Positions 1 through 64,000 of a stretch of DNA of 64,000 nucleotides are shown piece by piece. Each line of letters begins with the position of its first letter. Positions within the stretch are counted from its first letter, which is position 1. The DNA comes from Hexactinellida sp. DTS-2022 (lineage: Eukaryota > Porifera > Hexactinellida), in the NCBI GenBank assembly GCA_028753945.1, contig JAPNXP010000001.1:7306501-7370500 (forward strand), read 5' to 3'. The notes under the pieces are model-generated. The model searched no databases and was not told the DNA's origin. It worked only from the letters and a program-made list of their open reading frames with translations. Both the position numbers and the translations under genes were made by a program.

Positions 1-235
1 ATACGTTACCATACGTTATGTATCGAAGAAACCTGTCTTCCTTAGCATCACTAATAGTCACGTTTTAGTTTTTACTAAATTGACTAAATTCAGTTTCATC
101 GTATGATGGTATCATACGTTGGCCATTTGTTATACGTTGATTATACGCTCGAACGTATATATGATCCATTATACGTATATATGATCCATTATACGCTCCC
201 CGAACGTATAACGTATGATCGTATAATGCATCTAT
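1..235. repeat. AT-rich repeat built on the motif ATACGTT
   Basis: The motif atacgtt and its complement aacgtat recur about a dozen times in both orientations, so the stretch can fold back on itself at several points. A 19-base piece ending in catt is repeated directly near 160-190. No coding potential is visible. It is probably the end of a terminal-repeat element truncated by the window edge. Confidence 0.45.
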
Positions 236-240
236 GCTTT

Positions 241-443
241 TTTGTATGACTTCCTCGGCTTGTAGTTCCTATTGCATGATGACGCATTCTTTCTAATAGG
301 CTCTTATGATTGCATTAGTTTCATTATCATTTGTTTCTCTGCGATTTATAGTTTGTATTGGTATAGCGTTGATCGAAAGAATACTATTAGAAAGAATGCG
401 TCATTATGCAATAGGAACTACAAGTCGAGGAAGTAATACAAAG
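241..443. mobile_element. Foldback MITE with about 60-bp terminal inverted repeats
   Basis: The left arm starts tttgtatgacttcctcgg and the right arm ends with its near-perfect complement (ccgaggaagt-type). The arms also share the complementary core attgcatgatgacgcattc, and the unpaired centre is about 80 bp. It has no coding capacity. I could not define a clear target site duplication, so the superfamily is open. Confidence 0.6.
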
Positions 444-564
444 TTGTAGAATTGTCATGGTAGTTAACTGTCAAGGCTGGAATATCCATGGTTAAATAAT
501 ACAAGGTAGTTAAACTGTCATACAACAGCACAATCTCGTTAGTACTGTTGTATTGGGGGAGCTG

Positions 565-740
565 CATTTGTCCGAATTTCAAAATTTAGAATATTGTCAT
601 TTGTCTGAATCAATTATTAGAATATTGTCATTTGTCCGAATCGACTTTTAGAATATTGTCATTTGTCCGAATCGACTTTTAGAATATTGTCATTTGTCCG
701 AATCGACTTTTAGAATACCCGGTATTGTCATTTGTCCGAA
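565..740. repeat. Tandem array of about 34-bp units
   Basis: About five to six copies of a unit containing attgtcatttgtccgaatcg run head to tail. The middle copies are nearly identical and the outer ones diverge, as expected for a minisatellite. Repeat length and the absence of unique spacers exclude a CRISPR array. Confidence 0.75.
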
Positions 741-1059
741 AGTGAATTGAATAAACAAATCGGGAACCAGTCAACTCATACCAATGTCCAACTCGTACCA
801 GTTACAACTAGAGTGGATGCCCGTTATAAGAACACCCTGGTAAATACTAAACTTAGTTGAAAATAATAATCTTGTTTAAGAATCATTATAAAATTACTGT
901 AATGTTCATAATATTTTTCTTTTCACAGTTGATCGATCATTGAATAAAAGTTCATACAGTGTTATCACTATTATGTGCTTATTAATAAAATACTGTACTG
1001 TGAGTCTGTGAATACAAATTATTGTTGTTCAAATACTTATGGTCGGTTTGCGGATACCC

Positions 1060-1277
1060 CCAATTCGTACCACGACGATTCGTACCACGACAATTCGTAC
1101 CAGCGACAATTCGTACCACGACAATTCGTCCAGACAATTCGTACCAGCGACAATTCGTACCACGACAATTCGTACCAGACAATTCGTACCAGCGACAATT
1201 CGTACCACGACAATTCGTACCAGACAATTCGTACCAGACAATTCGTACCAGCGACAATTCGTACCACGACAATTCGT
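1060..1277. repeat. Minisatellite of 14-17 bp units (gacaattcgtaccag)
   Basis: Roughly fourteen units of the type gacaattcgtaccag or gacaattcgtaccac follow each other. The long open frames seen here on both strands are a by-product of the repeat. The array abuts the cut end of a FLYWCH transposase fragment on the right. A two-unit orphan copy occurs near 9445-9475 and a related array near 61040-61145. Confidence 0.8.
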
Positions 1278-1566
1278 GCTGCACCGGGGCTGCCAGCTGC
1301 TGCACGCGCTGGCGCTGTATTGTCCGCTTCAGGCTGTCCAGCTTGGGTAGCTTAACAGCCGTGCCCTCAGATACCGTCACCATACTCTCCCCCACTATGT
1401 GGTGCGAGCTGTCCTGCGACTCCCGTGCCCGCCTCTTGATGCCTATCTTGGTCTCACAGCAGCTCACTGCCTGCTCGTCAGGGGCGTGGAGGTGCTCATT
1501 CGTGCGCTTCACTATCTCCGTACCTTGTGTGTGTATTCTAGCATTACATTTCTTCTTTCTTCCCAA
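1278..1566 (-). pseudogene. FLYWCH zinc-finger N-terminal fragment of a MULE transposase
   Basis: The minus-strand frame reads from a KKKCNARIHT segment through NEHLHAPDE and an SLKRTIQRQRVQ segment. That is the C-terminal half of a FLYWCH zinc finger plus the linker typical of animal MULE transposases. In the family a DDE (MULE) domain follows. Here the frame runs directly into the minisatellite, so everything downstream is missing. Base composition is markedly GC-rich compared with the flanks, suggesting a younger or less decayed copy than the MULE remnant at 2.6-3.7 kb. Assignment rests on remembered family sequence. Confidence 0.6.
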
Positions 1567-1599
1567 TCAGCCACCAATTGAATAAATCATTGTAATCAA

Positions 1600-2634
1600 T
1601 TCTTTTAAGTTTTAATTAATTAACCATTATAATAACTAAGGATAAGCCGACATGGACTAATTATTATCCTCTGTTCTACAAGAGGGATTTGAACTGGGTC
1701 AGTAAGTATTGTAGAATCAAGTTAATACGAAGAAAAATAAAGCGAAATATCGGTTAAAAGAGCATAAGGTTAGATTTTACTGGCAACGGATAATACGAAT
1801 TTCGCACAAGAGGAATAAATTTGGTGAACTGTAGTAGCTCATTTTTGAGAGCTGTTCTAGCTAGCAAAGTAAGGGGATTGGTTAACCGTTTCGAGATTAC
1901 GGTTGCGATTCGTATTCGGGTTCGTACTCCCTTATTCGGGCACTGTCATCCGGAGGCTGCCCATAACTAGAATTTACCCGAATCTTAGAATTACAATGGC
2001 TAGTAATGTGCAATCCCAAAGTGTATAATCCATATTTTCTAGATTCATTCAAAAAATATAAAAAACGGTTGGTATCTTTAGGATGGATGTGTAGTATTTC
2101 TAGGAAAATAATATGCAGTAATACGATGTGTTTTTCATTCGTACTCAAAATTATAATATATACATTTATGATCGCATCATAGGTGGCTTGATTAAGGGTA
2201 CTGAGAAAGTAAGTAGTAAATTAAATAGGTACACTAGAAAATCATGAATATACGAATTCGTGACCTACGGTGAATAATTCAAATGTTTTGAGAAGGTGAA
2301 ATAATGCAAACGAAAATAATCTGAAAAATAGTAACTAATTTTCCATATTTTCGTGCAACAATGTTGCAAGAAAATTGAACATGTTCAGTTCCATGCATAA
2401 TATTGCGTGCAACAATCAACATCACCATACAACTAAGTTGTATGCAACTTTGTTGCATCGTGTATGGTGGGTGAATATGGCTTAACTACGTGGTTAACTT
2501 AGTGAATACTGAGGGTGATCAGTAGTTATTAGAATTTCATGAATTAATGAATTGAGACAATTATTATTATATAGTCATAGTGGATAGCATAAACTACACT
2601 GAAAAGTTGCTAGAATGAAAATTTGAGGGCAATG
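1600..2634. other. AT-rich intergenic DNA, nothing recognised
   Basis: No frame longer than about 80 codons and no clear terminal repeats. Short direct repeats containing gcaac and gttgc occur near 2340-2460. I see no gene or RNA here. Confidence 0.5.
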
Positions 2635-2921
2635 CTAATAAGATAATTGAGAATTAGTTTCGTATAGTAGCTCATTACTAGTTGGACAAGTATAGATTCG
2701 TTTCAAGTGATCTTTTCGATTTACTATGTGGCTTTCCAGTATAGTATTTGTGCATGCTTCACGCACAACGCTTGATTGCTCGACAATTAGCGAACCACAG
2801 AATTTGAGACATGTGAGATAATGGTTTACAGCAGTAACTGAAAATGCACGATGCCATGTTTCTACAGCGTTCGTGGTTATAGGTAATCCGTATGTAACTA
2901 AACTTATTTCATTCCACATTG

Positions 2922-3071
2922 CAGAGACGGAACCGGTCGGGTCTGACCGGCACCGGTCGACCGGTCGGGTCGGGTACCGGTCGGAAGCTTGACCGGCCGG
3001 TCGGGTCGGGTCAAATTTCCAACTGCACCGGTCGTGTCGGGTCATGAAAATCCCGACCGGTTCCATCTCTG
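2922..3071. mobile_element. hAT-type MITE, TIR CAGAGAYGGAACCGGTCGG
   Basis: The ends are cagagacggaaccggtcgg and ccgaccggttccatctctg. The flanks carry a perfect 8-bp duplication, ccacattg (2914-2921 and 3072-3079), the TSD length of hAT elements. The interior consists of iterated ccggtcgg motifs. Two longer relatives lie at 24203-24492 and 36504-36792. It interrupts the MULE remnant just before the NEISLV segment. Confidence 0.85.
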
Positions 3072-3356
3072 CCACATTGGAATTGGGAATAAAGGCGAAT
3101 CACAGTATCCGAATTGATCCTTTTCCCCCGACATATGTATTCTTATTATAAGAAAAAGGGCAATGCTTCAGTTGGAAATTGGGATTTAAGCTGTTCAAAT
3201 GCTGTTAATATATACTGCGGGGGTAAATATGCCAAAGTAGGCAACATTCTACAAATAGTGCGAAATCTGGATCGTTCAAATACCGAATTTGTAGACATAA
3301 TTCTTGTACTTTCCTATACACTGATTGCGATAAGTGGAAAATCAGCCCTTGAAATA

Positions 3357-3517
3357 CAGTGGAATTGCGTCATTAGCAACTCGCATTTTGCATGAAATTT
3401 GGATGCTAATAGGGGAATAGAAATAACATTAAAAGCTCGCTTGGGAACTTAAAATATGTTGCAAATACGTAGAGCCTTGTTGCTAATAGGGGAGTTGCTA
3501 ATAAAGTAATTCCACTG
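3357..3517. mobile_element. Small TA-inserting MITE
   Basis: The ends are cagtggaattgc and gtaattccactg, each flanked by TA, the duplication produced by Tc1/mariner-type transposases. The interior contains several gctaatagggg and gttgctaat motifs. It splits the MULE remnant. Confidence 0.7.
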
Positions 3518-3889
3518 TATGTCATTTGCCAACACTTCTCTGAAAGGTTAATCGAACCCTGCTCGAAATCAATCAAAAGGTAATTTGGGTTTGAGTCTGG
3601 ACACAAGCTGTTTCATACTATTCCACATCCTTCTGTTTTCCCAAGGAATCGACAAATAATCCATATTATTTTAAAAGTATATTCATTAAATTCATTAAAT
3701 AGACAACAGCTCTCACCAGGACCATTCTAGACAACAACACTGCACTGTAACTTTATTTAATACGAGCCCTTCGGTCTCGGTCGCTTTGCGACAGATCGGT
3801 GCTACGCACCTCAAGTTAACGGCCGCTGTGCGGCCTTACTCCTCACCCTTTCTACCATGGAAATGGTAGATAGGGACGTTATGATTTTG

Positions 3890-4830
3890 ATTTTCATTAA
3901 TTTGTTTACCTATTTGTGCCATAACAACAACAACAAATACTCATATTAGAATTTTATAAATGCGAAATTCGTGTTTAGCACACTTGTTTACTTATAATAC
4001 CTATTGAAAGTTAACTTCTAGGTTGATTTTGAATTTCATTAAATTGTTTAGCTATTTTGAGTAAACAACAACAACAACAACAAATATTCATATTAGAAAA
4101 TTTAAACGCGAAATTCATGTTCGGCATACTTGTTTACCTATAATACCCGTTGAAAGCTAACTTCTAGGTTGATTTTGAATTTTCATTAATTTGTTTACCT
4201 ATTTTGTGTAAACAACAACAACAACAAATATTCATATTAGAAAATTTTAACCGCGAAAATCGTGTTCAGAATACTTGTTTACCTATAATACCCGTTGAAA
4301 GCTAACTTCTAGGTTGATTTTGAATTTTCATTAATTTGTTTACCTATTTTGTGTAAACAACAACAACAAATATTAATATGAGAAATTTATAAACGCGAAA
4401 TTCGTGTTCAGCATACTTGTTTACCTATAATACCCGTTGAAAGCTAACTTCTAGGTTGATTTTGAATTTTCATTAATTTGTTTACCTATTTTGTGTAAAC
4501 AACAACAACAAATATTCATATTAGAAAATTTTAACCGCGAAAATCGTGTTCAGAATACTTGTTTACCTATAATACCCGTTGGAAGCTAACTTCTAGGTTG
4601 ATTTTGAATTTTCATTAATTTGTTTACCTATTTTGTGTAAACAACAACAACAAATATTAATATGAGAAATTTATAAATGCGAAATTCGTGTTCAGCATAC
4701 TTGTTTACCTATAATACCCGTTGAAAGCTAACTTCTAGGTTGATTTTGAATTTTCATTAATTTGTTTACCTATTTGTGTAAACAACAACAAATATTCATA
4801 TTAGAAATTTATAAATGCGAAATTCGTGTT
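3890..4830 (+). repeat. Six-copy tandem array, 142-146 bp period
   Basis: The marker acttctaggttgattttg recurs at about 4014, 4160, 4305, 4447, 4589 and 4731, giving periods of 146, 145, 142, 142 and 142 bp. Each unit contains the inverted pair gtttacctatt...tgtaaac and an (aac)n tract of varying length. Confidence 0.9.
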
Positions 4831-4950
4831 CAGCACACTTGTTTACCTATTATAACATTTGTTACCATTTATAACATTTGACAATTAGTTTATATCTCAT
4901 ATATAAATGCGGTTTCTATTCCCCCATCACTTTAATACAATCCGGACAAA

Positions 4951-4984
<34 letters not shown>
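4951..4984. repeat. (ac)n microsatellite
   Basis: A run of about 17 ca dinucleotides, close to the 3' end of the Helentron-like copy. The second copy has a much shorter run at the equivalent place. Confidence 0.95.
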
Positions 4985-4985
<1 letters not shown>

Positions 4986-5009
4986 CAATCGAGATTTAAT
5001 ATTTAATAT

Positions 5010-5611
5010 TAGGCTAATTTAAAGTGAGATCTTCCGTGTCAATTTGAAGTTTATTAATTAATTTCGGATAAACCACTCTTCATCTTGTTACCAGGGGTAG
5101 AATCTACACTGATAATATCTAGCAATGACTCATTAAATTGTATGTTGAAACTTGAAATTTATAAGTTAGGGCATATACAACTAGACGCTTAGAAAGTTGA
5201 GTGTTTTAAAAGATTGAATCCTTGTCATTATGATATAGTAAGAAAGTGAGACTGTTTGCTACAACTTACAAGGGCATTCGGTACTGGTTCCATAAACGTT
5301 TCTCATAACTAATAATCATTGAATAAAGCATATATTAATGATATTTTGAAACATCTCATAATTGAGGTTAAATTCAGAATGGATCTAAGCAAGTAAAGAG
5401 TATGTAATTACTCAACACTCGCAGAATAAAGTTATTTAATCTAGTTTAAATAAATATTCACACAATTGATTAGTACCAAGTAAAAGGAATTCTTGATCTT
5501 GTAACGTTATTTCGTCAATTATTAGATTGCATCGTAAAAGAATAAAATATGCATTCAAATTCACCAATTTAATCATATTTTCATTAGAATAACAAAACAA
5601 CTTTTATAAAT
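5010..5611. other. AT-rich spacer, nothing recognised
   Basis: No open frame, tandem repeat or terminal repeat pair was found. It ends at the left target-site duplication of the hAT element at 5620. Confidence 0.5.
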
Positions 5612-5744
5612 AATTAGACCAGGTGGGAGAAAACTTTTTAGGCCGCGGACCAAAATGGATAAATGTCATAGTGTTGCGGGCCTGAGAGTGAACATTTCTT
5701 ATTTAACACATTTTTACTGTGCCAACTATACTATAGCAGGGGCG

Positions 5745-5885
5745 TATACTCGGGATGGGGATTGCCCGGATTGGTAGGGCCATTTATGCTAACTTGCATC
5801 ATACTTAATAGAAGATGATGGCTCTTGACAAATTATTGGTAGGGCCATGGCTTCACCAACCCTACCGGAGCCTACGCCTATGTAT
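5745..5885. mobile_element. Small insertion with caggggcgta end
   Basis: Ends caggggcgtatac and tacgcctatg interrupt the actatactatagtatagt palindrome of repeat U. The uninterrupted version is present at 5937 and in the array. The termini resemble those of the hAT at 25640. Because the target is itself palindromic, the duplication length cannot be read. Confidence 0.5.
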
Positions 5886-6852
5886 AGTATAGTGGCCCAG
5901 TTCTAATCTTACTGCTTTGGTTTGTTTTTACTGTGCCGACTATACTATAGTATAGTGGCCCAGTTCTAATCTTACTGCCTTGGATGTTTTTTTTTTCCTC
6001 CGTGTCGCCTCCCCAGGCTAAACCTTAAGTGCTAGAGCTCTGAGATTTTCAGGATAGGTGTCTGGTTGTTGATTAATGTGCACTTCGTGGCCTAATTTTT
6101 CAATTTTGACTTGGAAAGATTTTTAACGGGACTTTTAGCTTTTTTTGTCCCACAAGAAAATAAATGCAATAACAAGAAAATTTTTATAATCATTAGCATC
6201 AGAAAAGTATTTTGAAACTGATAGCTCTTCACGATTTTATTGATCCGTCCTCATTTTCCTGAGAATTAGGCTCAAAGTTGCCACAATTCACCCTTAACTT
6301 TCTAAAATCGTAAATTCATTAATATTCAATTATGCAATTATTTCGTGGTTTCGATGAAGATCTACTATTTATGAATAATTCAATTGATTCAGTGTTATTT
6401 CGATTCAAGTTATTGTTGATATCATAGTTAGAATAAAGAAGTATATATGAATAATTAATTTACATTCAATAGCTATTACTATACAAATCAATTTCTGATA
6501 TCATAGTTACAATAAAGTATTCTATTTATATGAATAATTCAATTTGATTCAATAGCTGCTACTATATAAATCGATTTCTAATACAATAGTTGTAATAAAG
6601 TTTTCTCCTATATGAAAATTCAATTTCACTCAACAGTTATTCAATTTCTGAACGATTTCTGATATTCAAACAATGGATTAATGAGATGGAATATCTATTT
6701 GTATAAATATTTGTCTATGTGTGTGCTTGGTGCCCGAAATGTATTAGATTCATTGTACGGGGGGTTTATAACGCATTTATTTCAAGTTGTAATAATTAGA
6801 TTGATTCAACTTATGAGATCGAGTAGGCTTCAATTTTCTAATTGAAAATTAT

Positions 6853-7931
6853 GATTATACGAGCCCTTCGGTCTCAGTCGCGTTGCGGCGGATCGGTGCT
6901 ACGCACCTCAAGTTAACGGCCGCTATGCGGCCTTACTCCTCACCCTTTCTACCATGGAAAATGGTAGAAAGGGAGTTATATACATCCCTTTAGAAAATTT
7001 CCATAGTTTTAACTTGTTTTTCATATTATAAATTTATAAATGCGAAATTCGTGTTCAGCGCTCATGTTTGCCTATTATACCTGTTGAAAGCTAACTTCTA
7101 GGTTGATTTTTATTTTTAATCAATTTGTTTACCTATTTTCTGTAAACAACAACGATAATTATTCATATTAGAAATTTACAAACGCGAAATTCGTGTTCAG
7201 CACACTTGTTTACCTATAATACCCGTTGAAAGCTAACTTCTAGGTTTATTTTGAATTTTCATTAATTTGTTTACCTATTTTGTGTAAACAACAACCACAA
7301 ATATTAATAATATAAATTTATAAACGCGAAATTCGTGTTCAGCATACTTGTTTACCTATAATACCCGTTGAAAGCTAACTTCTAGGTTGATTTTGAATTT
7401 TCATTAATTTGTTTACCTATTTTGTGTAAACAACAACAACAAATATTAATATGAGAAATTTATAAACGAGAGAATCGTCTTCAGCATACTTGTTTACTTA
7501 TAATATCCGTTGAAAGCTAACTTCTAGGTTGATTTTGAATTTTCATTAATTTGTTTACCTATTTTGTGTAAACAACAACAACAAATATTAATATGAGAAA
7601 TTTATAAACGAGAGAATCGTGTTCAGCATACTTGTTTACTTATAATATCCGTTGAAAGCTAACTTCTAGGTTAATTTTGAATTTTCAATAATTTATTTAC
7701 CTATTTTTGTAAACAACAACAATAAATATTCACATTAGAAATTTGTAAATGCGAAATTCGTGATCAGCATACTTGTTTACCTATTATAACAATTGTTTAC
7801 ATATTATAACATTTGGAAGTTAGTTTCTATCAAAATTATAAATGCGGTTTCTTATCCCCCATCACTTTAATACAATCCGGACAAACAAACACACACACAA
7901 ACAAACAACAATCGAGATTTAATAATATAGA
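6853..7931 (+). mobile_element. Helentron-like non-autonomous element with tandem array (copy 2)
   Basis: It has the same start (tacgagcccttcggtctc) and end (acaatcgagatttaat) as copy 1, with five tandem units spaced 141-142 bp (markers near 7094, 7236, 7378, 7520 and 7661). Comparison with the uninterrupted U paralogue at 46420-46450 gives the empty site, so the boundaries are good to within a few bases. A terminus resembling aatatagat links it to the copies ending gtatagat. Confidence 0.6.
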
Positions 7932-8548
7932 TATTCCATAACAACGACAAATTATGTGAATATATTTCCTTCAAGAATACTCTTAATCAATATTAATATA
8001 CTGATGTAATTAATTATAATTAATTAACTCAGTCTATAATTGACATAATATTATATAGATGCTCCAATTTGTTTATTAGGGATCATCGAGTGTGCGGAAT
8101 TGAAATTTGGTTTCAAGTTAATTTTACTTAGCAAATTCAAATAGGTGTTAAATTATTAATAATATTTATAAATATTTATACTAATTAGCTAAATATTATT
8201 AATCTCAGAGATGATGCAAGATAGAAACAAACTTACAATTTATCAATTGATCCTTATGCCACATAACACCTCTACAAATGTGTCTTGACACCTTGAGGTC
8301 ATGATGACATCGCGAAAAAAATGTGTTTTTACAATTTTGTGTATAAAATTTGAATGGGTTGGTTGGTGTTGGGTTATCAACCAACACGCGCTTAAAAAAT
8401 GTTGAGTCATCACCTATTAAATTCTACTGAAACTTGAATATCTCTCAAAGGAAGTGAGCTAAATGAAACTTCCACCACTCTAAGGGTAGTTACAATAAAA
8501 CACCGAAACACCTATCTGAATTAATTTAACACCTTCATAGTGATAATG

Positions 8549-8677
8549 ACATGTCGAAAAAAAAATTGCACCTGTGCAGACAGCATGTTCCATTGGAGGC
8601 ACTATTAATAAACCACCACCAAAATATAGTGCCACCAAAGGAACATGCGTCGGCACAGGCTGCAATTTTGGATTTTT
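8549..8677. repeat. 130-bp palindrome ending repeat U
   Basis: An imperfect inverted repeat with arms containing aattgcac/gtgc and ggaacatgc...gcatgttcc, enclosing caccaccaaaatatagtg. The same hairpin recurs near 38549, 42140, 44030, 45458 and 47085. Confidence 0.75.
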
Positions 8678-8794
8678 TTATTTTATTTCAAGTAGCATTA
8701 ATGGAGAAATAAACGATGCTACTGAAGAAGTATAAACTAATCTAATCACATATTAGGAAGTATAAATAACTAGTGTGAGTTGTGCAGTTAATCC

Positions 8795-8920
8795 TGCGTT
8801 TTTATTAGCTTATCAAAATTTGGTTCTCTTGCTGAAGTAGCAATACACATAAGCTGAGAAATGTACTCATCTGTCAATGCTGATCTTGACATATTTTTGA
8901 TAAACTTCATCATACCTGCC
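8795..8920 (-). pseudogene. hAT transposase C-terminal remnant
   Basis: The minus strand reads through ALTDEYISQLMCIATSA followed by a NFDKLIK-type end. This is the C-terminal tail shared by ZBED5/EPM2AIP1-like hAT transposases (consensus LTDEHL..LR.A.....PD..KL). Only about 40 codons survive. It lies inside the hAT element bounded by aattagac duplications, which supports that classification. Confidence 0.5.
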
Positions 8921-9557
8921 AATCGTACAGGGATCCCTGTCCTGTAAAAGAATTTTAAACATTTTGGCCATTCTGTACAGGCGTACAGGGATTTTTAATT
9001 ACTAATTAATAATTATGTGTAAATATTGCCTAAAATGTCTACAGATGTGATAGTAAATTCTGCCATGCATTCTGCATTGACTACATAAGGCACAACTTTG
9101 TTTCTATATTTATTCAAGTGTATAATAATTCCCTGGACGAGCGAGCGAAGCGAGCGAGATATTTTTGGGAGGAGATTGAACTGTAATCTCGTTTTCTGCT
9201 AGAACTCGCCATTTCAATTTAGGTTCTGCCTCCTACGTTTTCTAATAATTGATAGAATTCGTAAATGCAAACTATAGTTACAAAATACTGTATTCAAACT
9301 AGGAACATTGATGCATTTGTAGAGTATATATAATTGAAAAGAAGCGAATTATCCGCGGGCCACAGCGAATGGTCTCGCGGACCACATGTGGCCCGCGGCC
9401 CACGGTTTGAGCACCCTTGAATTAGACCAATCAAATTAGATACGAATTGTCGCTGGTACGAATTGTCGTGGTACTTCCGTCGGTTTGTGTATTTTAAAAG
9501 CTATTAAACCAAGGGTCCATAATGGGTAAGTAAATGGGCTTGTTGCTCATTTACTTT

Positions 9558-10436
9558 TAACTAGCGCGCTTCGCTTGCTAGGTCGCTTCGCGACAGAACA
9601 CAACCACACCGAAGCGGTTGGTGTGTGGTTTATACACTTCCAATAATGATTATAAAGCGTAAATAGGCCTAAATAGTCAATTTTAACAATGTGAAATTTT
9701 AGTGATTACGTCATCATGCGATAATGAGTAAGCATATTGGCAATCTGGTGTGACCAACGTGTCCGCATCATTAATGTACATGTTCTATTAAGCTTTCAGA
9801 TTTTTATCTCTTAAAGGGCGCGAATTGTGCGATTAAGTGAATTTTCAGGGTTCTCGAAAGGTGACAATGACGTCATAACTTGTCGAGGTGTGAGAAATTT
9901 AGAGTGGGAACCTCAACTTGTTGACGGGTGCCAAAAGTTACCCCTATATGCCAAAAATCACAGTTGGAAACCGTCCACTTTCTTCAATCAACTCGTAACA
10001 TATACAAACAAATATATACATATGTTATGTCGATTTTGTCAAATGTTGATTTTGCAAAATCAACATGAATCAACGGAACTAAAACAAGTGTTCGACTTTG
10101 GCTATATTACTCGGATAAGCCTAGGTTTTATTGCATTTTGTTCAGAATTCGCTTCATCCAAGTATATACCGACTTGTATGAAGAATTTTCTTTAGCAAAA
10201 TGAAATTTTTTACTAGAATGAAAAAATATTCCAGGGTGATTTTGCAAAATCAACGAATAAAATATGTCGATTTTATAAAATCAACTATTTTACAAATTAA
10301 ACTTAAGTTTGTATGTTGATTTGACAAAATCGACATTTTGGATGTTGATTTTGTAAAATCGACTATTTGACAAAATCGACATAACATATACACATATTCA
10401 CATATACACACACCCACCCAGGCTTGTGTTTTAATA
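9558..10436 (+). mobile_element. Helentron-like element, main part (3' tip displaced to 12827-12843)
   Basis: It starts ctagcgcgcttcgcttgcta, followed by the hairpin-forming ccgaagcggttggtgtgtgg, and runs through a conserved block (gacaatgacgtcataacttg) to ggcttgtgttttaata. The last bases, gtatagat, are found after the MULE that inserted here. Copies with the same block and end occur at 52886-53387 and 32230-32455. Iterated attttgcaaaatcaac motifs lie at 10040-10380. No Rep/helicase is encoded. Confidence 0.55.
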
Positions 10437-12826
10437 GAGGGTGTTGCAATTGATCAACTACAACAGTATGCAATTGACCAATTTGACAAGGTTTGCATTT
10501 GATCGATCAATGTTTGCAATTGATCAACTAGATCGCTTGCAGTTGATCAACAATAGGAAATACAGTATTGATCAATTCTCATTTTGTAAGATTTCAGTAA
10601 CATTGACAGTTGATCAATTAACTTTTGCAATCGATCAACTAACATTTGCAATTAAAGAACAAAATATATTTTTTATCAAATATAACTATAGTCATAGCCT
10701 ACTCTATACATAGAGCTATAGTTTATTGGTAGTTTGATGGGTGGTTATAAGTATTAGCATAAATAAATATTATTGAGAAAATACATGAATGATAAGAAGT
10801 GGTAGATTAATTTTTAGGTGTAGATCTGTATTCGATCTGTTGTAATTGAGCGGCAAATAGGGCATGAATTCCCAATTTGGTCAATACAGCATTTACAAAA
10901 TTTAGCATGTCTACAAGGGTAGAATAATATTGTAGACACTCTCGGTTGTAAACAAACACAACAAACAGCCTGATTGGTTTCCTCATCGTCACTTTCTTCT
11001 GTCTCTGACAAGGTCTCCTCACTTTGTTGAGGTAAATTTATATCCGGCTCATTAGAATCCTCCAATGCAAATAGATACTGAAGAGGTGTGTATTCCCCAT
11101 CTTCAAGCTTCTGTTTACACTCTCTCCTTAAATTTGCGTTTTGGATGCTCTTCTTCCTTATCGGGCGAGAAATCTCTATACCATTCCTTAAGCGTTCTAA
11201 ATCTATCTCTGTATCGGCAATAATGTTATTCAAAACTTGAACAAAATGCCATATTCTTTGTTGCTTCACAACAACTTCACTCTTAAGTTTTGCATGATAT
11301 TTCAGCTCCATTATTAGTGGTTCGAATGGCATTAATTATAGATAATTCGTTTGCTGGTGTCCTTCTAATCCACTGTTTTTCAATATACCTTCTAAATTTT
11401 GTAAATCTGAGAAAGTTTTCCCCAACTATGGTCAAAGAAGTCACATTAAGAAGGTTAAAAACAGGCAATATAGATTCTTCAGGGAGAAATGGTAGGTTCA
11501 TCAGAGCTCTTACTAATTTTCTAAATTCCCTATTACTATGGTAGAGATTTGCAATGCCTAGTTTTTGTAACTTTCTCCAAATATTTTGCGCATAATGAAA
11601 TAAGCATCCCCGAAGATGAATTCCCTCAAATACAATTTTTAGAGAATTTCTAGGTGCCTACTCCCAATCTGACATTCCTCGAATTGGCTGCAATTGAGGA
11701 ACAAGCTCACGAATCTTCCGAAGTACTTCAGTGTACAGTGTTTCTTGTTTTCCTGTAAAAAGACTGATAAACAAGGAATAACATGCCCCCCCTATGCTTG
11801 CAAACACAGTCCAAAGTTGATAAAATTGAATGGGGACAGTATAGAAGGTACCGTAAAATTGAATTTCTTCAACTCCAATGAGAACTTCATTCATCTTGAA
11901 GTTCTCATTGGATCAAAATTGCTCCTATATCTTCATCAACTTGTACAGCCCCTCTATAATATATCGCGTATCTTGTTGACACTAATTGTTGGCAAAACAT
12001 AGCTGCAGACTTTGGGATTATCATATGGGTTCAATTTCACGTCTTGACCTATACATCGACGTTTCAAGATTTTTATAGGACAATAAACTGCCAGCTGGTT
12101 CGTTTCGAGTACATTCCCGAAAGACCTTACTCAACCACTCCTGTGATTTTCTGGCAGCCGATTTGCATTTAGATTTTAACTCATAGAGTTCAGTGTGATA
12201 TTCTGATATTTGATGGTTGTCAGGATGGTTAGGTTGAATTACATTAGTAAATTCATCCAGTTTAGCTGTTCCATGACATCGAATAAAATTGCGATGTAAA
12301 ACACATCTCAGAAACGTTACATTGTTGTATGTCCTTATCTTTGAGTATGTAAAACCATCCGATGTTGTGTAAATGCATCCTCTCTTATGTTTGTAGATAT
12401 TACAAGAATATTCCATGAAATTGTGACAAATAACAAATGGTAATTTTGGTACTTATTTACAAGTACTATATATATAGTATATATTTTATACAGTAGTGTT
12501 TTGAACTTCACATACTATAAGCAACAATATAATTTTTTGAACAATGGTGTGAGTTGATCAATTGGGAACCTAAAGTGAGAAACAATCAATATAATGGAAA
12601 TCCTAGCATATTAGAGGTCGCCAATTGATTAACAATATAGTTTATGTTTTTGATTAATTGTAAACTATGTATTTGATCAATTGTAAACATGTATTGATCA
12701 AATACAAAGGTTAGTTGATCAAATGCAAAGGTTAGTTGATCAATGGCAAAGGTTAGTTGATCAATAGCAAACCATCGAAATTTGACCAATTGCTAAACTC
12801 ATTTTTTGATCAATTGCAAGCTCCTC
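10437..12826 (-). mobile_element. Complete MULE transposon with FLYWCH, MULE and RING modules
   Basis: The 9-bp duplication gttttaata (10428-10436, 12827-12835) is the signature length of Mutator-like elements. The ends are gaggRKSTTGCAATTGATC-type and continue into arrays of ttgcaattgatcaact-like motifs (10437-10650 and 12590-12826, inverted relative to each other). One gene fills the interior on the minus strand. The element landed in the 3' end of a Helentron-like copy. Confidence 0.85.
10814..12416 (-). pseudogene. MULE transposase with N-terminal FLYWCH and C-terminal RING finger
   Basis: From the N terminus, the first frame (12416-12021, 131 aa) holds a FLYWCH finger: GFTYSKIRTYNNVTF, then two Cys and CHGTAKLD, then NHPDNHQ. 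The middle (from about 11894) has YGTFYTVPIQFYQLWTVF, where the family consensus is ADGTF, so the first catalytic Asp appears replaced by Tyr. The next segment has RGMSDWE around the second Asp. The last frame (11332-10814, 172 aa) is helical and then acidic, ending in a C3HC4 RING (CCVC, PCRHAKFCKCC, CPIC). Frame changes occur near 12020, 11650 and 11320, so this copy looks dead. A cellular RING ligase was considered but the TIRs and TSD exclude it. Confidence 0.75.
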
Positions 12827-12843
12827 GTTTTAATAGTATAGAT

Positions 12844-13430
12844 CAGGGAATGAAAGGTTCACGAACGAACTTATTTAACTTGAACTGAACGCAGGGCTTT
12901 CAAGGAATTCACGGTGAACGAACTGAACGCACGCCAACGGTTTCCGAACGGCAATTGAACGAACTGAAAGAACTGAATTGAACGAATTGAACGAACTGAA
13001 CGAACTGAATTGAACGAACTAAACTGAATAAAGATAAAGTATAAATATTGATCCATTAAATATAATAGGTGACTGCAAAAGTGGTAATTCCGGACATCCC
13101 TAATAGAGTCATGTCTCTTAGCTTAGATTATAGCTTCTTAACCTGAACTTCAATAACAGCTTGGAGGATCGAACAGTATGTCATAAACGGAATTGTTCGA
13201 CCCACTCACTGTACACTGAACGGACCTAACTGAACGAATTGAACGAACTGAACGAAGTTAATTGAACGGATTGAACGGAATGAACGAACGCGAGGTTAGC
13301 CCGTGAACGAACTGAACGAACGCTGGTGGAGCTGAAGTTAGGAGGTGAACTTGAACGAACTGAACGTGCGTCAATTTGAGATGAACTGAATTGCGTCTAT
13401 TTACTCCATTCGTGAACCTTTCATTCCCTG
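12844..13430. mobile_element. hAT MITE, TIR CAGGGAATGAAAGGTTC (copy 1)
   Basis: The ends cagggaatgaaaggttcacg and cgtgaacctttcattccctg are perfect inverse complements, flanked by the 8-bp duplication gtatagat. The interior is filled with gaacgaactgaac iterations in both orientations. The target is exactly the last eight bases of the Helentron-like element. A sister copy is at 49777-50348. Confidence 0.9.
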
Positions 13431-13596
13431 GTATAGATATACACCCAGCCATAGCATTCTATACTCTAAGGCAATGCCGCGGTTGAATGGACTTGGACCA
13501 TGGATGAACTAGTATAGTCAACTAAATATATGCAATGCAATTATTCTTCGAAATAAGTCTACTTATGTAATTGTTTTTTATAAAGGTGGTCATGTA

Positions 13597-13897
13597 CATA
13601 GGCGTCGTAAATGCAAAGGTCAATCCTTCGGGCCGCCCGGAAATGCCGGGTAATGTCCGGGTAAACGCCGGGTATAGTATTAGTAACCAGGGCCGTAGCC
13701 ACTGGTCAGGTTGGTCAGGTTTCAACCTGACCACTTTTGGTTTGATTAATTTCCCAATATGGCACCACTCGGTCAGGTTGGTAAAATTAACCTGACCACT
13801 TTGATTTTGGTGGCTACGGCCCTGTAGTAGCATAGGGGGCAACCCTTCCGGGCCGCCCGGACATTTCCGGGAACCCGGGCGGGTTACGACGCCTAAG
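13597..13897. mobile_element. MITE with CATAGGCGTCG-type ends
   Basis: The ends cataggcgtcgtaa and ttacgacgcctaag are flanked by perfect 8-bp duplications gtcatgta, consistent with hAT. The interior carries ccgggccgcccgga-type inverted blocks. A second small element (13688-13824) is nested inside it. Confidence 0.8.
13688..13824. mobile_element. Nested MITE, TIR CAGGGCCGTAGCCA
   Basis: The ends cagggccgtagccac and gtggctacggccctg are perfect inverse complements. A second inverted pair (ggtcaggttggt...aacctgacc) lies inside. Flanks read tagtaac on the left and tagtagc on the right, an imperfect duplication of about 7-8 bp. Confidence 0.75.
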
Positions 13898-14414
13898 GTC
13901 ATGTATGAGACGCATATTTTTGAGGTACCACTTGGTCGAAATTACGTCACCGTATTGTCTAATAGGCAAAAATATGCCAAAACTTTGAAGCGCATGTAAA
14001 ATGTTAAATTTCGCTTTTTCAAACAAATTGCTGTGACCATAGCATTCTATACTCTAAGGCTATACCGCGGTTGAATGAACTTGGACCATGGATGAACTAG
14101 TATAGTCAGCTAAATATAAGCAATGCAATTATTCTTCGAAATAAGTAATCCAGGGTGTTCTACTTATGTAATTGTTTATATAAAGGTGGTCATGTACAAG
14201 ACGCATATTTTTGAGGTGCCACTTGGTCGAAATAACGTCACCGTATTGTCTATTAGGCAAAATATGCCAAAACTTTGAACGCATGTAAAATGTCCAATTT
14301 CGCTTCTTCAAACAAATTGCTGTGACTAACCCATCCAGTGGCGGCGCCAGGGGGGGCACGTGCCACAGTGGGCCAATAGGGGAGTAGGAGTATTTTTCAT
14401 ACTCACGAATATAG

Positions 14415-14850
14415 ACGAGTGTGAAGTTAGCAGCGAGTTCCAGCAGCGAAATATGAGCACAACTTAACACTTAATAAATCTGTCACTTTTCATTCAATTA
14501 ACATGACATTTCTTGAGGACCTTAATCAGGTTGGGGCTTTTGCCATTTCCAAAAGCTAACCCATATCACACCTATATTTGCCACAATGACATTGCAAATT
14601 TTGTAATACAAAATCTCCATAGAGGATTTTGAACAAGCTAAACACTTAATAAATCAGTCAATTTTCATTCAATTAACATGACATTTCTTGAGGACCTTAA
14701 TCTAGGTTGGGGCTTTTGCCATTTCCAAAAGCTAACCCATATCACACCTACATTTGCCACAATGACATTGCAAATTTTCTAATACAAAATCTTCATAGAG
14801 GATTTCGAACACAGCTAAACACTTAATAAATCAGTCAATTAATTTGTTGA
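14415..14850 (-). repeat. Left TIR of MULE-OTU copy A (181-bp tandem units)
   Basis: Two successive units each contain gacatttcttgaggacctta, ggggcttttgccatttcc and ccacaatgacattgcaa. The outer end is cgagtgtgaagttagc. It is the inverse of the array at 19025-19702. Confidence 0.85.
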
Positions 14851-15925
14851 ATTGTTGAGATGAATAAGTAATATAATGTTATAGCGATGAACAAGCATGA
14901 AAACAATGAAGCTATGAGTATACGCTTCCTGATCAATCCAGGATTATTATATTATGATCATGAAAGTGACTAAGATCCTAAGTAAACTGTCATCACTCTA
15001 TAGTAGAGTCATCGCTTACGAGTTTTGAATGTGTAGCTGAATCTACTTTAACAACAGGCTGGTAATGATCTGAATGCAATCTACAATAGATTCTTTTATC
15101 GGTCAACTTGTGTGAATCATGTCTATCGACGAATCCATGACCTGAGAATTTATTCCAACTTTTTGACATTCTATATAGATGAATATGTCGGTTTGTAGTA
15201 TCAGAGCTGCTAGAAACAATTCTAGATCTGTACCCCATGAACGACTACTCTCCATTCTACTCTTTGCTAAATAGTCCTCAATAGAATGACATCGGTTTTC
15301 TGGAAGTAATTCGTAGTGTGCAAGACAATATTTTGTACATACGTCTCGATACCCGCTTTTCATATTTTCAACCAAAAAGTCCCTGATATCTTTGTGGAAT
15401 CTGTCAGTTCCTGTGATTACGAAAGATAGTGAGCTAAAAATACAGTTCCCATCAGGAGAAATCCTTCGTTCTTTAGATGGTACTAGTTGACGAAGGTCTG
15501 CTCTCTTCTCGGAAGATTGATTTTCAAAGATTATTCCAGAGACAAATGTTAATTGCAACAATTTACATTTCGATTTCTGCCATGACCCATCAACTGGAAT
15601 AAACTCTCCAAATGGATAAAATGTGATATTATCACTGCTTTTGACACCGTTGTTCTCATCTGGGAATGGAAGACTGGTCCTGTGCACATTATCGTTAGAA
15701 GATACATTATTTGCTTTCTTATCACTGTGGTGATCACTTAACATGGTTTTTAGGTCATTCATTTGCGTGGATCTTACCTGTTTTGATGATTTTGTAACGT
15801 TTGTAATAATTTCTAGATCAACACGCTTTATTCTTGACATTGAATATGGTTGAAAGTAACCTTTCTTGGGGTTTTTTCGCCTTTGCCACACTTCCTCAAC
15901 TAGATTTTCATTTCTTTTGGAAGTA

Positions 15926-16110
15926 CAGGTAAACCTCCCAAAGCGGCACCCATCGGGAGAATGTTTTTGTGCCGCTTCTCGGAGGTTGCCGCTACTCGGA
16001 GGTTGCTCGTAAGGTAAAACTCCCAAAGCGGCACCCATCGGGAGAATGATTTTGTGCCGCTTCTCGGAGGTTGCCGCTACTCGGAGGTGCCGCTTTGGGA
16101 GGTTTACCTG
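15926..16110. mobile_element. TA-inserting MITE with internal duplication
   Basis: The ends caggtaaacctcccaaagc and gctttgggaggtttacctg are perfect inverse complements flanked by TA, as for mariner-type elements. The interior repeats aagcggcacccatcgggag twice. It lies in the linker between the DDE and OTU parts of MULE-OTU copy A. Confidence 0.8.
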
Positions 16111-16304
16111 TAATTCTTTTATGCTGCTTAAGAATTCTTGAACTAATTGGCTCAAATGCAAATTCAAATGCCTTTTGTCTTCCTTGAATACCTTGATGAA
16201 CCTTTCTTATGAAGTCTGCCGGTCTTAATTTCACTTCTTTGGATAATATGTTGTTTTTAAGAATTCTCATCCAGTTTTCCACAGTAGCATTTGAGTATCT
16301 AGAA

Positions 16305-16508
16305 CAGGGGTCGGCAACCCTAGGCACGCGTGCCACTTATGGCACGCGAAGTGTTTTCCATGGCACGCCAAGTGATTCACCAAACATTTTCCGTGGTGAC
16401 CATATTATGTTTTCTCTAAAAATAAATTATGTTTGGCACGCAAGGTCATAAATATGTTGACATTATAGGTAAACTGGCACACGTCATTCAAAAGGTTGCC
16501 GGTCCCTG
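16305..16508. mobile_element. hAT MITE, TIR CAGGGGTCGGCAACC
   Basis: The ends caggggtcggcaaccc and ggttgccggtccctg carry perfect 8-bp duplications atctagaa, which match the hAT target preference nTCTAGAn. Interior motif: tggcacgc in several copies. It interrupts MULE-OTU copy A next to the catalytic Glu segment. Confidence 0.9.
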
Positions 16509-18559
16509 ATCTAGAATATGTTTGAAGTGGTGGTGATAAATGAGTAAGAATGCAACCAGTCCACAGTGGACAAATGGGCATATAGTGAGTAGCGAGGAAT
16601 TGCGGTAATTCTGGGCAAAAGAAAATGTTATTCTCCTCAAAATGTGGAGTATCTGAATATTTGTTTTCTAGACTGGTCACAAAAATCTTAGAATTGTCGA
16701 GTATACTCTTAAAATGTCTTCCATATGGTGACTTTGACTTGTAAGTTATACTATCTCCCAGATTGTTAGGAAGTTCTTCGTCTAGTTCTGCAAGGTAGTC
16801 AATATCTAGATAGACATGTTCTTGGTCGCAAGTTATTAATTTGTGGAGTTTTGCAATGTACTCTTGTATTTCAGGGTATATCTTTCTTGCAAAGCAAGAA
16901 ATGCTAAAGAGACAAAGATTTGGTGTATTTCTTCGAAAGAGTTTGAATCAATCAGCCGTGCCATCACAAAAAGGAGCATATTTTAGTCTTTTTTTATGTT
17001 TTCATCATGCGTTCGAGTTTGTAGCTAAATCGATGAATAACATGAGCTGAACATATATGTATTATAGTTTTGTTCTCTGTATTTGCAATATTTTGTGTTG
17101 TATTCATTTGCCAACAGTTTGAAAGGTATTTCTCAAGGCTCTCCTTGTCAAAACTATAACAAATACTGTGCAGCATTGCCCAGCTAAAATCAATTTCAAC
17201 ATGAGCGGGACTGAACGCTTTATTGAGGACTTTATTTGCTGCATATATCCACTTATTCAAGAAATGAGATATTTCTACATTGGTGTGGTCGCTGCTTAAC
17301 ATTTCTGCTAATGGAATAGGAGATAATTTTGCATTTGGGTGTCTGACTGTTAACGCATAGTATAGAAATGCCTTTTGCTCTTTTTCAATTTTCTGAACAA
17401 CTGAACCTGTAGCATCAAAGTGTAGAGTAATTTTATCCCAATTGAAGTGCTTTAGGAGAAGGATTTGGTCCTCGCTATACATATGTATCACGACAGGTTG
17501 TCTTGATACACTTTGGATATAACCATTCATAGAGAGTCCTTTAATAGAAAGATCGTAAGTTTTCTTTGTACTTATTATATCTAACCACATATCTGAACTT
17601 AATCGTTCGCTGGATGAGCTTTCAGCTTTTAGTTTCCGAAGAACGGGTTGAGATTGGAGATAGTTGAAATTTCGGCATCTTGCAATAGAGATGCTTTTCG
17701 AATCGCAGAACTGTTCGTAATGATAATTAATCGTGGATATTTTTTGTTTAGCTGCTTTCCTTATTTCTCCAGATAGGTGACGACTAAATGACGCTTTATT
17801 ATCATGATGTTGGCTGGAAAGTGAACCGTTAGTAAGGAAATACACTCTACCGTTCTTTGGTTTGATTTTTTTCCAATCATCATCCCTCAGATAAAATTCA
17901 TTAATATTAATATTCTGATTGTTTTGGAACTTTTCTTTGAAACAGAAAGGTTCATTTTCCTGCCTTCTTGAAGAGGAATATTCTAAATATGGATATCCAT
18001 CACCTAGGTTGATGTATTGTAGAGTAGAGGGAAGAGGTTTATCAATTATGTAAGTTGCTTCACTGTTGAATGATTCAAAAGATGAAAGTGATGGAGATCT
18101 ATTTGCCGATAGTTCATTGATAGTTTGTGGATTTTCAAAAATGGTAACATCACAAATTTTCGAGCTCAAAATTTAATTATCTGTAACTGCTGAATTTAGA
18201 ATCAATTCAGGCAAACAATTCACATTAGTTGGATTAGTTTCACAGTCAGTCTTCAAACTGTGATTTTTGTTGTCAAAAGCAATTGCTTTGAATTTATTTT
18301 GTATATGATATCGATTCTTGTGCCAAATCTGCCAAATTCTAGATCTCTGTCTCTGCCCGTTTCTCTGAAAGATCAATTTTGATAATCTTCCCCAGATTGA
18401 TTTATTATCTCGCCAATTATTAAGTGTTAAAAGTCGATCAATTTCAATTTCATTATCCCGTAGTTTCAAAACTTCATTCAATATTCTATCAGAAAGAGAG
18501 AAATGTAGTGGGGAGATTTTCTGCTCATCTATAAGAATTTGGTTGCAATAAAACAACTA

Positions 18560-19024
18560 TACGTACTTATTTGTGTCAGCAAAAAAGATATATTAGAAAT
18601 TTAGAACAAAAGGAATTAGAAGGGACATTAATTGCCATCAAAACATAAATAGTATAACAAAATTACCTGAAGTTTCTTGAAATATTCCGGCATCACATTG
18701 AGACATCTTTGAAAACAATCGAATTTGCAAATAATCGAAATTATTGGAACTTTTATAGTTTAGTTGCGTAGATTCAGTGAAAAGTGTAAATATTACCAGC
18801 AAAGGATAATAAAAATAAGGAATATTTATTAATATACTTTACGACGAAGAAAGGAAGCAGTAAAAATAAACTTAAAGAAATCATAATGATTATAATCACA
18901 ATGATGAAATTGAGAAAGACAATCTAATATGATATAAGCAATACGTATTATGATATAGCTAAAAGAAAATAATCATTGAATATCTGAATATAGAACGTAA
19001 TTGTGGTAATTACAGGTATGACAT
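18560..19024. other. 5' leader region of MULE-OTU copy A
   Basis: AT-rich DNA between the first coding segment and the right TIR array. It would hold the element promoter and any 5' untranslated exon. No motif could be assigned. Confidence 0.4.
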
Positions 19025-19702
19025 GGATTAGTGATTAGTATTAGCAAAAGCCCCACACTAGATTAAGGTCCTCAAGAAATTTCATGTGAATTGAATGGCA
19101 ATTGACTTATTTATTAAGTGTTAAGTTGTGCTCAAAATCCTCTATGGAGATTTTGTATTAGAAAATTTGCAATGTCATTGTGGCAAATATAGGTGTGATA
19201 TGGGTTAGCTTTTGGAAATGGCAAAAGCCCCAACCTAGATTAAGGTCCTCAAGAAATGTCATGTTAATTGAATGAAAATTGACTGATTTATTAAGTGTTT
19301 AGCTGTGTTCGAAATCCTCTATGGAGATTTTGTATTAGAAAATTTGCAATGTCATTGTGGCAAATATAGGTGTGATATGGGTTAGCTTTTGGAAATGGCA
19401 AAAGCCCCAACCTAGATTAAGGTCCTCAAGAAATGTCATGTTAATTGAATGAAAATTGACTGATTTATTAAGTGTTTAGCTTGTTCAAAATCCTCTATGG
19501 AGATTTTGTATTACAAAATTTGCAATGTCATTGTGGCAAATATAGGTGTGATATGGGTTAGCTTTTGGAAATGGCAAAAGCCCCAACCTGATTAAGGTCC
19601 TCAAGCAATGTCATGTTAATTGAATGAAAAGTGACAGATTTATTAAGTGTTAAGTTGTGCTCATATTTCGCTGCTGGAACTCGCTGCTAACTTCACACTC
19701 GT
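19025..19702 (+). repeat. Right TIR of MULE-OTU copy A (181-bp tandem units)
   Basis: About three and a half units, each with ttgcaatgtcattgtgg, gggttagcttttggaaatgg and aaggtcctcaagaaatgtc, ending in ctaacttcacactcgt. It is longer by one to two units than the left TIR. Confidence 0.85.
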
Positions 19703-20281
19703 CGAATATAGGGCATATTATTATTATCGAATTAAGCATTGTCTAAAACCTAGAATGCGAAGTTTATCAAGTCCTATGACTTCAAAATTTTGAATACAGT
19801 GAGTCTGAATGAATGATGTGATATAATTGGAATTAGAGATTGAATATTGCGGTTTCACAATCGGAAAGATTCTATTTATAAAGTCGTTCTGCATAGTATA
19901 ATGATTGAAACTGAATAGGTATTTCATTTTCTAAGTATTCAAGCTTAATCTCATTGCTATAATAGGAATGCTTATGAATGCTATTCACGTAAATTAGATA
20001 TCTAATTTTACGGTTTTACTCCGGATCGGACACAAATTTATTTGCCAATATAGTTGGAAATTATGTCTTGGGTGCTCTTGGGTAGGAGATTTTATGTTTT
20101 CTAATAGTAATTTATCATCTTAACTTTAGTTTAAGATAATTTTCAGGTCCGCACAAAGCAGCGCAGTATATAATTTATTCAATTTGGTATTGGCCTCTAA
20201 TGAATCTCGTAAAAATGAGTAAAAATAAAATAATTGATTGTAGTACATTTTTTGATTATTTCAAATAACTGATGGTCTATA

Positions 20282-20500
20282 ATGAGCAACGAAGAAGCAT
20301 CTAATCATTTGAATACAAAATTAGCATTCAGCGCATCAACCTATGAACACATCCAGGCTTTTGAAACTCCGGTAAGTAACATTTATAAGATTCGGAGGGG
20401 ATTTAATGAACTAGCTATTATTCCCAATATACAACAAAGCTATAAAAAACGATCTAAGGTCCCAAAGAGTAGTTGTACTTGCGATAATGACACTCAGTAA
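20282..20500 (+). other. Unrecognised short frame with a possible splice donor
   Basis: A 72-codon frame starts MSNEEASNHLNTKL. After about 30 codons (AFETP) a consensus donor, ggtaagt, appears at about 20370, so it could be a first exon. It lies inside the hAT at 14336-21196. I recognise no domain and cannot tell whether it is an element gene remnant, captured host exon or chance. Confidence 0.2.
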
Positions 20501-21819
20501 CCATCTATCCTCTTTGTATCCAATGTAATATATTGTTTTCCAGGCATTTGACTAGGCTTTCATTATTTTTTCCCATTGTTCAAGTTTTTTTATCAAATAT
20601 CATGGGTGACTAATAAAAGATTGTTAGCAGACCAAAATTTAGTTTTTCATAAAATTAGAACAAATTACCAAAAACTCAACTTTAGAGACTGCATACATAA
20701 TTTTTGATGATGCCATTCAATTTCCTGCTATCAATAACCTATATGTCAATAATACTTCACAAGTGGCTATCTGCTAACAAAATGCCTATTTCCGCTAAAC
20801 TGTCTTTTTGGCCCACTGTGCGTGCCCCCCCACGAGAAAAGTGTGCCCCCCTGGCGGGGGGGCACCCTTTTGAAAGATTCTTTGGAAAACAAATATTCTC
20901 AGGTATTTTTAGCGAAATATGAACAATATAGAACATAAATAACAAGATTGATCATAGTCTTCAAACATGAATGCCCAATGAATGTTAAGTGTTAAATGCA
21001 ACAGTGTTATTAGACCAGTTTTGAATGCAAACGGCTTGCGATTCTTGGGGTTTTGGGAAAATTGGGATTAGTTTTCTATACTTTACTGGGAAAATATGTG
21101 GATTTTCGAATCTCGACGGCAACTATGAATTCCTGCGTTTTTTCTAAAAAGGTGTGCCCCCCTGGGTTCAGGTTTGCCCATCTGGTGCCGCCGCTGAACC
21201 CATCTAGGAGTTATTTTACATAAAATATCTCAGAATCAATTATGGAATGTTACCACATTCCTCTGTTGCCTTGAAACGTGAATTCAATGATTGAGGTAAT
21301 ATCTCGAGTAGGAATATAGTCACATTTTAGTCAATAGATCCAATCGATAGCCCGTCCTTAACTTCCTATTCAATGGTAATACATTTCGATGCTCTATCTC
21401 CAACCAATTTTATGCAAAATGTGTATAATCATTTGAATGTATATTACAATAATCACAATTCTAAGAAAATTGTCGGAGATAGAGCATCGAAATGTATTAT
21501 CATTGAATAGGAAGTTAAGGACGGGCTATCGATTGGATCCATTGACTAAACTGTGACTATATTCCTACTCGAGATATTACCTCAATCATTGAATTCACGT
21601 TTCCAAGGCAACAGAGGAATGTGGTAACATTCCACAATTGATTCTGAGATATTTTATGTAAAATAACTCCTAGATGGGTCAGTCACAGCGATTTGTTTTA
21701 AAAAGCGAAATTGAACATTTTACATGCGTTCAAAGTTCTGGCATATTTGGACTATTAGACAATACAGTGACGTCATTTCGCTCAAGTGGTACCTCAAAAA
21801 TATGCGTCTTGTACATGGC

Positions 21820-22067
21820 CATAGGCGCCGAAAGGGGGGGGGTCAGGGAGGGTGTCACCCCCCCTGGCCGAGGAGAATTCAGGGGAAAAAAATGGAAAAT
21901 TCTTGATTCCATAACGAGTTTGTATAAATATCAGTGGATGATGTATATATCTTTACAATTATGCCCATCAAACATTGATTTTATCCCCATAAGCATTGTT
22001 TTTTGAACTTTCACATTTGAATATTACGTCACACCCCCCCTAGCGTTTGAGAGTTTCGGCGCCCATG
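21820..22067. mobile_element. MITE with CATAGGCGCCG-type ends
   Basis: The ends cataggcgccgaaa and tttcggcgcccatg are flanked by perfect 8-bp duplications tacatggc. Interior blocks are ggggggggtcaggg and caccccccct. Its ends resemble those of the element at 13597, and it occupies the same position in the opposite arm of the foldback complex. Confidence 0.85.
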
Positions 22068-22129
22068 TACATGGCCACCTTTATATAAAACAATTACATA
22101 AGTAGAAGCACCCTGGATTACTTATTTCG

Positions 22130-22323
22130 GTATGCTGGAAATGGTTCGAAAAACCCAAACCGGAAATTGTTCGAAAAACCAAAATAGGAAATAGTTCGAA
22201 TTTTTTAGTGTTGCTGCACCATGGATATGAGAAAATCCCAGCTTGAATTCATGGTCCATCAATACAAAAATGAAAGTCCAACTATTTCCTATTTTGAAAA
22301 AATCGAACCATTTCCGTATTACC
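22130..22323. mobile_element. Small MITE with 9-bp TSD (Mutator-like)
   Basis: The ends ggtatgctggaaatggttcg and cgaaccatttccgtattacc are inverted, flanked by perfect 9-bp duplications cttatttcg. The TSD length suggests mobilisation by a MULE. Interior motif ggttcgaaaaacc is repeated. The uninterrupted target is present at 22925. Confidence 0.8.
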
Positions 22324-23096
22324 CTTATTTCGAAGAGTAATTGCATTGCTTATATTTAGTTGACTATGCTAGTTCTTCCATGGTCCAAGTCCATTCAACC
22401 GCGGCATTGCCTTAGGCTTAGAGATAGAATGCTATGCTGTGACTAACCCATCTAGGAGTTATCCAATTTTCTGAGAATTGTGATTATTTTAATATAATTC
22501 AAATGATTATACACATTTTGCATAACATTGGTTGGAGATAGAGCATCGAAATGTATTGTCATTGAATAGGAAGTTAAGGACGGGCTATCGATTGGATCCA
22601 TTGACTAAGCTGTGACTATATTCCTACTCGAGATATTACCTCAATCATTGAATTCACGTTTCCAAGGCAACAGAGGAATGTGGTAACATTCCATAATTGA
22701 TTCTGAGATATTTTATGTAAAATAACTCCTAGATGGGTTAGTAACAGCCATTTGTTTGAAAAAGCGAAATTGAACATTTTACATGCGTTCAAAGTTTTAG
22801 CATATTTTGCCTAATAGACAATACGGTGACGTTATTTCGACCAAGTGGCACCTCAAAAATATGCGTCTTGTACATGACCACCTTTATATAAACAATTACA
22901 TAAGTAGAAGCACCCTGGATTACTTATTTCGAAGAATAATTGCATTGCATATATTTAGTTGATTATACTAGTTCATCCATGGTCCAAGCCCATTCAACCG
23001 CGGCATTGCCTTAGAGTATAGAATGCTATGAGTCTATGACCCATCCTTGTAAAATTTCAATAGCATAGATGCAAACAATATGTGATACTAATTCAG

Positions 23097-23183
23097 GGGC
23101 GTCGCACGGCTCTGAAAAGTCTCCGGCCCAACAGTTAAAGTGGTCCGGCCAAAGCCGGACCTGCCGGACCGCGTGCTACGCCT
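23097..23183. mobile_element. Small MITE with caggggcgtcgcac end
   Basis: The ends caggggcgtcgcacggctc and gcgtgctacgcctg are imperfect inverse complements, with ggtccggc/gccggacc inside. A longer relative lies at 50842-50955. No convincing duplication could be read. Confidence 0.55.
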
Positions 23184-23189
23184 GTGTAA

Positions 23190-24090
23190 TTATTTCCGCT
23201 ATCGTTTGCTTTTCCGTATTTCTGACTCCACTTATAATTCAACGTTCGAGACAGAATGTCGCTCTTCAACCTGGTGATAAAACATGTTCGGTGATGTCAA
23301 TCTAAATGTATGTGCGTTTGTTGATTATCAAGATTGTTCCACAAATTTAAAAGGTTTAATGCATTTCATAAACCATTCAAGCAAACCGTTACAACACAAT
23401 ATAATATGTCACTTTTAATCGAACCTTGGATTCCTAAATTTTACTGTCTCTAAATATTGTTACTCTTCTTTTAATGGAACTATTGTACAAAATGAATTGG
23501 TTGTACACTGTATTTCCGTTCTGAAACTCCATTATATGGGATTATTTGTCAATTATCCTCAAATGAATTACCACTAAATTATTCCCAAGGTACCTATGAC
23601 ATAAAAACTTCTGGCACGTATTCTATTCTAGAAATAATTTATCAAATGTTCCTAATTTCTGTGTGTCTTGAACATACTAACTTGAAAGCATCGACTTGAT
23701 AAAAGACAAAGTTGCATATGCCATTTAACTCATACAAACTTATCTGATTTGGATGCAATCATTTATGAACCAACAACAGTCATAAATATTAAATAACGTA
23801 CTAAGTTATGTAAGTTCGGCATAGATTGCTACTACAATCCAGTGTGGCCCATTTCTATCTGCATATACAGTATGTGTTCTTTATTATTCTTTTTATCCAA
23901 GTTTCGCTACTCTACTGCATCCACCGTACCAGGGATAAGAATAATAAGATGAATGGGATTTTCTTAGGGCTGAAACGAATATACCCAATATTCGAATATT
24001 CGTTCGTTTGGACGAATATTAGATTGGAACGGATATTCCTTGACTAATTTTGGACAACAACAATACTTTTGTATAGCTTAGAGATATCGT
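23190..24090. other. AT-rich DNA, no gene recognised
   Basis: No frame of note. Near 23985-24025 the motif cgaatattcg and its partners form a short palindromic cluster of aatattcg repeats. Nothing else stands out. Confidence 0.45.
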
Positions 24091-24114
24091 AAATATAAAT
24101 TCCCGGACATACCT

Positions 24115-24640
24115 AATTTCCGGAACGGGACGGTGTGAGCGCGTTTTGGGTATCCAGCGATTTAGGGATCCCCGTCCCTATATCGCTAGCGATTTAGGGA
24201 GTCAGAGACGGAACCGGTCGGGTCTGACCGGCACCGGTCGACCGGTCGGGTAGGGTCGGGTCGGGTACCGGTCGGGTACCGGTCGGAACCTTGGCCGGCC
24301 GGTCGAACCTTTACCGGCCGGTCGAGATCTCTATATGATCTATTCGATATCATAATATCATAATTTGTTTTCTATTATTTATAAATTATTGTTAACTATG
24401 ATTGATCGGTCGACCGGCCGGTCGGGTCGGGTCAAATTTCCAACTGCACCGGTCGGGTCGGGTCATGAAAATCCCGACCGGTTCCATCTCTGTTAGGGAC
24501 CCCATGGATCCCAAAAACGCTAGCGATTTAGGGATCAATTCAGAGATATAGGGACCCCACCCAAAGCCACCCATATATAACTTATAAGCTCAAAAACGCT
24601 AGCGATATAGGGATCAATTCGGAGATATAGGAACCCAAGT
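24115..24640. repeat. cgctagcgatttaggga repeat, interrupted by a MITE
   Basis: The motif gctagcgatttagggatc occurs several times on both strands, and the self-complementary core gctagc lets the region fold. A related block with the same motif lies at 29700-29870. It is split by the element at 24203-24492. Confidence 0.6.
24203..24492. mobile_element. hAT-type MITE, CAGAGAYGGAACCGG family (longer copy)
   Basis: The same termini as the element at 2922, with an extra AT-rich core of about 140 bp containing tatctattcgatatcataat. Flanks ttagggag and ttagggac support an 8-bp duplication with one mismatch. It is nearly identical in layout to 36504-36792 in the opposite orientation. Confidence 0.8.
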
Positions 24641-24642
24641 GC

Positions 24643-24863
24643 CAGGGTTGCCGTGGGAGTGGAATTTCCATTCCCATCCCATTCCCATGAATCATTTTCA
24701 ACTTTCCACACATACAAATAGGCTGCTATAACAATTCAGAAAAAATGTCGTAACTGGTATAACGGCTTTGTATCACTTGTATTGATATCCATTAGGGTTC
24801 CTATGGGGATCCATATGGGTATCCCCACAGGGAAATCTGATTCCCATACCCACGGCAACCCTG
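24643..24863. mobile_element. hAT MITE, CAGGGTTGCCGTGGG family
   Basis: Ends cagggttgccgtggg and cccacggcaaccctg with tttcc/ggaat-rich interior. A duplicated neighbourhood (ccacccatatataac) lies on both sides, but no clean 8-bp duplication is visible. It belongs to the family of the transposase-bearing hAT at 32547-35123. Confidence 0.75.
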
Positions 24864-24999
24864 GGTCACCCCACCCAAGGCCACCCATATATAACCAATA
24901 GGCTCAAGGCATAGTCTTCTATATATCGCCCAAATCCTTCACTATCAAATAGAAAAATAGAAAGTGAAAAATCTAAGTAAAAATAGAAAGAGAATCGAT

Positions 25000-25625
25000 A
25001 GATTTTGTAAATGCCGTACTCAGGAAGGAGGCAAAATGATAAATGTGCAGATTGTCAAGAATCTTTGAAGACATGAGGGAAGAGTTTGTACAAATATTAT
25101 ACTCAGGTGGAAACCATTGGATAACAATATCCACAATTTCATGTTCACCAGTAACAGTGATGATATACGATAGTCTCTATTCAAAATTGCCAGACATACA
25201 AAAGAACAAATTTGTGCTTTACTCAATATAAGAAGCCCCACATTAATACGGTATTCGTCAATGTGCATTCACAAAACAACGCATGCGACTGTGAAGTATT
25301 TGCAATTGCATTTGCCACAGCTCTCTGTGAAGACAAACGTCCAGATGAATTGTTATTAAATAATGAAGCTCTCCGCAAACATCTACTTAAGTGTTTTCAA
25401 GAAGTTTGCATCAGTAAGTTTCCTTGGAAAACTGTAAAGTAAGTATGCGAAGTTAAAATAGAATGAGGATCGGTATTTTTTGTAAATGCCGTACTCAAGA
25501 AGGAGGCAGAATGATCCAATGTGCAGGCTGTCACGAATGGTTTCATGAAGAGTGTATCTTGATCTCGATACTAGCGTAGACATTAGAAAACTACAAGTGG
25601 GCGTGTGACATTTGGAAATAAATGT
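25000..25625 (+). pseudogene. PHD - Ulp1-like protease - PHD fragment of a transposon protein
   Basis: In order: a broken PHD start (FCKCRTQEGGKMI, then C-A-D-C) at 25005-25070; a C48 Ulp1-type protease segment (GGNHWITIST, IYDSLYSKLPDIQ, then an NNACDCEVFAIAFATAL stretch holding the active-site Cys) at 25072-25442, with a frame change near 25215; and a better PHD (FCKCRTQEGGRMIQCAGC, HEWFHEEC, then KWACDIW) at 25455-25620 with one stop. Ulp1 enzymes process SUMO. The His, Asp, Gln and Cys positions look conserved, but the piece is truncated. Ulp1 with PHD is typical of large animal transposons, so I read it as a fossil of one; no terminal repeats were found. Confidence 0.6.
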
Positions 25626-25973
25626 AGTATTAGTTAGGCCAGGGGCGTAAACTTGGGGGGGTGCCGGGGGTGCGTGGCACCCCCGCCGGAAAGTCATGGG
25701 GTGCTAGGCCTACCTGGCACCCCCATGATTTTCTCGTGCCTTGCCAAGATGTAATGCTTGGTAGTACCGCTTCCGCTTGTGCTACGATGTATAATATATC
25801 GCATTATTTACTATCTCGACCACAAATCACACAGAAACAAGCTCCAGTTGAAAACAGTGTTTCGCAATTACAACATCATGCAAGTCTAGAATTATACAGT
25901 GACGAATCTATAGTCCCAATAATTAGCTGAAGTTAAGTAGAGTATAGAAGGCATTCAAGCAAATGTCTTTGAA

Positions 25974-28882
25974 TTATCTAGGTCTAAATAATACATTCGT
26001 AAATCTACTATAGTCTATAGTTTCTGCGAACCTTCCAAGGCGCATGTCATTCCTAATGATGAACTCGTCCATCAGAGCGTTCCTGTCTACATTGTCCACA
26101 CGCTCCTTGTATACGGCCAAAATTGCCACGCTATTCAGCCTATCTTGGGACATTGTAGTGCGCAGGTAGTTCTTCAGCCTCCGTAGAACCGAAAAGGAAC
26201 GTTCAGCTTCACACGACGTAGAGGGCAGCGTCGGATAGATTCTCAGGAGGTTGGCCAGGTCCGGCAGAATGGTCGGAAGCACTTGGTCTTTACTGGTTGT
26301 CATCGCATCAATGAGCGTTTGCACTGTCAATTCCTGATCCTGTTTGCGCGCAAGCCCGAACCACTGCTCCCTTTGGCTTCGGATGTGGTCCTCACGGATG
26401 TCCCCCTTATAGAGATTGCAAACTGAGTGGATAACTTCATCACCTGTATTTGGGTCAGCTAGCACCTTCTCGATCTGCTCGACCTTCTGCATGCTCGGAG
26501 AGTGGTACCACTTGAAGATACCTTCGACAGCAGCACTGAACACGAACTTGTACAAGTCGGTGTAGTAGGCCTCGATCTGTTCTCCTTGAATCTCGAGATC
26601 CACTTGCTGACTTCTCCTGCGAAGCTCAGCATGCCCGCGGGGAATAGAGGGGAGGTCGATACCCAGATCAATAGCCTCAGCTTTTACTGTGGTATAGAAA
26701 CCAGCAGCGCGCATATCGTCTGAGGCATCTTGCCCGAGAATGGACGCGAGCTGCTCGACATACCTCCTCGTAGCTAGAATGGTCACTGTGCGTCCCTGCA
26801 TAGCAGTGTGCACGGGATGGATAGTTGAAAACAGGCGGTGAAGAGTCCGTACGAGGATGAACATTTTGAACGACTCCATGTTCTGGAGTAGCCCCTGTAG
26901 TACCTTGGCTCTCATCGTGGCAGGCTGATCGCAATCATTGGACATTGCCTCCATCCAGTCGAGGAGCTGCGAGTACAAAGCAATGAAAGTTTCCATCGCC
27001 GGCAGGCGCAACACCCACCTGGTGTCACACAGAGGACGAATGTGCACGTCCTTAGCTGCAGAGTCGTCCTCGTGCACAAGTTTTTTGAAGCTTGCAACTC
27101 GCTTGGCCGAGTCTCGAACGAATACAATGATTGACTGGATCATTTCCATGGTGTTCACGACTGAGGGGAGGCACTTGGTAGCGTCTTGGCAGCAGGATTG
27201 CCGTGGGTATGGGAATCCTGTGGGAATTCCCACAGGATTCCTATATGGGATGGGAATGGGAAATTTTTTTAGCCTATGGGAATTCCCACATGTGGGAATC
27301 CTGTGGGAAACCTATGGGAATTCCCACATGTGGGAATCCTGTGGGAATCCTATGGGAATTCCCATAGGACTATCATTAGAATTTCCACACATTCATATAG
27401 ATCATCATATTACAATAGAGCATAGTGTACATTATGGTTGTAGACAAACCATAATGATTCATGAACACTATATAGGAGAATTCCCATACGTAGGAATCCT
27501 GTGTAAAATTGTAAATGCTATGGGATTTCCCACATGTGGGAATCCTGTGGGAATCCTATGGGAAATCCTGTGGGAATCCTATGGGAATTCCCACAGAAAT
27601 CCTGTGGGAATGGGATGGGAATGGGAATGAAAATTTCCTTCCCACGGCAACCCTGCTTGGCAGACTAGATTCAACTGGTGGCCTGCGCAATAGACGTAAG
27701 CGCTTTCGGGTTCTCTTGCAATACCCTGGCCTGCAGGCCCGAACGCTCGTCTCGCATGTTTGCCGCTCCATCGTAAGCTTGTCCCCTCACTAGGTCGAAT
27801 TCCAAACCCAGCAGCAGTAGAGCATCCTTAACAAGCGCAAGAAGAGTCACGGAATCCGTCTTCTCCGTCTTGTAGAAACCCAAGAAGCTCTCCTCGATCG
27901 TAAAGTTATTGGAAACGTGGCGAACGCATATGTACACCTGCTCCTCAATAGAGAGGTCAGTTGTTTCATCTATGATGATTGCGAAGTAGCCATTGTTCTT
28001 CACATTGGATATCAGCTGACTCATCATTGTATGGTGGAGCAACGTCAGAATCTCATTTTGAATTTGCGGCAATGTCCATGTGTGCTTTGAATTACTCTCC
28101 TCCATCCGATGCATCCATTGCTTGATGTTTTCATTGTATTTCCCAAGGAGGATGAGCAGTTGCTTGAGGTTGCCCTCATCGATCCCTGCATCCCGATGGC
28201 CGCGAAAGGCCTGGCCCTGCCGTGCAAGGTAAAAAACAGCGTCAAAGATGCATCTGAGTGACTCGCGGTTGGAAACCCGTTCTGCATCCCTCTTACGCAT
28301 TAGCGTAGCAGTGATGGTTCTCTGCGAATTGTGGACCAGGAATACTTTTTCGGCTTTCCTGTGCATTTGCGAACGTTCATGTTTCTCGATGAGCTCCTTG
28401 CCTTTAAACCAGCGGGTGAATCCTCTAGCAGCGAACGTGGACCTCCTTACATATTCAATGCTGATAAATCTCGGAAACCGATTCATATTAAGTGCCCACG
28501 CGCACGGCTCACACCAACACACGTGACTAGTGTTGAAGCCACTGACGGCCGTCCTTCCAGGCGTTCTGAAATGTTCGCATGTTATCTTGGACGTGTCCAA
28601 CGGCGGTGATGCTTCCGGAATTCCGCTGACTTGCTCACGCAGTTCCTGTGGGGGCAGTAGGTCCACGTCGTCCTTTGGATCCTCGGCATCCATGGCGTCG
28701 TCAGCGTCATCCTGGGTTTGAGGCTCGAATTCATGAGTAGATCCAATAGGTGAGTGAGGCGGCGATTGAGGAATCTGGCTTGATCCGTCCTTGATGTAGC
28801 TCGTCATTAGGGTTTGCTGCTGCTGTATCTGCAGCCTAGACTTTTTTCTGTCTGACCAGGAAGGCGAGGAAGGGGTTGACAT
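25974..28882 (-). pseudogene. ZMYM1-like hAT transposase, split by a MITE
   Basis: The N-terminal 403-aa frame (28882-27671) has a low-complexity start, a TTF-type zinc finger (HVCWCEPCAWAL, then GFTRWFKGKELIEKHERSQM) and the first catalytic Asp in IIIDETTDLS; GQAYDGAANM holds the second. The C-terminal 419-aa frame (27233-25974) carries QDATKCLPSVVN and the hAT dimerisation region with the Glu in STSCEAERSFSVLRRLKNYL. A frame change near 27715, just before the segment CAGHQLNLVCQ, and the MITE at 27193-27655 break it. Codon use is far more GC-rich than the surroundings. Only two visible lesions suggest recent death. Confidence 0.85.
27193..27655. mobile_element. hAT MITE, CAGGGTTGCCGTGGG family (463 bp)
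   Basis: The ends caggattgccgtgggtatgg and cccacggcaaccctg are flanked by perfect 8-bp duplications cttggcag (27185-27192, 27656-27663). The interior is an array of gtgggaatcctgtgggaa and tatgggaattccca motifs on both sides of an AT-rich core that matches 34975-35020 of the autonomous-type element. Confidence 0.95.
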
Positions 28883-29440
28883 AAGTATAAAAACACTTAT
28901 ATAAACTAAAGATCAAAATCAATGCATTTGAGTTGTTGTTAAATGTTGAGCATAACTGTAGTATATGTATTACAGGTGCAGGACAATCGCTCAAAAGGTG
29001 GTGCGGCAGAATATGCCGCTTGGCATACAATATAATAAAAAGGCTCCAGCAACACAGGACTATTATAGAAGTGGTACGGCGCTCGCCGTACCTGTCGAAC
29101 CGTATATGTCGCCTAATTATATATTACCTAGATTGCGAACGACTATATTATAGTATACCAAATGACTTGGGACCCGATTTCAATTGGAAAGACTGGAAAG
29201 TTTTCACAGTAACGTTTATGACTCATTTGACTGGCTGCAAGTTGTTATACATTGATTCTATCCACTACCTAATGTCTCTAGTTTGCGGAAGTTAGGTTCG
29301 TGCCATGTTGGCACCCCCATGACCAAACTCGAAGTTTACGCCCCTGAGTTAGGCCTACCGTAGGAATTATTATTAGCTATCTCTTTATCATCAATTAGTC
29401 ACATAATCATAGGTACTTTAGACCTTTAATTTAGGATATA

Positions 29441-29682
29441 CCGTATTTCCCCGAATAAGCGCCCCGACGCTTATTGTTTTCGTGTGCCAAAATTATCCTG
29501 AAATTTTTGTGAAAAATCCAGAATATGCACTTTAGGTCGATTCTAATGGTTTCTACAAACAGTATACCTACCGAAGTTGCCACAATTAATAGAATAACCT
29601 TACAGTGATCAACTAATGTGTATAAATTTTTATCATACCAATGTCATTTTTATTGACCCGTCGCTTATTCGGGGAAATACGG
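29441..29682. mobile_element. TA-flanked MITE, TIR CCGTATTTCCCCGAATAAGCG
   Basis: The ends ccgtatttccccgaataagc and gcttattcggggaaatacgg are perfect inverse complements, each next to TA. The TIR sequence type is widespread among Tc1/mariner-pogo MITEs. No coding capacity. Confidence 0.85.
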
Positions 29683-29699
29683 TACTCACTTTATGTAAA

Positions 29700-29870
29700 C
29701 TTAGGTCCCTAAATTTCTAGTAATTTAGGGCACATAAACGAGGATACCCAAAACACTGGCGTACCTGTAACACTAGCGATTTAGGGACCCCTAGACCACA
29801 AAACGCTAGCGATATAGGGACCCCACGATCCCTAAATCGCTGGATACCATAAACGCGCTTACACCTACGA
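29700..29870. repeat. cgctagcgatttaggga repeat, second block
   Basis: Contains tccctaaat/atttaggga and gctagcgat motifs in both orientations, as at 24115-24640. Confidence 0.5.
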
Positions 29871-30039
29871 AAATTGAGCAATGTTTGTAAATCCGTGAAG
29901 ATATCTTGCATTTGATTGGCCCAATTCAACCCCACTGAAAAGATAATATATACATATTCTTCGAATATGCATGGTGTTATGAGATGAGGCCACTGCTCAG
30001 TATGAAGACTAGCCGCTATCTTCGACCTCATCCCATAGG

Positions 30040-30240
30040 AATGTTACGTGTGTGGTTTCGTCCCATTCCAGGGACTCATCAGGAGGGTAACCCTCGACCA
30101 CCTTTGCCTGACCGGCCGCGGTCGGCATCTGTTACCATCCCGTACTGCCGGCCTGTGAATACTCACTACCCGTGAGTCTGCTCGTACTGACAACGTATGG
30201 CCTTTCCCAAGGGCTATACTCCTGAGGGCCTCAGGCAATG
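30040..30240 (-). mobile_element. GC-rich ribozyme-bearing retroelement fragment
   Basis: A sharp GC-rich island in AT-rich DNA. On the minus strand it begins with gcctgaggccctcagg, contains the self-complementary gaccgcggccggtc, and leads into a hammerhead ribozyme. It encodes no convincing protein. Such islands occur as SINE-like ribozyme retroposons, retrozymes or Penelope-like element ends in animals; which of these applies cannot be told from one copy. Confidence 0.45.
30053..30102 (-). ncRNA. Type I hammerhead ribozyme
   Basis: The minus strand reads GGTGGTC, GAGGG-TTA-CCCTC, CTGATGA, GTCCC-TGGAAT-GGGAC, GAAA, CCAC. All core nucleotides of the hammerhead are present: CUGAUGA between stems I and II and GAAA between stems II and III. 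The three stems pair perfectly: stem I GAGGG/CCCTC with a 3-nt loop, stem II GTCCC/GGGAC with a 6-nt loop, stem III GTGGT/ACCAC. The predicted cleavage is after GUC, between 30096 and 30095. Short stem I and stem II loops resemble metazoan retroposon hammerheads. Sequence and fold are seen directly; activity is inferred. Confidence 0.88.
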
Positions 30241-30404
30241 TCCATAACAATGGTATAACAGAAAATAGACAAAATGTAATGTGTTCCGTCAGAAAATTTA
30301 CGGGAAGAGTTGTCTAGTTTAACATTATTTTTTTGGTCTGGTGGATCTTTTAAGTGGAGTATGCTGTTTTTCAGGAAACATTCTAAAATAATATTAAGAA
30401 TCAA

Positions 30405-30600
30405 TCCGGACCAAAAACATCTGAAATATTTAGTCCGGCCGGATATTATGCAAACCCGGACCAAAAATGTCTGAAATATTTAGTCTGGGAAATTTATGTC
30501 CTGCCGAACCAAATATTTTTGATATATTTGATCCGGCCGGACCAAATTTAACCCGACCGAATTCATACGATTTTGGTCCGATTGTATATTGTTGTGTTCA
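30405..30600. repeat. Ginger-type ccggaccaaa motif cluster
   Basis: Iterations of ccggaccaaaaatgtctga, atatttagtccggccgga and gatccggccggaccaaat, the same building blocks that make up the TIRs of the Ginger1 element at 54562. No terminal tgtcacga end was found here, so it is a fragment. Confidence 0.6.
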
Positions 30601-30829
30601 ATATGGTTATATATTCTAGATTATGAGAGCAATATTTCTAATAACTATGCATTTTCTTAAACAGATAAATATAGAGTTAATTTAACAACAACATTGATTT
30701 TAACCATTAATGTACTTCTTTACAACTACTTAAAAAAATGTTCTTTCCCTGAATCTCTTCCCTCGAGACTAATTGGTATACTATTGGCACGACGGTCACT
30801 TCCAATAAGCCAAATCTCAATGTTGAAAA

Positions 30830-31010
30830 TGTAAACCCAGACCAAAAATGTCTGAAATATTTAGTTCCGGTGTCGAGGTGCCAGCGGTGCCCCCGTGTCA
30901 GATGTCCCCCCGGACTTGTGGCCCTAGGATCAGATGTCCCCCCGGACATGTAGTCCTAGGGTCAGATGTCCCCCCGGAATTGTGGCCCTAGGATCAGATG
31001 TCCCCCCGGA
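30830..31010. repeat. Left half of a Ginger-like palindromic element
   Basis: After a ccagaccaaaaatgtctg motif it reads ggtgtcgaggtgccagcggt and then three to four tandem units of ggccctaggatcagatgtcc followed by ccccccgga. The inverted counterpart is at 39932-40320 beyond the hAT insertion. Confidence 0.65.
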
Positions 31011-32025
31011 CAGTGGCGGCAGAAGCTAATAAAAACTAGGGGGCTAACCTGTGTAGCTATGTCCACCTTCAAATGGAGAACGAAATATTTGGGCGACATA
31101 TATACTCTATGACTATGACTCTATGAGAATTGTAAATCTTACGATGAGCCAGAAAATCACAATTTGTATTCGAAATAATTTTTGCTACATAAAGTATATC
31201 AATGTATTTACCATTGTTTAAATATTAAATATTCCAAAATCAACGCGAGGACTGACATTTCTTTGTCATATTATAATTTCATGGTGAATGAAGTGATATT
31301 ACAAAATTTCAATATTCAATTAATTTCACTAGTGTGAACACTGTGAAGTTAGCAGCGAGTTCCAGCAGCGAAATATGAGCACAACTTAACACTTAAAGAA
31401 TCAGCCAATTTTCATTCAATTAACATGACATTTCTTGAGGACTTTACACTAGGTTGGGGCTTTTGCCATTTCCAAAACCTACCCATATCACACCTACATT
31501 TGCCACAATGACATTGCAAATTTTCTAATACAAAATCTCCATAGAGGATTTCGAACACAACATAACACTTAATAAATCAGTCAATTTTCATTCAGTTAAC
31601 ATGACATTTCTTGAGGACTTTAATCTAGGTCGGGGATTTTTCTTTTTTAATGGTAAATTGTATAACCACCTCTCATACTAAGTTCCCATTCCTGGACCGT
31701 ATCAACTAAATATATTTCTATTTATTCAACCAATTGCTTATAAATTATCCACACATGTGTGTTTAGAAGATTATTCTTCCTAAAATGCTATAATTGGCAC
31801 ATTTTTATCTTCTGCACTTAGATGATTTCTTCAAGCTAAAATCTTGGACAATCAACAATTACATTTAGATATTTACACTTACTTTTATCAACATTGTGGT
31901 TTATGTTTTTTCTTTGGCTTCTTATTATATACGTGTATGTAATTCCTTGCTATATAATCCAGAAAGTGAATAAATTTGTTAAAGATATTTCTTTATACAC
32001 ACAATTCTAATCGACGTTTGTTTTT

Positions 32026-32148
32026 ATGTCTTTCCAATTTTGCAATCTACTTAATAATATTCCTATTTTATGTTTTGTTTGGATCGCATCTTCAGTGCGA
32101 ATGATGTGCTGTGGCGATGTTGAAGCTAATCCTGGACCCATTTCTTCA
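32026..32148 (+). pseudogene. 2A-like ribosome-skipping peptide fragment
   Basis: A short frame starts MSFQFCNLLNNIPI, has a hydrophobic stretch, and ends in MMCCGDVEANPGP followed by ISSG. The tail fits the 2A consensus D-x-E-x-N-P-G-P exactly. In animals this motif is best known at the N termini of non-LTR retrotransposon (CR1/L2-like) proteins and of some immune receptors. No reverse transcriptase follows, because a Helentron-like block begins about 80 bp downstream. I read it as a LINE 5' fragment. Confidence 0.6.
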
Positions 32149-32229
32149 GGTTGGTTTCTGAGATGTTTGATTCACTTAATGGATAATAGTAGGGCATTAG
32201 GTCGCACGATCATTATCGCGATCCTTTTC

Positions 32230-32455
32230 TTCAGGGTTATCGAAATGTGACAATGACGTCATAACTTGTCGAGGTGTGAGAAATTTTGAGTGGAAACCTC
32301 AACTTGTTGGCGGGTGCCAAAAGTTACCCCTATATGCCAAAAATCACATTTGGAAACCGTCCATTTTCTTCAATCAACTCGTAACATACAAACAAATATA
32401 TACACACACACATATATATATCCACCCAGGCTTGTGTTTTAATAGTATAGATATA
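32230..32455 (+). mobile_element. 3' part of a Helentron-like element
   Basis: Shares gacaatgacgtcataacttg, gggtgccaaaagttacccc and the end ggcttgtgttttaatagtat with the copies at 9558 and 52886. The 5' end with ctagcgcgcttcgc is missing. The terminal gtatagat is intact and unoccupied here. Confidence 0.65.
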
Positions 32456-32546
32456 CAAAATGGTAATAAGAAATTATCTCAAAAACTATCGTGATCGAGA
32501 TCGGCGATCCTTTTTTTCGCAATGGGCTAATGTCCTAGATAAATTT

Positions 32547-35123
32547 CAGGGTTGCCGTGGGAATGGAATTTTCATTCCCATTCCCATCCCATTCCCACAG
32601 AATTTCTGTGGGAATTCCCACAGGATTCCCACATGTGGGAATTCCCATAGGATTTCCCACATGTGGGAATTCCCATAGGCTTCCCACATGTGGGAAATCC
32701 CATAGCATTTACAATTTTACTCAGGATTCCTACGTATGGGAATTCGCCTAGCATTCCCATAGGATTTAGAGCTTGGAAGCTAGTCTTTTCTCTTGTTACC
32801 CACAACAATCGAGTTTTAAATTATGTATTTCTCAGCTTTTCCCAATACTATATTATAGAAATCGACGAAATAGTATAAGTATATAGTATACCCAAGATAA
32901 TAAATATAAAATTGTAATACTATTTACTACAATAGATTTAGGGAACTAAGCGAATACTTTATCTATTGGTCATCATCATGAATCTCTATCTCCGTGCCAT
33001 CAAGTTCTACATCCATACTAGTATCCAAAATGGATATTTCTGGTGAGCTACTACTAGAGCAAATAGAAGTGTAGAGTTCAGTATACTTCAATGCATACTT
33101 TATGTAAACTAGGGCAGTTAACTTTCCTGGATCTAAACGTCTACGCAGTTTGGTTAAAATAAGTCCAGCCTCACTAAATATACGTTCAATAGCTGCAGAA
33201 GATGTAGGAACACTTAACAAAATTATTGCCGCACGCCGTAATAGAATAAAATCAGCACATTTCCAGAATGATTGTAAATCTAGTGTGGGACGACGCTGAA
33301 GTTCAAACCTTTTAAATTCTGCTAACAATAGGACACCCATGTCGCTCTCACTTGTATCTGTAGTAGGAGGGTAATCATTTGAATCAAATAGGGTGTCGAA
33401 TACATCTACAGACTGGGTTTTCCCCAATTTTATTGAATTCATTGGTTTTGATTTGACATCAGGTATTTCGGAAAGACTACTTATTATCTTTCTATCTCAT
33501 TCCTGACTACAGAATCAAAATCGTTAGCTTCTTTCAGCCAGCTTTGCTTAAATGAAGTTATGTTTTTCTCTTGAGAGTTTGCATCCTTTTCCATAGAACC
33601 AATTAAATCTCTAATCTTACATCGAAAATATATACCTGTGAGAAAAGCAGCAGCCTTTGAGAACGCGCTTCCAGAATAAGTCCACAATTTATTCTCCATT
33701 ACTGATCTCAAATGCGCTGCGGTTTTCTTGGAAAGACCAAGAGTGTTGTCGAAACCCATTTCTTTTCTGAACAATTTGAAGTCAAGTGTTAAGTAATTCA
33801 AAAATGATAAATGTGCAGTTGGGCCGTCAACCTCCAATTTATCCAGAAAAAATTTCACATCAGCCATAATCTCAAATGCTGCTTTGCATAAATGCATAGG
33901 AGGCAAATTTTCCAAAATTTCTAGTTCATCACAAAGTTGATAATGAGTATAGTTTTTCACGACAGCATTAAATCTGTAGAAGTATGATCGCCATGATGCG
34001 TAGTTGATTTTTCCGGAATAGAGACGGGTAACCCTTTAGCCAAACCTGGTCTTTTGTTATAAAAAGTTTCGATTGCAGAAATTTGAAGAATAAATTTGTT
34101 TAAATCACTTTGAGGATTTTTATCGAAAACATCAGTGACACAAATCGATAAAGCGTGCTCAACACATCCAACACGTCCAACTAGATTAAATCCTCCTGGA
34201 TTGTAAAATCTCCCATCAAACGCTGCTTTCATTTTGGCTTCATTGTCTGAACAGATTAAAAAAGGATTCGCGAACTTATTTTTGTCGGTAGTCACAGAAT
34301 TACGTACAAATTCGAATGTGTGACAGGCATCTTTCTTCTCGTTCCCCATTGGTTCCAATCGTACAGGAAAGTGGAACCAATTAAAATTATTATCCAACCC
34401 ACACGCCACTAAAGCACCATAGGAGATTAGATATGTGTGACGTGCGGACCAATAATCAATAATTCCTGCCACACCAAAATCAACTCGTTGTACAGCCCTG
34501 TAAAATATCATTTGTAGCTTGATTTGTCAATCTTTCCAACGTTTTACCAAATGATCTGTCAGTTGTGTACGTCCAATAGAGAAATCAAATAAAGAACCTA
34601 TTGAATGGGTTAGACTGGCGGTAAAATTGGCCACATCTGATACTATCCTAGCATGTGCAGAAATAGAAACGGTTGGATTATTTGCTAGCTGGTCAACAAC
34701 AAAGTTTTTCCAATTGTTGGCATTTTTAGAATCAAGGCATTTTCGTTTGGAGGATGGTTCGTGAGACTGCAATAATCGTTTTACATCCAGGGAATTCCCA
34801 TTATCCGACTTGGGGCAGGAAGCAACATGATTCTTCATAGCCTTCAGTCCACTCTGATTAATCCAATTTGCCTTCTTCGAATCATATTTATACCAAATTT
34901 GCATCGAGTTGCAATCTTCACAAATAAGGTAGGGTACAATCTTCCCATCAATTTCGATTGCACGAAACACTATGCTTTATTGTAATATGATGATCTATAT
35001 GAATGTGTGAAAATTCTATTGATAATCCTATGGGAATTCCCATAGGTTTCCCACAGGATTCCCACATGTGGGAATTCCCATAGGCTAAAAAAAATTCCCA
35101 TTCCCATACCCACGGCAACCCTG
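32547..35123 (-). mobile_element. hAT transposon, transposase-bearing member of the CAGGGTTGCC family
   Basis: The ends cagggttgccgtggg and cccacggcaaccctg match the MITEs at 24643, 27193, 43294 and 52201. Flanks contain tagataaa on the left (separated from the end by ttt) and tagataat on the right, an 8-bp duplication with slight boundary decay. Subterminal ttcccacatgtgggaatt arrays occur at both ends. The gene inside is on the minus strand. It lies within MULE-OTU copy B. Confidence 0.85.
32963..34970 (-). pseudogene. hAT transposase with BED-type zinc finger
   Basis: Segments in order: a BED-like finger (LICEDCNSMQIWYKYD, later NHVASC) in 34970-34527; a probable 57-bp intron from gtaaaacg to ttttacag at about 34558-34502; VDFGVAGIIDYWSARHTYLI and CSDNEAKMKAAFDGRFYNPG in 34511-33957; a helical region in 33960-33484; and the C-terminal dimerisation region LSVPTSSAAIERIFSEAGLI in 33442-32963 with the catalytic Glu. 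Two frame changes, near 33965 and 33460, break it. No ATG was fixed for the start; an upstream exon is possible. Confidence 0.75.
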
Positions 35124-36503
35124 TAGATAATAGTATAATGACTAACGATTTTCTTTATATAGATGAAAATGAAAACAGACATAGGGATATATCAGATTTG
35201 ATGGTAAAAGCTCTGATCAAATTAGATTACAGTTTGTCTGAAATTGATGATAACTTAAAAGTCAATAATTGGCGCAACCCTAGCTCAATCTGGGGTGAGT
35301 TATCAAAGTTAATCTTGAAGAAACATTATCAAGTACAGAGGTAAGATTAGACTTTGTGGTACAATAACAGATGCAATGTTCAAATTCGATTTAGAACGGC
35401 TGTATTGGAAGACAAAACTTCATTAACTAATGTAAACACACAAAACAGCAATCTCAACTCTAAAATTCCCACAACTCTGAAGGAAACAGGTTATTCGGAT
35501 GTGAATGAAAATATAGATTCCAAATCTGCTTCCTTTTCTAATATTTCTTCTCAGATAGTTCCATTGAAAACATTTCATGAATCGACCACATGGATCCTTA
35601 AAGATAATCCATGTGAAATTGAGTGCAGTGCTTCAAAGATTCATTTAAACTATCAAGAATGGAGCCAAATAGAGCCACAATTTGCATATGGAAAGTTGCA
35701 ACCCGAATGGACTAATATTTTTACTGTTGCTGTTTAAATACCACCGAATTAACGTAAATACGAAAGTCTAAAATGTCACTTTCTAATTGCTGAAGCAAAT
35801 TGCAAATTCACAAACTGCATTACACTAAAATTTTTGGATTGATAGAGCACCAGAAAATTGGGTGGATAGTGTGAAAGTAAACTTCCTAGTAAACGGTTCA
35901 ATATCTTCTCAACATTTCGATAATAGAACGTCACATAGTCGATAGTCGTCACATTACTGGTGCAAAAAGGAAGTAACTGACTCTGAACATATCCTCATCC
36001 TCTCCCATTAATTATCACTATGACCAATTCAAAAGTTCTTAAATTTTGTCTAGCGAAAAGCATGGTAATTTCAACAACATACACTCACAAAGTGTTCTAC
36101 GAAAGATAAAATCACAGGAATTATCTAGACAACGATTGAATAGCGATTTGTGGCTTGATTGATATTGTTAGCACAAAGAAAACCTATGATATTTCCATAA
36201 AAGGAAATATTTTAAATGGTTATATCCAAAGCTTATCCAGAGAACCAATTGTAATTCACCTCTATAGTGAAGAGCAAATACTTCTGTTGAATCAATTCCA
36301 ATCAAAGAGAATTTTTCTACACCTAGACGCGACTGGCTCAGTTGTTCGCAAATTAGACAAAGGTCAAAAACTTTTTCTCTATTATGCTTTAACTATCAGA
36401 CATCCTGAAGCAAAAATATGTCCAATACCCCTTGCTGAAATGTTGAGTAGTGATCACACAAATGTTGAGATTACACATTTCTTAAATAGATGGCAGTATC
36501 CTG

Positions 36504-36792
36504 CAGAGATGGAACCGGTCGGAATTTTCATGACCCGATCCGACCGGTGCAGTTGGAAATTTGACCCGACCCGACCGGCCGGTCGACCGGTCAATCATTG
36601 CTAGCACTAATTTATAAATAATAGAAAACAAATTATGATATTATGATATCGAATAGATCATATAGAGATCTCGACCGGCCGGTCAGGGTTCGACCGGCCG
36701 GTCAAGGTTCCGACCGGTACCCGACCCGACCCGACCCGACCCGACCCGACCGATCGACCGGTGCCGGTCAGACCCGACCGGTTCCGTCTCTG
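36504..36792. mobile_element. hAT-type MITE, CAGAGAYGGAACCGG family
   Basis: The ends cagagatggaaccggtcgg and ccgaccggttccgtctctg have flanking gtatcctg / gtattctg (7 of 8 match). It interrupts the MULE-OTU copy B gene between the two catalytic Asp segments. Confidence 0.85.
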
Positions 36793-38548
36793 GTATTCTG
36801 TGAAAAATTACTTAATAGGGAATTTACTCCAGCACATATAGAGGTGGATTTTAGTTGGGCGATGTTGCATAGTGCCTGTCAAAGTTTTAATCACGAAAAT
36901 TTGGAAAATTACCTCAAATCTTGTTGGCAAATTACTAACACCTCGTTGCAAACCTCGGAATCAAAAATACTACCTAAAATAGTTATTCATATTTGCACAG
37001 CACATATAATGCATCGCTTTAGTTACAAGCTCGATCGAACAATGAGGGTACAAAAAAATACGAAGAAGATTTTACTTTTTGCAATGGCTAGATTAGTTAA
37101 TTCTACTACATTATAAGAATTAAGACACCTGTTTGTTACCTTATCAATTTCCTGTATTGCTAAAATGCTATATCCAGAAGTTCAAAAATATATTGGTGAT
37201 TTAGAAAAGGCTTTAAATGGTGAAGCTGAACGAGAATATCTTGCTATTGATTACCTTGAAGATTTAAATGAAGAACTTCCCAATGATCTAGGATTCTAGG
37301 TGATAGCTTGACATACAAAAGGAAATCTCCTTTTGGAAAATATTTCGAAAGAGAATTATCTAATTGTCAGGATTTCATAGATAAGATGGAGGAAACTTAT
37401 TCAGGGAGACACGATTTCGAAGAAAACTCCCGTTATTTTCTTCCTAAATTACCAATCTTTTTATCCACCCACTATATGCCTATCTGCCCCCTCTGGACAG
37501 GTTTGATACTCTGCCGCCTATCAACATCAGAACAAAATCTTATGAGTAAATATTCAAATGCAATCATCGAAAATTGAATGAGAATTCTGAAAAAAATATT
37601 TTAGGTAACGAAATTAAAATGACACCAGCAGATTTCATAAGGAAAGTTCACGAAGGGATTCAAGGTAGATTAAAATCATTCGAGTTCGCGTTTTATCCAA
37701 TAAGTTCAAAAATAATAAGACGAGTGAAAAATGACCTCACAGATAACAGTCAGATTGAAGAAGTTTGGGATAAGCGAAAGAGAAAGAAAAAGAGTTACTT
37801 TGATAGCTATAACATATCAAACAAAATTACAAAGAATATTGGAAAAGACGTAAAAACGAATTTTCTCCAATTAAAAATACATCGAGAAATACCAAAACTT
37901 CAACAAATCAATTGATTTCTAAATCGCATTCACGTATATGTTCAAAAAAATTAGCGAAAACATTGAACTTTTAAGTGATGTCAGTGATGATGAGCCTGTA
38001 GTGATCAATAATGAAATCAAAGTTTATCCTCTAGGCGAATTCTGTCCGATAGATTCTAAATGGCAAAAAGAAAAATGTAAAGTATTGAACTTAACATTTA
38101 TATCCGGAATTCTTTTTGAGAATCAGTCCTCAATAAAGAATCTTGACATCCGCTGTCTTGCACCTTGGAAAGAGAAAGGATAGCTCCCGATGGAAACTGT
38201 TTGTTTGGTTCCTTGTCATATATTCTCACAGGTAATGATCGCTCCCACAAAGAAATCAGAATATTATTACTAGAACATATGAAGGGTCTTTATCGAGACA
38301 TCTGTACAAGATACTGCAATTCACATTACGATCTACTACCAGAAAACCGCTGTCATTCTGTAGATAACTATATAAGTAACAGTATAATGGAATCTAATGG
38401 TAGCTGGGGTACTGACATGGAAATTTTACTAGCAGCCCAAATCTTAAAGACGGACATATTCGTTTACAGAGACAATTTACAAAGCTGGAACAAGTTTTCT
38501 GGATATGGGTTTGTTGATGAACATAATGCATATGATCTAACTGAAAAA

Positions 38549-39145
38549 ATCCAAAATTGCAGCTGTGCCGACGTATTTCCCTTTGCTGGCACTATCTATT
38601 GGTGGCTACCGGTTGGGTAATTGATAGTGCCTCCAAGGAAATACTGTCGGCACAGCTGACATTTTGGATTTTTTTAATTTATACTTCGCTAGAATTAATT
38701 TGTACTTCTCGACCAATTTATACTTCGCTAGAATTAATAATTTATACTTCACTAGAATTAATAATTTATACTTCGCTAGAATTAATTTGTACTTCTCGAC
38801 CAATTAAATTACAGCCTCGGTTAGGCATTTTATATGCACACTAACAATTGATAGAAAATCCTTTTATACTAATTGGATGCTAGCTGCTAATCCATACTGG
38901 GACAACCCTCGAATTTAATTGGCTAAGCCATAATTGGATTAAATAGGTGTTAAAATTATTTGATCATAAATCGTAACCCCAGGTGCAAATTAGAAGGGCA
39001 CTCCGCACCTACATGCCAAGTTTCAGCTCTCTATTTATAAAGGTGTGGCCAGGGCACCGTCTACGGAGAAAATAAAAATAAAAATTAAAGGCAGTTATTT
39101 CAATACTGGGCCACTATACTAAAGTATAGTCGGAACAGTAAAAAG
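38549..39145. mobile_element. U-family element inserted in MULE-OTU copy B
   Basis: It begins with the aaaatccaaaattgcagctg palindrome and ends with actatactaaagtatagtcg followed by gaacagtaaaaa, the two landmarks of repeat U. Inside are four attaatttatacttcgctag units (38670-38800) and a block (tgccaagtttcagctctcta) shared with Helentron-like elements. It separates the OTU domain from its catalytic His segment. Confidence 0.65.
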
Positions 39146-39931
39146 AATACACATGAGATTGTGTTGGGATCATTATCAGCCTATAGTTAAAGTTGATAGA
39201 GTAGAAAACTGCAAGATTTACAAAGATTCTCTAAATATTTTAGATTGTGACGCTAGAAAGATAACAAAACAGAAGATAGTGAGATGATTATCTACATCAA
39301 TTAGAAAGTTAAATAGAATTTAGTACACGTAGTAGTTTAGAAATTGAAACCGATATTATAAATTAAATCTAGAATGTCAGCTATAATTTTATTGTGGGAA
39401 ATTTAGAGAAATACTTACAATGTAATTGTGGCAAATCTAGGTGTGATATGGGTTAGCTTTTGGAAATAGCAAAAGCCCCAACCTAGATTAAGGTCCTCAA
39501 GAAATGTCATATTAATTGAATGAAAATTGACTGATTCTTTAAGTGTTAAGTTGTGCTCATATTTCGCTGCTGGAAAAGCTGCTAACTTCACACTCGTATT
39601 AATTTCTCAGATCATTCAAATAAATAACAAATCGTCAAATAAATTCAAAAAACAACATAAAATAATTTGAATCAATTTTCAAGTCATTTCCAAATATCTA
39701 AGTCATTTTTCAAATAAACAAAGTATTGAGAAAACAACATCAACAAATAATACAAATTGAATACCAAGTGGCTGGCGAAACTCACATACCCAGATAGTTA
39801 CTGAAATGTCCTTTACTAGTATTATTTAAATTAGTAAAATGTATATGATGGGGAAAGCAGGGGGGCTGAGCCCCCCTATTTCAAAAGTAGGGGGCTATAG
39901 CCCCCTAGCCCCCCTGCTTCCGCCGCCCTTG

Positions 39932-40320
39932 CCCCCGGACCAGTGGCCCTAGGGCCAGCTGTCCTCCCTCAGGGTTAGATGTCCCCCAATTGGACTACTT
40001 TAAATGTAGAATATGAAACTATAGTGATGTGCATTGTGAAATTTATTGTTCTGGGACCCTAGTGTGAGTTTTCTGAGGGAAGACATCTGACCCTAGGGCC
40101 ATAGGTCCGACCGTCCGGGGGGACATCTGACCCTAGGGTGAGGAGTCCGAGGGGGGGGGACATCTACCCTGAGGGGGGACAGCTGACACTAGGGCTACAG
40201 GTCCGGGGGGACATTGTTCGGGGGGGACCGCTGGCACTATGACACCGGGTTAATATTTGGTCCGACCGGACCAAATATAACTGAAATATTTGTTCCGGCC
40301 GGACCAAATATTTCGTGACA
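39932..40320. repeat. Right half of a Ginger-like palindromic element
   Basis: Contains ggggggacatctgacccta units, then accgctggcactatgacacc, the inverse of the left half at about 30870-30890. It closes with ccggaccaaatatttcgtga and the terminus cgtgaca used by the Ginger1 element at 54562. The left outer end near 30.4-30.8 kb is degraded. Confidence 0.65.
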
Positions 40321-40555
40321 TCCCCATTAATTAAGGACTCTCAAGCAAAAAGAGTATCAAGACTATATACTGAAACTGTTCCTGATCATGATTCAGATTT
40401 TAAGGAAGTGATGTAATGCAGCGATCTTATTGTTATTAGTAGGTAACCACAATAAATGAACTAGTTATTTAGTTGAGTAGATTGGTGATTCACAGCTTGA
40501 ATTTTTATTATTTTTTAAATTATTTTTTTCTGTGATCGTCTGTGATCGTTTTTAC
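40321..40555. other. Short unique stretch with a possible coding tail
   Basis: Directly after the Ginger-like terminus, one plus-strand frame reads KDSQAKRVSRLYTETVPDHD, then SDFKEVM and a stop. It could be a last exon of something, but no domain, splice acceptor or partner exon is evident. Confidence 0.2.
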
Positions 40556-43293
40556 TGTGCCGACTATACTATAGTATAGTGGCCCAGTATTGGTCTTAGT
40601 GCTTTGGTTTGTTTTTACTGTGCCGACTATACTATAGTATAGTGGCCCAGTATTGGTCTTAGTGCCTTGGATGTTTTTTTTTTTTTTTTTTTCTCCGTGT
40701 CGCCTCCCCAGGCTAAACCATAAGTGCTAGAGCTCTGAGATTTTCAGAATAGGTGTCTGGTTGTTGATTAATGTGCACTTCGTGGCCTGATTTTTAAATT
40801 TCGACTTGTGAAAATTTTTAACGGGACTTTTAGCTTTTTTTGTCCCACAAGAAAATAAATGCAATAACAAGAAAATTTTTAGAATCATTAGTATTAGAAA
40901 AGTATTTTGCAACTGATAGCTCTTCACGATCTTTTTAATCCGTCCTCATTTTCCTGAGAATTAGGCTCAAAGTTGCCACAATTGACCCTTAACTTTCTAA
41001 AATCGTAAATTCATTAATATTCAATTATGCAATTATTTCGTGGTTTCGATGAATAACTACTATTTAATATTTATGAATAATTCAATTAGATTCAGTGTTA
41101 TTTCGATTCAAGTTATTGTTGATATTATAATCACAATAAAGAATTCTAGTATATATGAATAATTAATTTACATTCAATAGCTATTACTATACAAATCAAC
41201 TTCTGATATCATAGATAGTTACAATAAAGTATTATATTGTAAATGAATAATTCAATTTGATTCAATAGCTGCTACTATATAAATCGATTTCTAATACATA
41301 GTTGTATTGAAGTTTTCTCCTATTTGAAAATTCAATTCCACTCAACAGTTATTCAATTTCAGAACGATTTCTGATATTCAAACAATGGATTAATGAGATG
41401 GAATATATATTTGTATAAATATTTGTCTATGTGTGTGCTTGGTGCCCGAAATGTATTAGAGTGTAAGGGGGTATAAAGCATTTATAGTGGAAATATAAAC
41501 TTAATCCCATATGTCATTCAAAGTAAGCGAGTATGCTGATTTCAATTTTAAAGCGATGACTGATATACAAACAATGGATTAATGAAATGGAATATCTATT
41601 AAATGACTATTCGTCTGTGTGCGTGTTTGGTGTCCGAATTGTATTAGAGTGATAGGGGGGGTTATAAACGCATTTATAATGGGAATATAAACTCAATCCC
41701 TTTTGTCATTCTAAGTAAACAAGTATGCTGATTTCCAATTCTTAACAGTATATTAATATTCAATGGATTAAAGCAAATTAAATTAAATTGGGAATTTGTT
41801 ACTTATTAACTCAACTCACAGTGGATAACATTGCTAAAATAATTAACTATTTATATCATTTATTTCTATACATAATGAATGAATGGCATTAAACGCAAAA
41901 TGGTTTAAGATAAAAACAAAATTCCAATTTATCAATCAATCCTTTGTCCCGTAATAACAGGTGCCCGAATTGTATTAGAGTGTTAGGGGGGTCGAAAACG
42001 CATTTATAATGGAAATATAAACTTAAACTCAAGATGGTTTAAGATAGAAAGAAGCATGAAAATTTATCAAACGTTCCTTTGTCCTGTAACAAATTGATAA
42101 ATGGGTGTAAACACCATGTGACGTTCATGACATGGCGAAAAAAATCCAAAATTGCAGCCTGTGTCAACAGCATGTTCCATTGGAGGCACTATCAATAGAC
42201 CACCACCAAAATATAGTGCCACCAAAGGAACATGCGTCGGCACAGCTGCAATTTTGGATTTTTACTGTGCCGACTATACTATAGTATAGTGGCCCAGTAT
42301 TGGTCTTAGTGCCTTGGATGTTTTTTTTTTTTTTTTTTTCTCCGTGTCGCCTCCCCAGGCTAAACCATAAGTGCTAGAGCTCTGAGATTTTCAGAATAGG
42401 TGTCTGGTTGTTGATTAATGTGCACTTCGTGGCCTGATTTTTCAATTTCGACTTGAGAAAATTTTTAACGGGACTTTTAGCTTTTTTTGTCCCACAAGAA
42501 AATAAATGCAATAACAAGAAATTTTTTAGAATCATTAGTATCAGAAAAGTATTTTGCAACTGATAGCTCTTCACGATCTTTTTAATCCGTCCTCATTTTC
42601 CTGAGAATTAGGCTCAAAGTTGCCACAATTCACCCTTAACTTTCTAAAATCGTAAATTCATTAATATTCAATTATGCAATTATTTCGTGGTTTCAATGAA
42701 TAACTATATTTATGAATAATTCAATTAGATTCAGTGTTATTTCGATTCAAGTTATTGTTGATATTATAATCACAATAAAGAATTCTAGTATATATGAATA
42801 ATTAATTTACATTCAATAGCTATTACTATACAAATCAATTTCTGATATCATAGTTACAATAAGTATTATGTTGCAAATGAATAATTCAATTTGATTCAAT
42901 AGCTGCTACTATATAAATCGATTTCTAATACATAGTTGTATTAAAGTTTTCTCCTATATGAAAATTCAATTTAACTCAACAGTTATTCAATTTCAGAACG
43001 ATTTCTGATATTCAAACAATGGATTAATGAGATGGGATTTCTATTTGTTTAAATATTTGTCTATGTGTGTGCTTGGTGCCCGAAATGTATTAGAGTGTAA
43101 GGGGGGGTTTATAACGCATTTATAATGGGAATATAAACTTAATCCCTTTTGTCATTCTAAGTGAACAAGTATGCTGATTTCAATTTCAAAACGATAACTG
43201 ATATATAAACAATGGATTATTGAGATGGAATTCTAGTTTATGACTATTCGTTTGTGTGCTTGTTTGGTGCCCGAATTGTATTAGAGTGATAGG

Positions 43294-43606
43294 CAGGGTT
43301 GCCGTGGGTATGGGAATTCCCATGGGGATCCCCATACCCATGGGAATGGGAAAGGGAATCAGATTTTCCCCTGTGGGAATCCCCATAGGAATCCCCATGG
43401 GATATTCGAATATGGTTTCATTAGGTCATCCTTAATTAATATAGGCTTTACTATTGATACGAATCTGCTTTAGTAATTAAATTCGTTTTTATGTATATAT
43501 TATACTCCCCTATTCAGTTTGAATAACCCATGAGGATTCCTTATGGGGATTCCCACAGGATTCCTATGGGAATGGGAACGGAAATTTTATCTCCAAGGCA
43601 ACCGTG
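43294..43606. mobile_element. hAT MITE, CAGGGTTGCCGTGGG family
   Basis: Ends cagggttgccgtgggtatgg and ccaaggcaaccgtg (right end decayed), with perfect 8-bp duplications gtgatagg (43286-43293, 43607-43614). Interior ggggatccccataccca motifs. It sits in the second U unit; the empty site is present in neighbouring units. Confidence 0.9.
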
Positions 43607-43738
43607 GTGATAGGGGGGTCTTCTAATGGAAATATAAACTTAAACTCAAGATGGTTTAAGATAGAAAGAAGCATGAAATTTATCAAACGTTCCTTTGTCC
43701 CGTAACAAATTGATAAATGGGTGTAAACACCATGTGAC

Positions 43739-44005
43739 CAGGGGCGGATCCAGGGGGCCTGGGCCCACCCTTCAAAAATGAAATTGACTGAAATTTAGCT
43801 GAAAATGACAAAATAATTAAGAAACTTCAGCCTCAAGTTTGAATTATGGCTCATTATAAAGAAATTAGCGTTTAAAATGACTTCTGAGTGTATATAACCC
43901 AAAGAAAATCTGGGGGGTTACCCCCCATACCCCCTTATAAGTTGCTCAGTACGCTCGCATTATTTCTTGAGCCCCCCCTTTTCAACATGTCTGGATCTGC
44001 CACTG
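43739..44005. mobile_element. Small insertion with caggggcggatcc end
   Basis: The ends caggggcggatccagg and ctggatctgccactg interrupt the U-unit sequence caccatgtgacgttca, whose intact form is at 42113. gtgac is found on both sides. It contains ggggggttacccccc. Superfamily uncertain, hAT likely. Confidence 0.65.
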
Positions 44006-47000
44006 GTGACGTTCAAGACATGGCGAAAAAAATCCAAAATTGCAGCTGTGCGACAGCATGTTGCATTGGAGGCACTATTAATAGACAACTACCAAAATAT
44101 AGTGCCACCAAAGGAACATGCGTCGGCACAGGCTGCAATTTTGGATTTTTTTTTTTTTTTTTTTTTTTTTTTCTCCGTGTCGCCTCCCCAGGCTAAACCA
44201 TAAGTGCTAGAGCTATGAGATTTTCAGGATAGGTGTCTGGTTGTTTATTAATGTGCACTTCGTGGCCTGATTTTTCAATTTCGACTTGGAAAATCTTTTA
44301 ACGGGACTTTTAGCTTTTTTTGTCCCACAAGAAAATAAATGCAATAACAAAATTTTTTTTTGAATCATTAGTATCAGAAAAGTATTTTGCAACTGATAGC
44401 TCTTCACGATTTTTTTAATCCGTCCTCATTTTCCTGAGAATTAGGCTCAAAGTTGCCACAATTGACCCTTAACTTTCTAAAATCGTAAATTCATTAATAT
44501 TCAATTATGCAATTATTTCGTGGTTTCGATGAATAACTACTATTTAATATTTATGAATAATTCAATTAGATTCAGTGTTATTTCGATTCAAGTTATTGTT
44601 GATATTATAATCACAATAAAGAATTCTAGTATATATGAATAACTAATTTACATTCAATAGCTATTACTATACAAATCTATTTCTGATATCATAGTTACAA
44701 TAATTTATTCTATTTATATGAATAATTCAATTTGATTCATTAGTATATAAATCGATTTCTAATACAATAGTTGTATTAAAGTTTTCTCCTATATGAAAAT
44801 TCAATTTCACTCAACAGTTATTCAATTTCAGAACGATTTCTGATATTCAAACAATGGATTAATGAGATGGGATATCTATTTGTATAAATATTTGTCTATT
44901 TGTGTGCTTGGTGCCCGAAATGTATTAGAGTGTAAGGGGGGGGGGTTTATAAAGCATTTACGTATAATGGAAATATAAACTTAATCCCATATGTCATTCA
45001 AAGTAAGCGAGTATGCTGATTTCAATTTTAAAACGATGACTGATATACAAACAATGGATTAATGAAATGGAATATCTATTAAATGACTATTCGTCTGTGT
45101 GCGTGTTTGGTGGTCGAATTGTATTAGAGTGATAGGGGGTTATAATAGGAATATAAACTAGATCCCTTTTGTCATTCTAAGTAAACAAGTATGCTGATTT
45201 CCAATTTTAAACAGTATATTAATATTCAATGGATTAAAGCAAATTAAATTAAATTGGAAATTTGTTTACTTAACTCAACTCAACTCACATTGCTAAAATA
45301 ATTAACTATTTATATCATTTATTATCTATACATAATGAATGAATGGCATTAAACCCAAGATGGTTCAAGATAGAAATAATTTAAAATCAACAATGGTTCC
45401 TTTGTCCCGTACAACTTGTTAAATGAGACTAAACACTATGAGGTGTTCATGACATGGCGAAAAAAATCCAAAATTGCAGCTGTGCCACAAGCGTGTTCCT
45501 TTGGAGGCACTATCAATAAACCACCACCAAAATATAGTGCCACAAAAGGAACATGCGTCGGCACAGCTGCAATTTTGGATTTTTTTTCTCCGTGTCGCCT
45601 CCTCAGGCTAAACCATAAGTGCTAGAGCTTTGAGATTTTCAGGATGGGTGTATGGTTGTTGATTAATGTGCACTTCGTGGCCTGATTTTTCAATTTCGAC
45701 TTGTGAAAATTTTTAACGGGACTTTTAGCTTTTTTTTGTCCCATAAGAAAATAAAACCAATAACAAGAAAAATTTTCGAATCATTAGTATCAGAAAAGTA
45801 TTTTGCAACTGATAGCTCTTCACGATTTTTTTAATCCGTCCTTATTTTCCTGAGAATTAGGCTCAAAGTTGCCACAATTCACCCTTAACTTTCTAAAATA
45901 GAAATTTAATTAATATTCAATTATGCAATTATTTCGTGGTTTCGATGAATAACTACTATTATGAATAATTCAATTAGATTCAGTGTTATTTCGATTCAAG
46001 TTATTGTTGATATCATAATTACAATAAAGAATTCTTGTATATATGAATAGTTAATTTACATTCAATAGCTATTACTATACAAATAAATTTCTGATATCAT
46101 AGTTACAATAAAGTATTCTATTTATATGAATAATTCAATTTGATTCGATAGCTGCTACTATATAAATTGATTTCTTAGTTGTATTGAAGTTTTATCCTAT
46201 ATGAAAATTCAATTTCACTCAACAGTTATTCAATTTCAGAACGATTTCTGATATTCAAACAATGGATTAATGAGATGGAATATCTATTTGTATAAATATT
46301 TGTCTATGTGTGTGCATGGTGCCCGAAATGTATTAGAATGTACGGGGGGTTTATAACGCATTTATTTCAAGTTGTAATAATTATTATCGATTCAACTTGT
46401 GAGGTCGAGTAGGCTTCGATTTTCTAATTGAAAATTATTATTATATATTCCATAACAACGACAAATTATGTGAATTATTTCCTTCTTCAAGAATACTCTT
46501 AAACAATATTAATATACTGACGTAATTAATTATAATTAACTCAGTCTATAATTGACATAATATTATATAGATGCTTCAAATTTGTTTATTAGGGATTATC
46601 GAGTGTGCGGAATTGAAATTTGGTTCCAAATTAATTTACTTAGTAAATTCAAGTTTACATTGCAATTGGTGTTAAATTATTAACAATATTTATAAATATT
46701 TATACTAATTTGCTAAATGGCATTAATCTCAGAGATGATGCAAGATAGAAACAAACTTACAATTTATCAATTGATCCTTATGCCACAAAAAACCTCTACA
46801 AATGTGACTTGACACCTTGAGGTGATGATGACATCGTTAAAAAAATGTGTTTTTACAATTTTGGTAATTATATATTTCGAATGGGTTGGTTGGTGGTGGG
46901 TGATCACCCAACACGCACATAAAAAATGCTGAGTCATCGCCTCTTTTTTTCTACTGAAAATTGAATATCTTTTAAATGAAGTGAGCTAAAATGAAACTTC

Positions 47001-47429
47001 CAACTCACTAAGGGTCGTTACATCCCGAAACACCTTTCTGAATTAATTTAACACCTTCATAGTGATGATGACATGTCGAAAAAAAATCCAAAATTGCAGC
47101 TGTGCAGACAGCATGTTCCATTGGAGGCACTATTAATAAACCACCACCAAAATATAGTGCCACCAAAGGAACATGCGTCGGCACAGGCTGCAATTTTGGA
47201 TTTTTTTATTCTTTTATGGATCAGAGGATTACTGAGTTATCACTCGACTTGATTAACGTAAGTGTTTATGCTTTCTTTTGTTCTATTATAATATGTACGT
47301 ATAAATACGCATTCTGCGTAATACGTGAGGGAGAGCTCATATATCAGGACCGTAGCACGACTGGAATGAAGTATAGTATATATTAGCTAATCCATACTAA
47401 CAAACCCTCGAATTTAATTGGCCAACATA

Positions 47430-47590
47430 TTTTGTCACCTTTGGATACAAATGCGAATATTTCTCTTCAAAAACCAATAGATCGTTGTCGCAGTACAAAA
47501 TTACCACTATATACAAATTTTCAGCTTTTTAGTACTCGTAGTCAATTAATACTGGACAAACACCACACACACACAACAATTGTGCTTTTA

Positions 47591-47623
<33 letters not shown>
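47430..47623 (+). repeat. Helentron-like 3' end and (ag)n microsatellite
   Basis: ttttcagctttttagtactc, a cac-rich tract and acaattgtgcttttaataga match the 3' ends seen at 51655-51850 and 60880-60985. The end continues into an (ag)n run at 47595-47623. Confidence 0.5.
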
Positions 47624-47626
<3 letters not shown>

Positions 47627-48125
47627 AATGAATGTCAGATATGTCTTACCGAACGAATGCAATTAATTATCTTCGCATAACAAGTAACAGTTGGCATTTC
47701 ACGTTGAACCTTTAGCTACTACTGTAATAGGATTCTAAATTAATGGAATTTCGAAGGCTTTATAAGTCCATGGTTTCAGGCTGTATATATTTTGACACGT
47801 TAACTAACTTGGTGTTTGAATTAAGTATGCTTAATTAATTAATTGATGATTTAACTAATTCATGCCGTACTTTGGGTGACCTAGAACAATATTTTATAGA
47901 GATTATTATGCTGTTGATGGGAAATGGATTCATGATTATGATATTCTAACAAAATTCAGATAATTATAATATTTGTATACAATAAATTCCCAATAAAACT
48001 GCTGATGTCGAGCAGCCCAGCTAACTGGTTTATGAAATCTGGAACCGTTAACAGATAATAGCAACGGTTACCCGATTTCAGACTTAGTTATATTATAGAA
48101 TATGAGAGAATTATAAAAGAGAATG
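47624..48125. other. AT-rich DNA upstream of the candidate RS/P gene
   Basis: Only a short inverted repeat (ggaaccgtt...aacggttac near 48041-48075) is visible. Upstream exons of the gene at 48326 could lie here but none was identified. Confidence 0.4.
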
Positions 48126-48289
48126 CTTATATAGAGCTGAGTTTTTTAGAGTTCAGATTTTTTCCCATACTAAAAGCCCAGGCTTACTTTATAAAGGCCA
48201 ATTTCAAAGTTTGGGAAAAACTGACCTTTCTCAATGCCTGAATGCACGACTGAAAAACTGATCTCTACTAGAGCTGAGCTCTATATAAG
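48126..48289. mobile_element. Foldback MITE, TIR CTTATATAGAGCTGAG
   Basis: Ends cttatatagagctgag and gctgagctctatataag. A second inner pair (gtttgggaaaaactg and cagattttttcccata) extends the hairpin. No clear duplication. It lies 37 bp before a predicted splice acceptor. Confidence 0.6.
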
Positions 48290-48325
48290 TAATTTCAAGA
48301 TAAAATTTCTATTAAATTTATTTAG

Positions 48326-49241
48326 GCACTATTCATACGCAATGAAGAGTTGGAAGAAATGTAAGTAACCTTGTATTTTAATTTGATTATTACTATAAAC
48401 TTCCACAGGATGTCATTTTTTACTGATTGAATGTACACCGTACAATATTTTACAAAATATAGCGAAAGAAAGTTAACCTGATTAATTTTTTGGGATTAAC
48501 TTTGGGACTATCTAATTATATTGTCTTCTCCTATTTAGAGCGGACAGAGTCATAGTTGGAAGTGGGAGGATGACGATCCGCGAGCGGGTCCCACCCCGCC
48601 ATAGGTTGGCATTCCGCGAGCGGTTGGAATATCGCATGCGGACTCCCCCCATCGCGCGCTTGGGATACCCCGAGCGGTTGGGATACCGTGGGCGGATCCC
48701 CCCACGAAACCGGGTATCCCCCCCGCGATGGACTCCTCGCGACCGATCCCCACGCTTCCGGGTATCCCCCCCGCGATCGGGTCCTCGCGACCGATCCCCA
48801 CGCCACCGGGTATCCCCCCCGCGATGGACTCCTCGCGACCGATCCCCACGCTTCCTGGTATCCCCCGCGCGATTGGGTCCTCGGGACCGATCCCCACGCG
48901 TCCGGGTATCCCCCCCGCGATCGGGTCCTGGCGATCTATTCCCAAGCGAGCAAGATTTATGTCTTGCTCCGACCCCATATGCCCCCCTATCGGCCCTCTT
49001 ATCCCCAGCTCTACCCTCGCCAGTCCTGCCAACTCCGCAAGCCCCTCCATTCATGGTGATCGCCATTTCTCCATTCCCCGCAATTAATTCCCCCCAAATA
49101 CCACCGTACCACCAACTCTGGCCTTTGTACACCCCCCAATTCCTCTCCTCCCCCCCTGGCTTTTTCCCTGGAGCCCCCGGGCTCCGCGCCGCTATCTTTC
49201 CCCCCCCCCCTATTGATAGTATTTTAATAGTATTATATTAA
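48326..49241 (+). CDS. Candidate host gene: RS/P-rich repeat protein, last two exons
   Basis: A 35-nt exon (48326-48360) between an acceptor (ttatttag) and donor (gtaagt) reads ALFIRNEELEE. It joins in phase across a 178-bp intron to an exon from 48539 (acceptor ctatttag) reading IADRVIVGSGRMTIRERV, which stays open to a stop at 49239-49241. The protein has about five 16-residue repeats of the type DRSPRFRVSPPRSGPR encoded by 48-bp DNA repeats, then a proline-rich tail (SPFPAINSPQIPPYHQ; PQFLSSPPGFFPG). RS-like repeats suggest a nuclear RNA-processing protein, but I cannot name it. Earlier exons were not found. GC content matches MED16. The complementary strand also has an open frame, an artefact of the repeat. 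Confidence 0.5.
48690..48960 (+). repeat. 48-bp in-frame minisatellite
   Basis: Units of the type gaccgatccccacgcttccg followed by ggtatcccccccgcgat repeat about five times with 48-bp spacing. The length is a multiple of three, so copy-number change would keep the frame. Confidence 0.8.
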
Positions 49242-49320
49242 AAGAAAATAGATTAGTAATAGTGTCGTAATTGTATTATTAATAGTATCGTATCTAGATA
49301 GATTATTATTCTACATTATA

Positions 49321-49528
49321 GGGTGACCATTGTACAGGTTTTAGCCTGGACAGTCCAGTTTTTTTCAATTATTGTGCAATATCTAGTAATTTTCTAAATT
49401 GTCCAGGTTTTTTAGTGCAGTTAATTTTTATTTCATCTAATTGTCTCCGATTCGCTCACATTCAACTAATAGTGTCCAGTTTTTTATAACCTGTGTCCAG
49501 GTTTTGACCAAAAATCCTCTGGACACCC
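49321..49528. mobile_element. TA-flanked MITE with GGGTGACCA/GGACACCC ends
   Basis: Ends gggtgaccattgtacaggtt and aaaatcctctggacaccc, flanked by TA. Internal gtccagttttt and gtccaggtttt motifs occur in both halves. Confidence 0.65.
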
Positions 49529-49595
49529 TATTCTAAACACAATAAAATTTTGAATAAATAGAAGATGCAGAATTCTTAGAAACAAACAATCATTA

Positions 49596-50461
49596 TGCAA
49601 GTCAACCTCGTTATAACCAAGTCGGATATAACGAAGTACCTGCTTATTACGAAGTCAGTCGATGGTCCGGAAATCCTTTTATCTTATTACATTAATAAAA
49701 CTTCGGTTACAACGAAATGGATATAACGAAACTCCGCTTAATACGAAGTCATTTAAATCCCATATAGCCTCTAAGCCAGGGAATGAAAGGTTCACGAACG
49801 AACTTATTGAACTTGAACTGAACGAACTGAACGCCTGGCATTTAAGGGATTGACGGTGAACGAACTGAACGAACGCCAACGGTTTCCGAACGGAGATTGA
49901 ACGAATTGAACGAACTGAACGAACGGAATTGAACGAATTGAACGGATTGAACGAACTGAACTGAACGAACTAAACTGAATAAAGATAAATTATAAATATC
50001 GATCCATTAAATATAATAGGTGACTGCAAAAGTGCTAATTCCGGACATCCCTAGTGGACTCATGTCTGTTAGCTTAGATTCTAGCTTCTTAACCTGAACT
50101 TCAATAACAGTTTGGAGGACCGAACAGTCTATCATAAACGGAATAGTTCGTACCACTTACTGTACACTGAACGAACTGAACTAAACGAATTGAACGGATT
50201 GAACGAACGCGGGTTAGCCCGTGAACGAACTGAACGAACGCTGGTGGAGCTGAAGTTAGGAGGTGAACTTGAACGAACTGAACGTGCGTCAATTTAAGAT
50301 GAACTGAATTGCGTCAATTCTGTCCGTTCGTGAACCTTTCATTCCCTGCTCTAAGCTATTGATTTTACTCCGGTTTATAACGAACTTCTGTTATAACAAA
50401 CTCCGCTTATAACGAAATGAAACTACAGTCCCGAACACTTCGTTACAACGGGAGTTGACTG
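49596..50461. mobile_element. TA-inserting MITE (gtcaactcccgtt type) split by a hAT MITE
   Basis: The right end is cttcgttacaacgggagttg followed by actg and TA. The left end is a decayed complement (gtcaacctcgttataacc). Between them ataacgaa motifs recur. The TIR type is common among animal pogo/mariner MITEs. The hAT MITE at 49777-50348 sits in the middle. Confidence 0.7.
49777..50348. mobile_element. hAT MITE, TIR CAGGGAATGAAAGGTTC (copy 2)
   Basis: Perfect inverted ends and perfect 8-bp duplications ctctaagc (49769-49776, 50349-50356). The interior gaacgaactgaac arrays and core match the copy at 12844 closely, indicating recent spread. Confidence 0.95.
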
Positions 50462-50464
50462 TAT

Positions 50465-50830
50465 ACTGATTTTCAAAACAATCCAAATGAATATGAAGAT
50501 ATTATCCAGTTTCTCCGGGAAGAAAAATATCCTGAGGCAACACTGCCAACACATGCTTCAGATCAGGTAAAATGGACTATAAGATAAATATCTCATGGTT
50601 TAATTTAATTATTCCTTTAGAGTTTAGAGAGTAAAAGTAGAAAGCACAGATACTTATTGGGAAGTTCCATTGCAGTCTGAGTTGCACAGCATCTATGAAA
50701 AGTTCCATGACGAAGTCGGTCATCCCGGAATAAATACTACTCTACATTCAGTTCAGCAAAGATACACATGAACATGCATTTTCCAAGTCGTTAGAAAATA
50801 TGTGAGTGTGATTAATTATGCGGTATACTT
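50465..50830 (+). pseudogene. Ginger-type integrase N-terminal fragment (YP motif and HHCC finger)
   Basis: The frame reads DIIQFLREEKYPEATLP before a gtaaaa donor. After an intron of about 65 bp it reads VPLQSELHSIYEKFHDEVGH, then PGINTTLHSVQQRYT and VVRKYVS, which is the zinc-binding H-x3-H...C module that precedes integrase cores. The DDE core is missing and one stop is present. The split by a short intron resembles Ginger1 genes more than retroelements, but this is a fragment and the call is tentative. Confidence 0.5.
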
Positions 50831-50841
50831 TCATAGGTAGC

Positions 50842-50955
50842 ACGCGGTACGGTTGGTCCAGCCATGGCTGGAACACTTTATATATACTGTGGCATTTTTA
50901 TATAGGAGGGTCCAGTTTTGGCCGGACCACCATTCAGAGCCGTGCGACGCGCCTG
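50842..50955. mobile_element. MITE related to 23097-23183
   Basis: Contains agcacgcggtacggttggtc on the left and gagccgtgcgacgcgcctg on the right, with ggtccagccatggctggaac palindrome inside. Confidence 0.5.
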
Positions 50956-50959
50956 ACTT

Positions 50960-51385
50960 TAGACTTTCAACCTAATTTGTACTCATTATTTTGTTGAGAA
51001 ATTTACCTACATATCTGTTTTCAATTGAGTATTGTTTATAATTATGTGCGCTATTTTTATTTCGAATAATTCTAATAATACGCAAAGAATCGGAATTACT
51101 GAATACCATTCCGGGAAATTTAAGTACTTAATTTTCTGAAAGAATAGCTATATAGCCCCAGTCCACAAGGCATTGGTTATTATAGGCTTTGAAATAATAC
51201 CCAGATTATATTCAGGCTCAGTATGGGATTATTGGGATAATTCAACTTCATTTTACCAGCTTTGGAATTCCTTAATATAATTTTGAATAGGTCTGCTATT
51301 TGTAATTACGTACACATTTTAACAACATTAACATTTGGTCTTACATCCTGATATACTGTTTTGTACTAAAATCTTAGATTGAAGT
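50960..51385. other. AT-rich DNA, nothing recognised
   Basis: No frame, tandem repeat or terminal repeat pair. It is followed at about 51390-51545 by a reversed fragment of repeat U (cattactatgatggtgttaaa-like, matching 46930-47070). Confidence 0.4.
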
Positions 51386-51654
51386 ACGATTTTTTCGTCA
51401 CGTCATCGTTACTATGATGGTGTTAAACAGTTTAGAAAGGTGTTTCGGAAGGCAACGACCCTTAGTGAGTTAGATGTTTTGTTTAGCTCACTTCATTTCT
51501 AGATATTCTAGTTTCAGTAGAATATAATAGGTGTCTGGAATCTGGATAGTTTAGGATATGCATATGTTATAGATTTTTGTCATTAAACATGATTATTAGT
51601 CAAATGAGTACATATTTAGTTTGGCTATACATCAATAAGGGTGCCCGTTTGGAA

Positions 51655-51850
51655 GGTTTGAGGTTATGCGGTTTTATGACGTCAGAATCCAGATAATTCG
51701 TTTAGAAAAGCAATTCATCCTTGTGAACGTCGAAAATTACCCCTGCAATTGCATGCCAATTTGTATATTTTTAGAGCATATGGTCTTCCCTAATAATTCT
51801 AGACTAACACACACAAAAGCAGACAACAATAGTGCTCTTAATATATGCAT
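51655..51850 (+). repeat. Helentron-like 3' fragment
   Basis: Includes ttatgacgtcagaatccaga, cgaaaattacccctgcaatt, a cacacac tract and agtgctcttaatatatgca, paralleling the 3' parts of other Helentron-like copies. The 5' end was not found. Confidence 0.4.
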
Positions 51851-52114
51851 AGATAACATTTATTGAGAAAAAGTCACGAAGTACTATTGTATCTGGGTCC
51901 TGGGAAAGGTAAAATTTTATTGAACTTTTCGGGGTTTAGCTGAAGCAAACTATTCATTATCTCTTGAAGTTCATTTCGGAGGAAACTAGTTTCTACTCCC
52001 AAATCAATCCCATTTCCAGGTCAAGTTGACCTAAACTGGGCCTAAGAATGAAGTGGGCCTAGGGCTTTAGCCCGAGTAGCCCTATGGTAAATGTTCACTG
52101 GGTTTACATTTTGA

Positions 52115-52170
52115 TCACCCCGGACCAAATATTTCAGACGTTTTTGGTCCGGCTATACATTTGGTCGGGA
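52115..52170. repeat. Ginger-type TIR fragment
   Basis: ccggaccaaatatttcagac and tttttggtccggc match TIR motifs of the Ginger1 element at 54562. Confidence 0.55.
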
Positions 52171-52200
52171 TACATACAATTCGTGCCCTTTCGCAAATGC

Positions 52201-52322
52201 CAAGGTTGCCGTGGGTCCCATTACTCCCATATGGGATGGGAAATAAATTCAGCCTATGGGTATTCCCACAAAAATTATGTGGGAATGGGATGGGAATTAA
52301 AATTCCATTCCCACGGCCCGCC
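52201..52322. mobile_element. Decayed MITE, CAGGGTTGCCGTGGG family
   Basis: Left end caaggttgccgtggg, right end attcccacggcccg; interior gggatgggaa and tgggtattcccaca. Flanks are only loosely similar, so the duplication has decayed. Confidence 0.6.
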
Positions 52323-52885
52323 AAACGGACATAGTATTTTCAGCAATTATGCGAATAAATACATAAATATAATTCAAGTCTGTGTCTCTTCGGAGGGAAA
52401 AAGTATTCACATATAGTTAACTAAATGTAGTTCTCATGGAATTCTTAAAGAAATGGAAATATTAGCAATTAAGAGAAACTAATTCCAATTTGACTCAAAC
52501 TGAAATAATATATAGTTTATTTCACTCCTAGACAAAAAATATGAAAATAACGATGAATTAATCTGTGAAGCCAAATTTGTATGCTATGCTTTTCAAAAAT
52601 TCCAATTTTTTGGACGCGATAGGTAATTGTCGATCAAGGTCTTTAGCGCTTGTTCACGATCTCTATAGAGTTTTCTTTTGGTAGGATTTTTGCCACTCAT
52701 ACAAAAAGCTTGTTTAACTTCAACTAAATCTTGCTCTTTTTTTAACACTTCCAAGAATCTCCAGATCGAAGGATGATGACATGCCATATGACTGGTAAAT
52801 GACCTATGCCATGCTTCTATTGAATTAGTCGTTCTTGGCAAGCTATGTTGAACCATAAAATGGTTATTCCACATTTCAATAAGAA

Positions 52886-53387
52886 ACTAGCGCGCTTCGC
52901 TTGCTAGGTCGCTTCGCGGCAGATCACAACCACACACCAACCGCTTCGCGGTTGGTGTGTGGTTTATATACTTCGAAACCTAGATTATAATGCGTAAATA
53001 GGCCTAAAGTAGGTCAATTTACAATGTGAAATTTTTGTGATTACGTCATCATGCGATAATGAGTTAGCATATTGGAAATCTGGTGTGACTAACGTGTCCG
53101 CATCATTAATGTGCATATTCTATTAAATTTTCAGATTTTTATCTCTTCGTGGGCGCGAATTATGTTCGATCAAGAGAATTTTCAGTGTAACTCGAAATGT
53201 GACAATGACGTCATAACTTGTCGAGGTGTGAGAAATATTTAGTGGAAACCTCAACTTGTTGGCGGGTGCCAAAAGTTACCCCTATATGCCAAAAATCACA
53301 TTTGGAAACCGCCCACTTTCTTCAATCAACTCGGAACATACAAACAAATATATTACACACCCACCCTTGTGTTTTAATAGTATAGAT
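52886..53387 (+). mobile_element. Helentron-like element, short copy
   Basis: Starts aactagcgcgcttcgcttgc, has the hairpin accaaccgcttcgcggttgg, the conserved gacaatgacgtcataacttg, and ends cttgtgttttaatagtatag followed by at. Its insertion between the VVPPL and IEMWNN codons of the MULE defines both ends. No long duplication is visible, as expected for rolling-circle elements. Confidence 0.65.
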
Positions 53388-53909
53388 CAGTGGTACTCAA
53401 ACTGTGGTCCGCGACCCATTACTGGGCCGCGAGAAAATTGTTACTGGGCCGCGGAAAACTCATGAAAGTTATTCAATATTATATTTAATGGATTTCAATC
53501 TCCAATTTTTTGCTGTTATTGCACAATTTGGGGGATAATATCGAAATCTCCCTCACTTTCATTCAAAAATTAACAAATGATGATCACTTATTCTACTTCC
53601 TAGAATGCTGATATAATTTGATCAATCCTGCGAACATAAAACATGTAAGGTGGAATACAAACAGAATTTATTATCTTCCACTAGCTAATAACTATATGTG
53701 TTAGGCTCACATTAATTAGAAACGCTTTTTATAATTTACCTTCGATTAAAGACAATTGATAATTTACACGTATTATGCATCATAAATGCTGTAACATAAC
53801 AATAATCAAGTATTTACTAAGGACGAGACTGCGAGAAAATACGCGTGGTCCGTGTAATTGTGACAACGAAATTATTGGTCCGCGACATAAAAAAGTTTAA
53901 GAAGCACTG
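53388..53909. mobile_element. hAT MITE, TIR CAGTGGTACTCAAACTG
   Basis: Ends cagtggtactcaaactgtgg and gtttaagaagcactg are imperfect inverses sharing ggtccgcgac. Perfect 8-bp duplications gtatagat (53380-53387, 53910-53917) are the last eight bases of the Helentron-like element. Confidence 0.9.
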
Positions 53910-54484
53910 GTATAGATAAAGGTGGCACAACAATTGGAGAATTTATCCTTCCCAATATAGGTCCTTTCGAAATACAGTGCGAGGTCATAAGTTTCGGGAG
54001 GGAGTGTGGCAAATAATTCACTAAACAGATGGGAAATATCTGTAGGAGTGGCGAATCAGCGAATACAAGGGACGGAATCATTCTAACTTGTAGTGCGAAC
54101 GAGGAATCTTGTTGATATCGAGTTTTTAGTCCTAAATCTTGAATTTTCCTCCGCATATACTGTGTTAAATGAAAGAAATACCGTTTAACTTGGGTCCCAG
54201 GGAAGTTAAGGTAGAAGGAATTTATTGCAGCCTGTTCGAAATCTACTATTAGATGAGAAGGGCATGCCTGAGGGCATAAAATTTTGATTTCATTCCACAT
54301 TAGAGCATAAATATTTTCAGATTTGTTTGAAAGCAGGACGTAATAAATGCCCATCTTCCAGGTCCAGGATATATCATATATGGCCCCCCCCTTTAGAGCG
54401 TGGATAACGTAGAGTTGATAAAACAAATTCTGAGCTGTTTTAAACGTACCATCAGCCATCCAAATATTTGATGTGGTCAATACC

Positions 54485-54561
54485 TCGAATTTTACGATGT
54501 ACCAAATATCAAGATGCGCTGATCTTCGAGAAGTTAATGGCAATGCTTCGTCCTGGATACC
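54485..54561 (+). pseudogene. hAT transposase fragment left of the Ginger1 insertion
   Basis: Plus-strand frame RCTKYQDALIFEKLMAMLRPGY matches the hAT segment usually followed by PPNR. The reading resumes at 58030 on the other side of Ginger1 with HPPNRHNVGNELLDELYNSM, so these are two parts of one transposase gene. Confidence 0.65.
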
Positions 54562-57500
54562 TGTCACGATATATTTGGTCCGTGCTAATTTTGGTCCGGC
54601 CGGACCAAATATATCAGGCAAATTTGGTCCGCCCGGACCGATTATTCCAGAGGACCAAATATTTCAGCCATTTTTGGTCCGGGATTATCTTTCGGTCCGC
54701 CCGGACCAAATATTTCAATCGTTTTTGGTCCGGGGTTTTCTTTTGGTCCGGCCGGACCAAATATATCAGACAAATTTGGTCCGGGGTTAGCTTTTTGGGC
54801 TAATTTTCGTTTGCTAATTCTACAGTGGCTGACTGATCATTTTGGGTTTAATTTTGGTTTGCAAATTAGATATTTGCTCACTGTTCTAATAGTACATATT
54901 TTAATGATTTCAGTCTTCTAATTCAAATGACGTTGCAAAGTTCTAAGAAGTGGTCTGGCCCAACTAACCGAACATGCGTATATGCATTTATATTTATTTA
55001 ATTAAGTCGCACACAAAAGTACTAATGTTTGTGACTATAAAATAGAATGTTCTGATAATAGACTAACTAACAATAAATTCTACTCTTCGACAATACATGT
55101 CCCTACGCTACCAATGTCAAATGATGGCTTTTTAGTAAACTCGAGTTCTGTAACTGGTTCAAAGTGATTCTTTTGATTGACAAGATAAATTGCAAAGTCA
55201 GTGGTTGAACTGTCACGATAAATACTTGTAGTGTATTTATGCCAAATTACACTTGAGGTTTCTCTAATATTACTGTCGATGGCAACTAGAATATTGATGT
55301 CAAACAAATATGCCGCAGCCATAATTTCACAATCTGTACCCCAAGTATTCTGGATGGCCATGGTTGATGATTCAAGGTAATTTTCGATACAGCTAATATC
55401 CCTTTGTGGAAATTTATTCCTAATATATTCCCAACATTTCGCACGTCCAGCCCCCAGCATAAAATTGCAGATTAACTCTCGAACTTGTTTGTGGCATTTC
55501 TGCGATCCAGTTATTGAATATGAAAAGGTTCTGAATAAGCAATTTCCATCAGGAACGATAGATTTTGTTTTTGCTGGAATGTAATAACGTAATATTGAAT
55601 CAGTCATTTCAATATGTTGCCTGCTAATACCGACATATACAAGCTTGAGTTGGTTACAGATTCTCTTTTGGTCTTGGAAATTTATTGGCAGATATTTTTC
55701 GTAAGAAATGCATTCCAATGGTATCCTCACTTTAAGTTCAGTTTCATTAAACTCCCTCTAAATAATACAGGGTATATGAATAAGAATAGTTAATACAATA
55801 TTATAAATACGCAAAGACCTAGATTATTACCTCATTGGAAACTTCTTCATTGTCTTTATTGGTACAGTTAAAATCTATTTTGTCCTGTGAATGCCAGGTC
55901 TTTAGATGTGCACCATTTATTCTTTCGATAATCTAGAGATTAATGTCTTATAATATAGTTTCAATATCATTGTAGCAAATAATTACGAAGCAATACTGAC
56001 CTTTGAGCCGTTATGCTCTTGTAATTTATATAGCCCCTTTCCAAGCGATTTGGTTATTACAAAAGGACCTTCCCAACGAAATAGCAGGCTTCCTCCACGC
56101 TTTCGTTTCCTAAGAAAAATTTTCTTAAGAACATTGGATCCTACTTTCAATGAAGATCCCGCTCCATGCTTTGAATCATAATCTTTCGATTGTTTATCTT
56201 GGACTTTTGCGATATTCTTCATGATATTTGTGTGCATATGTTCACGCTGAATTGCTAATATATCAAAATCTGAGCTCTCTGGAAGAACATTGTCATTTAG
56301 TTTGTTTACCGGATCACTTTTATCTGTATTTGCATCAATAGGGAGTCTGGCTACTCTACCATACATAGCCTGAAATGGTGTGTATTTAGTGGAATCCTGG
56401 ACAGAAGTATTATAAGCGTATACGATTTCTGAGATATTAATATCCCAGGAAGCTTTATTATCTTGGGAAAATTTGGCAATAGAATTTTTTAGTGTTTGAT
56501 TAAATCTCTCATCTAAACCATTAGCCTGTGGGTGGTAAGCTGTAGTTAGCCTATGCTCAATCCTCATCTGTTTCTCAAATTCTTTATTCACATTGTTATT
56601 GAATTCTCTTCCTTGGTCTGTAGTTATCACCACAGGTAAACCCAGTATTAAGAATATCTAGAAATTGAAATGTGAAAAAATACAACTAAATTAAGAATAA
56701 ATATGATGAATATTACTTCTCTTAAGGATGAAACCACATTGATTGCTTCTTTTGTAGGTAATGCCTTGGCCCATCCATATTTTGTGAAATAGTCTGTCAT
56801 CGTTAGTATGAAACGGTTGCCATTTTCTGTAGTTGGAGAAATTGGCCCAACAAAATCTACGCCAACATGAAACATCGGCGATTTTACAGGAATGGGATAT
56901 AGCTGAGGTCTATCTAGAGTGAGCTTGGGGTTCATATGTTGGCACAGATCGCAGAAGTCTACCTAAGTTTATTATACATATGATAAATTAAATATTATGA
57001 CAACTTACATAAGTATGTACATACCTTCTCTTTAATTTGCTGCATCATACCTTTCCAGTAGAATCGTTCAGATACTTTTTTTCTTGTCTTTGTCACTCCA
57101 AAGTGGCCAGAAATAGGATCATTATGACAAGCATCTAATATTTTCATCTGATCTTCGGGAGTCGTTATTACTTTTACACGTCTATCTTTCCTTTGCACAT
57201 ATACTTGGCCCTCCTCAAAGATCAGTTTGGAAGCACGACGCCTTATTGATCTCTTTAGTTTGACTTCAATATTCGGGGGGTATACCTTTTTTATGAGCAA
57301 AGTCCAACAAAGAGCAATTGTTGTTGTCATCAGAAATTGATTCTTCTTCCGACAATTTCTCTGAGCGATCACACTCTTCCAATACAGGAAAAGACATTGA
57401 ATATAATATATATATATAATATGTTTAATATAATATATATTGCTAATTAGCTAAACGTTAGAAGATAATAAACCGACTTTAACAAATTCGGATGCAGAAT

Positions 57501-58025
57501 AATTAATTCAATAAATAATATAATCAATTTACAAAGTATCACGTAAATATACCAATTTTGTCTATGTACATACAAAGTTACAAACCCAGTGACTCTTGCA
57601 AGGATTCTTATATTCTGAAATATTTGATCCAGCCGGATCAAAAGTTAACCCCGGACCAAATTTGTCTGATATATTTGGTCCGGCCGGACCAAAAGAAAAC
57701 CCCGGACCAAAAACGATTGAAATATTTGGTCCGGGCGGACCGAAAGATAATCCCGGACCAAAAATGGCTGAAATATTTGGTCCTCTGGAATAATCGGTCC
57801 GGGCGGACCAAATTTGTTTGATATATTTGGTCCGACCGGACCAAAAGATAACCCCGGACCAAAAACGATAAAAATATTTGGTCCGGCCGGACCAAAAGAT
57901 AATCCCGGACCAAAAATAGCTGAAATATTTGGTCCTCTGAAATATTTGGTCCGGCCGGACCAAATTTGCCTGATATATTTGGTCCGGCCGGACCAAAATT
58001 AGCACGGACCAAATATATCGTGACA
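54562..58025 (-). mobile_element. Ginger1 DNA transposon carrying an OTU domain
   Basis: The ends tgtcacgatatatttggtcc and ggaccaaatatatcgtgaca are perfect inverse complements, flanked by a 4-bp duplication tacc (54558-54561, 58026-58029). The left TIR is about 235 bp. The right TIR is about 410 bp because an internal block of about 185 bp is duplicated. Both are built from ccggaccaaa and tgaaatatttggtcc iterations. Ginger1 elements are known for Gypsy-like integrase transposases, TIRs of 40-270 bp, 4-bp TSDs and OTU or Ulp1 add-ons, all of which fit. There is no gag, protease or reverse transcriptase. Confidence 0.88.
55080..57408 (-). CDS. Ginger1 integrase-like transposase with C-terminal OTU domain
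   Basis: Five segments separated by short GT-AG introns of 62, 59, 68 and 73 bp: up to 57025; 56962-56717; 56657-56001; 55932-55831; 55757-55080. Domains in order: an acidic N terminus; KVYPPNIEVKLKRSIRRRAS (YPYY-like region); a zinc finger with HNDPISGHFG and FCDLCQ; the DDE core with VDFVGP, ITTDQGREFNN and HPQANGLDERFN; the GPF module (RWEGPFVITKSLGKGLYKLQ); a linker; then OTU with VPDGNCLFRTFSYSITG, NTWGTDCEIMAAAYLF and NHFEPVTE. The extreme N terminus (from about 57408) is in a different frame from what follows, so integrity there is uncertain; the rest appears open. An LTR-retroelement origin was rejected on the termini and missing genes. Confidence 0.8.
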
Positions 58026-59565
58026 TACCATCCTCCCAATCGGCACAATGTTGGCAATGAACTACTCGATGAGCTTTACAATTCTATGCAATCAGAGTGC
58101 AAGGAACAACTTGAGGGAAAAATGTGTCCATGATGTTAGACAGATGGAGTAATATCCATAACGAGCCAGTTGTTTGCGTGTCAGTGACAACATCTGATGG
58201 AGATAGCTATCTTACCGAAACGGTAGATACATCAGGCCATGCACACACAGCTGAATATCTACAAGAAGTGGCCACGTCAGCTATTATATCGACAGAACAG
58301 AGATACAATTGTAAAGTAGGACTTTTGTCACAACAACGCATCAAACATGGTCTAAATTCGACGACAACTGACATCTGATAGCAATACTACTGATACAAAC
58401 ATTATATCCTATGGTTGTTCTGCGCACTATCTCAATCTTTTGGCCAAAGATATCGAAATATCTGGTGTGAAGGAACATATTGTTCAGATTGTTAAATATT
58501 TTCGGAATACCCATCTCCCAGCTGCATGGTATAAATCTGTGGCGGCAAGAAACTTGTACTACCACAAGAAGTTCGTTGGAACACTCTAGCTGATTCTCTG
58601 CAATGTTATCTGGAAAACTGGGCAATTATCCTCAAAGTGAGCGAAGATCACCGCGACACTATTAACGGTACGATTGCAATGAAAGTGCAAGATATTAATA
58701 TCAAGAGGAATGCTGAGGACTATCTGAAACGCATGAAGCCAATCGCTGTGGCTCTTGATAAAGTGCAGAGTGACGGTTGCAAACTGGTGATGCTGTTGAA
58801 GTTTGGAAAGCACTGAAGAGAGACATGGATTCATTATTTCCCTCTGTTGTCACAAATCAAGTACAGGGTCGATATAAACAGGCGATAACAAATGCCCACT
58901 ACCTAGCTAACTTAATGGACCCAGGATACAGGGGTAGAAATTTGTCAAAAGACGAGGTTGATGCAGGGCTAGAATTATGCAGCCGGGATTAACATCATGT
59001 TTGGCTACTGTGATCAACTTCAGGGCTGATGGTGGCCCATTCAAGCCATTCATGTTTACAGAAGAAGTTTTACAAACTATCTCTCCCCTTACATGGTGGA
59101 AATCTCAGAAAAGCGTCCTGGAAAGTAATGTGATGGTACTTTGTCGCAAGATACTTGGAGCAGTAGCGTCAAGTGCTGGAGTAGAGCGAATTTTTTCAAC
59201 CTTTGGTTTTGTTCACTCCAAAGTGAGGAACAGGCTGGGAACTGTTAAAGCTGGGAAGCTTGTATTTTTATACAAGCTGCTAAATACTCATAAATAAAAT
59301 CTATTTGCCAAGTCGATGTTGTGTTCGTCCAAAAGGAAGTTGTTCTATTATTTACTGTTGCATGAATGAGTTAGTTAGTAAAGTATGTTTCATTAAATCT
59401 AGGAATTAAATAATAATATACAAGGATATAAATAAAAATTCTGATTTAAACAATTTAGTCTGATTTAAATCAAAAAGATCTGATTTAACTAAAAAAATCT
59501 GATTTAAATCAAAAAAATCGGATTTTTTTGATTTAAAAAAAATCATGATTTTACCAACCCTAAAT
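58026..59565 (+). pseudogene. hAT transposase, main part, and hAT right end
   Basis: After HNVGNELLDELYNSM come MMLDRWSNIHNEPVVCVSVT (catalytic Asp region), EVRWNTLADSLQCYLENWA, NAHYLANLMDPGYRGRNLSK and the C-terminal dimerisation segment LGAVASSAGVERIFSTFGFV with the catalytic Glu, stopping at 59297. Several frame changes between 58135 and 58980 break the frame. Downstream, gatttaaatcaaaaaaatcg and atcatgattttaccaaccct look like a hAT 3' terminus near 59563. The 5' part is lost at the junction with the MULE near 54485. Confidence 0.7.
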
Positions 59566-60525
59566 TCTCTATTCTCTATTCAGAATTGGGTCGTTAAGCA
59601 CTTCCATTATTTCTAAGTGCAGGCTAGCAGCTTGTTCATTGAAATTGAGTTGTTTTCTATATACTTCTGTAGTATAGAATATATATTAATGTAACCTAGC
59701 ATGTATTTGCGTATTATCCCAAATTATTGTCCTGTTAACAAATAAGGAGAAAGCGATAAGCTCGTCAAACTCGCTACACTCGATGCTTTGCCATGTTATT
59801 CTGATAACCAACAGATTCTCACTCTTACCCCCACAAAGTTACAGGGAATTTGAATGCATCTGTCAGGTTTGGCTTGGAATTAGAAAAACAACTTTTAACA
59901 CCATTTTCCAGTGAACGGATTACCTTAACTGACCTAACCAATGCACGAAATGTTAACGATTCAATTATGGACAATTTCTCTATGAGTTGATCAATATCTT
60001 CTTCACTAGCAAGATTTTCAGAATTGACGTGAAAATAATTCTGGCAAAAAGTAGAGAATGCGAAGATATGCCAAGGTACATCCATATAGTTCATTGTCAA
60101 ATTAGCACAATATGTAATATTGATTAAAGAATCGAGTATTTGTACCTCTACCTCAAAGTGTGAAGATATATAACTCTTTGTTGTTTATTAGGTGCACTTA
60201 TTAATTAACTTTGATTCAATTTAATAATGAAGTTTTGGGTTTGATTTGCTATATTAATTTGGCTTCGTTACAGTTTATCGAATTGACAAATTAACAATAT
60301 ATCGAGTTGACAAATTAACAATACATAGTGTTGACAAATTAATAAGGCTTCCAGAGATGGGGCCAAATCTATGGACTCAAGATTTTAAAGTTATTGAACA
60401 TTTTACTTAACTTGACATTGGTGACATCAATTTAATATGGATAACATTTATTTTGCGACCGCGATAGAATAATTTTGGCAAATTTTGTATATTAAATTAA
60501 AATATTTTGCATGCGAGGCTATGTT
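59565..60525. other. AT-rich DNA with one unrecognised frame
   Basis: A 91-codon minus-strand frame (60100-59825) reads MDVPWHIFAFSTFCQNYFHV and later LIEKLSIIESLTFRALVRSV; it has no domain I recognise and AT-rich codons. Short acaaattaacaatat direct repeats occur near 60280-60345. Otherwise nothing. Confidence 0.25.
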
Positions 60526-60985
60526 TATTTAATACGAGCCCTTCAGTTTCGGTCGCTACGCGACGGATCACTCTCACAAAGATCGCTTCGCGACACTTGT
60601 TCGTTCGTGTTAAACTCTACGCGACACAATTAACGGCCGCTTCGCTGTCTTTTCCTCCAACAGTAATTTTAATAATAAATAAATTAATCTGTGGCTTGTA
60701 AACTACACACTACTACATAATTCATTTCAGTATGTTGTTATTTGGAAGAAGATTTTATATAATTTTTAAGCTAATCGAGTCAAATTTTGAAAGTTTTTAA
60801 GGAAAAAGTACCGTGTGATGTCATACTCACAAAATTTCGCTTAGAAAACCAATAGACTCATGTCGCTATGACAAACTACACCTACTATATACAATATTTC
60901 AGCTCTCTAAGTAGTACGCTCTTTTCAATTAATTACGAGCAAACATCCAAACAAACAAAATCAGAATAATTGTGCTTTTAATATA
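60526..60985 (+). mobile_element. Helentron-like element, short copy without array
   Basis: Starts aatacgagcccttcagtttc with gcgac hairpins (gatcgcttcgcgacac), contains tatttcagctctctaagtag, and ends caaacaaacaaaatcagaat plus tgcttttaatatatagat. Same ends as copies 1 and 2 but the 142-bp array is absent. Confidence 0.55.
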
Positions 60986-61039
60986 TAGATTCGTATACTA
61001 ACCGAAAACATGGCGCCTATGGTAGAGACCACTAACCTT

Positions 61040-61275
61040 TAGGCCCCGAATTGCCTGGTCACGAATTAGAAGTGTCTCGAATTGTCTTGTCACGAATTGT
61101 AAATGTCACGAATTGCCTGGTCACGAATTGTCTTGTCACGAATGTCTAAAACTCTAAAATGTCTAAAACGTCTGAAATATTTCGTCTGGGGGGGACTAAA
61201 TTGCAAACCAGGACAAAAATGTCTGAAATATTTGGACCAAAAACAACCCGGACCGAATATTTCGTGACATATCAA
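61040..61275. repeat. Tandem tcacgaattg array and Ginger-type TIR end
   Basis: 61040-61145 holds five to six units of ggtcacgaattg / cttgtcacgaattg. 61150-61275 contains aaaatgtctgaaatatttgg, acccggaccgaatatttcgt and the end cgtgaca, as at 40320 and 58025. It lies just downstream of the MED16 stop codon. Confidence 0.65.
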
Positions 61276-61457
61276 CTAATGATGAAACTATCCACGGCTG
61301 CCATGGATGGTCGGGGGGACCAGTTACGGCGGCGGACCATCTACGGCGTCACATAAATCGTTGTAGCAATTGAATTAGTTTAAACTATGCTTCATACAGT
61401 ATATACTATATTCGGCAAAACTTTTAATCCGAATTAAATGCAATTTAAAATAACATT

Positions 61458-63938
61458 TTAATTCGAAAACAAACTATCGAATCTGAGTACATCTATGTTG
61501 GAGAGATCTACCTGTCTCCACATCCCCCCGCAGAAGCAGGACTTGCTCCAGGACTGCCTTAGCAGTGCCACCTCTTCCGATGCCTGCGGCCTGTCCAGAC
61601 ACTGAGTGAACCGTCTGCAGCTGGTGCACTGCCGCAGGCCTTCCCTCCAGTGCTTACGCTCCAGTTTAGTATGGTTGATGACGTCATACTGCGACTCGGG
61701 CACCTCTCCGATCCAAGGAGGGGACAGCTGTCTGGGCACCTCCAGCAGCAGAAGACTGATGGGGTTCAGAATATTCAGGAAAGGAAGTATGTTCTGAGAG
61801 AGGGACGGGCTCCTGGCCTGGTGGTACAGCTGGGGCAGCTCCTCGGCCGACAGGCCCCATAGGAGCGTCTGCAGTTGAGGGGCTCCGGAGGTGCTGAAGA
61901 TAGGTGGATCGTTAAGTGGCAGCTGGACACCCTCCAGGATGTCTGCAGGGGTGAGTTCTCGCGAGGCCTGGAGACACTGTAGCACTCGCGAAACCGCGAT
62001 GAATATCTGAGAGAGGAGGTCCTGGGCCTCCGGCTTGGCAGAGAATGGAGAAAGTCGAGGGTAGAGCTTTGACCATATCCCGACCAGCACCAGCAGCTCC
62101 CGAAGCTCGCGCCAGATGTAGGGCTCGTGGGGAGGGAAGCTAAAGAGCGAGGCCATGGGCCCGACAGCCTCGTTCAGGGCCACTAAGGACTGGTCTACTA
62201 TAAATACGAGATCGTTCTTAACGTTCATGCCTCCCGCGCCTGTGAAGTCCTTGGTTTCGAATCTCTCAATGACCGCGTTGAGGTCGGTCTCCTGCTGCGA
62301 GGAGATCAGCTGTCTTCGCAGCTGGTGCGAGGGCCAGCTCTCGGCGGGGGAGGAGTGGGAGTTGGGCCCCAGCAGGGTCCGCAGGTACTGGCCGGTGAAC
62401 AGGAGGCGGATCTGGTTATGCAGGGAAATCACCTGCTGGTGCGAGTGGATGAGGGTAGAGAGGAGGGTAGCCTTCAGGGACAAGAACCGAGGGCGGTGTA
62501 TCTCTCGGAACTCCGCGGACTCGGCCTGGAACCTGCTCTCCAGCTCCGATGTGAGAGGCAGGATATCCTTGTCGCCTCGGATCCCCGCGGAGACAGCCAG
62601 GTCCCAGTGGGACCGGTCAGCCAGGAGACACAGCCAGAAACGCTGGGCCATCAAACTGGGACCGGAGAGGGTGCTGTCAGGGGGCGTGTTGAGTCCCAGG
62701 TTTATAATGTGAATGGAGAGGGAGGAGAGATCCAGGACCACACAGAGACAGCTGTTAGGAGAGATGGCTAGGACAGGCCAGTCACTCTGGGAGTCTAGCT
62801 TCTGATACTTAATGCCTGGTGCCTTCTGTCCCGTCTCCAGATCAGCTGACGCCAATGGCAGCTTGCGAGAGAGCAGCAGCTCCCCTGTCTGGGAGTGCAC
62901 AGCCTGCATGTCTCCTGAGGGGGAGAGAAAGAGGAGGAGGGGCGCTGTATCCCGCTGAGAGACAGAGGGGACCAGATGGAAGCTCTTGTAGAACAGCGAG
63001 GGCGGCAGAGAAGGGAGGGACACCTTTGTGGGGACAGAGGAGACAGAGGACTGGTCCCCCTCAGCGCCCAGTATAAATAGAGACAGCTCCAGACAGCTGC
63101 CGCTTACAGAACAGACTATCAACTCGCAGGGGAGGAGGGGATCTGCCAGCAGGAGCTTGAGACAGCTCCCGCGTGTCGCCACGTTCCTCGAGAAGAGGAA
63201 CTCTACGAGCAGACTCCGGTCCGACTCGGAGGGGGAGAAGGAAGCCGCCAGGCGGTACACCGACAGCAGACCCAGCTCCGTCAGAGAGTAGAGACAGAGC
63301 CCCAGGGAATCGCTGCGCCCTATCACGGCGGTTAGCGGGCATCCGTGCGTCACGTCGATTCTCCCACGTAGAGTCGTCCAGTCTGACTCTAGGAACTGAG
63401 TAACGTCAGTGATGGCAGAAATGTACTGGCTCAGGGAGGGAAGGTTCATTTTGAGATCGGCTGAGACAAACCCCTCCACCTTCTTCGAGAGAGTCAGCTC
63501 TCCGGTCTGTGTCAGCGCGAGCAGTGCTCCCTCTACGCTCTCATCCAGTCCCAGCTCTACCGTATGCAGCAGTGCCAGCTGCTCCCTCAGACAGAGCCCG
63601 GCCACTCTCTGCCAGCGCCACGAGTTGACCGCGTGCTGCTCCGTCTGTCCGTAGCACACGGTCCCGTCCTGGAACAGCAGGAACAGACCGCCACAGGCGC
63701 CCCATAACAGGTCGGAGACCTGCGAAGCTTGTTCAGGAATGTTGACCTGCATCAGGTCCCAGGGAGCCTGGGGTGACAGGATGAATATGTCACAGGAGTT
63801 CGGAACGGATGGGGCCGATTGAGTGATAGCATGGGGAACAGGGGCAGAGAATGCTATGAGGTTAGAGGCGTGCCATGCGACGCAGGGGGACACCACGAGC
63901 TGCTGGGTGAGGGGCGGAAGGGGGCAGAGTGTGTCTGG
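61458..63938 (-). CDS. MED16: Mediator complex subunit 16
   Basis: MED16 is a tail-module subunit of the Mediator coactivator, which bridges transcription factors and RNA polymerase II in the nucleus. A single open frame of about 820 codons covers most of the protein. Its N-terminal beta-propeller shows the landmark HASNLIAFSAPV and SPQAPWDLMQV (human NLIAF and HPWDL). The middle has WRELRELLVLVGIWSKLYPR, like human LRELMVVIRIWG. The C terminus ends with a Cys-rich motif, QCTSCRRFTQC, later KSCFCGGMWRQV, matching the Cys/CGGxW tail of MED16. The stop is at 61458-61460. The frame is open past 63896; a likely splice acceptor (aattcag) at 63939-63941 coincides with the GC drop, so the first exon is probably outside the window. 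The rest has no intron. Codons are GC-rich. Confidence 0.88.
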   Translation of the reverse strand, partial: PDTLCPLPPLTQQLVVSPCVAWHASNLIAFSAPVPHAITQSAPSVPNSCDIFILSPQAPWDLMQVNIPEQASQVSDLLWGACGGLFLLFQDGTVCYGQTEQHAVNSWRWQRVAGLCLREQLALLHTVELGLDESVEGALLALTQTGELTLSKKVEGFVSADLKMNLPSLSQYISAITDVTQFLESDWTTLRGRIDVTHGCPLTAVIGRSDSLGLCLYSLTELGLLSVYRLAASFSPSESDRSLLVEFLFSRNVATRGSCLKLLLADPLLPCELIVCSVSGSCLELSLFILGAEGDQSSVSSVPTKVSLPSLPPSLFYKSFHLVPSVSQRDTAPLLLFLSPSGDMQAVHSQTGELLLSRKLPLASADLETGQKAPGIKYQKLDSQSDWPVLAISPNSCLCVVLDLSSLSIHIINLGLNTPPDSTLSGPSLMAQRFWLCLLADRSHWDLAVSAGIRGDKDILPLTSELESRFQAESAEFREIHRPRFLSLKATLLSTLIHSHQQVISLHNQIRLLFTGQYLRTLLGPNSHSSPAESWPSHQLRRQLISSQQETDLNAVIERFETKDFTGAGGMNVKNDLVFIVDQSLVALNEAVGPMASLFSFPPHEPYIWRELRELLVLVGIWSKLYPRLSPFSAKPEAQDLLSQIFIAVSRVLQCLQASRELTPADILEGVQLPLNDPPIFSTSGAPQLQTLLWGLSAEELPQLYHQARSPSLSQNILPFLNILNPISLLLLEVPRQLSPPWIGEVPESQYDVINHTKLERKHWREGLRQCTSCRRFTQCLDRPQASEEVALLRQSWSKSCFCGGMWRQVDLSNIDVLRFDSLFSN

Positions 63939-64000
63939 CTGAATTGGTTGTAATAATCTATATATTACATTTCTTTGTAGGATAGTGGTTGCTACAATCC
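63939..64000 (-). other. Probable intron or 5' edge of MED16
   Basis: AT-rich sequence ending, on the minus strand, in ttacaaccaattcag directly before the coding frame. The frame remains open across it, so a continuous exon cannot be excluded. Confidence 0.4.

Follow-up and report, generated by a model that had tools for sequence, protein, structure and literature searches.

Type III hammerhead ribozymes in an LTR retrotransposon family of a hexactinellid sponge, with a palindromic hairpin at the expected primer binding site

The window ribozyme and its solo LTR

The window analysed here, a 64,000-nucleotide stretch of contig JAPNXP010000001.1 of Hexactinellida sp. DTS-2022, carries on its minus strand a hammerhead ribozyme that lies inside a solo LTR, whose parts are as follows.

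29971..29974, no strand: target-site duplication (TSD) CCAT (minus-strand reading), by the LTR 3' end; from sequence
29975..30249, minus strand: solo LTR of the retrozyme, 275 bp, TGTTATG...CATAACA; from the TSD and conservation among loci
29975..29980, minus strand: box 2, ATAACA, the LTR 3' end, which runs on into the hairpin in full copies; from the box 1/box 2 match
29975..30054, minus strand: structured tail, 80 nt, from 3' of the ribozyme core to the LTR end; conserved among copies
30042..30047, minus strand: box 1, GTAACA, a near-repeat of the LTR end; from the box 1/box 2 match
30050..30103, minus strand: type III hammerhead ribozyme, predicted cleavage GUC/G at 30096/30095; RF00008, 58.2 bits, and covariation in 38 copies
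30243..30249, minus strand: LTR 5' end (TGTTATG), which repeats the LTR 3' end in inverted orientation; from sequence
30250..30253, no strand: TSD CCAT (minus-strand reading), by the LTR 5' end; from sequence

The minus-strand hammerhead string reported in a preliminary description of this DNA was found where that description placed it, and it is a complete hammerhead: a cmscan search of Rfam 15 matched RF00008 (Hammerhead_3) at 30050-30103 (-) with 58.2 bits (gathering score 48.5) and an E value of 2.3e-10. The match spans the full model (1-54/54) and is the only one at gathering level in the window. Stem I ends in the loop UUA and stem II in a loop of six bases; stem III (GUGG/CCAC) is open, which makes the ribozyme type III and rules out the type I assignment first given to it. 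The UUA and UGAAAU-like loops agree with the Rfam Hammerhead_3 consensus. Cleavage is predicted at GUC/G between 30096 and 30095, in agreement with the site originally placed at the complement of 30095. The argument that the motif is beyond chance is borne out by a 28-nt half-motif, which with up to three mismatches occurs 342 times in the genome and not once as its reversed control, and by stem covariation (see below). By these sequence measures the window ribozyme is real.

By its TG...CA ends and TSDs, and by the polypurine tract (PPT) and LTR-internal-LTR copies found elsewhere, the window element is a solo LTR of a non-autonomous LTR retrotransposon. The stretch conserved between loci begins near 29975 and ends near 30249-30256. 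The GC-rich island first reported at 30040-30240 is real, the LTR being 54% GC, but its limits are 29975-30249; 30 of the 32 2-kb bins across the window have 29-44% GC. The 80-nt tail is predicted to fold as a long stem, and the whole LTR with its flanks folds with a z of -2.31, which 2 of 200 shuffles equal. Boxes 1 and 2 match at a mean of 5.34 of 6 positions against 4.62 when permuted (0/5000 as high among 35 copies, whose relatedness may inflate the result). Their interpretation as the direct repeats of a TPRT tail was rejected because LTR ends fit better, and their likeness probably reflects that both complement the LTR start.

None of the stop-to-stop ORFs that overlap the LTR reaches 150 aa, and ARAGORN found no tRNA genes or tRNA-like heads in the eight loci scanned. 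A SINE was rejected on this ARAGORN result, which bears on tRNA-type heads only, and on the 4-bp TSDs, where a SINE would have LINE-type ones. The earlier view of an undescribed, multicopy, non-coding element survives in that no description of it was found, and its SINE-like part gives way to LTR ends and 4-bp TSDs. A Penelope-like host, also considered at that stage, is contradicted by the type III ribozyme, the LTR-internal-LTR plan and the 4-bp TSDs; Penelope-like elements have a minimal type I hammerhead, pseudo-LTRs and an RT/GIY-YIG ORF. A metazoan non-LTR retrozyme was likewise rejected, on the type III ribozyme, the presence of LTR, PPT and TSD, and the GC content (50-54% in the window LTR and six composites).

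Elsewhere in the window, hAT-like transposon pieces with DUF4371 and hAT dimerisation domains lie at 25974-28912 (-) and are adjoined by tandem repeats of the CCCACATGTGGGAAT type. Integrase zinc-binding and rve_3 domains are found at 55080-57450 (-) with an OTU protease-like frame adjoining them, a second OTU frame occupies 15103-16206 (-), and tandem arrays of 51-bp period with GGTCCGGCCGGACC palindromes lie at 54589-54795 and 57614-57998. The genome contains a fibrillar collagen gene (C-terminal domain at 105 bits in a 591-aa frame, with Gly-X-Y triplet runs of 8, 25, 45 and 38) and a genome search found no chlorophyll a/b proteins, indicating that the host is an animal.

Genomic copies, the hairpin and inverted insertions

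In the window's own assembly (112 Mb, 18 contigs), a DNA search with 30040-30240 gave at least 52 matches (best 40 of 386 candidates scored) and an RF00008 search at least 68, of which 64 are above the cut-off (best 68 of 12319 candidates scored); the RF00008 search of 14 control genomes gave none. The DNA, RF00008 and half-motif searches yield many genome-wide relatives, for which the preliminary description had suggested a search, and a dimeric relative exists in the head-to-tail dimer L049. Matches from the DNA and RF00008 searches combined are present on all 18 contigs, which makes contamination unlikely. We note that several ribozyme copies of near-equal score lie on one strand at 13.0-13.4 Mb of C1, where L067 and L068 have about 1.1 kb in common at 88%; there the LTR may be part of a larger repeat.

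Core conservation is by construction in the 39 distinct ribozymes that a script found among the fetched loci, since it accepted only sequences with CTGATGA and GAAAC; the count leaves out one chance match and two ribozymes truncated by the end of a locus. Stem pairs were not selected for, and in an alignment of 38 distinct copies (one with a longer loop omitted) 97.7% of stem cells are paired. Double changes occur at five stem pairs, in 22 cells, where shuffling gave 5.6 on average and none of 500 shuffles was as high.

Full copies have the plan LTR, short non-coding region, PPT, LTR, with 4-bp TSDs. L041 is a full element of 834 bp with LTRs of 330 bp, an internal region of 174 bp and the TSD TACT, and L048 (TSD CTAC) and L040 (TSD ATAG) are also LTR-internal-LTR; the two LTRs are 99.7% identical in L041, 97.4% in L040 and 97.8% over 231 bp in L048. 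All seven composites with both ends (L039, L040, L041, L048, L050, L053 and L073) have 4-bp TSDs. Both end motifs were recognised in 42 copies, and 14 of these, one LTR-LTR dimer and 13 solo LTRs, are flanked by an exact 4-bp TSD. The 42 include copies that are parts of composites, with element sequence instead of genomic DNA on one side, and the LTR start motifs used for recognition had in part been derived from copies with flanking TSDs. At its 3' border with the LTR the internal region has a purine tract, which reads AAAAAGGGAAGGTGA in L041 (followed by TGTTAT) and AAAGGGAAGGTGA in L039 (followed by TGTGAC); the motif GGTTGTGTGGARGNCTAA from the 3' end of the region, with up to two mismatches, occurs at 11 places against 13 for the reversed control. 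Among the features of LTR retrozymes, the family has a type III hammerhead inside its LTRs, two LTRs around a non-coding internal region with a 4-bp TSD (L041, L048 and L040), and a PPT and LTR 5' end common to Ty3/Gypsy; in place of the tRNA-Met primer binding site (PBS) there is a palindrome. A TGG-type start is absent from the internal regions examined, which were judged by that start alone, and an atypical tRNA site is possible.

The palindrome lies at the expected PBS start, and the LTR end continues into it, for example as CATAACATAATAACT...AGTTATTATGTTATG. By script the hairpin was found at nine loci (14 rows) with folding energies of -16.1 to -38.5 kcal/mol. In eight copies (two of them with identical arms; L003 omitted) the 15-bp arms are complementary at 119 of 120 positions, whereas exchanged arms match at a mean of 11.3 of 15, and at 8 of the 15 pair positions more than one type of pair occurs. 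The hairpin pattern gave 51 rows genome-wide against 5 for its reversed control, and sorting by eye placed 36 of these rows in 17 hairpins of the retrozyme family, some of them not fetched. Twelve of the other 15 rows are an unrelated dispersed repeat on 10 contigs that begins CTCATTTCATGAAAT and has arms CATTTCATGAAAT...TTCATGAAATG. No complement of the retrozyme PBS region was found within the LTR of four retrozymes (best 6-7 nt, the shuffle level). The PBS appears to have been replaced by this covarying palindromic hairpin, apparently a new feature.

The L041 monomer, folded as a circle of 504 nt, is predicted at -205 kcal/mol with 67% of bases paired (without a shuffle control). The hairpin has a pair probability of at least 0.81 in this fold from the fifth pair inwards, that is, approximately from the LTR end, and the four outermost pairs (0.02-0.37) are mostly unformed. 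Because the arms include the last LTR bases and these outer pairs are mostly unformed, the exact primer end is not obvious. We note that the 5' LTR tail is replaced in L040, L048 and L050 and joins the hairpin right arm only; the replacement is GGATAGCTTCTCACAAAT in L040 and L048, and the 3' LTRs of these two keep the usual tail.

At seven places (L003, L039, L053, L071, L072, L073 and L074) an inverted LTR tail follows directly on the LTR tail and hairpin; this inverted tail is kept only in part in L071 and L072 and runs on into an internal region in L074. L039 is a 2184-bp array, and L050 consists of two half-elements tail to tail, centred on the start of the internal region. All four inverted units with both outer ends have TSDs (CTAT in L039, ATAT in L050, CGTA in L053 and ATAC in L073), which implies that the units were made before insertion and inserted whole, apparently also a new feature. 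Their arms are 84.0% identical in L050, 98.4% in L053 and 87.5% in L073; the lower values may reflect a switch between copies or a greater age of the insertions.

Gypsy elements as candidate helpers

Gypsy RNase H matches are plentiful in the genome (best 150 of 343 candidates scored), with some open frames of more than 1000 aa; a Copia helper was rejected, the single RVT_2 match containing a stop. The retrozyme PPT and LTR-start pattern with two mismatches has 209 matches against 179 for the reversed control, a weak signal alone. When 99 listed pattern matches were compared with 150 Gypsy places, 10 matches lay 1.6-1.9 kb downstream of a Gypsy RNase H on the same strand, and the other three arrangements occurred 1, 0 and 0 times. 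End pieces of nine Gypsy elements were taken, including six of the ten co-located ones, which were chosen for matching the retrozyme PPT/LTR start. Both LTRs were found in four of these six; the stretches fetched for C12 and C18 gave the 3' LTR only, TGTTATGAG...CTCTTAACA, and the L024 retrozyme also starts TGTTATGAG.

The four Gypsies with both LTRs have LTRs of 153-187 bp and 4-bp TSDs (4/4). Each PBS starts 1-2 nt past the LTR and is perfectly complementary to its own LTR, over 11, 11, 12 and 14 nt, at LTR position 111-113; shuffled PBSs did as well in 2, 5, 0 and 0 of 1000 cases. Complementarity between LTR and PBS is the signature of Tf1-type self-priming, a process described for Tf1 and its relatives (PMC6934838, PMC5445492), and the four Gypsies may prime in a Tf1-like manner, using RNA of their own LTRs. 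No self-LTR complement was found for the TTGG-type PBSs of two Gypsies from other families. Gypsy C2:4535503 was rejected as a helper for its 5-bp TSD, TTGGCGACG PBS and TGTAG start, although the retrozyme LTR end ATAACA recurs in it. Gypsy C1:8615704 was rejected for its TATAG...CTATA ends and its tRNA-like PBS, TTGGTAGCAGAG, although it has a 4-bp TSD, which is thus not peculiar to the PPT-matching Gypsies. Gypsy C1:11052310 has no LTR pair within the stretches taken.

Proposed mechanism, alternatives and known relatives

The ribozyme, LTRs, TSDs, PPT, hairpin covariation, inverted insertions and Gypsy PBS complementarity are read from the DNA itself, and from them we infer the following cycle. 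A full retrozyme copy would be transcribed, and the type III hammerhead in each LTR would cut the RNA in vivo into monomers of unit length, 504 nt in the case of L041; as has been suggested for plants, a host ligase may close these monomers into circles. Proteins of the putatively self-priming Ty3/Gypsy clade could then reverse-transcribe and integrate the retrozyme RNA, a Gypsy helper being proposed because the PPT/LTR start and the 4-bp TSD are common to both. Trimmed or circular RNA would be without the self-primer 5' end, and the retrozyme would therefore carry the PBS complement in cis: the palindromic hairpin starts at the LTR end, and its right arm could pair with the PBS in self-primer geometry, the complement lying directly 3' of the PBS and the primer strand extending beyond the LTR end in the duplex. 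Tf1-type self-priming involves an RNase H cut, and a cut by the helper RNase H at the foot of the right arm would free the primer. Occasional extension of the hairpin would give snap-back products that are inserted whole; inverted units made before insertion would be expected if the hairpin end extends on its own template. In this proposal the hairpin would act as a cis-borne self-primer that suits RNA trimmed by the ribozyme or closed into a circle, and we give a probability of roughly 0.7 to the joint explanation of an LTR retrozyme moved by Gypsy proteins and primed from this hairpin. The absence of the left arm from the 5' LTR tail in L040, L048 and L050 counts against this explanation, and the hairpin could alternatively serve protein binding or dimerisation.

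A plain LTR retrozyme or TRIM with an unrecognised tRNA or small RNA primer, a hairpin that serves as packaging or dimer-initiation site, and inverted units made by template switching, is an unlikely explanation but one that deserves weight. The observed plan, size and TSDs suit TRIMs and plant retrozymes; moreover, bivalve TRIMs are described, in the text available, as likewise without a clear PBS and with inverted repeats, the Conserved Hairpin Site of fungal GalEa elements is placed at the PBS position with its mechanism unknown, and the 87.5% identity of the L073 arms would fit age or a switch between different copies. Such an element would not lead one to expect a covarying hairpin that begins at the LTR end, the proper place of a PBS, nor four PPT-sharing Gypsies with PBSs complementary to their own LTR beside two with TTGG-type PBSs that differ in their PPT/LTR starts. 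It is very improbable that a retrotransposon captured a viroid-like or satellite circular RNA whose integrated copies are the present loci: the Rfam Hammerhead_3 seed is made up largely of viroid and virusoid sequences, and the type III fold and loops agree with its consensus, but LTR ends and PPT lie within the repeated unit, the TSDs are integrase-like, and the genomic copies group into related families. Least probable of all is the known type I animal non-LTR retrozyme, moved by Penelope-like or LINE machinery, which the type III ribozyme, the LTRs, the PPT and the 4-bp TSDs contradict; the animal host and the head-to-tail dimer L049 would suit it, but the TSD-flanked copies are mostly solo LTRs and not tandem arrays.

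The following comparisons hold for the accessible portions of the papers cited. Plant LTR retrozymes have type III hammerheads in their LTRs, 4-bp TSDs, a tRNA-Met PBS and a PPT (PMC4918200, Cervera 2016). The sponge family resembles them in the type III hammerhead in the LTRs (theirs about 300-400 bp), the non-coding internal region, the 4-bp TSD, the PPT, the solo LTRs and a 5' box common to Ty3-gypsy, and differs in its animal host, its shorter internal region (174 bp in L041 versus about 300-600), its palindromic hairpin in place of the tRNA-Met PBS, and its inverted insertions. Animal hammerheads are mostly type I and occur in non-LTR retrozymes and Penelope-like elements (PMC7229834, PMC7761336); initiation of reverse transcription in the latter is treated in PMC11167929. 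Metazoan non-LTR retrozymes (Cervera and de la Pena 2020, PMC7229834) are, like the present elements, small, non-coding and hammerhead-bearing, but they are type I, tandem and below 50% GC, and are described without LTR, PBS or PPT. In animals, type III motifs with an extended architecture of another kind have been described in HDV-like agents, termites and flies (PMC7936874).

Like Tf1-type elements, the retrozyme would take its primer from its own RNA, and the Gypsies found here have 11-14 nt of LTR-PBS complementarity (PMC6934838, PMC5445492); unlike in those elements, the retrozyme has the complement in a hairpin immediately 3' of the PBS and not at the transcript 5' end. The Conserved Hairpin Site of the fungal GalEa Copia elements is also a hairpin directly after the 5' LTR, in the place of the PBS, but it belongs to Copia elements of fungi and has 9-bp arms with a fixed mismatch and no ribozyme (PMC5445492), whereas the retrozyme arms are near-perfect palindromes of about 15 bp. 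The TRIMs Helenus (PMC10886601) and ta-TRIM (PMC4558846) are likewise short and non-coding with LTRs, and have TSDs of 4 bp (in animal Helenus, and mostly in ta-TRIM); they differ in a tRNA-type PBS, and their accessible text mentions no ribozyme. Our literature search, to which subscription journals largely did not belong so that absence is unproven, found no animal LTR retrozyme or self-priming retrozyme.

We see an even chance that these are animal LTR retrozymes with viroid-type hammerheads in which the helper's self-primer has moved from the 5' end to a cis hairpin by the PBS, a new start of reverse transcription from which the palindromic insertions would follow. Type III hammerheads connect viroids, satellite RNAs and plant retrozymes, and a large animal LTR-retrozyme family would mean that this plan reaches beyond plants or that it had two origins. 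The hairpin offers a testable answer to how a ribozyme-processed, possibly circular RNA may be primed by the machinery of LTR elements.
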